Below, piece after piece: positions 1 through 39,632 of a DNA stretch of 39,632 bases. The first letter of the stretch is position 1. The number at the start of each line of letters is the position of its first letter. Origin of the DNA: a virus; IMG/VR virus record IMGVR_UViG_3300005613_000172, positions 1-39,632 of that record; one strand, 5' to 3'. The translations under genes were made by a program, and so were the position numbers. The notes under the pieces are model-generated. The model had not been told where the DNA came from. It did no database searches and was given only the letters and a program-made list of their open reading frames with translations.

Positions 1-251
1 ACTCTGTCCAGCTCGGCATAGACTCCGCGCAGATCAACCCAGGTCTCTCTTACCCAGAGGCGGTCTCTGGGGATTCCGTGAGGACAATAGGCGATAGGAA
101 TGTCCATAACGTCAGGGTCTACTATCCACCCATGCTTCCAGGGCTTGCCAGGAACGGGTTGTGGCTTAATCACCCGCCTCGTTTGCGTCTTTCTTCCTTC
201 GAGGATAGCGCGTACCATGCTTGCGTTAAAGAGAATCGGTCGCTCTTTCAA
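1..251 (-). CDS. Phage ASCH/PUA-like family protein, 3' end cut by window edge
   Basis: The frame opens with TTG at 251 behind a strong ribosome site (AGGAAAGGAGAG on the minus strand) and stays open to base 1, giving 83 codons. The translation starts LKERPILFNASMVRAILEG and continues with TQTRRVIKPQP and RDRLWVRETW. That series (RPILF near the N-terminus, TQTRR, then DRLWVRETW) is the signature of a common phage family usually annotated as hypothetical or ASCH-like, probably an RNA- or nucleotide-binding PUA fold. Family members are normally longer, so the C-terminal part lies outside the window. No ATG is available near the ribosome site, so TTG is the likely start. Family membership is fairly sure; the biochemical role is not known. 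Confidence 0.78.
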   Translation of the reverse strand, partial: MKERPILFNASMVRAILEGRKTQTRRVIKPQPVPGKPWKHGWIVDPDVMDIPIAYCPHGIPRDRLWVRETWVDLRGVYAELDR

Positions 252-283
252 TGTATCTCTCCTTTCCTCCTTGAGATGTCACA

Positions 284-370
284 TCACCTGCCCCGTGTCA
301 GCTTCATCTCGCGGCCCGTCATTTCTACCACGGTCGTGTCGGCGTCGTGCACGGGGCAGGCATCGGCCAC
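284..370 (-). CDS. Possible 28-aa microprotein
   Basis: A GTG at 370 overlaps the stop codon of the upstream gene (TAGTG) and opens a 28-codon frame ending at 284, just before the ribosome site of the next gene. The product (VADACPVHDADTT, then TGREMKLTRGR) matches nothing I recognise. The start-stop overlap fits the tight packing of this operon, but there is no strong ribosome site, so it may be chance. Confidence 0.3.
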   Translation of the reverse strand: MADACPVHDADTTVVEMTGREMKLTRGR

Positions 371-591
371 TAGCGTCGCCGCCTTTTCTTCTTCTTGCCC
401 TCCTTGATCCTGTCCTGGTGGGCGGCTATCCATCTCTCACCAGCCCCGGTATCAAACCCCTGAGCTGTCTGGACAGCCGTCGTCATGACTGCTTGACGCG
501 CTGCTAGACATGCCTTCTCACAGGCAATCGCTCGGTTACGGGCGCCGGGCCCCTTAAAGGTAGTCCCGCAGAGCCTACAATAGTATGTCAC
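370..591 (-). CDS. Small putative zinc-finger protein, 73 aa
   Basis: GTG start at 591 overlaps the TGA stop of the upstream HTH gene (GTGA), so translation is probably coupled. The N-terminus has YYCRLCGTTF followed by two further cysteines about 17 and 21 residues on (ACEKAC), consistent with one small zinc-binding motif. The C-terminus is very basic (KKKKRRRR) and may touch nucleic acid. It lies in the leftward early operon. I recognise no named family; a nucleic-acid-binding accessory protein is the best inference. Confidence 0.6.
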   Translation of the reverse strand: MTYYCRLCGTTFKGPGARNRAIACEKACLAARQAVMTTAVQTAQGFDTGAGERWIAAHQDRIKEGKKKKRRRR

Positions 592-785
592 CGCTCGCTC
601 CTTTCACGGCTATTATTGAGATACTTGTTTAACATCCTAACGCTGTACCTACGATGCCCCCCAGGGGTGCGGTAGGGGTCTAACCCGCCCTCGCGCTCAA
701 TCTTGTCCAGCGTGAACTTGCTTACCCGCATATACTTCGCTGCCTCCCCCGCGGTCATGAGGCTGTGTCTTTTCTTTTTAGCCAT
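588..785 (-). CDS. MerR/excisionase-like helix-turn-helix protein, 65 aa
   Basis: Residues about 9-58 carry the compact winged-helix signature of MerR/BldC/excisionase DNA-binding proteins: TAGEAAKYMRVSKFTLDKI, then a wing with TPGGHRRYS. Length (65 aa) is typical of stand-alone phage excisionase-like or BldC-type proteins. A strong purine-rich ribosome site (GGAGGGGGTG) precedes ATG at 785. The stop overlaps the next gene's GTG. It probably binds DNA as a regulator or directionality factor. No integrase is visible in the window, so regulation is the safer reading. Confidence 0.8.
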   Translation of the reverse strand: MAKKKRHSLMTAGEAAKYMRVSKFTLDKIEREGGLDPYRTPGGHRRYSVRMLNKYLNNSRERSER

Positions 786-819
786 TGCTTTTCACCCCCT
801 CCCTTTCCTTAAGTCCTAT

Positions 820-867
820 TGGCTGCCCCCGAAGGGGTCGAACCTTCGGCATCGCGCAAGCCCGCGC
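820..867 (-). other. tRNA 3'-end-like segment (T arm, acceptor strand, CCA)
   Basis: On the minus strand a perfect T arm (GAAGG, loop TTCGACC, CCTTC; 831-847) is followed by exactly seven acceptor-strand bases (GGGGGCA), a discriminator G and CCA (820-822). Upstream sits a GCGC/GCGC mini-hairpin (854-867) resembling a long variable arm. I could not find a matching 5' acceptor strand, D arm or anticodon arm, so this is not a whole tRNA gene. It could be a decayed tRNA or a tRNA-end attachment-site remnant, or coincidence. Confidence 0.4.
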
Positions 868-901
868 AGCAGCCAGCAGAACTCAAGGTGTCTTGGTTGT
901 A

Positions 902-928
902 GCCGGGGGTGCATGCTACACCCCCGGC
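902..928 (-). terminator. GC-rich perfect hairpin after the ERF gene
   Basis: GCCGGGGGTG at 902-911 pairs perfectly with CACCCCCGGC at 919-928 around a 7-nt loop. It begins about 20 nt downstream of the ERF stop in the direction of leftward transcription. There is no U-run after it, so it may be a weak or Rho-aided terminator, or an mRNA-end stabiliser, rather than a classic intrinsic terminator. Confidence 0.5.
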
Positions 929-949
929 CTCCCACCTGCGAAAGCGGGA

Positions 950-1678
950 TCAAGCCTCGGCTGCCTTCTCATCGGCGCGCGCTTTAGCGTAGGATCGTAG
1001 CAGCTTTAGGCACGCCTCGTCGTTGGATTCCCAGGTGATAACCTGCTTCTCTGTCTCCAGAATCTTCAGCGTAGCGATGATGTGAGCGGGATGGCTGTAG
1101 TAGGGGATCTCCCTTCTGGCCTGGCCGATTAGATCGGCGCGAGTGTGCCAGGGGCTGGCCTGCTTGTCCGTGGGCGTCCCCGGCGATTCGGGCGGGGTTT
1201 CCCCCGTTGCCCCTGCCGATTCTAGCTCTGGGGGCTTCTGGGCGGGCGCGCGAGCGGGCACGGGTACTGGCCCGTCACTGTCTGAGTCAGGCTCATCACC
1301 AGTGGAGATTAGGAACGTCTTGAGCAAGAAATACTTAACCGCCGAGGTAGCGGTCTTTGCTATGCCCTTGTCTTGGGTGTCAATGGCCTCGCCCGACCAG
1401 GGGACAGTCATGGTCTCCCCCGTTTCACCGTCAGCGAAGGTAAAACGGAAGTGCCCCACCGTTTTCTTTCCCTCTTGCTTCAGCTCGACCATGGACACAA
1501 ACAGGCATAGCCCCGCCTCGCTCATGGCCTTTCGCACCGCGTCAAGAACATCGCTGTCCTCGACAAAGGCGTACTGGAAGTGCTTATTGAAGCCGTTCTT
1601 GGGAATGCGTTCCAGCTTTCCCATTATATTGGACATCTTCTTAAAGAGTCCCGCACCGCCTTGCTTTTCCTCACTCAT
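950..1678 (-). CDS. erf: ERF-family single-strand annealing recombinase
   Basis: A 242-residue protein whose first ~125 residues match the ERF superfamily pattern: a helical start (LFKKMSNIMGKLERIPKNG), an aromatic patch (FNKHFQYAFVEDSDVLDAVRKAM), a beta sheet with GHFRFTFADGETGE, and the diagnostic GIAKTATSAVKYFLLKTF followed by STGDEPDSD. ERF proteins anneal complementary single strands during phage recombination and replication. A proline-rich linker (about 130-175) leads to a helical C-terminal region of unclear role, common in phage ERF proteins. The ribosome site AAAGGAGAG precedes ATG at 1678. No single-strand-binding protein was recognised beside it. Confidence 0.9.
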   Translation of the reverse strand: MSEEKQGGAGLFKKMSNIMGKLERIPKNGFNKHFQYAFVEDSDVLDAVRKAMSEAGLCLFVSMVELKQEGKKTVGHFRFTFADGETGETMTVPWSGEAIDTQDKGIAKTATSAVKYFLLKTFLISTGDEPDSDSDGPVPVPARAPAQKPPELESAGATGETPPESPGTPTDKQASPWHTRADLIGQARREIPYYSHPAHIIATLKILETEKQVITWESNDEACLKLLRSYAKARADEKAAEA

Positions 1679-1726
1679 GGTTCTCTCCTTTCGTTTTTGT
1701 GTTACTCGTGGTTCTCTGTCGTGTCG

Positions 1727-1921
1727 TCAATGTTCATCGTGCCCCTCCTTGACATACCCATTCTGTTCTGCCCAATACTCCAAGTCTTCAACGGCGAACA
1801 CGTCTTCTGGTTCACAGTTATGTCGGACCCAGAGTACAGCAATCATGGCGTCCGACTCTATGTTCTCTAACACCTCTGCGGTAAAATCACGGTCTTCCTG
1901 ACGGTTTGTTCGATTCTTCAT
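1727..1921 (-). CDS. Small acidic hypothetical protein, 64 aa
   Basis: ATG at 1921 has a good ribosome site (GGGAGGAAAG) and overlaps the TGA of the basic 40-residue gene upstream (ATGA), implying coupled translation. The product is acidic, with MIAVLWVRHNCEPEDVFAVEDLEYWAEQNGY in the middle read in two stretches; no known domain is recognised. Its place just upstream of the ERF gene suggests an accessory role in early replication or host takeover, but this is inference. Confidence 0.6.
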   Translation of the reverse strand: MKNRTNRQEDRDFTAEVLENIESDAMIAVLWVRHNCEPEDVFAVEDLEYWAEQNGYVKEGHDEH

Positions 1922-2040
1922 CGCTTTCCTCCCTTCTTGGGCTTCTTGCCCTTGACGTATGGCCGCCGTAGCTTCTTGCCCTTGCCCGTCTGCGTTAGGC
2001 TGGCGTGGTCGCCAACCCGACGCAATTGAAGCTTTCTCAT
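1918..2040 (-). CDS. Very basic 40-residue protein
   Basis: An ideal ribosome site (GAAGGAGGTG) precedes ATG at 2040; the frame is 40 codons and its TGA overlaps the next gene's ATG. The product begins MRKLQLRRVGDHASLTQ and its second half is almost entirely Lys, Arg and Gly (KGKKLRRPYVKGKKPKKGG), so it should bind nucleic acid non-specifically. Codon-level coupling on its 3' side and the strong ribosome site support it as a real gene despite its size. No family is recognised. Confidence 0.6.
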   Translation of the reverse strand: MRKLQLRRVGDHASLTQTGKGKKLRRPYVKGKKPKKGGKR

Positions 2041-2045
2041 TTCAT

Positions 2046-2102
2046 TCACCTCCTTCGGTGGTGGTAGGTTGCGAAACGGCAGTTGTAGCAACTGTTGATC
2101 AT
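2046..2102 (-). CDS. Possible 18-residue CxxC leader peptide
   Basis: ATG at 2102 follows a good ribosome site (GGGAGAGGAGAG). The 18-codon frame reads MINSCYNCRFATYHHRRR and stops inside the ribosome site of the basic 40-residue gene. It could be a short zinc-knuckle-like microprotein or a leader peptide that opens the downstream ribosome site; it may also be untranslated. Confidence 0.33.
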   Translation of the reverse strand: MINSCYNCRFATYHHRRR

Positions 2103-2133
2103 GGCTCTCCTCTCCCGCGCATAGGATGCGCAG

Positions 2134-2436
2134 CTAATGGCTGCGATCCCGTCGCTGGTTTCCTGATCGCGGCAGCCGCATGTAGCATTTCCAATCGGCT
2201 GTTCGCTCGGCCTCCTCTTCCGTCAGGGGGTCATAGCGGTTCACGGCGTCGGCGATTTCGGCGGCCTCCGCCTCGGTGAATTCAGGGTGCAGCGCCTTCA
2301 CCCGCTCAGCGGTCATGGTGTAGCCTGTCTGAGATAGCCGCTTGGCTTCACGCTTGGCCTCACGCTCAGCCACGCGGTCGGCCTTGCCGTCATACCAGGC
2401 ATCGGCACGTTCACAAAACTCCTCACTGAATGGCAT
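2134..2436 (-). CDS. Hypothetical charged helical protein, 100 aa
   Basis: The ATG at 2436 (MPFSEEFCERADAWYDGK) is preferred over upstream ones because GAGAGGAGGAGG lies just before it. It overlaps the end of the XRE gene by 14 nt. The sequence is rich in Glu, Arg, Lys and Ala (RVAEREAKREAKRLSQ) and probably mostly helical, with a second helical acidic stretch (FTEAEAAEIADAVNRYD). No known domain is recognised. It belongs to the leftward early operon. Confidence 0.6.
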   Translation of the reverse strand: MPFSEEFCERADAWYDGKADRVAEREAKREAKRLSQTGYTMTAERVKALHPEFTEAEAAEIADAVNRYDPLTEEEAERTADWKCYMRLPRSGNQRRDRSH

Positions 2437-2677
2437 TGTCCTCCTCCTCTCTGGTAGTGGGATCGTCGGCCTGGCGCACCAGGGCGGCAATCTCCTGTGT
2501 CCATCCCGCCGCCTCCCGCAATGCAGCGAGCAGGTTGGCGGAAGGGGTGTATTTCCCTCTCTCTACGCCGCATAGGTACTGCGGGGTGATCCCCACCTGT
2601 GCGGCCACGTCCTTCTGGCTCAGCCCATGAATAGCGCGGGCCGTTCTCAGTTCTCGGCCGATGGCGTTTTCAGTCAT
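2423..2677 (-). CDS. XRE/Cro-family helix-turn-helix regulator, 84 aa
   Basis: From ATG at 2677 the protein reads MTENAIGRELRTARAIHGLS, then QKDVAAQVGITPQYLCGVER: a canonical five-helix Cro/C1 DNA-binding domain covering residues about 5-62, with recognition helix PQYLCGVERG. The ribosome site GAGAGGAGGATC decides this start over the longer upstream frame. Small stand-alone XRE proteins of this size act as phage repressors or Cro-like switches. A candidate target is the set of similar leftward promoters (3406-3434, 5570-5598, 6879-6907), but that is inference. Confidence 0.85.
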   Translation of the reverse strand: MTENAIGRELRTARAIHGLSQKDVAAQVGITPQYLCGVERGKYTPSANLLAALREAAGWTQEIAALVRQADDPTTREEEDNAIQ

Positions 2678-2735
2678 GGTGATCCTCCTCTCTCTATTCG
2701 ATACTCTCCACTTCAGGATTTTGATAGTGTGCAAG

Positions 2736-2996
2736 TCAATCGAGATCGAGTAGTTCATCCATCAGAACTCCGTTGATGTGACAGAAGTCATACGCTCCCG
2801 ACGGGTTGCCCGAACAAGCGCAATCTGTATAGTCCAGTAGTCGTGCCAGTTCCCCAACGGTTTCGCACGCCGTTATCTCAGCATCGTCTGTGATTTCAAC
2901 CCCAATCGCCCGCGCTTCTGCGAGCAGTTCGGGCGAGGCCGCCTCGCCGATATAATCGAAGCGATATTCTCCACGATCTATAAACCACCAGTGCAT
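2736..2996 (-). CDS. Hypothetical protein, 86 aa
   Basis: ATG at 2996 has the ribosome site AAAGGAGC. The sequence starts MHWWFIDRGEYRFDYIGEAA, continues with an acidic helical region (ASPELLAEARAIGVEITDD), and has three cysteines (TACETV, DCACSG) whose spacing does not make a clear zinc motif. I recognise no family. It is transcribed with the early leftward genes from the promoter at 3406-3434. Confidence 0.6.
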   Translation of the reverse strand: MHWWFIDRGEYRFDYIGEAASPELLAEARAIGVEITDDAEITACETVGELARLLDYTDCACSGNPSGAYDFCHINGVLMDELLDLD

Positions 2997-3023
2997 TGCC
3001 TTGCTCCTTTCAGATTTGACTTG

Positions 3024-3060
3024 CCCGCCCGCGCCCTCGATGAATCCAGACGCGGGCGGG
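3024..3060 (-). terminator. Perfect 10-bp GC hairpin between early genes
   Basis: CCCGCCCGCG (3024-3033) is exactly complementary to CGCGGGCGGG (3051-3060) with a 17-nt loop. It lies between the first and second genes of the early operon. No U-tract follows on the leftward strand, so attenuation or mRNA processing is more likely than full termination. Confidence 0.5.
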
Positions 3061-3070
3061 GCTTTGCTAA

Positions 3071-3379
3071 CTAGCTGAAAAACCCTTGAGGGATGACGGT
3101 CTTCAACTTGTCAGCCTCAAGGCTCGCGCGGGCTTCGGGGCTGAGTTGGCGGGGGTGGGTGTCTGGCATTAGCTCAGATTGCAGGTATTCTCTAAAATCG
3201 AGAAGTGGAGACCTGGGTGGCCTTTTCGTTGTTGTGTGGATGGACCAGATATACCCGCGCCAGAATGGATCGGCCAGTTGTTTCTTCTTCTTTCTCTGTG
3301 CTGCCGCAAGGGAGCGGTGACTGGAAACCAGCATCATTTTCCCCTCCGCGTAATCTTGATAGACCAGGTTGTACCACAT
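3071..3379 (-). CDS. Hypothetical protein, first gene of the leftward early operon, 102 aa
   Basis: ATG at 3379 follows the ribosome site AGAAAGGAGGAA and lies about 27 nt downstream of a consensus promoter. The product begins MWYNLVYQDYAEGKMMLVSS with a beta-rich start, then a helix with a lysine run (AAQRKKKKQLADPFWRGY), suggesting a small fold that touches nucleic acid or a partner. No known family is recognised. First position behind a perfect sigma-70 promoter suggests strong immediate-early expression. Confidence 0.65.
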   Translation of the reverse strand: MWYNLVYQDYAEGKMMLVSSHRSLAAAQRKKKKQLADPFWRGYIWSIHTTTKRPPRSPLLDFREYLQSELMPDTHPRQLSPEARASLEADKLKTVIPQGFFS

Positions 3380-3405
3380 GATTTCCTCCTTTCTGTTCTG
3401 AACTA

Positions 3406-3434
3406 ATTATACCACAGAATATGAATTTTGTCAA
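3406..3434 (-). promoter_or_regulatory. Consensus sigma-70 promoter for the leftward early operon
   Basis: On the minus strand TTGACA (3429-3434) and TATAAT (3406-3411) are separated by exactly 17 nt. The 15 nt ATTCTGTGGTATAAT covering the -10 are identical in the promoter at 6879-6907. It is divergent from the rightward promoter at 3480-3508. The AT-rich gap between the two -35 boxes contains an 8-nt palindrome (CGGCGCCG, 3467-3474) that could be an operator. Confidence 0.9.
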
Positions 3435-3479
3435 GGGTTTTTTGACATAAATAACCTTAAAATATTCGGCGCCGTGTGG

Positions 3480-3508
3480 TTGACATATCAGCCAATCGGT
3501 AGTATAAT
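3480..3508 (+). promoter_or_regulatory. Consensus sigma-70 promoter for the short rightward operon
   Basis: TTGACA (3480-3485) and TATAAT (3503-3508) with a 17-nt spacer lie about 33 nt before the ATG of the Ig-like gene. Both boxes are perfect consensus. TTGACATA also occurs at 3442-3449 without a matching -10. The back-to-back layout with the leftward promoter resembles a phage switch region. Confidence 0.9.
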
Positions 3509-3540
3509 AGGCGCAACAGATGTACGGAGAGGAGGGCGGC

Positions 3541-4410
3541 ATGAAAGCGGCGTGGCTGTTCATTCAAGATGTGGTCCTGTGGATCAAGCGACGGTGGGGC
3601 TGGCTCTCTTGGCCCATCGCCGGCCAGGGGGATGGCATGGTGGTCAACCCCGCCTCTGCCTGGAAGGTGAACGTCAGGAAGCGGCTGTCAGCCTGCGATA
3701 ACCGCCCTGGTCTCGGTAAAATCTACGTAACAGTGCTAGACGAGAAGGGCGTGCCTCTGAGCGGTGTCAAGGCACGCTTCGGCATTGAGGCATCCCAGGG
3801 CAGGGCCTACGATCATCCCGACACTTGGGGATTGACTGATGAGCGAGGCTGCGTGGAATGGGACCACCTCGGCGTGCCCGCTCGGTACCTGCTGTGGATG
3901 GAAGGCGACGAGATCCCTCTCATCGAGAACATCCGAACCGACCTGGGGTATGAGTACTGCGAGGGCTGGCGGCCCGTGAACAGGCCAGGCGTCTACTCCT
4001 ACCAGTGCGAGATCCAACGGAAGGGTGCGGAGGAGCAATACCAGGCCCCCATCGCCTCTGACGTGCAAATCAAAGTGGTAGACGCGGAAGAGGACGAGGG
4101 CTATGCTGGCGTGACTGTTACCTGCAGGACGGATAGGGTATGCCAAGTACAAGCCCGCTGGGGCGTAGTCTCCGAAGGGGTCGGGCCAGGTGGTGACTTG
4201 CAAGAAGTGTGTGATCCGTTCTCTGCTGGCGGATTTCATGGTGGGATTATCGAGCCAGGAACGGAACACTATATTAGTCTCGGCGATATTTGGTATTCAC
4301 ACGACGCACCGATCAAGTTCTGCCTGACGGTTGTGGCGTGGGAGCCACAGTACCGTGACATCCCACGGTGCTACGGCATAAGCCCCACTGTCCGCTTCAC
4401 CGTACCGTAG
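3541..4410 (+). CDS. Ig-like/carboxypeptidase-regulatory-domain protein, 289 aa
   Basis: ATG at 3541 is chosen because GAGAGGAGGG lies 4-5 nt before it. Residues about 55-120 look like a beta-sandwich of the carboxypeptidase regulatory/Ig-like type: KIYVTVLDEKGVPLSGVKARF, then WGLTDERGCVEWDHLGVPARY. A second beta domain follows (SDVQIKVVDAEEDEGYAGV). Such folds commonly bind sugars or decorate surfaces. No signal peptide or catalytic motif is seen. It opens a short rightward operon with holin-like genes, so a role at the cell envelope, perhaps lysis-related, is possible but unproved. Confidence 0.7.
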   Translation: MKAAWLFIQDVVLWIKRRWGWLSWPIAGQGDGMVVNPASAWKVNVRKRLSACDNRPGLGKIYVTVLDEKGVPLSGVKARFGIEASQGRAYDHPDTWGLTDERGCVEWDHLGVPARYLLWMEGDEIPLIENIRTDLGYEYCEGWRPVNRPGVYSYQCEIQRKGAEEQYQAPIASDVQIKVVDAEEDEGYAGVTVTCRTDRVCQVQARWGVVSEGVGPGGDLQEVCDPFSAGGFHGGIIEPGTEHYISLGDIWYSHDAPIKFCLTVVAWEPQYRDIPRCYGISPTVRFTVP

Positions 4411-4422
4411 GGGGGGTATCTC

Positions 4423-4533
4423 GTGTCAAAGTTTGAGAATGCCCTCTTGTCTGTTCTGGTTGCCGTTCTCTGCCTGGCCGTGTTGGTGGCAGGGCAAGCG
4501 GCGTTAGAGGCCCTGAGTGTGTGGGGCTGGTAG
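4423..4533 (+). CDS. 36-residue single-span membrane protein
   Basis: GTG at 4423 follows a G-rich ribosome site (GGGGGGTATC). The product has one clear hydrophobic helix (NALLSVLVAVLCLAVLVAG) and short tails, ending VWGW. Such microproteins occur in phage lysis cassettes, and the next genes are holin-like. It lies between the Ig-like gene and the 66-residue gene without large gaps. Function is inferred only from hydrophobicity and position. Confidence 0.55.
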   Translation: MSKFENALLSVLVAVLCLAVLVAGQAALEALSVWGW

Positions 4534-4557
4534 GCATCAATTATCTGAGGAGGTATT

Positions 4558-4758
4558 ATGAAAAACAAGGAAACGTACTTCATGGTAATAGCAATCATCG
4601 TGAGCATCCTTACCCCGATCCTGGGAGCCGAGGGCTATACTGGCGAGGTGCCTGCTGAGTGGGTGCCTGTCGCTGGCGGCATTACTGCCGCTATGGCACT
4701 GATCATTCGCTGGTACAGGGACCGTGAGCCCGAGAAGGCTGAGCGGCTGAACCTATAG
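4558..4758 (+). CDS. Holin-like two-span membrane protein, 66 aa
   Basis: The ribosome site GAGGAGG precedes ATG at 4558. Two hydrophobic segments are visible: residues about 7-23 (FMVIAIIVSILTPILGA) and about 37-52 (VAGGITAAMALIIRWY), with a charged C-terminal tail (RDREPEKAER). Size, two spans and a basic/acidic tail are typical of class II holins, which form membrane lesions at lysis. No endolysin was recognised nearby, so the lysis role stays an inference. Confidence 0.6.
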   Translation: MKNKETYFMVIAIIVSILTPILGAEGYTGEVPAEWVPVAGGITAAMALIIRWYRDREPEKAERLNL

Positions 4759-4767
4759 CTTTCATCG

Positions 4768-4795
4768 CCCGCGCTGTTAGGGCTGGCAGCGCGGG
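4768..4795 (+). terminator. Hairpin after the holin-like gene
   Basis: CCCGCGCTG (4768-4776) pairs with CAGCGCGGG (4787-4795) across a 10-nt loop, followed by AGTTTCC. It starts ten nt after the stop codon. The short T-run makes it a weak terminator or attenuator between the holin-like gene and the next one. Confidence 0.5.
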
Positions 4796-4879
4796 AGTTT
4801 CCTCCTTGGGGTGTGGCTCAGGCCTTTCTCTCCTTTCACCTGGGCTGCACCTCAAGGCAGAAAGGCATCGGAGCAGACA

Positions 4880-5245
4880 ATGGCAGAAGAGACGATCGTG
4901 TCCGCGCTGGTGAACCTGGGCGGCACGGGTGTTATGGTATGGGTGCTGTGGCGTTTACTGGAGAAGGTGTTAGAGCGCCAGGCAGAGGATCACAAACAGA
5001 TGATTGAGGTGTTAGTTGATACTCTGAAAGACACCGCAGCGGCAATGCAGGCCAGCGCCGTCGCCTCCTCTCGTGTAGAGAAGGTGTTGGACGGCTTCCC
5101 TCAGTTCATCCAGCAAGTTGACGCGCGATTGCAGGCAGGTCAGGCGAGGTTTGCGGAGATGGGCGAGCGCGTCGAACAGGGAGAGGGCGCCTCGGCCAAT
5201 CACGAGAGGCGGTTGGTTGAGCTTGAGAAACGGGAGCACGCATGA
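4880..5245 (+). CDS. BhlA/UviB-like membrane-anchored coiled-coil protein, 121 aa
   Basis: ATG at 4880 (MAEETIVSALVNLGG) is preferred over an upstream in-frame ATG because it has GGAG nearby and begins right before the membrane helix. One span (residues about 8-26, VSALVNLGGTGVMVWVLWR) is followed by a long amphipathic region (LLEKVLERQAEDHKQMIEVL) and further heptad-like sequence. This layout resembles small BhlA/UviB holin-like proteins. It fits the putative lysis operon. Spanin or anti-holin function are alternatives. Confidence 0.55.
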   Translation: MAEETIVSALVNLGGTGVMVWVLWRLLEKVLERQAEDHKQMIEVLVDTLKDTAAAMQASAVASSRVEKVLDGFPQFIQQVDARLQAGQARFAEMGERVEQGEGASANHERRLVELEKREHA

Positions 5246-5331
5246 CGCTGGAAGAGATGGAAGAGATGATCCTGGCGAATCTGTTGACGGGCTGGCTGCC
5301 AGAGCCGGGGGATAAGGGGGTAGGGGATTAG
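5242..5331 (+). CDS. 29-residue protein coupled to the coiled-coil gene
   Basis: ATG at 5242 overlaps the TGA of the preceding gene (ATGA). The product (MTLEEMEEMILANLLTGWLP, then a Gly/Asp tail) is an amphipathic acidic helix. Its stop overlaps by a few bases the stop of the convergent gene. Start-stop overlap supports translation, but nothing identifies a function. Confidence 0.45.
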   Translation: MTLEEMEEMILANLLTGWLPEPGDKGVGD

Positions 5332-5537
5332 ACCTCTGTCTCTTCAGGGGGCTTGGTTGGTGGCCGGCCTGGCCCGCGCTTATTGACCTTGAATTCTAGC
5401 AGTGTTTCTTCGGTGAAGATAAGCCCACCGCCTAGAACGTAGTCAGGCTTGAGGTCCTTGGCAACATAGAGATGGTACTTTACGGCGGCGACACTTAAGC
5501 CGAGCCGTTCAGCAGCCGTTACTGTGGAGTAGAGCAC
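5328..5537 (-). CDS. Helix-turn-helix regulator with AT-hook-like tail, 69 aa
   Basis: GTG at 5537 is set by a perfect ribosome site (AAGGAGGT) six nt upstream. Residues about 4-28 (STVTAAERLGLSVAAVKYHL) form a MerR/excisionase-like winged helix-turn-helix, followed by a beta wing (YVLGGGLIFTEETLLEF). The C-terminus has RGPGRPP, the core of an AT-hook minor-groove binder. It has its own consensus promoter at 5570-5598. A sequence-specific regulator of the neighbouring promoters is likely. Confidence 0.72.
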   Translation of the reverse strand: MLYSTVTAAERLGLSVAAVKYHLYVAKDLKPDYVLGGGLIFTEETLLEFKVNKRGPGRPPTKPPEETEV

Positions 5538-5569
5538 TTTAGCACCTCCTTGATGCGATCTTTAACAAT

Positions 5570-5598
5570 ATTATACTCTGTGGCTAACTAGCTGTCAA
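5570..5598 (-). promoter_or_regulatory. Consensus sigma-70 promoter for the AT-hook regulator
   Basis: TTGACA (5593-5598) and TATAAT (5570-5575) on the minus strand, 17-nt spacer. The -35 box lies inside the last codons of the upstream 128-residue gene. Next to the -10 is CCACAGAG, the reverse complement of the CTGTGG element in the other two leftward promoters. Confidence 0.88.
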
Positions 5599-5974
5599 GC
5601 TTGGGGGTTCTCCTTGAGGCTGCGGCCAACACATCCTCAGCGATCCCAATGGCGCATCGGAATTGCACGTCGTCGGCCTGCTTGCATATCGAGCCAATTA
5701 GGTGCTTGTCGTCTATCAGGAAACGAACACACCAGCCATGCAGGACACGTAGGGCCGCTATCGCATTGGGCGTGGGCGATTCGTTCGGCTCATCGCCGTC
5801 AAGGGCACGCTTGAGAAGCGCGGCGGCCCGGCGGCGACTGTCGCACGCGGCTTGTGAGGCGATGGGATACTTGTATTGGATTCTGTCCCGTTTCAGCGGG
5901 CGGTCTAACACTTGCCAGTAGACAGCAGGGCCGAAGCGTGAACCCTGCTGAGGGGGGTTAGTCTGCGATAGCAT
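5588..5974 (-). CDS. Hypothetical protein, 128 aa
   Basis: The frame overlaps the end of the 80-residue gene upstream by 17 nt. The ATG at 5974 has only a weak ribosome site, so the exact start is uncertain. The first ~20 residues (NPPQQGSRFGPAVYWQ) are encoded by a duplicated hairpin repeat (see 5923-5961). The rest is helical and basic, with RRRAAALLKRALDGDE and IAALRVLHGWCVRFLIDD. No known domain is recognised. It is part of the second leftward block. Confidence 0.55.
   Translation of the reverse strand: MLSQTNPPQQGSRFGPAVYWQVLDRPLKRDRIQYKYPIASQAACDSRRRAAALLKRALDGDEPNESPTPNAIAALRVLHGWCVRFLIDDKHLIGSICKQADDVQFRCAIGIAEDVLAAASRRTPKLDS
5923..5961. repeat. Hairpin repeat, copy 1
   Basis: CAGCAGGG and CCCTGCTG form an 8-bp stem with a 12-nt loop, followed by AGGGGGGTTAG. 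The same unit recurs at 6330-6362 with a shorter loop. Both copies sit at the 3' end of a small leftward gene and the repeat supplies the TAA stop context. Confidence 0.7.
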
Positions 5975-6200
5975 GGAGGCTGAAGTAGTCCTTGACCTCT
6001 TGGTATGAACTCTGAAGAACTCGGTTGTTGATCGCGTTGCACACCAGGGCGTGTACTGATTCTTCTACCATATCGCGATCCTCAAGGGCTTTCTCGTAGA
6101 GCTTGGCATGTTCATTGTAAATCTCCGTGATGCGCTGGGCGTACTTGGTTAACATTGCTCCAGTTTCGTTCTTCGGGATGTACATTGACTTGGCTGACAT
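5958..6200 (-). CDS. Hypothetical helical protein, 80 aa
   Basis: ATG at 6200 (MSAKSMYIPKNETGAMLTKY) follows AAAGGAGCTAG, favouring it over the longer in-frame start. The product is helical throughout (ITEIYNEHAKLYEKALEDRD), with a possible short coiled coil and no recognised domain. The stop lies inside copy 1 of the hairpin repeat. Transcription probably comes from the promoter at 6879-6907. Confidence 0.6.
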   Translation of the reverse strand: MSAKSMYIPKNETGAMLTKYAQRITEIYNEHAKLYEKALEDRDMVEESVHALVCNAINNRVLQSSYQEVKDYFSLHAIAD

Positions 6201-6329
6201 GATTCTAGCTCCTTTCAAACTGAATAGTAGCGCGTGCTTCGGCGCTCCTGCTGGCCTCTGAGGATACTGGGTTACCTCAGACAACTCCCCGCCTTGCGGC
6301 GTTTTTGATCACCTAGTCGGGATAGCCAG

Positions 6330-6362
6330 CAGCAGGGCCGAAACCCTGCTGAGGGGGGTTAG
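6330..6362. repeat. Hairpin repeat, copy 2
   Basis: CAGCAGGG (6330-6337) and CCCTGCTG (6344-6351) form a perfect 8-bp stem with a 6-nt loop, followed by AGGGGGGTTAG, identical to copy 1 in both arms and tail. It overlaps the stop of the zinc-ribbon gene. A GNRA-type CGCC-GCAA-GGCG hairpin lies about 50 nt further left. Terminator or mRNA-processing function is possible. Confidence 0.7.
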
Positions 6363-6604
6363 CCCTCCTCCCATTCGTCCATCTCGTCCCAGATGCGCAT
6401 ACGCTCGGCCTCTCGCTGCTCTGAGGCTTTCTGCGCGGCCCGGCGCTTGGCCTGGCAGGCTGCACAGACCCAGACCGTTGTACCTGCCTCGGTGGTATAG
6501 AGGACTTCCAGGTTCTTTTCCGAGCCGCAATCGGTGCATTTCTTACCATCATCAGGCTCGCTAAAGAACAGTGCGAATGTATCGTCCAAGCTCTGCTTAC
6601 TCAT
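6359..6604 (-). CDS. Small zinc-ribbon protein, 81 aa
   Basis: ATG at 6604 (MSKQSLDDTFALFFSEPDDG) has AAAGGAGC upstream. Two CxxC knuckles, KCTDCGSEK and WVCAACQAK, are separated by about 20 residues, a classic four-cysteine zinc ribbon (residues about 22-53). A charged helix (RREA, EREAERMRIWDEMDEWEEG) ends the protein. Zinc ribbons of this sort bind nucleic acid or partner proteins. It is the first gene behind a consensus promoter, after a leader of about 270 nt. Confidence 0.75.
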   Translation of the reverse strand: MSKQSLDDTFALFFSEPDDGKKCTDCGSEKNLEVLYTTEAGTTVWVCAACQAKRRAAQKASEQREAERMRIWDEMDEWEEG

Positions 6605-6972
6605 CGTTCTTGCTCCTTTCAAATTTGATTGACCTGTCTCGTCAGGCGTGGGCGGTCAACCCTCACGCGACCAGGGGGATTGTGCCCTGGTTTCGACTCT
6701 ATGACTCTGAGGTTTTCGCGTCTGCCGCTTGCCCTTGCTCTTCTGTCGCTGCTTCTGGTTGCCTTGCTGGTGGTTGTCCCGGCTTCGGCTCTGGTGGAGA
6801 ATTTGAGCGGTGGGCTTTATGGCTTTCTTGCGTCTGCCTGTTTGTGTTTGTTAATGTTCTTTGTTTTACTGTATATACATTATACCACAGAATGTAGGAT
6901 TTGTCAAGGGGTAAATAGCACTTTTGCAAGATTTTAAGGTTGATAGCGCAATGTTAAAGAAGTGGGGCAGGG
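6605..6972. other. Divergent intergenic region with leftward leader
   Basis: This stretch holds the promoter at 6879-6907 and a leader of about 270 nt for the zinc-ribbon gene. The leader contains an ACCAGGG/CCCTGGT stem around 6670-6692 and a TTGACC/GGTCAA pair near 6630-6657. A hydrophobic frame can be read rightward, but it has no ribosome site and I do not call it a gene. No clear sigma-70 promoter faces the late genes. Confidence 0.6.
6879..6907 (-). promoter_or_regulatory. Consensus sigma-70 promoter for the second leftward block
   Basis: TTGACA (6902-6907) and TATAAT (6879-6884) with a 17-nt spacer on the minus strand. ATTCTGTGGTATAAT is shared base for base with the early promoter at 3406-3434, suggesting a common regulator. 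Confidence 0.9.
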
Positions 6973-8490
6973 ATGAGTGACAACGCGGGCTGGCGCAACC
7001 GCATAGTGGCGCTTGAGGAGCACAAGCCTGGGGAGATTGCAGACCACCCGCACCAATGGCGGTCACACGGCGACCACCAGCGGGCGGCCATCCGTGGCGT
7101 GCTGGACGAAGTAGGGATAGCGGGGGCGCTGCTGGTGTCCGAGAGTGACGACGGCCAACTGACAGCCATTGACGGGCATTTGCGCAAGGGGCTTGATCCA
7201 GACGTGGCGTGGCCCTGTCTCGTGCTGGACGTGGACGATGCAGAGGCGGCGAAGCTGTTAGCGACAGTTGACCCGATTGCGGCGTTGGCTGGCGCTGGGG
7301 CTGAGGCGCTGGAGAGGCTGCTTGAGCAGGTGCGCACTGAAGATGAGGCTGTCCAGAAGCTATTGGACGAGGTGGCGGCTGAGGCTGGCGTGGTGTTTGG
7401 TGATGAGCCGCCTGAAGACCCTGGGGCGCGGGTGAACGAGGCTGACGCGCTGGCAGAGAAGTGGGGCACTCAGTTGGGCCAGGTGTGGGAGTTGGACAGT
7501 GGCAAGGGGCACGCGCACAGGCTGGCTGTTGGTGATTGCACTGACCCGCAGGTAGTGGAGGCGGTGATGCGGGGGGAGAAGGCGGGGCTGTGCATTGCCG
7601 ATCCCCCTTATGGCATGGGCAAGGAAGCCGACGGGATAGCCAACGACAACCTATACCATGAGAAGCTGGATGCCTTTCAGATGGCTTGGTGGCGGGCTTG
7701 TCGGCCAAGTTTGGAGGATAACGCCAGCGCATACATTTGGGGCAACTCGGAGGACTTGTGGCGGCTGTGGTATGTCGGGGGCTTGAAGGATAGCGAGCGG
7801 TTGACGTTTCGGAACGAGGTGGTGTGGGACAAAGGCGGGGGCGGGTTTGGGGTTGGCTCTGAATCGCAGCGGTGTTACTTTCCCGCAGAGCGGTGTCTTT
7901 TCTTTATGCTGGGTGAACAGGGGTTCAACACCAATGCCGATAACTACTGGGAAGGGTGGGAATCCATACGGGCTTACCTGAAGGGTGAGCGGGACAAGGT
8001 GGGCTGGGATAATGCCAAGTGCAAAGAGTTGGCGGGACATAGCTTAACAAGTGGGTGTCATTGGTTTGACCGTTCGCAGTGGATGATGCCAACTCGTGAG
8101 ACTTACGAGGCATGGCAAAAAGCAGCGCGGGGCAACGCCTTCAAGCGGGACTACGACGACCTCAAGCGGGACTTTTACGCGACGAGGGCTTATTTCGACA
8201 ATACCCACGATAACATGACTGACGTGTGGAAGTTTGGGAGGGTTCAAGCCGAGGAGCGATTTGGGCACGCAACACCGAAGCCAGCGGACATGATGGAGAG
8301 GATTGTAAAGAGTAGCTCGCCAGTGGGGGCGGTGGTGCTTGTGCCTTTTGCGGGGACGTGGCCTGAGATGGTGGCCTGCGAGAACCTGGGCAGGAAAGCC
8401 AGGGCAATTGAGTTGGATCCCGGCTACTGTGCCGTCGCAATTCAGCGCTGGGCCGACCTGACGCACGGCGAGCCGAGGCTTCTGGGGTAG
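6973..8490 (+). CDS. ParB-like domain fused to a DNA methyltransferase, 505 aa
   Basis: Residues about 10-105 match the ParB/Sulfiredoxin-like N-terminal domain seen on phage methylases: HPHQWRSHGDHQRAAIRGVL, LTAIDGHLR, and EAAKLLATVDPIAALAG. The C-terminal part is an N6/N4-type methyltransferase with motif IV DPPYG (210-214). Near the end, VPFAGTWPEMVACENLGRKA and ELDPGYCAVAIQRW form the SAM-binding region, but the usual FxGxGT is altered to PFAGTW. An insertion of ~100 residues (about 330-430) is probably the target-recognition region. It precedes the terminase genes, so it may protect phage DNA or mark packaging substrates. Confidence 0.88.
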   Translation: MSDNAGWRNRIVALEEHKPGEIADHPHQWRSHGDHQRAAIRGVLDEVGIAGALLVSESDDGQLTAIDGHLRKGLDPDVAWPCLVLDVDDAEAAKLLATVDPIAALAGAGAEALERLLEQVRTEDEAVQKLLDEVAAEAGVVFGDEPPEDPGARVNEADALAEKWGTQLGQVWELDSGKGHAHRLAVGDCTDPQVVEAVMRGEKAGLCIADPPYGMGKEADGIANDNLYHEKLDAFQMAWWRACRPSLEDNASAYIWGNSEDLWRLWYVGGLKDSERLTFRNEVVWDKGGGGFGVGSESQRCYFPAERCLFFMLGEQGFNTNADNYWEGWESIRAYLKGERDKVGWDNAKCKELAGHSLTSGCHWFDRSQWMMPTRETYEAWQKAARGNAFKRDYDDLKRDFYATRAYFDNTHDNMTDVWKFGRVQAEERFGHATPKPADMMERIVKSSSPVGAVVLVPFAGTWPEMVACENLGRKARAIELDPGYCAVAIQRWADLTHGEPRLLG

Positions 8491-8532
8491 GGTGGACATA
8501 ATCGTTCTTATTTTTCGGCAGGGATAGCATGG

Positions 8533-8904
8533 ATGGCTGGCAAGCAGAAGTACACGGCGGAGGAACTGATAGCGGCGGCGCAGGCTACGGGTGGAAACAA
8601 GTCGGCTGTAGCGCGGAAGTTGAACTGCGACCGTCAAACGGTTCAGAACTATTGCAACCGCTACGTCACTGTAGACCGCGCCTTCGAGCAGGAACGGCAG
8701 AAGATGATAGACTGGGCGGAGTCGGGACTGCGGGACGCGGTGATCACGCACAAAGAACCCTGGGCTATCAAGTTTACCCTGGCTACGATTGGTAAGGACA
8801 GAGGCTACACTGAAGAAAAGAGAGTAGACCTTACCAGCAAGGGGGAGCAGATACCTGGCCCTGTCATTTTTCTGCCCGCTGTAGATCAGAGTGATGATGG
8901 CTAA
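8533..8904 (+). CDS. terS: Probable terminase small subunit, 123 aa
   Basis: An N-terminal helix-turn-helix (residues about 8-45: YTAEELIAAAQATGGNKSAV, ARKLNCDRQTVQNYC) is followed by a helical region (FEQERQKMIDWAESGLRDAV) and a C-terminal tail (EKRVDLTSKGEQIPG). This layout, about 120 residues and directly upstream of the large subunit, fits a small terminase that recognises the packaging site. The tail VDLTSKGE is frequently seen in small terminases of this type. The start at 8533 uses a modest GCAGGGA ribosome site. Confidence 0.75.
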   Translation: MAGKQKYTAEELIAAAQATGGNKSAVARKLNCDRQTVQNYCNRYVTVDRAFEQERQKMIDWAESGLRDAVITHKEPWAIKFTLATIGKDRGYTEEKRVDLTSKGEQIPGPVIFLPAVDQSDDG

Positions 8905-8928
8905 CGCTAGGGCGGTAGGAGGTGTCAA

Positions 8929-9012
8929 ATGAGCACTGAATCGGTGTGGCGGCCCAATCCAGGGCCTCAGATGCGCTTTTTGCAAAGTCGCGCCGATGAA
9001 GTGCTCTATTGA
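8929..9012 (+). CDS. Terminase large subunit N-terminus, separated from the rest by a frame change
   Basis: ATG at 8929 has an excellent ribosome site (TAGGAGGTG). The 27 codons read MSTESVWRPNPGPQMRFLQS, then RADEVLY, and stop at TGA 9010-9012. The PGPQ-FL-ADEVLY segment is the conserved N-terminal adenine (Q) motif region that normally runs straight into the Walker A of phage large terminases. Here Walker A continues in the +1 frame. Reading UAU, skipping one base at the UGA, then GAC GGT GGG would join them. Either programmed +1 shifting, re-initiation at 8996, or a base error explains this. Confidence 0.75.
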   Translation: MSTESVWRPNPGPQMRFLQSRADEVLY

Positions 9013-10270
9013 CGGTGGGGCGGCAGGGGGTGGGAAGTCAGACGGTTTACTGGTTGAAGCCCTGCGCCAGGTAGGAAACGAGCACTACCGCGCCATTCTT
9101 TTCAGGAGAACCTTTCCAGAGCTAGAGCAGGCCCAGGGCCTGATAGACCGTAGCAAGACGCTATACCCAGGTTGCTGGGGCGAGTACAGCGAGATGCGCC
9201 ACCGATGGACTTTCCCGTCAGGCGCGTTAGTGGACTTCGGCCACATGCAGCGGGAGGACGACCGCCTCAAGTATCATGGTGGAGCTTATGCCTGCATCGG
9301 CTTCGACGAGCTAACGAGTTTCACCGAGAAGCAATACCTCTACCTGTTCAGTCGCAATCGAGCGGCGGAGGGCACGGGCCTTCGTTGCTACATGCGGGCG
9401 GGCACGAACCCAGGCGGTCCGGGCCACGAGTGGGTCAAGCGCAGGTGGGGCGCGTGGCTGAACAAGAAGCACCCGAACCCTGCCAAGCCTGGCGAACTGC
9501 GTTGGTATGCCCAGGTGAATGACGTGGACACCGAGGTCGGGCCAGATCACCCTGACGCCAAAAGCCGCACCTTCATACCCGCCTTCGTGAGTGACAACCC
9601 ATACCTGGCGGGGACAGACTATGAGCGCAACCTGAAGCTCCTCCCCCTCGTGGAGAGGATGCGGTTGCTGGATGGTGACTGGGACATCATGGCCGCTGCC
9701 GGCAATGTGTTCAAGCGGGAGTGGTTTGAGATTGTGGCCGTTGCGCCTACTGGCACTGACTGGGTGCGCTTCTGGGATTTGGCAGCGACGGAAAAAGAGG
9801 CTGCGGGGCATGATCCAGATTATACGGCGGCGGCAAAGGTTGGGTTAAAGGATGGTGTTTATTACATCGCCCACGTTCTCCGCTTTCGTGCTCGCTGGAT
9901 GGGTGTTAAGAACGCGATCGCACAGACAGCGGCGCTGGACGGGCAAACCGTCCGGGTTGGCGTGGAGCAAGAGGGTGGCGCGTCTGGAAAGGCTATCATA
10001 TCAGAGATTGTGACCATGCCTGAGCTGGCGGGTTATGCTGTGCGGGGTTATTCGCCGTTGCACGACAAACTCACGAATGCCAATCCCTGGGCGGCTCAGG
10101 CTGAGGCGGGCAACGTCAAGGTCGTGTCTGGCGATTGGGACATCCAGGGTTTCCTTGACGAGTGCGCAATGTTTCCTGACGGGCCGCACGACGACAGGGT
10201 AGACGCAGTAAGTGGGGCGGTGCGGATGCTCGGCAGCCGCACCGTAGCCGACTTCGGATACGTGTTCTAA
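8996..10270 (+). CDS. terL: Terminase large subunit (ATPase-nuclease), main part
   Basis: Walker A GGAAGGGKS (residues 7-15) starts almost at the N-terminus. Walker B is YACIGFDE (about 98-105). The C-terminal RNase H-like nuclease shows WDLAATEK (Asp 261), VGVEQEGGASGKA and HDDRVDAVSG (about 398-406), giving the acidic metal-binding set. The enzyme would pump and cut phage DNA at the portal. The N-terminal ~20 residues with the Q motif are in another frame (8929-9012), so the ATG at 8996 is either a re-initiation start or an artefact of a +1 frameshift. The portal gene follows within 10 nt. Confidence 0.93.
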   Translation: MKCSIDGGAAGGGKSDGLLVEALRQVGNEHYRAILFRRTFPELEQAQGLIDRSKTLYPGCWGEYSEMRHRWTFPSGALVDFGHMQREDDRLKYHGGAYACIGFDELTSFTEKQYLYLFSRNRAAEGTGLRCYMRAGTNPGGPGHEWVKRRWGAWLNKKHPNPAKPGELRWYAQVNDVDTEVGPDHPDAKSRTFIPAFVSDNPYLAGTDYERNLKLLPLVERMRLLDGDWDIMAAAGNVFKREWFEIVAVAPTGTDWVRFWDLAATEKEAAGHDPDYTAAAKVGLKDGVYYIAHVLRFRARWMGVKNAIAQTAALDGQTVRVGVEQEGGASGKAIISEIVTMPELAGYAVRGYSPLHDKLTNANPWAAQAEAGNVKVVSGDWDIQGFLDECAMFPDGPHDDRVDAVSGAVRMLGSRTVADFGYVF

Positions 10271-10280
10271 GAGGGGGCCT

Positions 10281-11978
10281 ATGGACAACAAAATGACGCA
10301 ATGGCTTGGCCGGCAGATTGCGGGCTTGGCTGGGCCTTACCTGAAACAGCAGCCACGCAGCGGCGACGCGGCCACGTCCTTCTTCAGCGGCGAGACGCCT
10401 CTGCTTAGCAGCTTGGGCGGCCTAAGTCGCAGCAGCGAGGACTGGGAACGCCTGGCCGCCACGTCGGAGTGGGTGCTGTCTGACATCCGCACCATCGCCA
10501 ACATCTGCGCCCAGGCCAGCCTGAACGTCTACGAGAGGCAGGGTGAAGAGGAAGTCGCAGTCAAGGGCCACGAGTTTGAGCAACTGAGCCGCGCCCCGAT
10601 GCAGAACCTGCCTGAGGGCACGTTCCGCATGTCGGCCAACTACACCATGACCTACACTTTCATGTGGCTACTGCTGCGGGGCGAGGCGTACTGGCTGCGG
10701 CTGTACGACAGTGCGGGCAGACTGACGGGGTGGCTGCCGCTGCCCAGTTCACGCCTGGCACCGATCCCCCACGGGCAGAAGTACATCTCTGGCTTCAGCT
10801 ACACGCCCCGCCACGGGCAGAAGCCCATCACTTTCCTCACCGAGCAGATCTGCTTCTTCCGCTTCCCCAACCCGTTTGACTATCACCGTGGCTTGTCCCT
10901 CATCTCGGCCTACCAATACGCGCTGGAGACTGACGACCTGGCGCGGCAGTGGGGGCGGGACACCTTCAAGAAAGAGGCCACCCTGCGCACCATTCTGGCC
11001 TTGTCAGAGAACCTGTCGGAGCCAGTATATCTTTCGCGCAAGGCTGAGCTTAAACAGGCCATTGAGAACCAGATGCGCTTTCTCATCACGCAAGGCAAAG
11101 ACCTCACCGCAACGCCGTTCTCGCTGAGTCCCAAGGACTTGGAGTTCCTGGGCGGGCGTGCCTTTAACCGCGACACCATTGATCGCGTGTTTGGCTTCCC
11201 GCAAGGATACTGGGACAAGACGGCCAACCGTGCCACCGCCGACACGCACAAGGCCATTCTCGTGGATAACACAGTTTGGCCGCTCTTGCAGGCTATGGCG
11301 TCTGACATCACCAGTCAGGTGATCACGCCGACCTACGGGCCTGAGTTCGTGGTGCGGTTCGATGACATCCGCGTCGCTGACCGTAGGATGGCAGTGGCGG
11401 AGGCGGGGCGGTACTGGCAGGTCATGTCGGTGAACGAGGCCAGAGCGGAGCGAGGGAAAGAGGAGTACGACGGCCCGCTGGCGGAGATCGTGGGCAAGTT
11501 GCCCGTCCCGCTGGCTACCAATCCGCAGCTTGTGATGAGCATGAGCGGCATTGTGCCCACCGTCGGGCCAGGTGGCGGGGTTGTTGGCACACAGGAGATG
11601 CGGGCCGACCTGCGGCGGTGGAAGTCCATCGAGCTGCGGCGGCTGGCCGAGGGGCTTCCGCCTGGGAGCTATGACTTTGAGAGCGACTGGCTGCCGGTGG
11701 AGGAGATCAAGGCAGCGCTGAAGATGTGTGCCGATGCACCGATACCCAAGTCGGCGGTACTGGCGGTGTTTGACGGGACGGACTGGATGAAGCAGGTCAA
11801 GAAGCCCTTCACGCCAAAGGGAGCCGGCAAGCCGCCGCTGCCCGTGCCTAACGAGGTGGAGATCACTGAGGAGGACGTGGACAGGGCGGTGGCATTTTGG
11901 GACCAGGTGATGCCTGAGCACAAGGGGATGCTGGAAGCGAAGGTTGAGAAGCTGAGTGACGAGGAGATACCGTACTGA
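10281..11978 (+). CDS. HK97-family portal protein, 565 aa
   Basis: The sequence has the portal hallmarks: SEWVLSDIRTIANICAQASL near residue 65, a stem and clip region rich in aromatic residues (LLLRGEAYWLRLYDSAGRLT), GLSLISAYQYALETDDLARQ, and the segment AFNRDTIDRVFGFPQGYWDK with NRATAD that is typical of HK97-type portals. It would form the 12-fold ring at one capsid vertex through which DNA moves. It lies between the large terminase and the MuF-like gene, whose ATG overlaps its TGA (ATGA-type overlap at 11978). Confidence 0.92.
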   Translation: MDNKMTQWLGRQIAGLAGPYLKQQPRSGDAATSFFSGETPLLSSLGGLSRSSEDWERLAATSEWVLSDIRTIANICAQASLNVYERQGEEEVAVKGHEFEQLSRAPMQNLPEGTFRMSANYTMTYTFMWLLLRGEAYWLRLYDSAGRLTGWLPLPSSRLAPIPHGQKYISGFSYTPRHGQKPITFLTEQICFFRFPNPFDYHRGLSLISAYQYALETDDLARQWGRDTFKKEATLRTILALSENLSEPVYLSRKAELKQAIENQMRFLITQGKDLTATPFSLSPKDLEFLGGRAFNRDTIDRVFGFPQGYWDKTANRATADTHKAILVDNTVWPLLQAMASDITSQVITPTYGPEFVVRFDDIRVADRRMAVAEAGRYWQVMSVNEARAERGKEEYDGPLAEIVGKLPVPLATNPQLVMSMSGIVPTVGPGGGVVGTQEMRADLRRWKSIELRRLAEGLPPGSYDFESDWLPVEEIKAALKMCADAPIPKSAVLAVFDGTDWMKQVKKPFTPKGAGKPPLPVPNEVEITEEDVDRAVAFWDQVMPEHKGMLEAKVEKLSDEEIPY

Positions 11979-12613
11979 TGGCCTCGCCACTGACCTGGCT
12001 CTTCGATGCTGCCAAGCAAGTCTACCATCGCTTCCGAGGCGACAAGCGGGAGGCGACGGTCAAGGTATCGGCGGGCCTGCGTGACACCTTTCAGGAGCAA
12101 AGCAAGGGCTGGGCGCAGAACCTGACCGACGACCTGTTCGACAAGCGGATCACCGTCCAGCAGTGGCAGGAGCAGTTCAGGGAGGGCCTCAAGAATCAGT
12201 ACATTGCCCAGTATATCGCTGCTAAAGGTGGGCGCGAGAACATGGATCAAGCTGACTGGGGGCGGCTGGGCGGCCTGCTCAAGAATCAGTACCGTTACCA
12301 CAACGGCTTTGCCCAGGACATCGTGGAGGGCAAGATGACTCAGGCCCAGGCGCGGGTTCGGGCGCAGATGTATCAGGATAGTGCAAAGCAGGCGTTTGAG
12401 CGGGCGAAGACGGAAGGCCGAGGGATGCCGCCACTGCCTGCCTATCCTGGCGACGGGCAGACGCGCTGCCGCACCAACTGCGCTTGTAGCTGGCGCATTG
12501 TGGAGACAGAAGATGGCTGGGATTGCTACTGGGAGTTAGGCCAGGCGGATCACTGTGAGGATTGCCTGGCAAATGCTGAGAGGTGGAATCCATTGCGGCT
12601 AAGCCGCGTTTGA
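11978..12613 (+). CDS. MuF-like minor head protein, 211 aa
   Basis: It starts on the portal stop codon. The N-terminal two thirds are helical (LFDKRITVQQWQEQFREGLK). The C-terminus has a cysteine-rich segment: TRCRTNCACSWRI, then DHCEDCLANAERWNPL, resembling the C-terminal Cys/His cluster of SPP1 gp7/Mu F head morphogenesis proteins. Position right after the portal supports this. MuF proteins are packaged in small numbers and may help eject DNA. The assignment to this family is probable rather than sure. Confidence 0.62.
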   Translation: MASPLTWLFDAAKQVYHRFRGDKREATVKVSAGLRDTFQEQSKGWAQNLTDDLFDKRITVQQWQEQFREGLKNQYIAQYIAAKGGRENMDQADWGRLGGLLKNQYRYHNGFAQDIVEGKMTQAQARVRAQMYQDSAKQAFERAKTEGRGMPPLPAYPGDGQTRCRTNCACSWRIVETEDGWDCYWELGQADHCEDCLANAERWNPLRLSRV

Positions 12614-12622
12614 GGTAAGCAC

Positions 12623-13105
12623 ATGGCTGAACCGATGCTGAAAGTAGAGATCACACCGCCGCTGCGCGACTTGCAGGGCCGCTTTGCCAAGGCGGAGAAG
12701 AAGCTCCTGGCCTTGAGGCGTGAGCAGCTCAGAGACTTGGGGAGGCGGTTCGTGGCCGTAGCTCGAGAAGAAGCGCCAAGGAAGACGGGCAAGTTCGCCA
12801 AGGGTATCGGCTTCAAGACCTACGAGCGCGGCAAAGGCGGCGCGATGGAACTGCGCGTCACTGATCCGCAGCCCCTGGGGAAGTGGATCCGGGGCGGAAC
12901 GAAGCCGCACGTCATTGTGCCCGTGCGGGCCAGGTGTCTGCACTTCTTCACCAGGTCAGGCGATGAGGTGTTCACTATGAAGGTTCACCACCCTGGTACA
13001 AAGCCGAGCCCGTACCAGGAGCGTGCCATGAAACGGATGACGCCGGAGATAGACAAGAGCCTGAAGAAGCTAGGCAAGGCGGTTGTGAAGGAGTTGGCGG
13101 GATAA
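12623..13105 (+). CDS. HK97 gp10-like putative head-tail joining protein, 160 aa
   Basis: The pattern of the HK97 gp10 family is visible: VAREEAPRKTGKFAKGIGFK, a beta region ending GKWIRGGTKPHVIVP, and HHPGTKPSPYQERAM near the C-terminus followed by a terminal helix. Members act as head-tail or tail-completion proteins. In most siphoviruses this gene lies downstream of the capsid gene; here it lies before the protease, which is unusual. Its TAA overlaps the next ATG. Confidence 0.8.
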   Translation: MAEPMLKVEITPPLRDLQGRFAKAEKKLLALRREQLRDLGRRFVAVAREEAPRKTGKFAKGIGFKTYERGKGGAMELRVTDPQPLGKWIRGGTKPHVIVPVRARCLHFFTRSGDEVFTMKVHHPGTKPSPYQERAMKRMTPEIDKSLKKLGKAVVKELAG

Positions 13106-13314
13106 TGACGAATCTGAAGGGTGCAAGCCAATTAGTTCGCTGTCAGCTTTGCAACACGCCTCTCTTCAGGTTGACAAAGAAGGGGAATGAGGTTATAATT
13201 ATTGTAAAGGCCAAACATCACGGCGAATGGCACTCATCGCTAATCCGCATCGAGGAGCTAATTGCCAGGCTGAAGGAGGAGGAGTCACCTGATGACCGAA
13301 AAGTCGCAGAGTAG
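13105..13314 (+). CDS. Small CxxC protein, possibly Com-like, 69 aa
   Basis: ATG overlaps the preceding stop (TAATG). The product has RCQLCNTPLFRLTKKGNEVI near the N-terminus, similar in outline to the first zinc knuckle of phage Mu Com-like proteins, but the second CxxC is missing (VKAKHHGEWHS instead). The C-terminal helix is acidic. Com proteins regulate translation of a methylase gene, but the missing cysteines make that role doubtful here. Confidence 0.55.
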   Translation: MTNLKGASQLVRCQLCNTPLFRLTKKGNEVIIIVKAKHHGEWHSSLIRIEELIARLKEEESPDDRKVAE

Positions 13315-13519
13315 CAATCTAAAGTTATTCGTCTGGACAGATGTCTTGTGTAACTATACCTGTGGCATGATAGTGGCTTTAGCGCATGATGAACAGGAGG
13401 CATATCAGAAAGTGAGAGAGGCCTCCGACGGTACGGATTATATAGTCGAACAGTGTCAGGTAAATACACCATTGATATTTACCGTTCCCACAGCTTGCTA
13501 TGTGTGGGGCGGCGGATAG
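13292..13519 (+). CDS. Hypothetical protein, 75 aa
   Basis: ATG at 13292 has the ribosome site AAGGAGGAGG and overlaps the preceding gene by 23 nt. The product (LKLFVWTDVLCNYTCGMIVA, LAHDEQEAYQKVREA) suggests a small alpha/beta fold; no known family is recognised. It ends just before the ribosome site of the next gene in the same late cluster. Confidence 0.6.
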   Translation: MTEKSQSSNLKLFVWTDVLCNYTCGMIVALAHDEQEAYQKVREASDGTDYIVEQCQVNTPLIFTVPTACYVWGGG

Positions 13520-13529
13520 GAGTCACCAG

Positions 13530-13880
13530 ATGACCAATAGTCAACTCATTAGCCAACTGCGACAGGCGCTTTGCTTTACAGAAGAACAGGCGAGCGACGA
13601 AGAGATTCTGCACATGACCGAGGGCACGCTCCTGCGCGCTAGATGTGAACTGGGCATAGCGGTAAGTGAAATGCGGGCAGCAATCCTGCGTCAGTTCGAG
13701 CCTTTGTTTGCCCCCCTCTACGTGAGTATAGAGAAGGCGATGGGATGGGAGGGGAGAGAGGAGGCAACGGGGTGGGTGGAGAGCGAGGAGCCACCTACGC
13801 AGGAGGAGGCCAACGAGATTTTCACGAACGCGGTGTTGAACCACTTGACAACCGACGGCCCTTTTGAAGTAGCAGAATAA
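13530..13880 (+). CDS. Hypothetical acidic helical protein, 116 aa
   Basis: ATG at 13530 (MTNSQLISQLRQALCFTEEQ) is preferred because ATAGGAGTC precedes it. The sequence is helical and acidic, with WVESEEPPTQEEANEIFTNA near the C-terminus. No domain is recognised. It is the last gene before a strong intrinsic terminator, so it closes the packaging/portal transcription unit. Confidence 0.6.
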   Translation: MTNSQLISQLRQALCFTEEQASDEEILHMTEGTLLRARCELGIAVSEMRAAILRQFEPLFAPLYVSIEKAMGWEGREEATGWVESEEPPTQEEANEIFTNAVLNHLTTDGPFEVAE

Positions 13881-13922
13881 TACTACCAGAATAACATAAC
13901 CGAATACCAGAGCAACCAGATT

Positions 13923-13967
13923 GCCCACGAGAGCCGCCAGACGGCCCGCTCTCGTGGGCTTTTTTTG
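13923..13967 (+). terminator. Strong intrinsic terminator inside the head-gene region
   Basis: GCCCACGAGAGC (13923-13934) pairs perfectly with GCTCTCGTGGGC (13948-13959), 13-nt loop, then eight T residues. It separates the portal/gp10 cluster from the protease and capsid genes. No sigma-70-like promoter is visible between it and the protease start, which implies antitermination, partial read-through or a promoter of unfamiliar type. Confidence 0.92.
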
Positions 13968-14063
13968 TTCATGGGGGGACTAGCGGCAGCAGGGTGAAAG
14001 GCCGACAAGAGGAGAATATCCGTCGTGGTAGCCGCGCCCCCACCTTTTACAGGAGGTTCTACA

Positions 14064-15110
14064 ATGCCAGAGACCACTGAGAAATATCACCGTATTCCCG
14101 TAGCTGAATGCGAAGTCACGGCCACGATTGATATATCCGAGGAGCAAGGCATCAAGGCTTTGTACTGTGGCAAAGAGGAGAAAGTCCGCACCTACCTCTT
14201 TGACACGGAAAGCTGGACCATGGCCGAGGCCAAGGCGTGGGTAAAAGAGCACGAAGAAGCGAAGGCTGTGGGTGAAGGCCGTGGTGCCGGGGGCGACCGC
14301 CAGGGTGAAGGCGCCGGCGAAGGCGCGCCGCGCGAGTGCGTCTGCCCTAAGTGCGGCTATGAAATGGAGCACGAGCGTAATGTGCCCTGCACCGAAATAA
14401 AGTGCCCGAAGTGCGGAGCAATGATGGTGGGCAAAGAGAAAGCCCAGGAGGAGACCCAGGAGGAAGAGAAGAGAAGCCTGGACATGGCTGTCAAGTTCTT
14501 GGGCGAGACCGAGGACGCCTACCGCGTCGGCGGTTATGGCATGGTGTGGGGGTCTGAGGAGCAGCGCGACCTCTCGCCGTGGCCCAACAAGGACGGCAGC
14601 AGGGGTGAGTTCTTCACCCCTGACACGCAGGGGCTGGACGATTTGCCTACCAAAGCGTTAACCTTCGAGCACGACAAGGAGGTAGGGCCTGACGGCCAGC
14701 CCTTCACAGACGTTTTGGGAAAGTCGGTGATGGAGCGCAACGACCTGATAGGTCGCTGGGTAGAGGCGCTGGTAGAGAAGCGGCGCAAGTATGCCCAATA
14801 CGTGATGGACATGGTGAATCGTGGTTTGCTGAACTTCTCTAGCGAGACCGCCTCCCACTGGCGCGAAGTCGCTGAGAGCGGCGAGATCAAGCGCTGGCGG
14901 ACGGCGGGGTACACGTTAACGACACACCCGATGGAGCCGAGACTGACGGGAGTCAATGCCTTGGCGAAGTCGTTCAAAAGTGTGGGCCTGGAATTGGCCG
15001 AGCCACAAGAAGGCGGAGAGCCGTCGGGGGACGGTTGCCTGGAATTGGCAGGGTCGAAAGCCAGAACACTAAAGGCTATATCGAGAATAAGACAACTACA
15101 GGAGGTTTGA
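14064..15110 (+). CDS. Prohead serine protease with inserted zinc ribbon, 348 aa
   Basis: ATG at 14064 has AGGAGG seven nt before it. The C-terminal half is the HK97-type prohead protease (assemblin fold): YRVGGYGMVWGSEEQRDLSP, the catalytic-type histidine in ALTFEHDKEV, LGKSVMERNDLIG, and the serine in NFSSETASHW. It would cleave the capsid N-terminal delta region during maturation. The N-terminal ~110 residues are unusual: they include CPKCGYEME and CTEIKCPKCGAMM, a zinc ribbon, preceded by a region with repeated Gly/Glu. The stop is two nt before the capsid ATG. Confidence 0.85.
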   Translation: MPETTEKYHRIPVAECEVTATIDISEEQGIKALYCGKEEKVRTYLFDTESWTMAEAKAWVKEHEEAKAVGEGRGAGGDRQGEGAGEGAPRECVCPKCGYEMEHERNVPCTEIKCPKCGAMMVGKEKAQEETQEEEKRSLDMAVKFLGETEDAYRVGGYGMVWGSEEQRDLSPWPNKDGSRGEFFTPDTQGLDDLPTKALTFEHDKEVGPDGQPFTDVLGKSVMERNDLIGRWVEALVEKRRKYAQYVMDMVNRGLLNFSSETASHWREVAESGEIKRWRTAGYTLTTHPMEPRLTGVNALAKSFKSVGLELAEPQEGGEPSGDGCLELAGSKARTLKAISRIRQLQEV

Positions 15111-15111
15111 C

Positions 15112-16497
15112 ATGAAGGACTGGAAACAACTGCTTCAGGCAGCGGACGCCAAGGCCACCGCTGCGCTCGAAGTTGAGAGCGTGGAAGAGCGGGAGAAGCT
15201 AAATACCGAGGCGGAAGCACTGATCAAGGAAGCGGAGACAATCAAGGCTTCACTGGCTATCCAGGAGAAGCTGAAGGCGACTGCCCTGCCTGCTGACTTG
15301 CCGGTTGACGACGAACCTGGCAATGCTGACGGCGGCGCGGCTAAGGCCTTCGAGACGTTTTACCAGATGCGATTCGGTGGTGAAGACGAGGCCGTCAAGG
15401 CAGTGCTGACTGACTTGCACGGCAAGGACTACCGACAGCAACGGTGGGAGAAACAGCAGGACTGGGTAAAGTACCTGCGGACGCCTGACAACCCCGTTAT
15501 CAGTAGATGGGGGCGGACATTCCTCTGGACGCCTGAGACAGTGAAGGCGGCATTGGAGGAAGGCCAGGACGTGCGTGGCATGAAGACCGTGATGGTGGCG
15601 GCCGTGGACGAACTCGGTGGCTATCTAGTCCCTGAGGATTTCCGCGCCGAGATCATCCAGCGGTTGCCGGCAATGACTGTAATGCGACCGCTGTGTCGCG
15701 TCATGCAGACCAGTCGTGACAGCGTGCCTATACCCAAGATCACTGGCGGCGGGGCACAGTACCGTTCTGCCGTGCGAGTGACCTGGGTAGACGAGACCCC
15801 GACCGCAGGCACGGCGGCCACCAGCTTCACCGTGGGCCAGGAAGTCATCCCGATTCACACAGGGATGGCCGAGACGTACCTGAGCCGCAACCTCATCGAG
15901 GACGCGGCGTTCGACATCACGGCGTGGCTGGCCGAGGAGTTCGCGATGGCCCGTGCCGAGGACGAAGACGCGCAGTTCATCGCAGGGGACGGCAACGGCA
16001 AGCCGCAGGGTATTCTGGCGGGGGCGCAGACTCTCTCCAGTTCCGACATCTCCTCGACCGATTCAGGCTCTAACACTGGCCTGAACACGGGTGACGAGAT
16101 CCTCAACATGGAGTTCGCATTGGACGCCCAGTACCGGCAGAACGCTCGCTGGCTGGCAGCCAAAGCGTTCTATCGTGATGCCCGCAAGCTCAAGACCGGC
16201 GACGGCGAATACATCTGGGAGCGCGACTACCAGGCGGGGACCCCCGCCAGGCTGTTGGGCTACCCGATACTGGAGTCGGAGAACGTGCCGGCGCATACCA
16301 CGCAGAACAACTACGGCGCGCTGTTCGGGGACTTCCGCACAGCGTACTGGATCGTGGACCGTGTGGGTATGACCGTCGAGCGGTATCTGACAGGCTCGGA
16401 GGCTCGAATCAATCAAGTGCTGTTCATCGCCCGCTTCAGGCTGGGCGGACAGTGCGTGGCTGGCTGGGCCGTCGAAGCTCTGAAGACAAGCGCATAG
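15112..16497 (+). CDS. HK97-fold major capsid protein, 461 aa
   Basis: The N-terminal ~90 residues are helical and charged (delta/scaffold region: AEALIKEAETIKASLAIQEK). The mature domain starts near VDELGGYLVPEDFRAEIIQR, followed by AMTVMRPLCRVMQTSRDSVP, a beta-rich E-loop and A domain, GDGNGKPQGILAG, and RLLGYPILESENVP, all typical of HK97-family capsids. C-terminus is VAGWAVEALKTS. The delta region is probably removed by the protease encoded just upstream. The length is large for the family but within range. Confidence 0.93.
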   Translation: MKDWKQLLQAADAKATAALEVESVEEREKLNTEAEALIKEAETIKASLAIQEKLKATALPADLPVDDEPGNADGGAAKAFETFYQMRFGGEDEAVKAVLTDLHGKDYRQQRWEKQQDWVKYLRTPDNPVISRWGRTFLWTPETVKAALEEGQDVRGMKTVMVAAVDELGGYLVPEDFRAEIIQRLPAMTVMRPLCRVMQTSRDSVPIPKITGGGAQYRSAVRVTWVDETPTAGTAATSFTVGQEVIPIHTGMAETYLSRNLIEDAAFDITAWLAEEFAMARAEDEDAQFIAGDGNGKPQGILAGAQTLSSSDISSTDSGSNTGLNTGDEILNMEFALDAQYRQNARWLAAKAFYRDARKLKTGDGEYIWERDYQAGTPARLLGYPILESENVPAHTTQNNYGALFGDFRTAYWIVDRVGMTVERYLTGSEARINQVLFIARFRLGGQCVAGWAVEALKTSA

Positions 16498-16508
16498 GAG
16501 GCAATAAC

Positions 16509-16967
16509 ATGAGACCGAGTTTTCAGGATGATTACAAGTTCGTTCTTGGCCAGGAGTTGGTCGAGACGGCATTGAACAACAATACGGCATATCCCACGAC
16601 GGCCAGCTACATTGACGTGACAGGCTACGAATGGGTAGAGGTCATTATCCACCTGGGCACCCTGGCTGACGCGGTGGTCTTTACCCTGAAGCAGACCGAT
16701 GGGGTATCGGGATCAACCCTGGACACCATTGACACGGCCAACTGCAAAAAGACGGTGGCGACCGCCGATGCTGGGCAAATCATCTCCATGCACCTCCAGA
16801 CCGAGCAACTGGCTGCTGACCATCACTTCGTTACCTGCTACGTGTCTAGTGTGTCGGGGTCGGACTACGCCGACATCATCTACCTGCTGGGCGGGGCGCG
16901 GCATCTGCCCGTCACGCAGGCAACGGCGGTGTGTCCATCGGATAACCAGTTGATCAAGGCTGGATAG
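16509..16967 (+). CDS. Putative head decoration/virion protein, 152 aa
   Basis: ATG at 16509 (MRPSFQDDYKFVLGQELVET) follows AGGAGG. The sequence is beta-rich (YIDVTGYEWVEVIIHLGTLA, VFTLKQTD) with no catalytic motif, matching a class of small virion proteins encoded directly after the capsid in several phages. Decoration of the capsid surface is the likely role. Its TAG overlaps the GTG start of the sulfotransferase. Confidence 0.6.
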   Translation: MRPSFQDDYKFVLGQELVETALNNNTAYPTTASYIDVTGYEWVEVIIHLGTLADAVVFTLKQTDGVSGSTLDTIDTANCKKTVATADAGQIISMHLQTEQLAADHHFVTCYVSSVSGSDYADIIYLLGGARHLPVTQATAVCPSDNQLIKAG

Positions 16968-17782
16968 TGGATGAGGAGCGGGTAGCCTGGGACTTGCAGG
17001 CCAAATGGGTGATAGTCGGGTTTCCAAAGGCCGGCACCCACCTGGCAGCGTCCATGATCGCGCCGCTCGCGAAGCCTATGCAGAGCACCATGTCTGGCAA
17101 AGCTTGGGCTTCGGCCTTCAACGATGCGCTGACCCACGAGGATCGGCGGCTATCGGTAGTAGCCTGGCAACTGTCGGAGCTACAGCCGGGCCGCTACTTC
17201 AAGGCCCACAGCGGGCACAGCCAAGACCTGGAGGCATTCCTGTGGTTCTTGGGGGCGTGCGTGATATTCGTCTACCGAGATCCACGGGACGTGGCCGTGA
17301 GCCTGCTGTATCACGTCCTGAGTGAGAAGGATAGCCTGATCCACTCAGGACGTGACAAGCTCATGGCCCTAGGCGGTAAGGCTGAAATTCTGAAGGCAAT
17401 CATCGGCGGGATAGACGGCTATCCTGGCGTGATGGACAGGTGGGCGGCGTATGCTCCCTGGCCATCCGTTCCGTGGGTGTTCAAGTTCAGATTCGAGGAG
17501 GCAATTGCCAGCCCTGAGCGTGTGGCGGATGACTTGGTTCGCCATGCGCTGGGCAGGCTGGGCGAAGTGTTCGGGCTGCGGTTCTCGCAACCAGACACCG
17601 CTGAGCTAGTCCAGCAAATGGTGGCCTCGGCGGGTGACCGAGAGGCCAGTATGACCTACCGCGCAGGGCGGATCGGCGATTGGCGAGACGAGTTCAGCGA
17701 CGAACACAGAGAACTGTTCAAACAAACAGACAAGGCCGGTTGGCTCGCCAAGCTCGGCTATGAGCAAGGCGGCGACTGGTAA
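16967..17782 (+). CDS. PAPS-dependent sulfotransferase, 271 aa
   Basis: The cytosolic-type sulfotransferase fold is clear: the 5'-phosphosulfate-binding loop VGFPKAGTHL (residues 17-26), the 3'-phosphate-binding YRDPRDVAVSLLYH (103-116), and near the C-terminus TYRAGRIGDWRDEFSDEH, the RxGxxGDW motif contacting PAPS. It would move sulfate from PAPS to a hydroxyl on a protein, glycan or lipid. GTG at 16967 overlaps the upstream stop (TAGTG), so translation is coupled to the decoration-like gene. A sulfotransferase in a head operon is unusual; the substrate may be a virion protein, the adjacent lipoprotein or host surface sugar. Confidence 0.88.
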   Translation: MDEERVAWDLQAKWVIVGFPKAGTHLAASMIAPLAKPMQSTMSGKAWASAFNDALTHEDRRLSVVAWQLSELQPGRYFKAHSGHSQDLEAFLWFLGACVIFVYRDPRDVAVSLLYHVLSEKDSLIHSGRDKLMALGGKAEILKAIIGGIDGYPGVMDRWAAYAPWPSVPWVFKFRFEEAIASPERVADDLVRHALGRLGEVFGLRFSQPDTAELVQQMVASAGDREASMTYRAGRIGDWRDEFSDEHRELFKQTDKAGWLAKLGYEQGGDW

Positions 17783-17799
17783 AACAGGAGGTATAGAAC

Positions 17800-20253
17800 A
17801 TGAAGACGAAATTCAAGACTATCCTGCCGCTTATCGTTGTCCTGGCCTTGCTCAGCACAATGCTGGCGGGCTGCGACAAGGATACCTGGGAGGAGATTGA
17901 CGCGACGGCCCAAGGCTATGCCTGCGCCGTCTATCGTGAGCAAGGCTGTGCCAAGATGGTAGTGGCCTCTGGCGGCGAGTTTGAGATACAGAGCGGCGGC
18001 ACGCTGGATGTACAGGACGGATCAACCATCGGCATATACGACCTGACCGTGAATGACACTCTCAACGTGGACGGTGACATAGACCTCGATGGGGACGGCT
18101 TCGACGTGAACATCACGGGCGGGGCCTCGATAGATGCTGACCTGGCGAGCAACTTCAGTGCGGCGGCGGGCGACATCACTATCGACGCTGAAACTGGGAG
18201 CCTCAATCTCATCGGCAGCGAGGCTGACGCCAGTGCTATTCATCTGGATGCCAACGATACCGTGACTTCTGGTATCAACATTGATACTGGTACAGTCAGC
18301 GGCATGGCGATTGATGGCGGGCCGTTCTCTGTGGACGGCACTGGGACGTTCAACATCAATACAGCCAGCGGCGACATCACTGTGGAGGCCGAGACGGGCA
18401 GCGTGACCGTCAAGGGCGATGAAGGGGCTGGTGATGCGATTCACCTGGACGCCGACCAGACAGCGTTGGGAGGCGTGACCATCGCCGCCAACACTGGCGG
18501 GGTGGACGTGAACCTGACTGCGGATGGCCCGTTCGCCATTGACGGTGATCTATTCGTCGTCGGCAATGCAGGTGCGGACGGCAGCGTGGCCGTCGGCGAT
18601 AATGATGCGCTGGTGGTAGGCGTCCTGGAGGTGGACGGCGAACTGGAACTTGACGGTACGCTGGACGCCGATTCCACCAGCAACTTTGCGGGTACAGCGA
18701 CCTTCAGCAAAGGCAGTGGTGACGCCATCGACATCTCATCTGGCGGGGCGCTGAACAACGATGGCACGTTAGACCAGAACGGCACTAGCGACTTTGGCGC
18801 GGCAATAACCTGTTCATACGCGGGTAACTGCCTGACATCTGGGACGACCGCCGACATCGAGTGGCTGGGGTTTGCCTCTTTTGGCGATGCTACTCCCGAT
18901 GGCGTAACCGACGGTGCAGCTGAGGCCGTATTCATCGAAGGTGGCCTGGAAGTGAATGGCACGTTCTACGCTGACGGGGCTATAGACGCTGACGCTGGTG
19001 CAGACATCGCTGGGGTGACCCTGGCGGCTGACATGACCGGGGCTGTTACCCTTGCCGCTGATCTGGCGAGTAACTTCAATACGTCCGCTGGGGACTTGAC
19101 ACTGGAGGCTGAAACGGGCAGCGTCGTCATCAAGGGCGATGAAGAAGTTGCTGACGCAATCCACTTAGACGCGAATGAGACTATCACACAGGGCATTGAC
19201 ATCGATGTTGGTTCAGTGCATGGCTTAGCGATAGACGGCGGCCTGACCGACTTCGGCAGCGGCACTTACGCCACCGCAGACGGTGCTGATGACGTGGGCA
19301 TAGATGGCGACCTGGAAGTTAATGGCAGTGCTGACATCGACACCGATCTGGACGTAGACGGCACTACCAACCTGGACGTGGTAGACATCGACGGCGCGGT
19401 AGACATGGCGAGCACTCTGGACGTGGCGGGCGCCGTTGGCCTGGCGTCAGATGTAACCCTGGCGACAGACGCCACGGGCGGCAACGCCGGGGCCAAGACT
19501 GAGTTCATCGGCTTGCCGAGAATCAAGCTGGTGGCCCTCTCCACGATGGCGAATGGCACGACCAACACTGTCATCACCGACATCGGTGATAGCCAGACAC
19601 CCGCGACGGACTGGACACAAGTGGACGCCGACACGACGATGAGCAACGACGCCACCTACTACCGAGAGGGCACGGCCAGCCTGAAGATGGCGGTGCTCAC
19701 TACAGCGGACGAAGACGATGGGTGCACAAATACCCTGGCCTCTGGTGACCAGGATTGGTCGGACGACGAGGGTTTTGGCTTCTGGCTATACTGCGACTCT
19801 ACACTGGCATCTGGCGACTTGCAGCTTGTGCTATCTGATAGTGTTGCGGCCGATGTGAAGTTCGATGTCCCGGCGTATGGCACGGCTAACGTCTGGCAGT
19901 GGACGGAGATTGACATCGCGACAGCCAACACCAACAAGGACGTGCTGGAAGACATCTCCATCACCCTAACGGCCAACGGTGAAACGAAGGCCGCAGGTGG
20001 GGCGTTCAACGTCTACTTCGACTTCATCTGCAAGTGGGACGTGGCGGACGAGGAGACGCTCGGCGAGGCCATCCCCTACGACGGAGTTTTGTCGCTGGTA
20101 ATGGCCGACGTAACAAGTGGGGGATCCAGCAACGCCAACCTGGTGGAGTACACTGACTACTTTGTTCACTATCAGACCGGGGACGACGCGATAGTGATCA
20201 TCAGTGACCAGAGCGATGCTGACAAGTTGGGTACGGCGCTGATTGCGTACTAA
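17800..20253 (+). CDS. Large beta-repeat lipoprotein, 817 aa
   Basis: A bacterial lipoprotein signal is clear: MKTKFKTILPLIVVLALLST then MLAGC with Cys 25 as the acylation site. Residues ~50-560 are Asp/Gly-rich beta-helix-like repeats with recurring blocks such as ETGSVTVKGDE, DAIHLDAN and LASNF. The C-terminal ~220 residues form a different beta domain (NTVITDIGDSQTPATDWTQV; WSDDEGFGFWLYCDSTL) resembling a jelly-roll carbohydrate-binding module. Inserted between capsid and connector genes with a strong AGGAGG. It could be a cell-surface lipoprotein made in infection (superinfection exclusion, adhesion) or a virion fibre whose leader is borrowed; sequence alone cannot decide. Confidence 0.75.
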   Translation: MKTKFKTILPLIVVLALLSTMLAGCDKDTWEEIDATAQGYACAVYREQGCAKMVVASGGEFEIQSGGTLDVQDGSTIGIYDLTVNDTLNVDGDIDLDGDGFDVNITGGASIDADLASNFSAAAGDITIDAETGSLNLIGSEADASAIHLDANDTVTSGINIDTGTVSGMAIDGGPFSVDGTGTFNINTASGDITVEAETGSVTVKGDEGAGDAIHLDADQTALGGVTIAANTGGVDVNLTADGPFAIDGDLFVVGNAGADGSVAVGDNDALVVGVLEVDGELELDGTLDADSTSNFAGTATFSKGSGDAIDISSGGALNNDGTLDQNGTSDFGAAITCSYAGNCLTSGTTADIEWLGFASFGDATPDGVTDGAAEAVFIEGGLEVNGTFYADGAIDADAGADIAGVTLAADMTGAVTLAADLASNFNTSAGDLTLEAETGSVVIKGDEEVADAIHLDANETITQGIDIDVGSVHGLAIDGGLTDFGSGTYATADGADDVGIDGDLEVNGSADIDTDLDVDGTTNLDVVDIDGAVDMASTLDVAGAVGLASDVTLATDATGGNAGAKTEFIGLPRIKLVALSTMANGTTNTVITDIGDSQTPATDWTQVDADTTMSNDATYYREGTASLKMAVLTTADEDDGCTNTLASGDQDWSDDEGFGFWLYCDSTLASGDLQLVLSDSVAADVKFDVPAYGTANVWQWTEIDIATANTNKDVLEDISITLTANGETKAAGGAFNVYFDFICKWDVADEETLGEAIPYDGVLSLVMADVTSGGSSNANLVEYTDYFVHYQTGDDAIVIISDQSDADKLGTALIAY

Positions 20254-20263
20254 ACTAGCAATA

Positions 20264-20297
20264 GGGGGAGGGGCGGTACTAACCCAGCCCCTCCCCT
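20264..20297 (+). terminator. GC-rich hairpin after the lipoprotein gene
   Basis: GGGGAGGGGC and GCCCCTCCCC pair perfectly (outer edges 20264 and 20297 with one added wobble pair), 12-nt loop, starting about ten nt after the stop. TCTCAT follows rather than a T-run, so it is probably an attenuator or mRNA stabiliser. Confidence 0.55.
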
Positions 20298-20312
20298 CTC
20301 ATAGAGGTGAAC

Positions 20313-20552
20313 ATGGTAAAAGTCAAGATGCTCAGGGACGGGCTGTGCAAAGGCTTCGGTGAACCTGCGCGGGCGCGTCGAGAGGGCGAGGTTGTGGAGT
20401 TCCCCGATCGCTACGCCGCATGGCTCATAGACATCGGCAGGGCTGAGGAATACGTGGAGCCTGAACCCGAACCGAAGCCTAAGCCGAAGGCCAAGCCGCA
20501 GGCCAAGAGACGCACGTACAGGAAACGCAAGACCGAGAAGAGAAGCGGCTAG
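20313..20552 (+). CDS. Small protein with Lys-Pro tail, 79 aa
   Basis: ATG at 20313 with AGAGGTG upstream is preferred to the in-frame GTG at 20307. The N-terminal part (MVKVKMLRDGLCKGFGEPAR, VVEFPDRYAAWLIDIGRAEE) resembles small phage head-region proteins with an SH3-like fold; the C-terminus is a run of alternating Lys, Pro and Glu followed by a basic end (RRTYRKRKTEKRSG). A role in the head or connector is inferred from position. Confidence 0.6.
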   Translation: MVKVKMLRDGLCKGFGEPARARREGEVVEFPDRYAAWLIDIGRAEEYVEPEPEPKPKPKAKPQAKRRTYRKRKTEKRSG

Positions 20553-20562
20553 GGACAGCCAA

Positions 20563-20649
20563 GTGGACAGCAAGAGCGCCAGGATCAAGAGATACGCTGG
20601 AGAGAGTTGGCTAATGGGTAGCGAGACAGGGAAGGCACTGGAGGCATAA
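20563..20649 (+). CDS. Possible 28-residue microprotein
   Basis: GTG at 20563 with AGGGAC upstream opens 28 codons (VDSKSARIKRYAGESWLMGS, then ETGKALEA). Its TAA overlaps the ATG of the connector gene (TAATG). Tight packing on both sides supports translation, but there is no homology I can name. Confidence 0.4.
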   Translation: MDSKSARIKRYAGESWLMGSETGKALEA

Positions 20650-21500
20650 TGGCAACCGAACGCAACTATCGCTTCTACATCAGCCGAGAGAAGGCCAAGC
20701 GCACCTTCCTCAACATCGCCAATACCATCACTGACTACGACACCAAGATAGACGACCTGATCGAGATGGTGTCACTGGCGATTGAAGAAGAACTGCGGTG
20801 CGTGTTCTATCCCGTCACCAAGACCCTCTACTACGACCATCCCGACCCTGACAACGTGCTCAAGTTTGACGAATGGCTGGTGTCCGTAGACAGCTTCACC
20901 ACCCAGAATACTGACGTGGAAGTTACGTCGGGGCAGTACTTCCTGATGTGCGGGGATAGCTACGTCGGCCCACCCTACGACCGCCTGATTATGGCATCGG
21001 ACGGCACGCGGCCCAACCTGCTCTACAGTGGCACGTTGCAGCGGGCCAACGCCCTGACGGGCAAGTGGGGCTGGCGGGACGAATACGGGGCGACGGGGGC
21101 GACGGTGCTTAACGATCCGTCCCTGTCGGCGGCGGGCACTAGCTTGACCGTCCTGACGGGCACGCTAGAGACCCATCAGATGCTCCTCATTGGCACGGAG
21201 CAGGTTTACGTCTCCAGCATCAGCGCAAATAGCCCAAATGACACCGTGACCATCGTCCGCGCTCAGAACGGCACGACGGCAGCCATTCACCTCAAGGACG
21301 TGGCAATCTACCGCCAACTCGCGCCTTTCGACATTGAGGAGCTGGCCGGCATCCTGGTGGCGAGACTGTTCCACCGTGGCACGACCGCCTGGGCAGACAA
21401 GACAGGCACGCCCGAAAGCGGCTTGACCTACATCAAGGCGATGGTAGCGGAGGCGCAGCACATCGTAGAGAAGTACGGCGCGCCTCGGAGGTACGTGTAG
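20649..21500 (+). CDS. Putative head-tail connector (adaptor), 283 aa
   Basis: The N-terminal helices (YRFYISREKAKRTFLNIANT, IDDLIEMVSLAIEEELRCVF) and C-terminal helix (YIKAMVAEAQHIVEKYGAPR) bracket a beta domain, the arrangement of gp6-like adaptors that bind below the portal. A middle region (GTSLTVLTGTLETHQMLLIG; TVTIVRAQNGTTAAIH) is a small beta barrel often inserted in such adaptors. It precedes a tail-terminator-like gene by two nt, as expected of a connector cassette. Confidence 0.68.
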   Translation: MATERNYRFYISREKAKRTFLNIANTITDYDTKIDDLIEMVSLAIEEELRCVFYPVTKTLYYDHPDPDNVLKFDEWLVSVDSFTTQNTDVEVTSGQYFLMCGDSYVGPPYDRLIMASDGTRPNLLYSGTLQRANALTGKWGWRDEYGATGATVLNDPSLSAAGTSLTVLTGTLETHQMLLIGTEQVYVSSISANSPNDTVTIVRAQNGTTAAIHLKDVAIYRQLAPFDIEELAGILVARLFHRGTTAWADKTGTPESGLTYIKAMVAEAQHIVEKYGAPRRYV

Positions 21501-21501
21501 A

Positions 21502-21921
21502 ATGGCCGACGAATTCGACACCTACGTAGCCGCCTTAAAGGCAAGGGTCGCGACCATCACGACCTACGTTGACGTAACAGACTACGAGCCTGAGAGCGTG
21601 GCGGGTATCCAAGCAGCCATCATCATGGACACGGGCGACGCGGCCCAGCGATACACCCAGAAGCATGGCTACAATGACACTGTTCTCATCCGCAGCTACA
21701 TTCCCATCGGGGCAGACGCAAAGACCGCCGAGAAGACGGCCCGCCGTCTGTGGACTGACCTGGTAGCGGTGTTCACGGGAGACGTAGACGTGGGGGGAAC
21801 GGTAGTGAAAGTGGGCGAGATGCGGTACACGGCGGGTTACCTGAACGTGGCGGGGGTGCTGTGCCGCGTGCTGGACGTGTCGCTGGATTCGCTTATGATC
21901 CTGAGCACGACCTACGCATAG
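21502..21921 (+). CDS. Putative tail terminator protein, 139 aa
   Basis: Size, alpha/beta pattern and position fit the gpU/tail terminator family: MADEFDTYVAALKARVATIT, a central EKTARRLWTDLVAVFTGDVD helix, then KVGEMRYTAGYLNVAGVLCR leading to VLDVSLDSLMIL. These proteins cap the tail tube and join it to the head. It lies between the connector and the tail-tube genes, the normal location. No single catalytic residue is expected. Confidence 0.65.
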   Translation: MADEFDTYVAALKARVATITTYVDVTDYEPESVAGIQAAIIMDTGDAAQRYTQKHGYNDTVLIRSYIPIGADAKTAEKTARRLWTDLVAVFTGDVDVGGTVVKVGEMRYTAGYLNVAGVLCRVLDVSLDSLMILSTTYA

Positions 21922-21930
21922 GGAGGGACG

Positions 21931-22125
21931 ATGGAAAAGAGTCTGCACGACATAGCGGGGACGGAGGAGTACCGCAGCGCCGTAATAGAGCGCATGGACA
22001 TCATCATTGCCCTGCTGGAATACACGATAGGCATTTCGGTTGAAGGCGAAGAATTGGAGGTGGAGTATGGCGAAGAAAACACGACGGCAACGTTCACAAC
22101 CACAACGCTACAAGACAGTCTATGA
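21931..22125 (+). CDS. Hypothetical acidic protein, 64 aa
   Basis: The ribosome site AGGGAGGGAC precedes ATG at 21931. The sequence (HDIAGTEEYRSAVIERMDII, IALLEYTIGISVEGEELEVE) is a short amphipathic helix and an acidic end. It overlaps the next gene by 59 nt, unusual but compatible with both having good ribosome sites. No family is recognised. Confidence 0.5.
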   Translation: MEKSLHDIAGTEEYRSAVIERMDIIIALLEYTIGISVEGEELEVEYGEENTTATFTTTTLQDSL

Positions 22126-22339
22126 CATCAGGTGGGGACCCGTCTTCACCCTCGACGCGGGCCAGGAGTTCACTGAGGCTGACTTGCTGCCAGGTATGGG
22201 GGCGGCGCTGGCGAAGTGGCAACGGGTGGGGGCGGTGGTAGAGGTTGAGGACGAGAAGGCTGGGCTTGTAGAGGAAATAGAGACAGAAGTACCGCCAGCA
22301 ATAGAAGACGATGCTGGCGGTACAAAGGCAGGCGGGTAG
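22067..22339 (+). CDS. Hypothetical protein before the inserted module, 90 aa
   Basis: ATG at 22067 (MAKKTRRQRSQPQRYKTVYD) is set by GGAGGTGGAG. A basic N-terminus leads to a beta region (IRWGPVFTLDAGQEFTEADL) and an acidic end (EVEDEKAGLVEEIETEVPPA). Its stop codon lies inside copy A of the structured repeat at 22331-22384, so the repeat supplies the last codons; the original end of the gene may have been replaced by the insertion. Confidence 0.6.
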   Translation: MAKKTRRQRSQPQRYKTVYDIRWGPVFTLDAGQEFTEADLLPGMGAALAKWQRVGAVVEVEDEKAGLVEEIETEVPPAIEDDAGGTKAGG

Positions 22340-22384
22340 CTCAGCAATATTTAGGATAACATAATCCATAGGGGCGAACCCGCC
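22331..22384. repeat. Hairpin-closed repeat, copy A
   Basis: GGCGGG and CCCGCC close a 42-nt core that begins TAGCTCAGC, contains TTAGGATAACA, and ends GGGGCGAA. An inner GGAT/ATCC stem can form. This copy lies on the 3' side of the HNH gene (which reads leftward) and overlaps the stop of the upstream phage gene, so it marks the left border of the inserted module. Four more copies lie at 23309-23560. Confidence 0.85.
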
Positions 22385-22385
22385 A

Positions 22386-22441
22386 TGACTGGCAGCGCAC
22401 AGTTTTACAGGTGGACATTAAACCTGAGGGCAAGCCAGTCA
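22386..22441 (-). other. Two-level stem-loop over the HNH gene stop codon
   Basis: TGACTGGC (22386-22393) pairs with GCCAGTCA (22434-22441), enclosing a second stem CAGGT (22408-22412) with ACCTG (22422-22426). The outer arm includes the TGA of the HNH gene, and repeat copy A starts one base beyond. It could be a terminator, an RNA-processing site or part of the element end. Confidence 0.6.
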
Positions 22442-23290
22442 CTCAATCCAGTGTTCAGGAAACACCTTAGTCTCGGCGTGGGCTTGTCCAGTTGGCAGAT
22501 TGCGGCAATCCATCCAAGCCAGCCATAAGCACCTTACGAAATCTTTAGCAACACGGCGCATGGCCCGTTTATGCGGTCGCCACTTCGGTTCAGGGCCATC
22601 GCGCTCGACATAATAGGCTTTGTACTCATCGTAAAGCTGGCGGCCATAGCAACCCTTGATCTTTACAAATTGAGAACTGACTTTATAGAGCGCCATCCGC
22701 AAACTCCCATTCCAATTCGCTCTCTGGCCTTTCTTGCGGCGCGGGGCTTCACCGTCAAGAACGTGTTCACCGCAATAGGCCCACAACTGGCCGACGGTAT
22801 TGAATCGTTCGGGACTACCCAGGTCTGCCATGAGGGAAGCAGAAAGCAACGGGCCAATACCTTTGACGTGTTTTAACCAGGTGTTGTAGAAGGGATCAAT
22901 CTTGAGCATGGCCTGAATGTACTTCTTGAGCTTCGCTTCCGTTTCCTTAATGTCCTTCAGGGCTTGACGGGCATAGCTGACGGGAAGGCCCAGGCGCTCA
23001 TAAGCCCCGATGCGGTTTGATAGCGCTTTGCGGTGATCCTGGACGGCATAAAACTCACGGGTCAAGAGTTTCAGTTCATTCATATCCGCGGTTATGCCAT
23101 GCTCAGCGTCGTGACAGAGCTTGCAGGCCGGGACCAGGTTGGCCGGGGCGTTGTTGCTGTGGTTGTGGTCAAGGTGGTGAACGTCTGAGGCTTTGCGGGT
23201 ACATCCCTCGGCGGCGCAGGTTTGCTTGCCCTCACGGATTGATTGGCGAAGGTCAGCGACGGACAGGGCGTTGCCGTTATGCCAGTTCAT
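22439..23290 (-). CDS. HNH nuclease fused to IS110-type Transposase_20 domain, 283 aa
   Basis: Residues 25-64 are a zinc-bound HNH motif: C25-x4-C30, H38 H39, N51, then CKLCHDAEHG. After a helical linker (REFYAVQDHRKALSNRIGAY) comes a Transposase_20 helix-hairpin-helix (~140-185): KGIGPLLSASLMADLGSPER, then FNTVGQLWAYCG, followed by APRRKKGQRANWNGSLR. The RuvC-like DEDD domain of true IS110 recombinases is absent, and the usual QSG serine site is replaced. So cutting would rest on the HNH, with the second half binding nucleic acid. The gene points against the late operon and is flanked by structured repeats. Homing endonuclease-like mobility is likely. Confidence 0.85.
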   Translation of the reverse strand: MNWHNGNALSVADLRQSIREGKQTCAAEGCTRKASDVHHLDHNHSNNAPANLVPACKLCHDAEHGITADMNELKLLTREFYAVQDHRKALSNRIGAYERLGLPVSYARQALKDIKETEAKLKKYIQAMLKIDPFYNTWLKHVKGIGPLLSASLMADLGSPERFNTVGQLWAYCGEHVLDGEAPRRKKGQRANWNGSLRMALYKVSSQFVKIKGCYGRQLYDEYKAYYVERDGPEPKWRPHKRAMRRVAKDFVRCLWLAWMDCRNLPTGQAHAETKVFPEHWIE

Positions 23291-23308
23291 TTGTGATTCC
23301 TTTCTGTG

Positions 23309-23360
23309 AATGATAGCTCACCAAGTGTATGGGTGACAGGCCAACAATGGGCGAACCATT
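23309..23360. repeat. Hairpin-closed repeat, copy E (divergent)
   Basis: AATGA and CCATT enclose a 42-nt core starting TAGCTCACC and ending GGGCGAA. Four of five stem pairs form despite a sequence different from the other copies, the remaining position being A opposite C. It begins 18 nt upstream of the HNH start codon. Confidence 0.75.
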
Positions 23361-23370
23361 CTCAGTAATG

Positions 23371-23425
23371 GGCGGGTAGCTTAACTCTGGCAGGGGATGG
23401 CAAGGCGTTCAAGGGCGAACCCGCC
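23371..23425. repeat. Hairpin-closed repeat, copy B
   Basis: GGCGGG and CCCGCC enclose a 43-nt core that starts TAGCTTA, contains GGGGATGGCA and ends GGGCGAA. The core centre is the most diverged of the five copies, while the ends are kept. Confidence 0.8.
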
Positions 23426-23439
23426 GATGATGCGATTTT

Positions 23440-23491
23440 GCGGGTAGCTCACTATAATTAAGGATAACAGCAGTAGTTAGGGCGAACCCGC
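23440..23491. repeat. Hairpin-closed repeat, copy C
   Basis: GCGGG and CCCGC enclose a 42-nt core (TAGCTCACT, AAGGATAACA, GGGCGAA). An inner stem TAATTA with TAGTTA (one G-T pair) is possible in this copy. Confidence 0.85.
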
Positions 23492-23508
23492 TTTGAAAGC
23501 TAATTTGT

Positions 23509-23560
23509 GTGGGTAGCTCAGCAGTACTTAGGATAACAAAGGCCATAGGGGCGAACCCAC
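23509..23560. repeat. Hairpin-closed repeat, copy D
   Basis: GTGGG and CCCAC enclose a 42-nt core (TAGCTCAGC, TTAGGATAACA, GGGGCGAA). Against copy C, one stem base changed on each side and pairing is kept, a compensatory change. The core is closest to copy A. Confidence 0.85.
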
Positions 23561-23574
23561 TGACAAACAAAGAA

Positions 23575-23661
23575 GCCCCCGCTCTCCTGGCGGTCGTCGC
23601 GAGACAGACCCGTGGAGATTGGGGGCACAAAAAGAACCGCCGAACGGGTCTACTGTCTCGC
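23575..23661 (-). ncRNA. Putative knotted RNA at the 5' end of the HNH leader
   Basis: Three long-range pairings interleave: GCCCCC...CTCC (23575-23587) with GGAG...GGGGGC (23614-23626); GGCGGT (23589-23594) with ACCGCC (23636-23641); and a 15-bp arm (23599-23613) with 23644-23661, broken by a 3-nt bulge. The order is a-b-c-a'-b'-c', so they form a pseudoknot or alternative folds. A leftward transcript would begin almost exactly at the outer arm. Functional class is unknown; DNA-level palindrome function is an alternative. Confidence 0.5.
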
Positions 23662-23668
23662 AAATATA

Positions 23669-23696
23669 AGTATACGGGTTTCGAGAGATTTGTCAA
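23669..23696 (-). promoter_or_regulatory. Likely sigma-70 promoter for the HNH gene and its leader
   Basis: On the minus strand TTGACA (23691-23696), 16-nt spacer, TATACT (23669-23674). A transcript would start near 23662, at the outer arm of the knotted block, then cross copies D, C, B and E before the HNH gene. Confidence 0.65.
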
Positions 23697-23726
23697 GTTA
23701 GGAAACGCTAAACAGGAGGTAGAGAA

Positions 23727-24758
23727 ATGACGTATGGGCTTCAGTTTTTTGACAAGTGCCAGGTATCCAATGTGGAGGGGACACCTGGAACTGCAGAAGC
23801 CGCGACCGAAATCTTCACCGGTCGCATTGCCGCTAAGCCGTGGGACTACGCGGTAAAGCAAGACCACCATTACGACGCGGGTGCCCTCATTGCCCGCAGC
23901 GCCGCGCCAACCGTGGTACGCCACCTGGCGGAGTTCAACTACGCCAACGACATGGACGACCGCGAGATATGCTGGCTGGTGGCATCATCACTGTGCGAGG
24001 AAAGCATCGCCACCAACACCTGGACGTTTGCGCCGACGTGGATCACCACCGGCAACGCACCGGGCGACACGGCGGGGATCCGTACCTTCACCTGGGAGAT
24101 GGGCAACAACGAGCTAGACGGCGAGGTGGAATATTGCTTCGTCCAGCGCTTGGAGATTGCGGGGGCGGCGGGCGGCCTCATCACCGTGTCCGCCGACATC
24201 GTGGGGCGGCGATTCCTTACCGCAGGCACCTTCACCGACCTGAGCGGGACGGGCATTGTCAGTCGTGAGTACTTCCCGTTTGAACTGGCGAAGTTCTACA
24301 TTGACGACTTCGACACCGACTGGGCCACGACTATGGCGCAGGAGACCCAGGTCTACAACGTCGAGAGCTTCTCGTTCGTATGGGAATCGGGAATGCTACC
24401 CCACTTCTCTGGCGCGGGCAATGCCTACTTCTACGATGTGACGGAGAACCCCTCGGCCAAGAAAGCCACTATCACCCTGGAGCAATCGCAGACCAGCGCG
24501 ACCCCGTCCTTCGATACCGAGTTGGCGGCGGCGTTGGCGGGTACTACGCGATACGTGACGCTAGACCTGTACGGCACGGGGGGGACGCGCAACGTCAAGG
24601 TGAGGATGGCGGGAACGTACATGGACTTTCCTGAAGGCGAGAAGGGTGGCGTCGCCACCTTCAACACCGTACTGGAAAACGTCGGCTACGGCGTCGGCAC
24701 AGCAACGGTTGACACGCTGGACATGGTCATCAACTCGTCGCTGACGGCGTTCCCATAG
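23727..24758 (+). CDS. Tail tube-like protein 1, 343 aa
   Basis: Long beta-rich protein with a good AGGAGG upstream. Conserved stretches such as AAKPWDYAVKQDHHYDAGAL, FTWEMGNNELDGEVEYCFVQ, and ISREYFPFEL (read as IVSREYFPFELAKFYID) recur in the next gene, so the two are paralogues. Features fit a major tail protein: extended beta sheets, a C-terminal strand set (TLDLYGTGGTRNVKV; GVATFNTVLE) and position between the tail terminator and the G/GT genes. It would stack into the tail tube. Identification as tube rather than another tail shaft protein is by position. Confidence 0.68.
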   Translation: MTYGLQFFDKCQVSNVEGTPGTAEAATEIFTGRIAAKPWDYAVKQDHHYDAGALIARSAAPTVVRHLAEFNYANDMDDREICWLVASSLCEESIATNTWTFAPTWITTGNAPGDTAGIRTFTWEMGNNELDGEVEYCFVQRLEIAGAAGGLITVSADIVGRRFLTAGTFTDLSGTGIVSREYFPFELAKFYIDDFDTDWATTMAQETQVYNVESFSFVWESGMLPHFSGAGNAYFYDVTENPSAKKATITLEQSQTSATPSFDTELAAALAGTTRYVTLDLYGTGGTRNVKVRMAGTYMDFPEGEKGGVATFNTVLENVGYGVGTATVDTLDMVINSSLTAFP

Positions 24759-24767
24759 GAGGTAACT

Positions 24768-26117
24768 ATGACATACGGGCTGGACTACTTTAATCAGGTC
24801 CAGGTAAGCGGGCACGAGGTGACACCTGGCTCAGCTCTGGCTGCGACGGAGATCCTCACGGGCCGTGTTGCTGCCAAGCCGTGGGACTACAAGCCGAAGC
24901 AAGATCACTACTACAACGCCGGCACCCTCATCTCCCGCAGCGCTGCGCCGACTATAACGCGCTACCTGGCGGAGTTCAACTATGCCAACGACCTGGATGA
25001 TAGGGAGCTTGCCTGGCTGTTGTCATCGGCGCTCTGCGAGAGAACGGCGGTGCATGACGAGAACAACTCAGGCGCATCCTACTACCAGGCCGGCACCGTC
25101 CTGACCAACGGGTCTGCTACGTTCGGTATCACCGACACTGACACCGACCTGGAGACCGCTTACGAGGACGACACGGGCGACTGCTCTTACTTGGTCAGAG
25201 CGGCAGACGAGGCTGGCAAATTCGTCTGGGGCTTCATCAGGGGCATCGCTACCGCCGGCAACAACTACACCCTGGACATCTACACCACCATTGACGGCGG
25301 CACTCAGAACTGGAACGGTGACCAGGGCACGTTCGACATCACCGATACTGTGACGTGGGACATCTGGGCGGTGAACACCTGGTCATACCTGCCAACGTGG
25401 GTTACAACTGGCAATGCACCTGGCGACACCAACGGCTGCAACGTCTTCACCTGGGAGATGGGCAATAACGAGTTGGACGGCGAAGTAGAGTATTGCTTCG
25501 TCCAACGGCTAGAGATTGCGGGCAGCAAGGGCGGGTTGTGTACCGTGTCCGCCGACATCGTAGGCCGCCAGTTCATCACCTCCGGCAGCTTTACCGATTT
25601 GAGCGGGACGGGCATTGTCAGTCGTGAGTACTTCCCGTTCGAGTTGGCAAAATTCTACATTGACAACTTCGATACTGACTGGGCCACCAGCTTCACTACG
25701 CCGACCCAAATCTACAACGTGGAGGGGTTCAGCTTCGTATGGGAATCGGGGCTACTGCCTCACTTCCCCGCTGCTGGCAACTCTTACTTCTACGACGTAG
25801 TAGAGAACCCGTCTGCCAAGAAAGCCACGCTGACGCTTGAGCAGGCCCAGACCAGTGCAAGCCCATCCTTCGACACCGAGCTTGCCGCAGCACTGGCAGG
25901 GACAGCGCGTTATGTCACTGTGGAGCTATACGGCACAGGCGGCACGCGGAAGGTCACGATACAACTGAAGGCAGACTACACCGACTTCCCCGAAGGCGAA
26001 ATGGACGGGGTGACGACCTTCAATACCGTGTTGGAAGGCAGCGGGTACGGGGTAGGCGGCGCGGCAGTAGACATGCTGGACGTTACCCTGAATTCGTCAC
26101 TGCATAAGTTCCCATAG
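24768..26117 (+). CDS. Tail tube-like protein 2 with ~106-aa insertion, 449 aa
   Basis: Nine nt after its paralogue. It keeps AAKPWDYKPKQDHYYNAGTL, FTWEMGNNELDGEVEYCFVQ and SREYFPFELAKFYIDNFDTD. It is longer because residues about 88-195 are inserted after SSALCER (DENNSGASYYQAGTVLTNGS, DTDTDLETAYEDDTGDCSYL, FDITDTVTWDIW), a beta-rich domain that could stand out from the tail surface. Two tube proteins in tandem could be mixed in one tail, or one could be a decorated minor form. Confidence 0.68.
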   Translation: MTYGLDYFNQVQVSGHEVTPGSALAATEILTGRVAAKPWDYKPKQDHYYNAGTLISRSAAPTITRYLAEFNYANDLDDRELAWLLSSALCERTAVHDENNSGASYYQAGTVLTNGSATFGITDTDTDLETAYEDDTGDCSYLVRAADEAGKFVWGFIRGIATAGNNYTLDIYTTIDGGTQNWNGDQGTFDITDTVTWDIWAVNTWSYLPTWVTTGNAPGDTNGCNVFTWEMGNNELDGEVEYCFVQRLEIAGSKGGLCTVSADIVGRQFITSGSFTDLSGTGIVSREYFPFELAKFYIDNFDTDWATSFTTPTQIYNVEGFSFVWESGLLPHFPAAGNSYFYDVVENPSAKKATLTLEQAQTSASPSFDTELAAALAGTARYVTVELYGTGGTRKVTIQLKADYTDFPEGEMDGVTTFNTVLEGSGYGVGGAAVDMLDVTLNSSLHKFP

Positions 26118-26127
26118 AAGGAGTAGC

Positions 26128-26475
26128 ATGGCAAAGAAGCAGCAAAAGCAAGACCAGTCGGAATTTGACTTCCCCACCCGCAGGTTTGCCTGCCCGCCAG
26201 ACCTTTTCGGCGAAGGCAAGCACGTCTTGCGTAAGCGGTTTATGAAGGTGAGGGTGGTGCGGGCCATCAAGAGCGCCACTGATGAGAAGCAGGTATTCGA
26301 CATACTGGCACAATACATCGTAGCATGGAACCTAGACGACGTAGAGACGGGAGATCCGCTGCCCCAGCCCTATCAGAACCCAGAAGTCTTTGACGACCTG
26401 GACATCTTGGAGCAATTCCCGTGGATACTGGACACACTGTTCCTCAACCCGCCAAATTTCAAGAAGGGGAGGTAG
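26128..26475 (+). CDS. Tail assembly chaperone G-like protein, 115 aa
   Basis: An N-terminal charged stretch (KKQQKQDQSEFDFPTRRFAC) leads to a helical domain (KVRVVRAIKSATDEKQVFDI) and an acidic end (EVFDDLDILEQFPWILDTLF). Size and position just before the tape measure match lambda-G-type chaperones. The zero-frame stop (26473-26475) lies inside a hairpin that follows a slippery heptamer, so a fraction of ribosomes should make the longer GT-like product. Confidence 0.8.
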   Translation: MAKKQQKQDQSEFDFPTRRFACPPDLFGEGKHVLRKRFMKVRVVRAIKSATDEKQVFDILAQYIVAWNLDDVETGDPLPQPYQNPEVFDDLDILEQFPWILDTLFLNPPNFKKGR

Positions 26476-26681
26476 GCGAGTTCTACCTCCCCGCCTTCTG
26501 TGCAGTACGGTTCGGCTGGACGCCTGAGCAAACCTATGAACAGAACTGGGACACCGTTTGGGGCATCATAGAAGTTTTGCCTGAGGTGATGGGGCAAGAG
26601 GGCGGCAGGGAAAGCGAAGAGGACAGGCAGGATCGCAGAGACAGGGAATATGCGGCGCGGGTAAGCGCAAGGCAGGCGTAA
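26421..26681 (+). CDS. T part of the G-T tail chaperone, made by -1 frameshift
   Basis: The -1 frame is open from 26421, but the useful part begins at the slippery site (26454): KFQEGEVGEFYLPAFCAVRF, then GWTPEQTYEQNWDTVWGIIE and an acidic/basic tail (ESEEDRQDRRDREYA). The fusion from 26128 would read NPPNF-QEGEVGEF and be about 185 residues. The only upstream ATG in this frame has no ribosome site, supporting expression as a fusion. Its TAA overlaps the tape-measure ATG (TAATG), as usual for GT. Confidence 0.82.
   Translation: MDTGHTVPQPAKFQEGEVGEFYLPAFCAVRFGWTPEQTYEQNWDTVWGIIEVLPEVMGQEGGRESEEDRQDRRDREYAARVSARQA
26454..26492 (+). promoter_or_regulatory. Programmed -1 frameshift signal
   Basis: A AAT TTC (26454-26460) in the zero frame is a standard X-XXY-YYZ slippery heptamer. 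Five nt later a perfect 10-bp stem starts: GGGGAGGTAG (26466-26475) with CTACCTCCCC (26483-26492), 7-nt loop. Heptamer, spacer and stem match known phage G/GT frameshift signals. Confidence 0.88.
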
Positions 26682-29518
26682 TGGCAAGCACGGCAGAAGT
26701 AAGCATCCTGATCAAGGCAAAAGACGAGGCCACGAAAGTCCTCGGCGGTATTGTCGGCAGCCTGGGCAAGATCGGCGCGATTGCTGGCGGGGCGGCTCTG
26801 GCGGGTGTCGGGGCGTTGGCTGCTGGCGTTACCAAGTTCACCGTGGACGCGGCAGCTCTGGAGCCGACCCGCGTAACCTTCGACAGCCTCACCAAATCCA
26901 TTGGTTCTACCGCTGATTCCATGCTAGACAAGCTGCGCCCCGCAACGATGGGCGTGGTGGCAGATTCAGAATTGATGAAGGCCGCCAATAAGCTGATGGC
27001 GATGGGCCTGGCCGAGACGGAGGGTGAGGCTGCCAAGCTTTCCGAGATGGCCGTCACCCTGGGGACGGCAATGGGCGAGGATGCCACCGGCAGCATGGAG
27101 AACTTCGCGCTTATGATGGCGAACCAGTCCATTCCGAGGTTAGATTCGTTCGGAATCTCCAGCGGGAAGGTCCGGCTACGCATCGAGGAGCTTCAGGCGG
27201 CCACGGAAGACATGACCCGTGAGGAAGCCTTCAAGATTGCCGTTATGGAGCAGGGTGCGGCGGCAATGGAGAGAGTAGGCGACGTTTCCCAAACGTCTGG
27301 CGTGGCGATGCAGCGCATCCAAGCCACAATCGGCAATATCACACAAACCATCGGCGCGGCTTTCCTGCCTGTTCTGGCGAAGCTACTTGAACCTCTCGGT
27401 AAACTGGCTACAGAGTATGGACCGAAGATAACCGAGTGGGCTCAGGTATTGGCCGGGCGAGTGCAAGAGTTGGCCGGCAGGTTCATGGAGCTTGCTCAAC
27501 ACGTTGCGGGCATCTTCCAGCGGGAAGGGCTAGTAGGTGGCTTGCAAGCATTGGCAGGGGAACTTCTGGCGTGGATTCATGAGCAGATTCCCAGGCTAAT
27601 CAATACGTTACGGGGATGGGCAGAGGCATTTGTGGGCTGGATTACACCAATGATACCACGCGCTTTGAACTTCCTGGGCAATCTGGCTATCACGATATGG
27701 AACTGGATACAGGAAAGAATACCCGTTTTCGTAGAGCGGCTCAAAGGGTGGGCGGGGGCGTTTGTGGGCTGGATCACACCATACATTCCCGTCGTCTTGG
27801 GCAAGTTAGCAGACTTGGCACTAACCCTGTTCGGGTGGATTAAAGAACAAGTTCCCGTCGTGATAGAAAAGCTCAAGGGCTGGGCGTCGGCCTTTGTGGA
27901 ATGGCTGCCACCGCAAGTCCCAATAGTCATTGCCAAGCTAGGTGATTTGATTGAGAAGGTGATAACGTGGATCAAGGAGGAGGGCCTGCCTTTACTCAAG
28001 GTAAAACTGGCTGAATGGGCAAATGCATTTGTTGCTTGGCTCGAAACAGAGAATGTGCCCGGCAAGCTGCTAGAGGGCCTGGGCGACTTGATCGGCAATG
28101 TGGTGCAATGGGTTCTGGCCAAGGGAATCCCGTTAGTCGTCGGTGCGATTGGCAAGCTGGCAACGGGCATCGTTAACGCCTTCAAGGGCGGCGAGGGCGG
28201 CGAACCCAGCCTGGTATCACGTATCCTTAAATATCTCGCCACTGAACTGCTTCCCTCTCTCATAAAGGGTCTATTGAATATCGGTAAGGGCATCGTTACG
28301 GGGCTGATTGACGGCATCAGAAACGCATTCCCTGACTTGACAGCGTTTTTAGGAGACGTTGTTGGCGAAATAATCAATCTACCCAAGAGGTTACTCGGTA
28401 TTGGCTCGCCCTCTACTGTGTTCATGGAAATCAGCAACTCCATCATGGACGGGCTGATCGCGCCGATAACGGGACGTTCACCAGAACTTATCACGGCATT
28501 GAAGAAATTGGCCGAGGAGATGAACGATGAGATGCTAGAGGCCAGGGCAGACCTCTACGATGACATGGTACGCTTACAGTCTGATTACGAAGACTGGGCG
28601 GCTGATCACGCTCAGGACTTCCAGGACAGAAACGTGGATAGTGAAAAGGACTATCTGGATAAAGTTGCCGACCGTAATCAGGATTACAAAGATAAGATTG
28701 CCGACATGACCTACGACTACAACAAGCGCATAGCCGACGCTGAGGCGGCAGGTAAGGCGGAGCGGGTTGCAGAACTGGAAGCAGAGCTGGCCCATAAGCT
28801 AGAGACTGCAGGGAGGGAGCATGAGCAATGGCTGGCGCGGGCCGAGAGGGACTATCAGGACAAAGTAGCTGTCAGAGAACGAGAGAACCAGCAGGATATA
28901 GAACGCAGGGAAAGAGAGTATGAGCAGCGCAAGGCCCAGGAAGAGAAGCAGTATGCTGAGGAGATTGCACGCTTGAAGCAGTTCTATGCGGAAAAGGCGG
29001 CGGCTGAAAAAGAGGCAGCGGCTGCCGGCAGCGGAGGGATAGGCGGGGTGGGCGGTGCCGCCGTTCCTGCTGGCGGGGGTGGTGGCACGGGTTTTATGCC
29101 CGCCGGCTCGGCCTATGGCATCAGCGTAGCCCCGGACCTTCAGTTGTCTTTTGAGGATATTGTCAAGAACCAATTGCAGGGCATGAAGAATGCGATAGAC
29201 GAAGCATTGCGCCTCGGAGACCTTTTCTATGCCAATATCCTGAAAGAAGAGTTGGCAGAGATGCAAGAGTTCTATGGCGTCGCAAGTTTCGCCAAAGGCG
29301 GCATCGTCCCCGGTCCAATCGGTCGGGCGCAACTGGCAATGGTGCATGGAGGCGAGACCATCACGCCCTACAGCAGAGGCTTCATCGCCCCAGACCAGCA
29401 GCCCATTCAACGCGTCGGCGACATCGTGATCAACCTGGACGGACGCGAGATAGCCCGCGTTGCGTCGCCCTACCTGGCTAGTGAACTGAACAGACGTGGC
29501 GTGAGGACGCTGGCTTAA
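26681..29518 (+). CDS. Tape measure protein, 945 aa
   Basis: Longest-but-one protein, helical and directly after G/GT. N-terminus ASTAEVSILIKAKDEATKVL then glycine-rich GSLGKIGAIAGGAALAGVG is the classic tape-measure opening. Residues ~300-490 hold about five copies of a ~40-residue Trp/Pro unit (FVGWITP-IP, KGWASAFVEWLPPQVPIVIA). Residues ~610-790 are a charged coiled coil (RVAELEAELAHKLETAGREH). The C-terminus has ASFAKGGIVPGP and HGGETITP, common in phage tape measures. At about 0.15 nm per residue it predicts a tail near 140 nm. Confidence 0.93.
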   Translation: MASTAEVSILIKAKDEATKVLGGIVGSLGKIGAIAGGAALAGVGALAAGVTKFTVDAAALEPTRVTFDSLTKSIGSTADSMLDKLRPATMGVVADSELMKAANKLMAMGLAETEGEAAKLSEMAVTLGTAMGEDATGSMENFALMMANQSIPRLDSFGISSGKVRLRIEELQAATEDMTREEAFKIAVMEQGAAAMERVGDVSQTSGVAMQRIQATIGNITQTIGAAFLPVLAKLLEPLGKLATEYGPKITEWAQVLAGRVQELAGRFMELAQHVAGIFQREGLVGGLQALAGELLAWIHEQIPRLINTLRGWAEAFVGWITPMIPRALNFLGNLAITIWNWIQERIPVFVERLKGWAGAFVGWITPYIPVVLGKLADLALTLFGWIKEQVPVVIEKLKGWASAFVEWLPPQVPIVIAKLGDLIEKVITWIKEEGLPLLKVKLAEWANAFVAWLETENVPGKLLEGLGDLIGNVVQWVLAKGIPLVVGAIGKLATGIVNAFKGGEGGEPSLVSRILKYLATELLPSLIKGLLNIGKGIVTGLIDGIRNAFPDLTAFLGDVVGEIINLPKRLLGIGSPSTVFMEISNSIMDGLIAPITGRSPELITALKKLAEEMNDEMLEARADLYDDMVRLQSDYEDWAADHAQDFQDRNVDSEKDYLDKVADRNQDYKDKIADMTYDYNKRIADAEAAGKAERVAELEAELAHKLETAGREHEQWLARAERDYQDKVAVRERENQQDIERREREYEQRKAQEEKQYAEEIARLKQFYAEKAAAEKEAAAAGSGGIGGVGGAAVPAGGGGGTGFMPAGSAYGISVAPDLQLSFEDIVKNQLQGMKNAIDEALRLGDLFYANILKEELAEMQEFYGVASFAKGGIVPGPIGRAQLAMVHGGETITPYSRGFIAPDQQPIQRVGDIVINLDGREIARVASPYLASELNRRGVRTLA

Positions 29519-32500
29519 TGGCATACCCTACTAGCAGACCAGTCAAAATCAAAATCAACGGCACGGATCGCACCTCAAGCATTCCCGTGGATCGCGGATC
29601 GGCAGCGGCTATCGGGGGCAGGCCGCTGATCATCGAGGACGTATTGACCAGCCAGCCCAACACGGCCAGCTTCACCATCAAGAACGGCGCGAACCTGGGC
29701 TTGGCAGGGCTACAGACGGTCGTCATCTCCAACGTCGCCGAGGATACCCGGTACTTCGGTGGGGTCATCACCGTGCTTGGCCCAGACCGCAGCCGTGGGC
29801 CATTACTGGACTACGATATAGACTGTGAGGACTTTGGCTGGTATCTGGATCACCCTGAGGCATTGATTGACGCCGAATACACAGGCGACAGCGACCAGAC
29901 CATCATTCAGGACTTCATGGCCACCTGCTGTCCTGACATCGAGATAGCGACGCACGTTGACCAGGTGCTGGCCTCAATAGACTATATTCGCTTCGAGAAC
30001 GAGACGCCCAGGCGGGCACTGGAACGGTTGGCGAAGATGGCGGGGGCGGAGTTTTACGTAGACTACGGCAGCGCGGTAAACACGAAAGGCTGCCTACACT
30101 ACTTCGCCAGCGGCACGAACGCAGCACCGCACGGGTTGTCGGACACTGTGGCAGATCCGCCTACTGACCCCTATCCTTACGACAACTTCCACAAGATAGA
30201 CCGAGTGCCCGCCGTGAACTCGGTAGAGGTAGTGGGAAGAAACAAAAGCCGCACCTACTATTACGCTACTGACCAGGACACGAACCAGGGCGCTCTTCAG
30301 TACACGACAGAAGGCGGCACGATCACGTTCCTGGACGCGGGGCAAGACTTCGTGGGATGGGCCTCTCGGAACGGCACGGCTGTCTATCAGGTTGTAGTAG
30401 TCAACACCGACGATTCAGAGACCTGGGCCTACCTAGGCCCGCCAGCCGCGCCTGACGACACAGAGCAAGGCAACCTCAGCTACACCGACGAGGGTGGCAA
30501 CGACACCTTCACCGACGACGGGCAAGACTTCACGCCCTACGTCGCCAACCGCCGCCTGTACGTCACCAACTCGGACGGGACGCTGACCTGGTGCTACCTG
30601 GGGGCGAAGGTAAGCAATACTGAAATCTACGCCTGGAAAGACCAGGCCATCACTCAGCGGGGTTGGAACGGGGCGGGCACGTCGGGCAAGACGCCTTCTG
30701 CCTACTTCGTCGTCAACGTCAATGACCAGACAGAGATTGAGGTCTATGAGGAGACCACGCTATCCACCAACGGCTGGAACGGTGAGGGCATCAGCGGGAA
30801 GACGCCAAGCAGCTACAGGGTTTGGAAGGCCGACGGTGATTATGGCTACTGGATTCGTCACAAGATAGTAGACAACGACCTCATTACTTTTGGCGACCTG
30901 AAGCAGCGTGCCGACCAGTTCTTGGCTGACGTGGCAACCGGCATTAGCTACGCCTGTACGACCGAGGAGCCAGGGCTAGAGAGCGGGCAGGACGTGACGG
31001 TTGTCAATGCGGCTCGCAGTCTGAACAGTTCGCTGTTCATTAAGCGAGTGATGACCACATTTGACACTGGCGGCTATGCTCAGTTTGACCTAGAGATAGG
31101 GGCGCGGAAAGCCCGCTTGGCTGATGTGCTGGCAGGCGGACGCAATATCTGGGACGAAGAGAAGTTCCTGCCCAAGCGACCAGGCACAATAGAGCAAGAG
31201 GACGCGGGGACGGACGTACAGGCGCAGCACGACCTAATCACCTACAACGACCAGGCGGACTATCCGTCAGTCATCAATCTAAAGAAGTCCCACACCGACA
31301 CGCTGGGCACGCCGACCGAAACGATTGACACTGAAGAGTTGGCCTACATCAGCGTCTCTGGCGTAGAGAGCGGCGGTGACTGGCAAGAAGCGGGCTACAT
31401 CAAGCTCATTCAGGACGACGACGCAGGTGCGGGGGACGTGCCTGCCCACTGGGAGATAGACCCTGCGATTGAGAACGCCGATGGCGACCCCTACGTCGTC
31501 GGGCCAGCTTCGTCAACCGACAATGCGATAGCGCGGTGGGACGGGGCGGGCGGGGACACGCTTCAGGATAGCGGGATCACCGTAGACGACAACGATAATC
31601 TGGATTTGCCAGGTGAAATATTAGCTTACAGCACGGGGGCGACCGCCTTTCAGTTTCTCAATGCTGGCAAAACTGAAGGCATGGTTGTTGATACTCAGAA
31701 CAAGGTCTTTAGGCCACTTACCGACAATGCTTACAGCCTGAGCTCGCCGTCACAGAGATGGAAAGAGATACAAGTAGGCACAGGAACGTCGAAGTTTTCT
31801 GGCCCACTCGAATTAAGAAGCAATGCCGAACTTCGCTTCTACGACAACGGCAATTACGTAGGTTTCGAGGCCCCGGCCTTATCCGCTGACCAGATTTGGG
31901 TGTTACCTAACGCCGACGGCGGGGTCAATGAGTTTCTGCAAACCGATGGGGCGGGCAACCTCCAGTGGGCAGCGGGCGCGGGCGGGACTGACTTGACTGG
32001 CGTTGGTACTGACAACACGGTTGCTCGTTGGGATGGCACGGACATCATTCAGGACAGCGGCATCACGATTGACGATAGTGATAATCTGGTAACGCCAGGC
32101 ACGATAGAGCTAGACTTTGCATCTGGCGATCCTGTCATCGTCTTCGACACTCAGGGGGCAGACAAATTCACGCTGGGCGTGGACGATTCAGATAGCGACA
32201 AGTTCAAGGTCAACAGCGGCGGCTCGTTGGGGGATTACAGCCTTTTGCAGGTGAGTACCTATCCAACGTGGCAATTCTACGCGCCCGCCGGCAATGCCCC
32301 CATCATAGATTTGTACGCTTACACCAATACACTTACCTTTGCACCCACGCTTCACTTTTATAAATCGTCCGGGGCGACGGTAGGCACAGAATCAGCGACG
32401 GCAGATGAAGAGCACTTGGCAGACATCTACTTCTATGGCGTAGACAGCGGGGGCAGCTTCGCTGAGGCCGCGGGCATGATTGTCACCCAGGAGGGAGCAG

Positions 32501-32901
32501 CGGCAGCCGATGGTGTGTCCGGCATGATAGAGCTGTACGCCAACGATAATACGGCTTCCAAAGCAAGCTATCTTCAACTTGGAGATTACGGAGCGGGGCT
32601 TCATAGCTTGGTACTTGTGGCCGACTGGGTCTACTGGGACATTGGTAGCTCTGGTATCAGCATCAGCGCTGACGACGATGTTGACATTTTTACATCTGGT
32701 GATCTTACACTAACCTCCGGGGGAAGTGGCACTGCCATCGAGCTTTATTCTGACCTCGCCATTAACATAGCAGACAACATCTTTGATTTCAATGTTGTGA
32801 TGGGTGACAGTGCCAAAAACCCTGCCAGCGACGCTCCGGATGATTGGGTGCAGGTAAAGATTGCTGGCACGACCTACTACCTGCCCGCTTATACAGCCTA
32901 G
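29518..32901 (+). CDS. Tail tip/fibre protein, 1127 aa
   Basis: The N-terminal ~480 residues look like a tail-hub/distal-tail module: RPVKIKINGTDRTSSIPVDR, then YFGGVITVLGPDRSRG and RRALERLAKMAGAEFYVDYG. Internal duplications follow (YTTEGGTITFLDAGQDF and YTDEGGNDTFTDDGQDF; GWNGAGTSGKTPS and GWNGEGISGKTPS). The C-terminal half has fibre-like units, notably NAIARWDGAGGDTLQDSGIT and NTVARWDGTDIIQDSGIT. It probably combines tail hub attachment with an adhesive fibre. The start overlaps the tape-measure stop (TAATG). Confidence 0.78.
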   Translation: MAYPTSRPVKIKINGTDRTSSIPVDRGSAAAIGGRPLIIEDVLTSQPNTASFTIKNGANLGLAGLQTVVISNVAEDTRYFGGVITVLGPDRSRGPLLDYDIDCEDFGWYLDHPEALIDAEYTGDSDQTIIQDFMATCCPDIEIATHVDQVLASIDYIRFENETPRRALERLAKMAGAEFYVDYGSAVNTKGCLHYFASGTNAAPHGLSDTVADPPTDPYPYDNFHKIDRVPAVNSVEVVGRNKSRTYYYATDQDTNQGALQYTTEGGTITFLDAGQDFVGWASRNGTAVYQVVVVNTDDSETWAYLGPPAAPDDTEQGNLSYTDEGGNDTFTDDGQDFTPYVANRRLYVTNSDGTLTWCYLGAKVSNTEIYAWKDQAITQRGWNGAGTSGKTPSAYFVVNVNDQTEIEVYEETTLSTNGWNGEGISGKTPSSYRVWKADGDYGYWIRHKIVDNDLITFGDLKQRADQFLADVATGISYACTTEEPGLESGQDVTVVNAARSLNSSLFIKRVMTTFDTGGYAQFDLEIGARKARLADVLAGGRNIWDEEKFLPKRPGTIEQEDAGTDVQAQHDLITYNDQADYPSVINLKKSHTDTLGTPTETIDTEELAYISVSGVESGGDWQEAGYIKLIQDDDAGAGDVPAHWEIDPAIENADGDPYVVGPASSTDNAIARWDGAGGDTLQDSGITVDDNDNLDLPGEILAYSTGATAFQFLNAGKTEGMVVDTQNKVFRPLTDNAYSLSSPSQRWKEIQVGTGTSKFSGPLELRSNAELRFYDNGNYVGFEAPALSADQIWVLPNADGGVNEFLQTDGAGNLQWAAGAGGTDLTGVGTDNTVARWDGTDIIQDSGITIDDSDNLVTPGTIELDFASGDPVIVFDTQGADKFTLGVDDSDSDKFKVNSGGSLGDYSLLQVSTYPTWQFYAPAGNAPIIDLYAYTNTLTFAPTLHFYKSSGATVGTESATADEEHLADIYFYGVDSGGSFAEAAGMIVTQEGAAAADGVSGMIELYANDNTASKASYLQLGDYGAGLHSLVLVADWVYWDIGSSGISISADDDVDIFTSGDLTLTSGGSGTAIELYSDLAINIADNIFDFNVVMGDSAKNPASDAPDDWVQVKIAGTTYYLPAYTA

Positions 32902-32916
32902 AAGTGAGGAAGACCG

Positions 32917-33150
32917 ATGACTGAAAACACCAAACCACTCACCGACGCCCAGCGCAACCACCTGGCGGCACTCAACACCGCATTCATGCAGGCCAAGCAA
33001 AACACGGACGCTTTCGTGATCTACCTGCGGGCGGAGCACGGGGCGCCCGCGCCTGAGTGGGTGCTGCGCAACCTGGCGGTGGGCTTCGAGCGGAGGCCGA
33101 AGCCGAAGAGAGAGGATGAAGAGGATGGAGACGCCGGAACCGACGATTGA
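32917..33150 (+). CDS. Hypothetical small tail-region protein, 77 aa
   Basis: ATG at 32917 follows GTGAGGAAGAC. The sequence is a helical N-terminal half (TDAQRNHLAALNTAFMQAKQ) with a charged C-terminal tail (ERRPKPKREDEEDGD). It overlaps the next gene by 35 nt. No known family is recognised. Confidence 0.6.
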   Translation: MTENTKPLTDAQRNHLAALNTAFMQAKQNTDAFVIYLRAEHGAPAPEWVLRNLAVGFERRPKPKREDEEDGDAGTDD

Positions 33151-33451
33151 GCAATGTTACACCGAACTGGGCCGCATCTACATGGAGACCGTGAGGCTGC
33201 GCCAGGCCCTGGGCGACCAGCAACGGGAGACAGCGCGGATGGCGACTGCGCTTGGTCGTGAGCGGCTGGCTCGAGGTGGCGGGCTGGTAGAGAGCGTGGA
33301 CGACCTGACGCCAGAAGAAGCGCGACAGACACTTGAGAAGCTGAATGAGCGATTGATGGGGCGGGCTGATCCGAGACCGCAGGTAGAGAACGTGTCGCAG
33401 AAGAAGGCCATCCCGTCCACCATAGAGAGTAATGCAGGAGGCGAGCAATGA
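33116..33451 (+). CDS. Hypothetical coiled-coil-like protein, 111 aa
   Basis: Two ATGs (33116 and 33125) are possible, both near AGAGAGG/AAGAGG ribosome sites. The product is helical: IEQCYTELGRIYMETVRLRQ, ALGDQQRETARMATALGRER, TPEEARQTLEKLNERLM, with a Gly-rich break. It may be a short chaperone or trimerisation helper for the fibre proteins encoded on either side. No recognised family. The stop overlaps the next start. Confidence 0.58.
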   Translation: MKRMETPEPTIEQCYTELGRIYMETVRLRQALGDQQRETARMATALGRERLARGGGLVESVDDLTPEEARQTLEKLNERLMGRADPRPQVENVSQKKAIPSTIESNAGGEQ

Positions 33452-34407
33452 GTAATGCTGTGTGGGCGACTGCCGTTCACACCTTCCAGGACGCGGTGAC
33501 GGGTGCGGCTAACGGCACGGCCATGAATGTGGGCGGCCTGGCCGCAGTCGGCGTCCAGGTGGAAGGCGTGAGCGGTGAGACAATAACCTTCGAGGGCACG
33601 ATAGACGGGAGTACCTGGTACGCCGTTCAGGTCGTGAACATGAACGACGGGGCAGTGGGCACTACTGCGACGGCGGATGGTCTATTCCTCGCACCAACAG
33701 CGGGGATGGATCAGCTTCGCTGCCGCATCAGCACGGCCAACGGCGGGACCGTGACCGTCGTAGGCAAGGGCGTGGTAAACGCGGCGGGCATGACCCTGGC
33801 CGACATAGACATCGCAGGCGCGGAAGCCATGACTATCGCAAACGGCGCGGACGTAGCCCTGGGCACCACCACCGACGCTGCCGCCTCATCTACCGTAGCG
33901 GAGGACGCTACGGCGCGCACGGGGATCGGGCTATGGAAGGGCATCAAGAACATCCTGATCCTGCTGAACGCCAAGTTCGCGGCCCTGGGCCAGGCGGCGA
34001 TGGCGGCCAGTATGCCCGTGGTGATTGCCAATAACCAGAGCGCTGTTGCTGTAGATGCAACGGCACAAGGCGACGTGCCTGTGACGCTGGATTCGGAGCA
34101 GGTTGCCATCGCCGACGCTGATGCTTACACTACACCGACGCATACCGCCGTCAACGTCACCACGAGTACAGGAGAGGTATTGGCTTCAAATGCCAATCGC
34201 TTGTACGCACTGCTGGTCAATGATAGCGACACCGTGATCTACATAAAACTAGGCGCGGCGGCAGTGGCAAATCAGGGTATCCGAATCAATGCAAACGGTG
34301 GCAACTACGAGATGAGCGCCATGTTGGGCAATCTCTACACGGGTGCTATCAATGGCATCCATGCGGGAACTGGCAACAAAGTGTTGCTGATGACAGAGGG
34401 GGTGTAA
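33448..34407 (+). CDS. Virion surface/fibre protein, 319 aa
   Basis: ATG at 33448 overlaps the preceding stop (ATGA) and has CAGGAGGCG. The beta-rich sequence (NVGGLAAVGVQVEGVSGETI, FEGTIDGSTWYAVQVVN) matches a frequent phage structural domain found in tail-tip and base proteins. Its C-terminal segment (RLYALLVNDSDTVIYIKLGA, MLGNLYTGAINGIHAGTGNK) looks like a small beta-sandwich head. It lies directly upstream of the DGR target gene and may form part of the same fibre. Confidence 0.65.
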   Translation: MSNAVWATAVHTFQDAVTGAANGTAMNVGGLAAVGVQVEGVSGETITFEGTIDGSTWYAVQVVNMNDGAVGTTATADGLFLAPTAGMDQLRCRISTANGGTVTVVGKGVVNAAGMTLADIDIAGAEAMTIANGADVALGTTTDAAASSTVAEDATARTGIGLWKGIKNILILLNAKFAALGQAAMAASMPVVIANNQSAVAVDATAQGDVPVTLDSEQVAIADADAYTTPTHTAVNVTTSTGEVLASNANRLYALLVNDSDTVIYIKLGAAAVANQGIRINANGGNYEMSAMLGNLYTGAINGIHAGTGNKVLLMTEGV

Positions 34408-34409
34408 TT

Positions 34410-35939
34410 ATGCCTTTAAGAAATCCACTTCATTTATTGGACGAAGACGACATGGCTTCTGATTCTGCTGCGGCAGTGGCTACTCAGCAAAGCATCAAGG
34501 CTTACGTGGACGCACAACGGTATTACGGCTTGACCTGGGACGAGGACGATGCTGCCGACACCTATGCGCGAACAGGGATGCTGGCAGGTATAGCCGTTGG
34601 CAGTTCACCTGGTGACGCTGCATTGCCTATTCACGCACGGAGGCGGCGTTGTGTTCTCAGTGACGCTGGTGAGGTGCAGTACTATCTCAACCCGAACGAT
34701 AGCACCAAGAAGGTAGACGGTAGTGCATCTGACCTGACAGGCGCAGACGGCCAGGTTATGGTGGAGATTCCGTGCTTCTGGTACAGACATTCGTACTCTG
34801 GCACGACCCACCGTTGGGACATCAGCGAGTTTCCATTGCCTGGATTCGCTCGCCATCCAGCCTTTGTCAAGAACGGCGCAAACGTAGACTTTCGCTACAT
34901 AGGTGCTTATGAGGGCGTGCTGTACGACACCTCCGAAAGCAAATACGTGAACGGGCTATACTTGCCGTCGGACGCAAGCTACAAAATGACGTTCACAAAC
35001 GCCGACGACAAGATTCAGTCGGACACATTGACACATCCCTTTACCAATCTTGAGGTGGGTGTGGACAAAGTTGTAGTCAGCGGTACGGTGAACAACAACG
35101 GGACGTATGATATAGTTACACAGGGTGACGATTTTATCACTATCGGCGCAGGTGGGACGCTGACAAACGAAGCCAATGTTGCTTGTGTGATTCAGACGCA
35201 ACGGGATTGGACGGCGACCACTGGGGACGTGCTAGGTTCTGTTTCAGGCAAAGCGCCGATGAACTACGGCACGCGGGCCAACTTCCGTGCTGCGGCGGCC
35301 AACCGTGGTACGGGCTGGCGGCAGCTTGATTTCTACCTGGCGTCGGCTGACCAATTGCTCTACCTGGTGGAATATGCTGATTTCTACTCACAGTCCATGA
35401 TTGGTAACGGGCTGACCGACTGGACTGCTGGTTGGCCTGCATGGAACAACTACAATCCAATCGAGACAACTGGGAACAGCAACGGTGACGGAGACGTGAC
35501 TGCTAATACAAGTGGCGGCGACGCTACTGCTGGTTCGTACATGAGCTATCGCGGCATCGAGAACTGGTTTGGGCATATCTGGCAGTGGGTTGATGGGTTC
35601 AACATCAACAGCAACGTGCCATACTTCTCGAACACCGACACGGACTTCGCTGATGATACCACTGCGAACTATGACGATCCTGGAATAGAGTTGGCAAGTT
35701 CCAATGAGTATCAAAATACACTAGAGCAGATAGACGAGGGATTCCTGCCAGCAAGTGTTGGTAATCCCGGCACTGCAACGACCAAAATTACTGATTACTA
35801 CTATCAAAATAGCGGTTGGCGGGTTACGTGCCTGGGTGGGAATGCATCGAACGGTGCGCGTGCTGGCGGGTTCTGTTGGCATCTGGCTAGCGCCTCTTCC
35901 ACTCTGTGTCGGTATATTGGTGGTCGGGTCTCATATTAG
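34410..35939 (+). CDS. DGR variable protein, C-type-lectin-like receptor-binding protein, 509 aa
   Basis: The N-terminal ~60 residues (ASDSAAAVATQQSIKAYVDA) are typical of phage tail-fibre anchors. The C-terminal ~250 residues show the C-type-lectin/formylglycine-enzyme-like fold of DGR targets: GTGWRQLDFYLASADQLLYL, GIENWFGHIWQWVDGFNINS, and SGWRVTCLGGNASNGARAGG. The last 40 codons (residues 468-507) are the variable repeat, matching the downstream template with changes only at template adenines. This surface probably touches the host receptor. Two nt separate it from the upstream fibre gene. Confidence 0.92.
   Translation: MPLRNPLHLLDEDDMASDSAAAVATQQSIKAYVDAQRYYGLTWDEDDAADTYARTGMLAGIAVGSSPGDAALPIHARRRRCVLSDAGEVQYYLNPNDSTKKVDGSASDLTGADGQVMVEIPCFWYRHSYSGTTHRWDISEFPLPGFARHPAFVKNGANVDFRYIGAYEGVLYDTSESKYVNGLYLPSDASYKMTFTNADDKIQSDTLTHPFTNLEVGVDKVVVSGTVNNNGTYDIVTQGDDFITIGAGGTLTNEANVACVIQTQRDWTATTGDVLGSVSGKAPMNYGTRANFRAAAANRGTGWRQLDFYLASADQLLYLVEYADFYSQSMIGNGLTDWTAGWPAWNNYNPIETTGNSNGDGDVTANTSGGDATAGSYMSYRGIENWFGHIWQWVDGFNINSNVPYFSNTDTDFADDTTANYDDPGIELASSNEYQNTLEQIDEGFLPASVGNPGTATTKITDYYYQNSGWRVTCLGGNASNGARAGGFCWHLASASSTLCRYIGGRVSY
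35811..35930 (+). repeat. DGR variable repeat (VR)
   Basis: 120 nt aligned without gaps to the template repeat at 35980-36099. There are 25 differences, all at template adenines (17 A to G, 5 A to C, 3 A to T); all 83 non-adenine positions are identical. It encodes residues 468-507 of the target protein and ends nine nt before its stop codon. Confidence 0.96.
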
Positions 35940-35955
35940 TGCATTTACATAATAT
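35933..35955 (+). other. AT hairpin just after the VR
   Basis: ATATTA (35933-35938) pairs with TAATAT (35950-35955); the loop allows two more pairs. It includes the stop codon of the target gene. In the Bordetella phage DGR a hairpin in this place aids mutagenic homing; this one is shorter and AT-rich. Confidence 0.45.
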
Positions 35956-35957
35956 CT

Positions 35958-36131
35958 GGTTTTCCATATCAAAACCACTAGCAGTTAGCGAGTTACGAAA
36001 CTAGGTGGGAATGCATCGAACAGTGCGAATGCTAGCGAGTTCTATTGGAATCTGAATAACACCTCTTCCAATCTGAATCAGAATATTGGTAGTCAGGTCA
36101 GCTTATTTGCAATCTACAAATATGGAAAACC
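35958..36131 (+). ncRNA. DGR template RNA region with 12-bp inverted repeat enclosing TR
   Basis: GGTTTTCCATAT (35958-35969) is perfectly complementary to ATATGGAAAACC (36120-36131). The template repeat lies between them, so its RNA would be closed by a 12-bp helix. A small TGCC-TCTT-GGCA hairpin follows at 36134-36145. Confidence 0.8.
35980..36099 (+). repeat. DGR template repeat (TR)
   Basis: 120 nt with 37 adenines, many in AAT/AAC codon positions. In the VR frame it would read S-S-stop at its third codon (TAG, TGG in the VR), so the template is non-coding there. It lies 41 nt after the target stop codon and 114 nt before the reverse transcriptase. Confidence 0.96.
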
Positions 36132-36209
36132 GTGCCTCTTGGCAAAACAAAAAGCAAAACCCCATAAGTGTTGGTAGGTTAATTCTCGAAGACTCTGGGG
36201 CAAATAAGC
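36101..36209 (+). other. 10-bp inverted repeat linking TR end to RT start
   Basis: GCTTATTTGC (36101-36110), one base after the TR, is perfectly complementary to GCAAATAAGC (36200-36209), four bases before the reverse-transcriptase ATG. It crosses the 12-bp repeat at 35958/36131, giving pseudoknot topology, and could cover the RT ribosome site. Confidence 0.75.
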
Positions 36210-36213
36210 AGCA

Positions 36214-37269
36214 ATGAAACGACACGGTTATTTGTACGAAAAGATATGGGATATGGATAATATCCAAGAGGCCCACCGCAACGCGCAGCGTGGTAAGAAG
36301 CATTATCGCGAGGTACAGATGGTAAATGCAGACGAGGAGAAATGCCTGAATCAAATCCAAGCCATGCTGCGTGACAAGACATTCCGCAATTCAGAATACG
36401 AGGTGTTCACCAAGATTGATAGTGGCAAGGAACGAGAGATTTACAAGCTGCCATACTTCCCAGACAGGATCGTGCATCACTGTATCATGCAAGTACTTGA
36501 GCCTATCTGGATGAAGACACTCATTGCAGATACCTACTCGTCGCTGAAAGGTCGTGGTATTCACAAGGGCGTCAAGCGAGTGAAGTTGGCACTGCAAGAC
36601 AGGGAGAATACACAATACTGTTTGAAGCTTGACATCCGTAAATTCTACCCATCAGTTAACCACGGCATCTTGAAGTCTATCATCCGCAAGAAAATAAAAG
36701 ACCCTGACGTTCTGTGGTTGCTGGACGAGATCGTTGATTCAACTGAAAGCGGTGTGCCGATTGGCAACTATCTCAGTCAATACTTTGGCAACTTATACTT
36801 GGCATACTTCGACCACTGGATGAAAGAAGAAAAGCGTTGTAAGTACTACTTTCGCTATTGCGATGACGTAGTTGTGCTACATAGTGATAAGCAATTCTTA
36901 CACCAACTGTTTGAAGAAGTACAGGAATATCTATCTACCAACCTAAACTTGATAGTCAAATCCAATTATCAGGTATTCCCAGTAAACAAGCGTGGCATTG
37001 ACTTTCTAGGTTACAGATTCTTTCACGATTACACGCTTTTGCGTAAAAGTATTGCACAACGATTCAAGGCAAAGATACTGAAAATTAGACAGGGTTGGAA
37101 AAACATGAGGCCCAGCCAAATCGTGAATGGCATTATGAGTTACTGGGGTTGGATGAAGTATGGGAATTGCTTGAATCTTGCCAAGAAGCACATTGATAAG
37201 GAAATCAGGCAGATTGTGGCAGAGACATGTAAGGCTAATGGTATAAAGAATCCACTGAGGAGATTATAA
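36214..37269 (+). CDS. DGR reverse transcriptase, 351 aa
   Basis: All DGR-type signatures are present: the first catalytic Asp in CLKLDIRKFYPSVNH (D140), VPIGNYLSQYFGNLYL (183-189 IGNYLSQ, the SQ form that separates DGR enzymes from group II intron RTs), YCDD (215-218), and GIDFLGYRFFHDYTLLRKS. The thumb region ends SYWGWMKYGNCLNLAKKHI. It would copy the TR RNA with errors at adenines. The ATG at 36214 has no strong ribosome site and is flanked by an inverted repeat, so translation may be limited. The next gene starts on its stop codon. Confidence 0.95.
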   Translation: MKRHGYLYEKIWDMDNIQEAHRNAQRGKKHYREVQMVNADEEKCLNQIQAMLRDKTFRNSEYEVFTKIDSGKEREIYKLPYFPDRIVHHCIMQVLEPIWMKTLIADTYSSLKGRGIHKGVKRVKLALQDRENTQYCLKLDIRKFYPSVNHGILKSIIRKKIKDPDVLWLLDEIVDSTESGVPIGNYLSQYFGNLYLAYFDHWMKEEKRCKYYFRYCDDVVVLHSDKQFLHQLFEEVQEYLSTNLNLIVKSNYQVFPVNKRGIDFLGYRFFHDYTLLRKSIAQRFKAKILKIRQGWKNMRPSQIVNGIMSYWGWMKYGNCLNLAKKHIDKEIRQIVAETCKANGIKNPLRRL

Positions 37270-37670
37270 TGGCTACTAGCGAAAGCGGTACCCGTCCAGA
37301 AACCCTCGCCAAATCACGTGGCAAAACCCTATTCCGCTGGAACATCCAAGAGGAACAAGTCACAGACCCCATGACTGGCGAGGAAACTACGAAATATGTT
37401 TACAGCGAAGTCGCCATTGACGGGCCAGTAACCAAGGGCAAGGTTCTGGAAGCAATGCGGCTGGCAGAACTAGAACAGGACAGCGACGCCACTGATGCGG
37501 AGGTGGAGTATTCTGCCGCTGGCGACAAGCTGGCACAGATCGCAGGCATGACTTACGCCGAGTTGGACGATTACATCAATGGCAATGTCGTAGACCTGGC
37601 TTCGGCGAAGGCATTTCTACAGAAGTTAGGCGAGGTAGTGCTGGCCTTATTGAAGCGATTGAGTTTATAG
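37269..37670 (+). CDS. Hypothetical acidic protein after the RT, 133 aa
   Basis: ATG overlaps the RT stop (TAATG). The product has FRWNIQEEQVTDPMTGEETT, a beta region (YVYSEVAIDGPVTKGKVLEA) and a helical end (ASAKAFLQKLGEVVLALLKR). It does not look like Avd, the basic four-helix DGR accessory protein: it is acidic and part beta. Its place at the end of the late operon suggests a structural or assembly protein, or a fibre helper. No family recognised. Confidence 0.62.
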   Translation: MATSESGTRPETLAKSRGKTLFRWNIQEEQVTDPMTGEETTKYVYSEVAIDGPVTKGKVLEAMRLAELEQDSDATDAEVEYSAAGDKLAQIAGMTYAELDDYINGNVVDLASAKAFLQKLGEVVLALLKRLSL

Positions 37671-37762
37671 GTTACACGACGAAGGGGATTGTAACTGCGT
37701 TGGGATTTACGATGCATGACTTATGGCGCGCGATGTAGGCAGTGATCGTCTTTAACGAAAAC

Positions 37763-37791
37763 AGGCCCGACCGGGGACCCCGGTCGGGCCT
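37763..37791. terminator. Palindromic terminator between convergent operons
   Basis: AGGCCCGACCG and CGGTCGGGCCT form an 11-bp or longer perfect stem with a 7-nt loop. TTT follows rightward and, leftward, GTTTTCG follows. It separates the late genes from the leftward block and can stop both directions. Confidence 0.88.
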
Positions 37792-37852
37792 TTGCCGTGA
37801 TGCGTGAGCCAACACTTCAGGGGCCTGCAAGCTCCCTAAATCAATGTGGGTG

Positions 37853-37871
37853 GCCTGGCTGACTGCCAGGC
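37853..37871. terminator. Second hairpin at the end of the leftward block
   Basis: GCCTGGC and GCCAGGC form a 7-bp stem with a 5-nt loop (TGACT), about 50 nt beyond the last leftward stop codon. The 250 bases between the two blocks contain no other feature that I can see. Confidence 0.55.
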
Positions 37872-37922
37872 TTTGGTCCTCCGCTTGGTACTTGCGGCGT
37901 CGGTCGTGGTTTCGGTCCCATT

Positions 37923-38120
37923 CTACCTCACCTCTCTTTCCTGTTTCGCCTTCATCTGGGCGATAAACTCATCTACCAGCATCACCTGGTCTGGCCGTGC
38001 CGTCATCCGCCCATGTCTATCCACCAAAAACAGTGTCCCGTTGGGTGCAATGGCGGCGACTGTGGCTGGCGTGAAGCCGGACTTGAAGATCACCTCATCG
38101 CCGACCTTAAACTTTGCCAT
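37923..38120 (-). CDS. Small SH3-like protein, 65 aa
   Basis: ATG at 38120 follows AAAGGAAGCAGAGG and overlaps the preceding gene by 14 nt. The sequence (MAKFKVGDEVIFKSGFTPAT, VAAIAPNGTLFLVDRHGRMT) is a compact beta barrel resembling small SH3-like phage proteins (KVGDEV, then hydrophobic strand pairs), with a helical tail (EFIAQMKAKQEREVR). A specific function cannot be given. Confidence 0.65.
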   Translation of the reverse strand: MAKFKVGDEVIFKSGFTPATVAAIAPNGTLFLVDRHGRMTARPDQVMLVDEFIAQMKAKQEREVR

Positions 38121-38466
38121 CCTCTGCTTCCTTTCTCTCGTCTTTCAGGAAATCCGCGATCACGTCCTCAGTACAAGTGGCGATCGTCACGTCCACGCCC
38201 ACCGCCCTGAGCGCCAGGATGCTTTTCCACTCGGCTTGCTCGGACTTGGTGAGCGTGACTTCGCCGCGCTCGGCCCGCTCGAACACGTCCCCTTTGCCTT
38301 TTGGCTTCACCTCTACGACGCGGACTTGGCCGCGCCAGAAGTGGAGTTGGTCAAGGACCGGCGTCGGCAGGTCGGCTAAGTCCCAAACTACGATGCCGAC
38401 TTCGCGGCTTTCGTCCCGCACCTGGGCATGGTTCGCGTCTTTCTTGGTGTGCTTCGGGCGAGTCAC
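38107..38466 (-). CDS. PD-(D/E)XK-like nuclease, 119 aa
   Basis: GTG at 38466 is chosen since it overlaps the stop of the membrane microprotein (GTGA) and has GGAGGGGGA before it. The nuclease-like core reads DANHAQVRDESREVGIVVWD, VRVVEVKPKGKGD, LTKSEQAEW and DVTIATCTEDVIADF. The VEVKPKG segment gives the ExK of the PD-(D/E)XK fold, and VWD the upstream acid. Such small proteins (VRR-NUC/Holliday-resolvase-like) cut recombination or replication intermediates. Placement in an early-type operon fits. Confidence 0.72.
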   Translation of the reverse strand: MTRPKHTKKDANHAQVRDESREVGIVVWDLADLPTPVLDQLHFWRGQVRVVEVKPKGKGDVFERAERGEVTLTKSEQAEWKSILALRAVGVDVTIATCTEDVIADFLKDERKEAEDGKV

Positions 38467-38633
38467 TCCCCCTCCCCGCCGAGAAAGAACATAACCCAGC
38501 CGATGAAGAAGCACGTCGCGGAGATCACCAACAAGAGCAATGAAGAAGAAGGGTCACTTATCCCCACTGCAATCGCTGCTGAGTACAGTGACATTAAAGC
38601 CACAAGCAAGCCGTCCTTTTCTTGCCTTGTCAT
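38463..38633 (-). CDS. Two-span membrane microprotein, 56 aa
   Basis: ATG at 38633 overlaps the previous stop (ATGA) and its TGA overlaps the nuclease GTG. The product has two hydrophobic helices: GLLVALMSLYSAAIAVGI (about 8-25) and SSLLLLVISATCFFIGWVMF (about 31-50), joined by SDPS. The double start-stop overlap strongly supports it as real. It may act at the membrane in host takeover or exclusion, but nothing identifies the role. Confidence 0.68.
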   Translation of the reverse strand: MTRQEKDGLLVALMSLYSAAIAVGISDPSSSLLLLVISATCFFIGWVMFFLGGEGE

Positions 38634-38887
38634 TCTGCCTCCCGCTGCTGTCTGAGCGCAATCGCTTTATCAAATGCCTCTTGTGGTGTGGCGGATTGTG
38701 TTTCTTCACGACTCGCTAACATCTTCCATGGCCACAGTTCTTGGCCAATCTCCACCCAAAAAACCTTACGAAATCCATCTCCGTCCTTGATAAAGGCATT
38801 GTCGAAGCATACCCTCAAACCCGTGGACGAGTTTTCTTCTCGCCGGCACTCGCGCCACACGTGCTCATATTCTCGTTCTGTGACCAT
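38630..38887 (-). CDS. Hypothetical protein, 85 aa
   Basis: ATG at 38887 (MVTEREYEHVWRECRREENS) is preferred since GGGAGGAG lies eight nt before it; the longer in-frame start overlaps the upstream gene. The middle has a beta stretch (GLRVCFDNAFIKDGDGFRKV) and the end is helical (TPQEAFDKAIALRQQREAE), a layout often seen in small phage proteins of unknown function. It is coupled to the membrane microprotein. Confidence 0.6.
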   Translation of the reverse strand: MVTEREYEHVWRECRREENSSTGLRVCFDNAFIKDGDGFRKVFWVEIGQELWPWKMLASREETQSATPQEAFDKAIALRQQREAE

Positions 38888-38892
38888 AGTTT

Positions 38893-39408
38893 TTACTCCT
38901 CCCACACCTTTACCCATATTTGCCGCCCTCGCCGCCCATTGATCCGCACCCCTCTGGGAAGATCCACACTCCACCTGATGGTGGATGCCGTTAAGTTGCC
39001 CGGCCCATCATAGAGGAGGGTAGGCGGTGATCCGTTGTCTCTTTTACCCTCTGGCAGCAACTCATTGCAAATCTTATTCCAGCTTATATTTTTGCCCCCT
39101 GGCAAGGTATTCAGGTCGGGATACTTGCGGGCAAATTGGACAGCGCGGTAGATTGTACGCTCGCTTTTGCCTAAGTCATCGGCTACCATTTCAATGATAT
39201 GATCGCCGTAAATCCCGGCCCGCTCAAAATTGTCATACTCCTGCAATAGCCGCCGACCTAAGAGATGATAGGTTTCTATAAGAATCCAGCGGCTTTGGAA
39301 TACGCCTTCAACGATCACGGCGGCACAATCCTCAATGAGGGCCTGATACCAGTCCTGAGATTGCAACATTCTGTCATGCGTGACGATTTCTATATCCGAT
39401 TTTTGCAT
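38893..39408 (-). CDS. DNA-binding-like protein (DUF1016-N-like), 171 aa
   Basis: Helical protein with a helix-turn-helix-like segment: GDHIIEMVADDLGKSERTIY, then RAVQFARKYPDLNTLPGGKN and ISWNKICNELLPEG. The ISW-I-LLP ending is shared with DUF1016/YhcG-type N-terminal domains and phage DNA-binding proteins. The C-terminus has ASTIRWSVDLPRGVRINGRR, possibly a beta domain. It overlaps the upstream gene by 19 nt. A replication- or regulation-linked DNA-binding role is likely; the nuclease half of full YhcG proteins is absent. Confidence 0.6.
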   Translation of the reverse strand: MQKSDIEIVTHDRMLQSQDWYQALIEDCAAVIVEGVFQSRWILIETYHLLGRRLLQEYDNFERAGIYGDHIIEMVADDLGKSERTIYRAVQFARKYPDLNTLPGGKNISWNKICNELLPEGKRDNGSPPTLLYDGPGNLTASTIRWSVDLPRGVRINGRRGRQIWVKVWEE

Positions 39409-39611
39409 GGGTGTTGTGTCTCGCCCTCGCTGTATTTCTCAAACAGGTCACGTGGTGACTGACCATGAACTGCCTCCAAGGCCCAGGTGAACTTGGTCCA
39501 CTGGGCATCCCAGTAACGTGTGCTTTCGTCCCAGCCCTTTTCCCAACCCCTGTCGAAGGCGGCTATGTTTGTTGATTGTCTGCGAAGTGAGACGATGAGT
39601 AGCTCACCCAT
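39390..39611 (-). CDS. Hypothetical protein, 73 aa, start uncertain
   Basis: ATG at 39611 has no ribosome site and the frame stays open to the window edge, so the true start may lie outside. The product (IAAFDRGWEKGWDESTRYWD, AQWTKFTWALEAVHGQSPRD) is helical and rich in Trp. Its stop overlaps the start region of the next gene. No family recognised. Confidence 0.5.
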   Translation of the reverse strand: MGELLIVSLRRQSTNIAAFDRGWEKGWDESTRYWDAQWTKFTWALEAVHGQSPRDLFEKYSEGETQHPCKNRI

Positions 39612-39632
39612 TTTTGCACCGATGCGATCTAG

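What the first reader, a model, noticed from the sequence alone, without database searches (positions are those of the whole stretch)
22331..23700. HNH-Transposase_20 gene with five co-varying structured repeats: candidate new RNA-linked element
A nuclease that lacks the IS110 catalytic domain but keeps its helix-hairpin-helix part, joined to an HNH, is embedded antisense in the late operon. Five copies of one unit surround it: closing stem of 5-6 bp, then a core of 42 nt (43 in one copy) with TAGCTCA at the start, GG-T-RCA in the middle and GGGCGAA at the end. Stem bases differ between copies (GGCGGG, GCGGG, GTGGG, AATGA) but partners change with them. Four copies are spaced 62-69 nt in the leader, one lies after the gene. 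By analogy with IS110 bridge RNA and IscB omega RNA, the repeats could be guide or recognition RNAs; they could also be DNA binding sites for the enzyme.
Basis: partly seen in the sequence, partly recalled or inferred. Interest (0 to 1): 0.9.

Follow-up and report, generated by a model that had tools for sequence, protein, structure and literature searches.

The report
Phage TIGR-TasH with hairpin guide array
A bacterial or archaeal virus carries a small RNA-guided DNA cutter of the recently described TIGR-Tas kind (its nuclease TasH plus six hairpin guide RNAs), in a combination not described in the founding paper's text: the HNH-carrying version together with separate hairpin guides instead of the usual continuous repeat array.

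Summary
The gene (22439-23290, - strand) scores 152.7 bits against NCBIfam TIGR_Tas_endo (cut-off 100). Its predicted Nop domain fits TasR (Z 23.4) and TasH (Z about 20) cryo-EM structures better than IS110. An HNH lies in front of it, so it is a TasH. Closing stems co-vary; no spacer column is invariant. One lone, promoter-driven unit of the same make sits in another phage contig (L010) with no Tas gene in that contig. New in degree: the founding paper's TasH has a continuous 36-nt dual-repeat array, and stem-loop arrays named in its main text belong to nuclease-less TasA and inactive TasR. Here an HNH-Tas uses stem-loop units. No target was found; processing and cleavage are inferred.

The parts
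22439..23290 (-). tasH: 283-aa HNH + Nop-domain (Transposase_20) protein, TIGR-associated nuclease
   Evidence: NCBIfam NF052498 TIGR_Tas_endo 152.7 bits, cut-off 100; phmmer to TasR 9mty E 8e-30; AF2 model fits TasR Z 23.4 and TasH Z about 20
23096..23233 (-). HNH nuclease domain, residues about 20-65 (C25..C30, H38H39, N47/N51, C56..C59, H60)
   Evidence: PHROG HNH families E 1e-5 to 1e-2, NCBIfam YajD HNH 5e-5, Pfam HNH below cut-off; modelled with low confidence
22484..23092 (-). Nop domain (coiled coil + RNA-binding C-terminal part), residues about 67-269
   Evidence: pLDDT about 95; VIA-align Z 23.4 to 9mty over residues 69-269
23508..23561 (-). guide unit R5: spacer A CTATGGCCTT, spacer B TAAGTACTGC
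   Evidence: CM hit 63.4 bits, alignment A4
23439..23492 (-). guide unit R4: spacer A TAACTACTGC, spacer B TTAATTATAG
   Evidence: CM hit 61.5 bits
23371..23425 (-). guide unit R3 (43-nt core; last box D is UA, not UG): spacer A TTGAACGCCT, spacer B CTGCCAGAGT (or CCTGCCAGAG)
   Evidence: CM hit 52.7 bits
23308..23361 (-). guide unit R2: spacer A ATTGTTGGCC, spacer B ATACACTTGG
   Evidence: CM hit 55.2 bits
22387..22440 (-). guide unit R0, diverged sixth unit overlapping the tasH stop codon: spacer A TCAGGTTTAA, spacer B TGTAAAACTG
   Evidence: found by motif score and hairpin scan; E 0.0045 with a model built without it
22331..22384 (-). guide unit R1: spacer A CTATGGATTA, spacer B TAAATATTGC
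   Evidence: CM hit 68.8 bits
23669..23696 (-). sigma-70-like promoter TTGACA-16-TATACT (11/12) upstream of R5-R2 and tasH
   Evidence: consensus match only
23597..23663 (-). long leader hairpin between promoter and first unit; role unknown
   Evidence: hairpin scan and sequence

Best explanation
This is a phage-borne TIGR-Tas locus of the TasH type with a stem-loop guide array. A promoter on the - strand makes one transcript holding four hairpin guide units, the tasH message and two more units. A host RNase (inferred) frees each hairpin. A TasH dimer holds one hairpin by its two pairs of box C (CC) and box D (UG) segments. Spacer A (10 nt) pairs with one DNA strand and spacer B (10 nt) with the other strand of an adjoining site of about 20 bp (read on one strand as spacer A + reverse complement of spacer B), and the two HNH domains each cut the strand paired to their spacer. 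Shown here: protein family and fold, unit anatomy, co-varying stems, variable spacers, gene-strand orientation. Inferred from characterised relatives: transcription, processing, RNA binding, tandem-spacer targeting, cutting. The target, and so the biological purpose (most likely action against competing mobile DNA), is unknown.
For: Protein: NF052498 TIGR_Tas_endo 152.7 bits over the 100-bit cut-off, IS110 model 39.9 against cut-off 140; phmmer TasR E 8e-30, TasH E 4e-5; profile TasR 2e-65, TasH 5e-41, IS621 2e-5; model pLDDT 82 with Z 23.4 to TasR and about 20 to TasH against 17 to IS621 and 8-9 to Nop5/Prp31. RNA: on the gene strand each repeat reads CC - 10 nt - UG..CC - 10 nt - UG inside a stem (R3's last box is UA), the rule stated for TIGR units; all 16 invariant columns lie outside the two spacers; stem co-variation. 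Relatives: 18/36-nt dual-repeat arrays beside 13 relatives and 3-12 stem-loop units on the gene strand of most actinobacterial/actinophage relatives, with few on the other strand and 0-0.8 on average in shuffles. SpTasH (Salicola phage CGphi29) has its HNH in the same place. The L010 unit was matched at E 5e-12 by a model built without it and sits 11 nt after a 12/12 promoter reading the gene strand.
Against: No target was found in the phage itself, in annotated phages, or in viral contigs beyond chance. HNH confidence is moderate and its model is poor. R3 has a slightly broken box D and R0 is diverged, so some units may be decaying. No expression data exist. Plus-strand folds are as stable as gene-strand folds, so folding alone does not decide the strand; the strand rests on the box order, the promoter and the relatives.
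Confidence: 0.9

Rival explanations
1. The repeats are double-stranded DNA binding sites of the HNH protein (operator-like or homing-type sites), not RNA guides.
For: The protein carries a helix-hairpin-helix-like Transposase_20 domain and HNH; sites flank its own gene.
Against: A DNA site would conserve sequence, not pairing; here stem bases change in pairs, and two 10-nt stretches of fixed length vary freely between conserved boxes. The domain belongs to a family shown to bind guide RNA (PMC12045711).
Confidence: 0.04
2. A decaying or regulatory TIGR-Tas locus: guides and protein are still made but TasH only binds DNA (like TasA), for example to silence phage or host genes.
For: HNH is below Pfam cut-off and poorly modelled; R3 and R0 are diverged; nuclease-less TasA is common among relatives.
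Against: The zinc-binding Cys pairs and the HNH-like His/Asn/His are present in the sequence; four of six units match the box/spacer motif exactly.
Confidence: 0.15
3. A new type of RNA-linked transposon (IS110-like with HNH), with the repeats as bridge RNAs and the whole 22331-23561 stretch as the mobile unit.
For: Units lie at both ends of the stretch; distant kinship with IS110.
Against: No DEDD domain found; IS110 model far under its cut-off; no second copy in the genome; a unit is a single two-spacer loop, not the two-loop bridge RNA; the lone L010 unit lacks the gene.
Confidence: 0.02

Closest known systems
TIGR-TasH of Salicola phage CGphi29 (SpTIGR; PDB 21kl, 9w04 and others)
   Same: N-terminal HNH joined to a Nop domain at the same place; tandem-spacer guides beside the gene; phage-borne
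   Different: SpTIGR has a continuous 36-nt dual-repeat array after the gene; here guides are separate stem-closed hairpins before and after the gene, with different repeats and 10-nt spacers
TIGR stem-loop arrays (TasA of a Peromyscus gut contig; actinobacterial/actinophage Tas loci seen here)
   Different: Those named in the paper's main text belong to nuclease-less TasA or inactive TasR; here the protein has an HNH. Here the loop repeat is nearly constant (UGYYAYCC), which the paper describes for some stem-loop arrays as a possible intermediate to dual-repeat arrays
TIGR-TasR of a Thermoproteota archaeon (PDB 9mty)
   Same: Closest solved relative of the Nop domain (38% identity, Z 23.4); UG...CC(A) box logic
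   Different: RuvC nuclease, dual-repeat array, 9-nt spacers
IS110/IS1111 transposases with bridge RNA (IS621)
   Same: Homologous RNA-binding Nop-like domain (Transposase_20), Z 17
   Different: No DEDD domain, no mobility, no two-loop bridge RNA

Membership tests
TIGR-Tas | Tas protein with Nop domain, over a curated family cut-off | tested here: met
   NF052498 152.7 bits against cut-off 100; fold match to TasR/TasH
[quoted passage not shown]
   Six units CC-N10-UGnnnnCC-N10-UG on the gene strand (R3 ends in UA)
TIGR-Tas | Array RNA processed into guides bound by the protein | not testable with these tools
   needs small-RNA sequencing and pull-down
TIGR-Tas | tigRNA-directed DNA binding or cutting on both strands | not testable with these tools
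   biochemistry; no natural target found
TasH subtype | HNH nuclease N-terminal to the Nop domain | tested here: met
   PHROG/NCBIfam HNH matches and Cys/His pattern; Pfam below cut-off
TIGR stem-loop array type | Palindromic, variable closing stem in place of the edge repeat | tested here: met
   stem pairs co-vary, collapses when slid
TIGR dual-repeat array type | Continuous chain of edge/loop repeats at 18/36-nt steps | tested here: not met
   longest chain 4 in the window locus, equal to the shuffle maximum; 9-30 in true dual arrays
IS110/IS1111 transposon | DEDD (RuvC-like) domain and full-length IS110 match | tested here: not met
   no DEDD match; IS110 model 39.9 bits against cut-off 140
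OMEGA IscB / CRISPR Cas9 | omegaRNA or CRISPR RNA known to Rfam, RuvC plus HNH protein | tested here: not met
   no Rfam match in the locus up to E 5; no RuvC match in the protein

The most novel reading that the evidence does not exclude
The locus is a natural intermediate in TIGR evolution: an HNH-armed Tas, closer in sequence to dual-repeat Tas proteins than to the actinobacterial stem-loop clade, that works with stand-alone stem-closed guides keeping a dual-repeat-like loop repeat. This would show that array format and nuclease can be exchanged independently. The single promoter-driven unit in a Tas-less phage contig (L010) would then be a trans-acting guide that borrows another element's Tas protein.
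Probability: 0.25. Interest if true: 0.7.

Novelty: new variant of a known kind. Interest (0 to 1): 0.55.

Why it matters
TIGR-Tas systems are RNA-guided, PAM-free DNA binders and cutters related to snoRNPs and IS110; how array formats and nucleases combine, and what they target, is open. A compact TasH (283 aa) with separate, stem-closed guides is a useful test case: each guide is a self-contained RNA that should not depend on edge-repeat processing. Three spacers that are near-copies of one another (R1-B, R4-A, R5-B) give a rare handle on how spacers change and are exchanged between the A and B positions.

Tried and rejected
(1) Plus-strand RNA (tRNA-like start GGCGGGTAGCTCAG..., GCUC/GGGC stem with a G.U): looked good at first and folds as well as the gene strand, but box order, promoter and relatives all point to the - strand. 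(2) Known RNA families: no Rfam match in the locus. (3) Repeat-pattern hits in viral contigs: of 51 matches only L010 is a true unit; L061 and L062 are coding sequence, and L039 resembles hammerhead ribozymes by eye. (4) Single-protein search of viral contigs found nothing; alignments were needed. (5) Spacer targets: in the window and fetched loci no site with fewer than 4 mismatches outside the units; annotated phages one hit at E 4; R1/R5 in viral contigs none; R2 and R3 two 18-mer hits each, which I judge to be chance level. (6) Tree: the window Tas falls across a 100/99 branch from the actinobacterial stem-loop clade, but its exact place is not resolved (56/52), and sisterhood with SpTasH is not rejected (AU p 0.053), so a second HNH fusion is not claimed. 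My first AU test (p 1e-10) was badly posed because unlabelled rows lay inside the clade; I discarded it. (7) Single-sequence AlphaFold model was useless (pLDDT 47). (8) Family scans of 393 + 398 genomes in two phyla found only one further true Tas (dual-repeat, no HNH) and no HNH-Tas.

Full report
WHAT WAS CHECKED. The five repeats and the gene are present as described. On the gene strand the exact motif TTCGCCC-N10-TGYYAYCC-N10-TGAGCTA occurs four times in 39.6 kb and never in 100 dinucleotide shuffles; the fifth (R3) deviates by a one-base longer core and TAAGCTA. With all seven units, closing-stem pairs show changes on both sides at three positions; no shuffle of 500 reaches the number of such cells, and the signal vanishes when partners are slid.

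WHAT THE PROTEIN IS. The gene at 22439-23290 (-) has an N-terminal HNH (C25..C30, H38H39, N47/N51, C56..C59, H60; PHROGs 1e-5, NCBIfam YajD HNH 5e-5, Pfam under cut-off) and a Transposase_20 part over Pfam's cut-off. The decisive test is NCBIfam NF052498 'TIGR-Tas system RNA-guided endonuclease': 152.7 bits, cut-off 100; the IS110 model reaches only 39.9 of 140. Sequence searches of the PDB return TIGR-TasR 9mty (E 8e-30) and TasH 21kl (E 4e-5). An AlphaFold model from 21 relatives (pLDDT 82, Nop part about 95) matches 9mty at Z 23.4, TasH entries at about 20, IS621 at 17 and Nop5/Prp31 at 8-9.

WHAT THE REPEATS ARE. The founding paper (PMC12045711) states that TIGR guides have two 8-12-nt spacers flanked by box C (CCA) and box D (UG), in a continuous dual-repeat array or as stem-loop units with variable palindromic stems. 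Read on the gene strand, the window's units fit the second plan: stem, UUCG-CC(C), 10-nt spacer A, UG-UYAY-CC, 10-nt spacer B, UG-AGCUA, stem. All 16 invariant alignment columns lie outside the two spacers. A TTGACA-16-TATACT promoter on the - strand precedes the four leader units and tasH; the L010 unit starts 11 nt after a perfect 12/12 promoter in the same sense.

RELATIVES. Two viral-contig scans, one genome scan and the phage collection gave about 60 related loci. I scored each for both array types. Dual-repeat chains (9-30 links against 2-5 in shuffles of the same loci) lie beside L056, L080, L085, L116-L119, L123-L127 and the archaeal L140. Stem-loop units on the gene strand lie beside most actinobacterial and actinophage loci (3-12 units, few on the other strand, 0-0.8 on average in shuffles). 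L065 and L120, which are among the nearest relatives, showed neither type within the DNA held. SpTasH of Salicola phage CGphi29 (L127) has a dual-repeat array. Among all these loci only SpTasH and the window protein carry an HNH. So the window combines an HNH-Tas with stem-loop units; the paper's main text names stem-loop arrays for TasA and for inactive TasR and a dual-repeat array for TasH. Figures and supplement could not be read, so an undiscussed TasH with stem-loops there is possible.

TREE. On Nop domains, the dual-repeat and stem-loop relatives fall on either side of a 100/99 branch; the window protein lies on the dual-repeat side, at the base, with its exact position unresolved (56/52), and a sister relation to SpTasH is not rejected (p 0.053). 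Long branches limit this.

TARGETS. From the paper's statement that each spacer pairs with a different strand and that cutting leaves 8-nt 3' overhangs I derived the expected target as spacer A followed by the reverse complement of spacer B, gap 0-2. No convincing match exists in the window, L010's contig, annotated phages or viral contigs. Three spacers are near-copies (R4-A/R5-B 9 of 10; R1-B 8 of 10 to both; P 0.0006 in spacer shuffles), also between A and B positions, which fits the reported equivalence of the two positions. Their differences fall three bases apart, as synonymous codon changes would, but I could not test this.

VERDICT. The finding is real, its interpretation right in kind but not new in kind: a TIGR-TasH locus with a stem-loop array. 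What is inferred, not shown: expression, processing, loading, cutting and purpose.

Noticed in passing
35810-35930, 35979-36099, 36128-36214, 36214-37269: Diversity-generating retroelement: variable repeat at the 3' end of the C-type-lectin-like ORF 34410-35939, template repeat 169 bp downstream; all 25 mismatches are at template adenines, Rfam RT-17 RNA, reverse transcriptase.
   Followed up: yes
L010:4754-4807 (+) (same as L063:6175-6228): A single guide unit of the same consensus with its own 12/12 promoter, beside a divergent promoter pair in an inverted repeat, in a 37-kb phage contig with no Tas gene. It could be a trans-acting guide, or the Tas gene may lie outside the contig.
   Followed up: partly
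L067, L084, L089, L094, L098, L102, L108 (N-terminal parts of the predicted Tas ORFs): In actinobacterial/actinophage loci many stem-loop guide units lie inside the apparent N-terminal extension of the Tas reading frame: either the start codons are called too early, or guide units are also translated.
   Followed up: no
window 22331-23561, spacers R1-B, R4-A, R5-B: Spacers TAAATATTGC, TAACTACTGC and TAAGTACTGC are near-copies in different positions (A and B); their differences sit three bases apart, as in synonymous codon changes.
   Followed up: partly
23597-23663 (-): Long hairpin in the tasH leader between the promoter and the first guide unit; role unknown.
   Followed up: no
L039:3210-3275 and 3545-3610: Two hammerhead-ribozyme-like sequences (CGAAAC-stem-GTC ... 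CTGATGAG) about 330 bp apart in a phage contig, judged by eye only.
   Followed up: no
window 16967-17782: Phage-encoded sulfotransferase-like gene among the head/tail genes.
   Followed up: no
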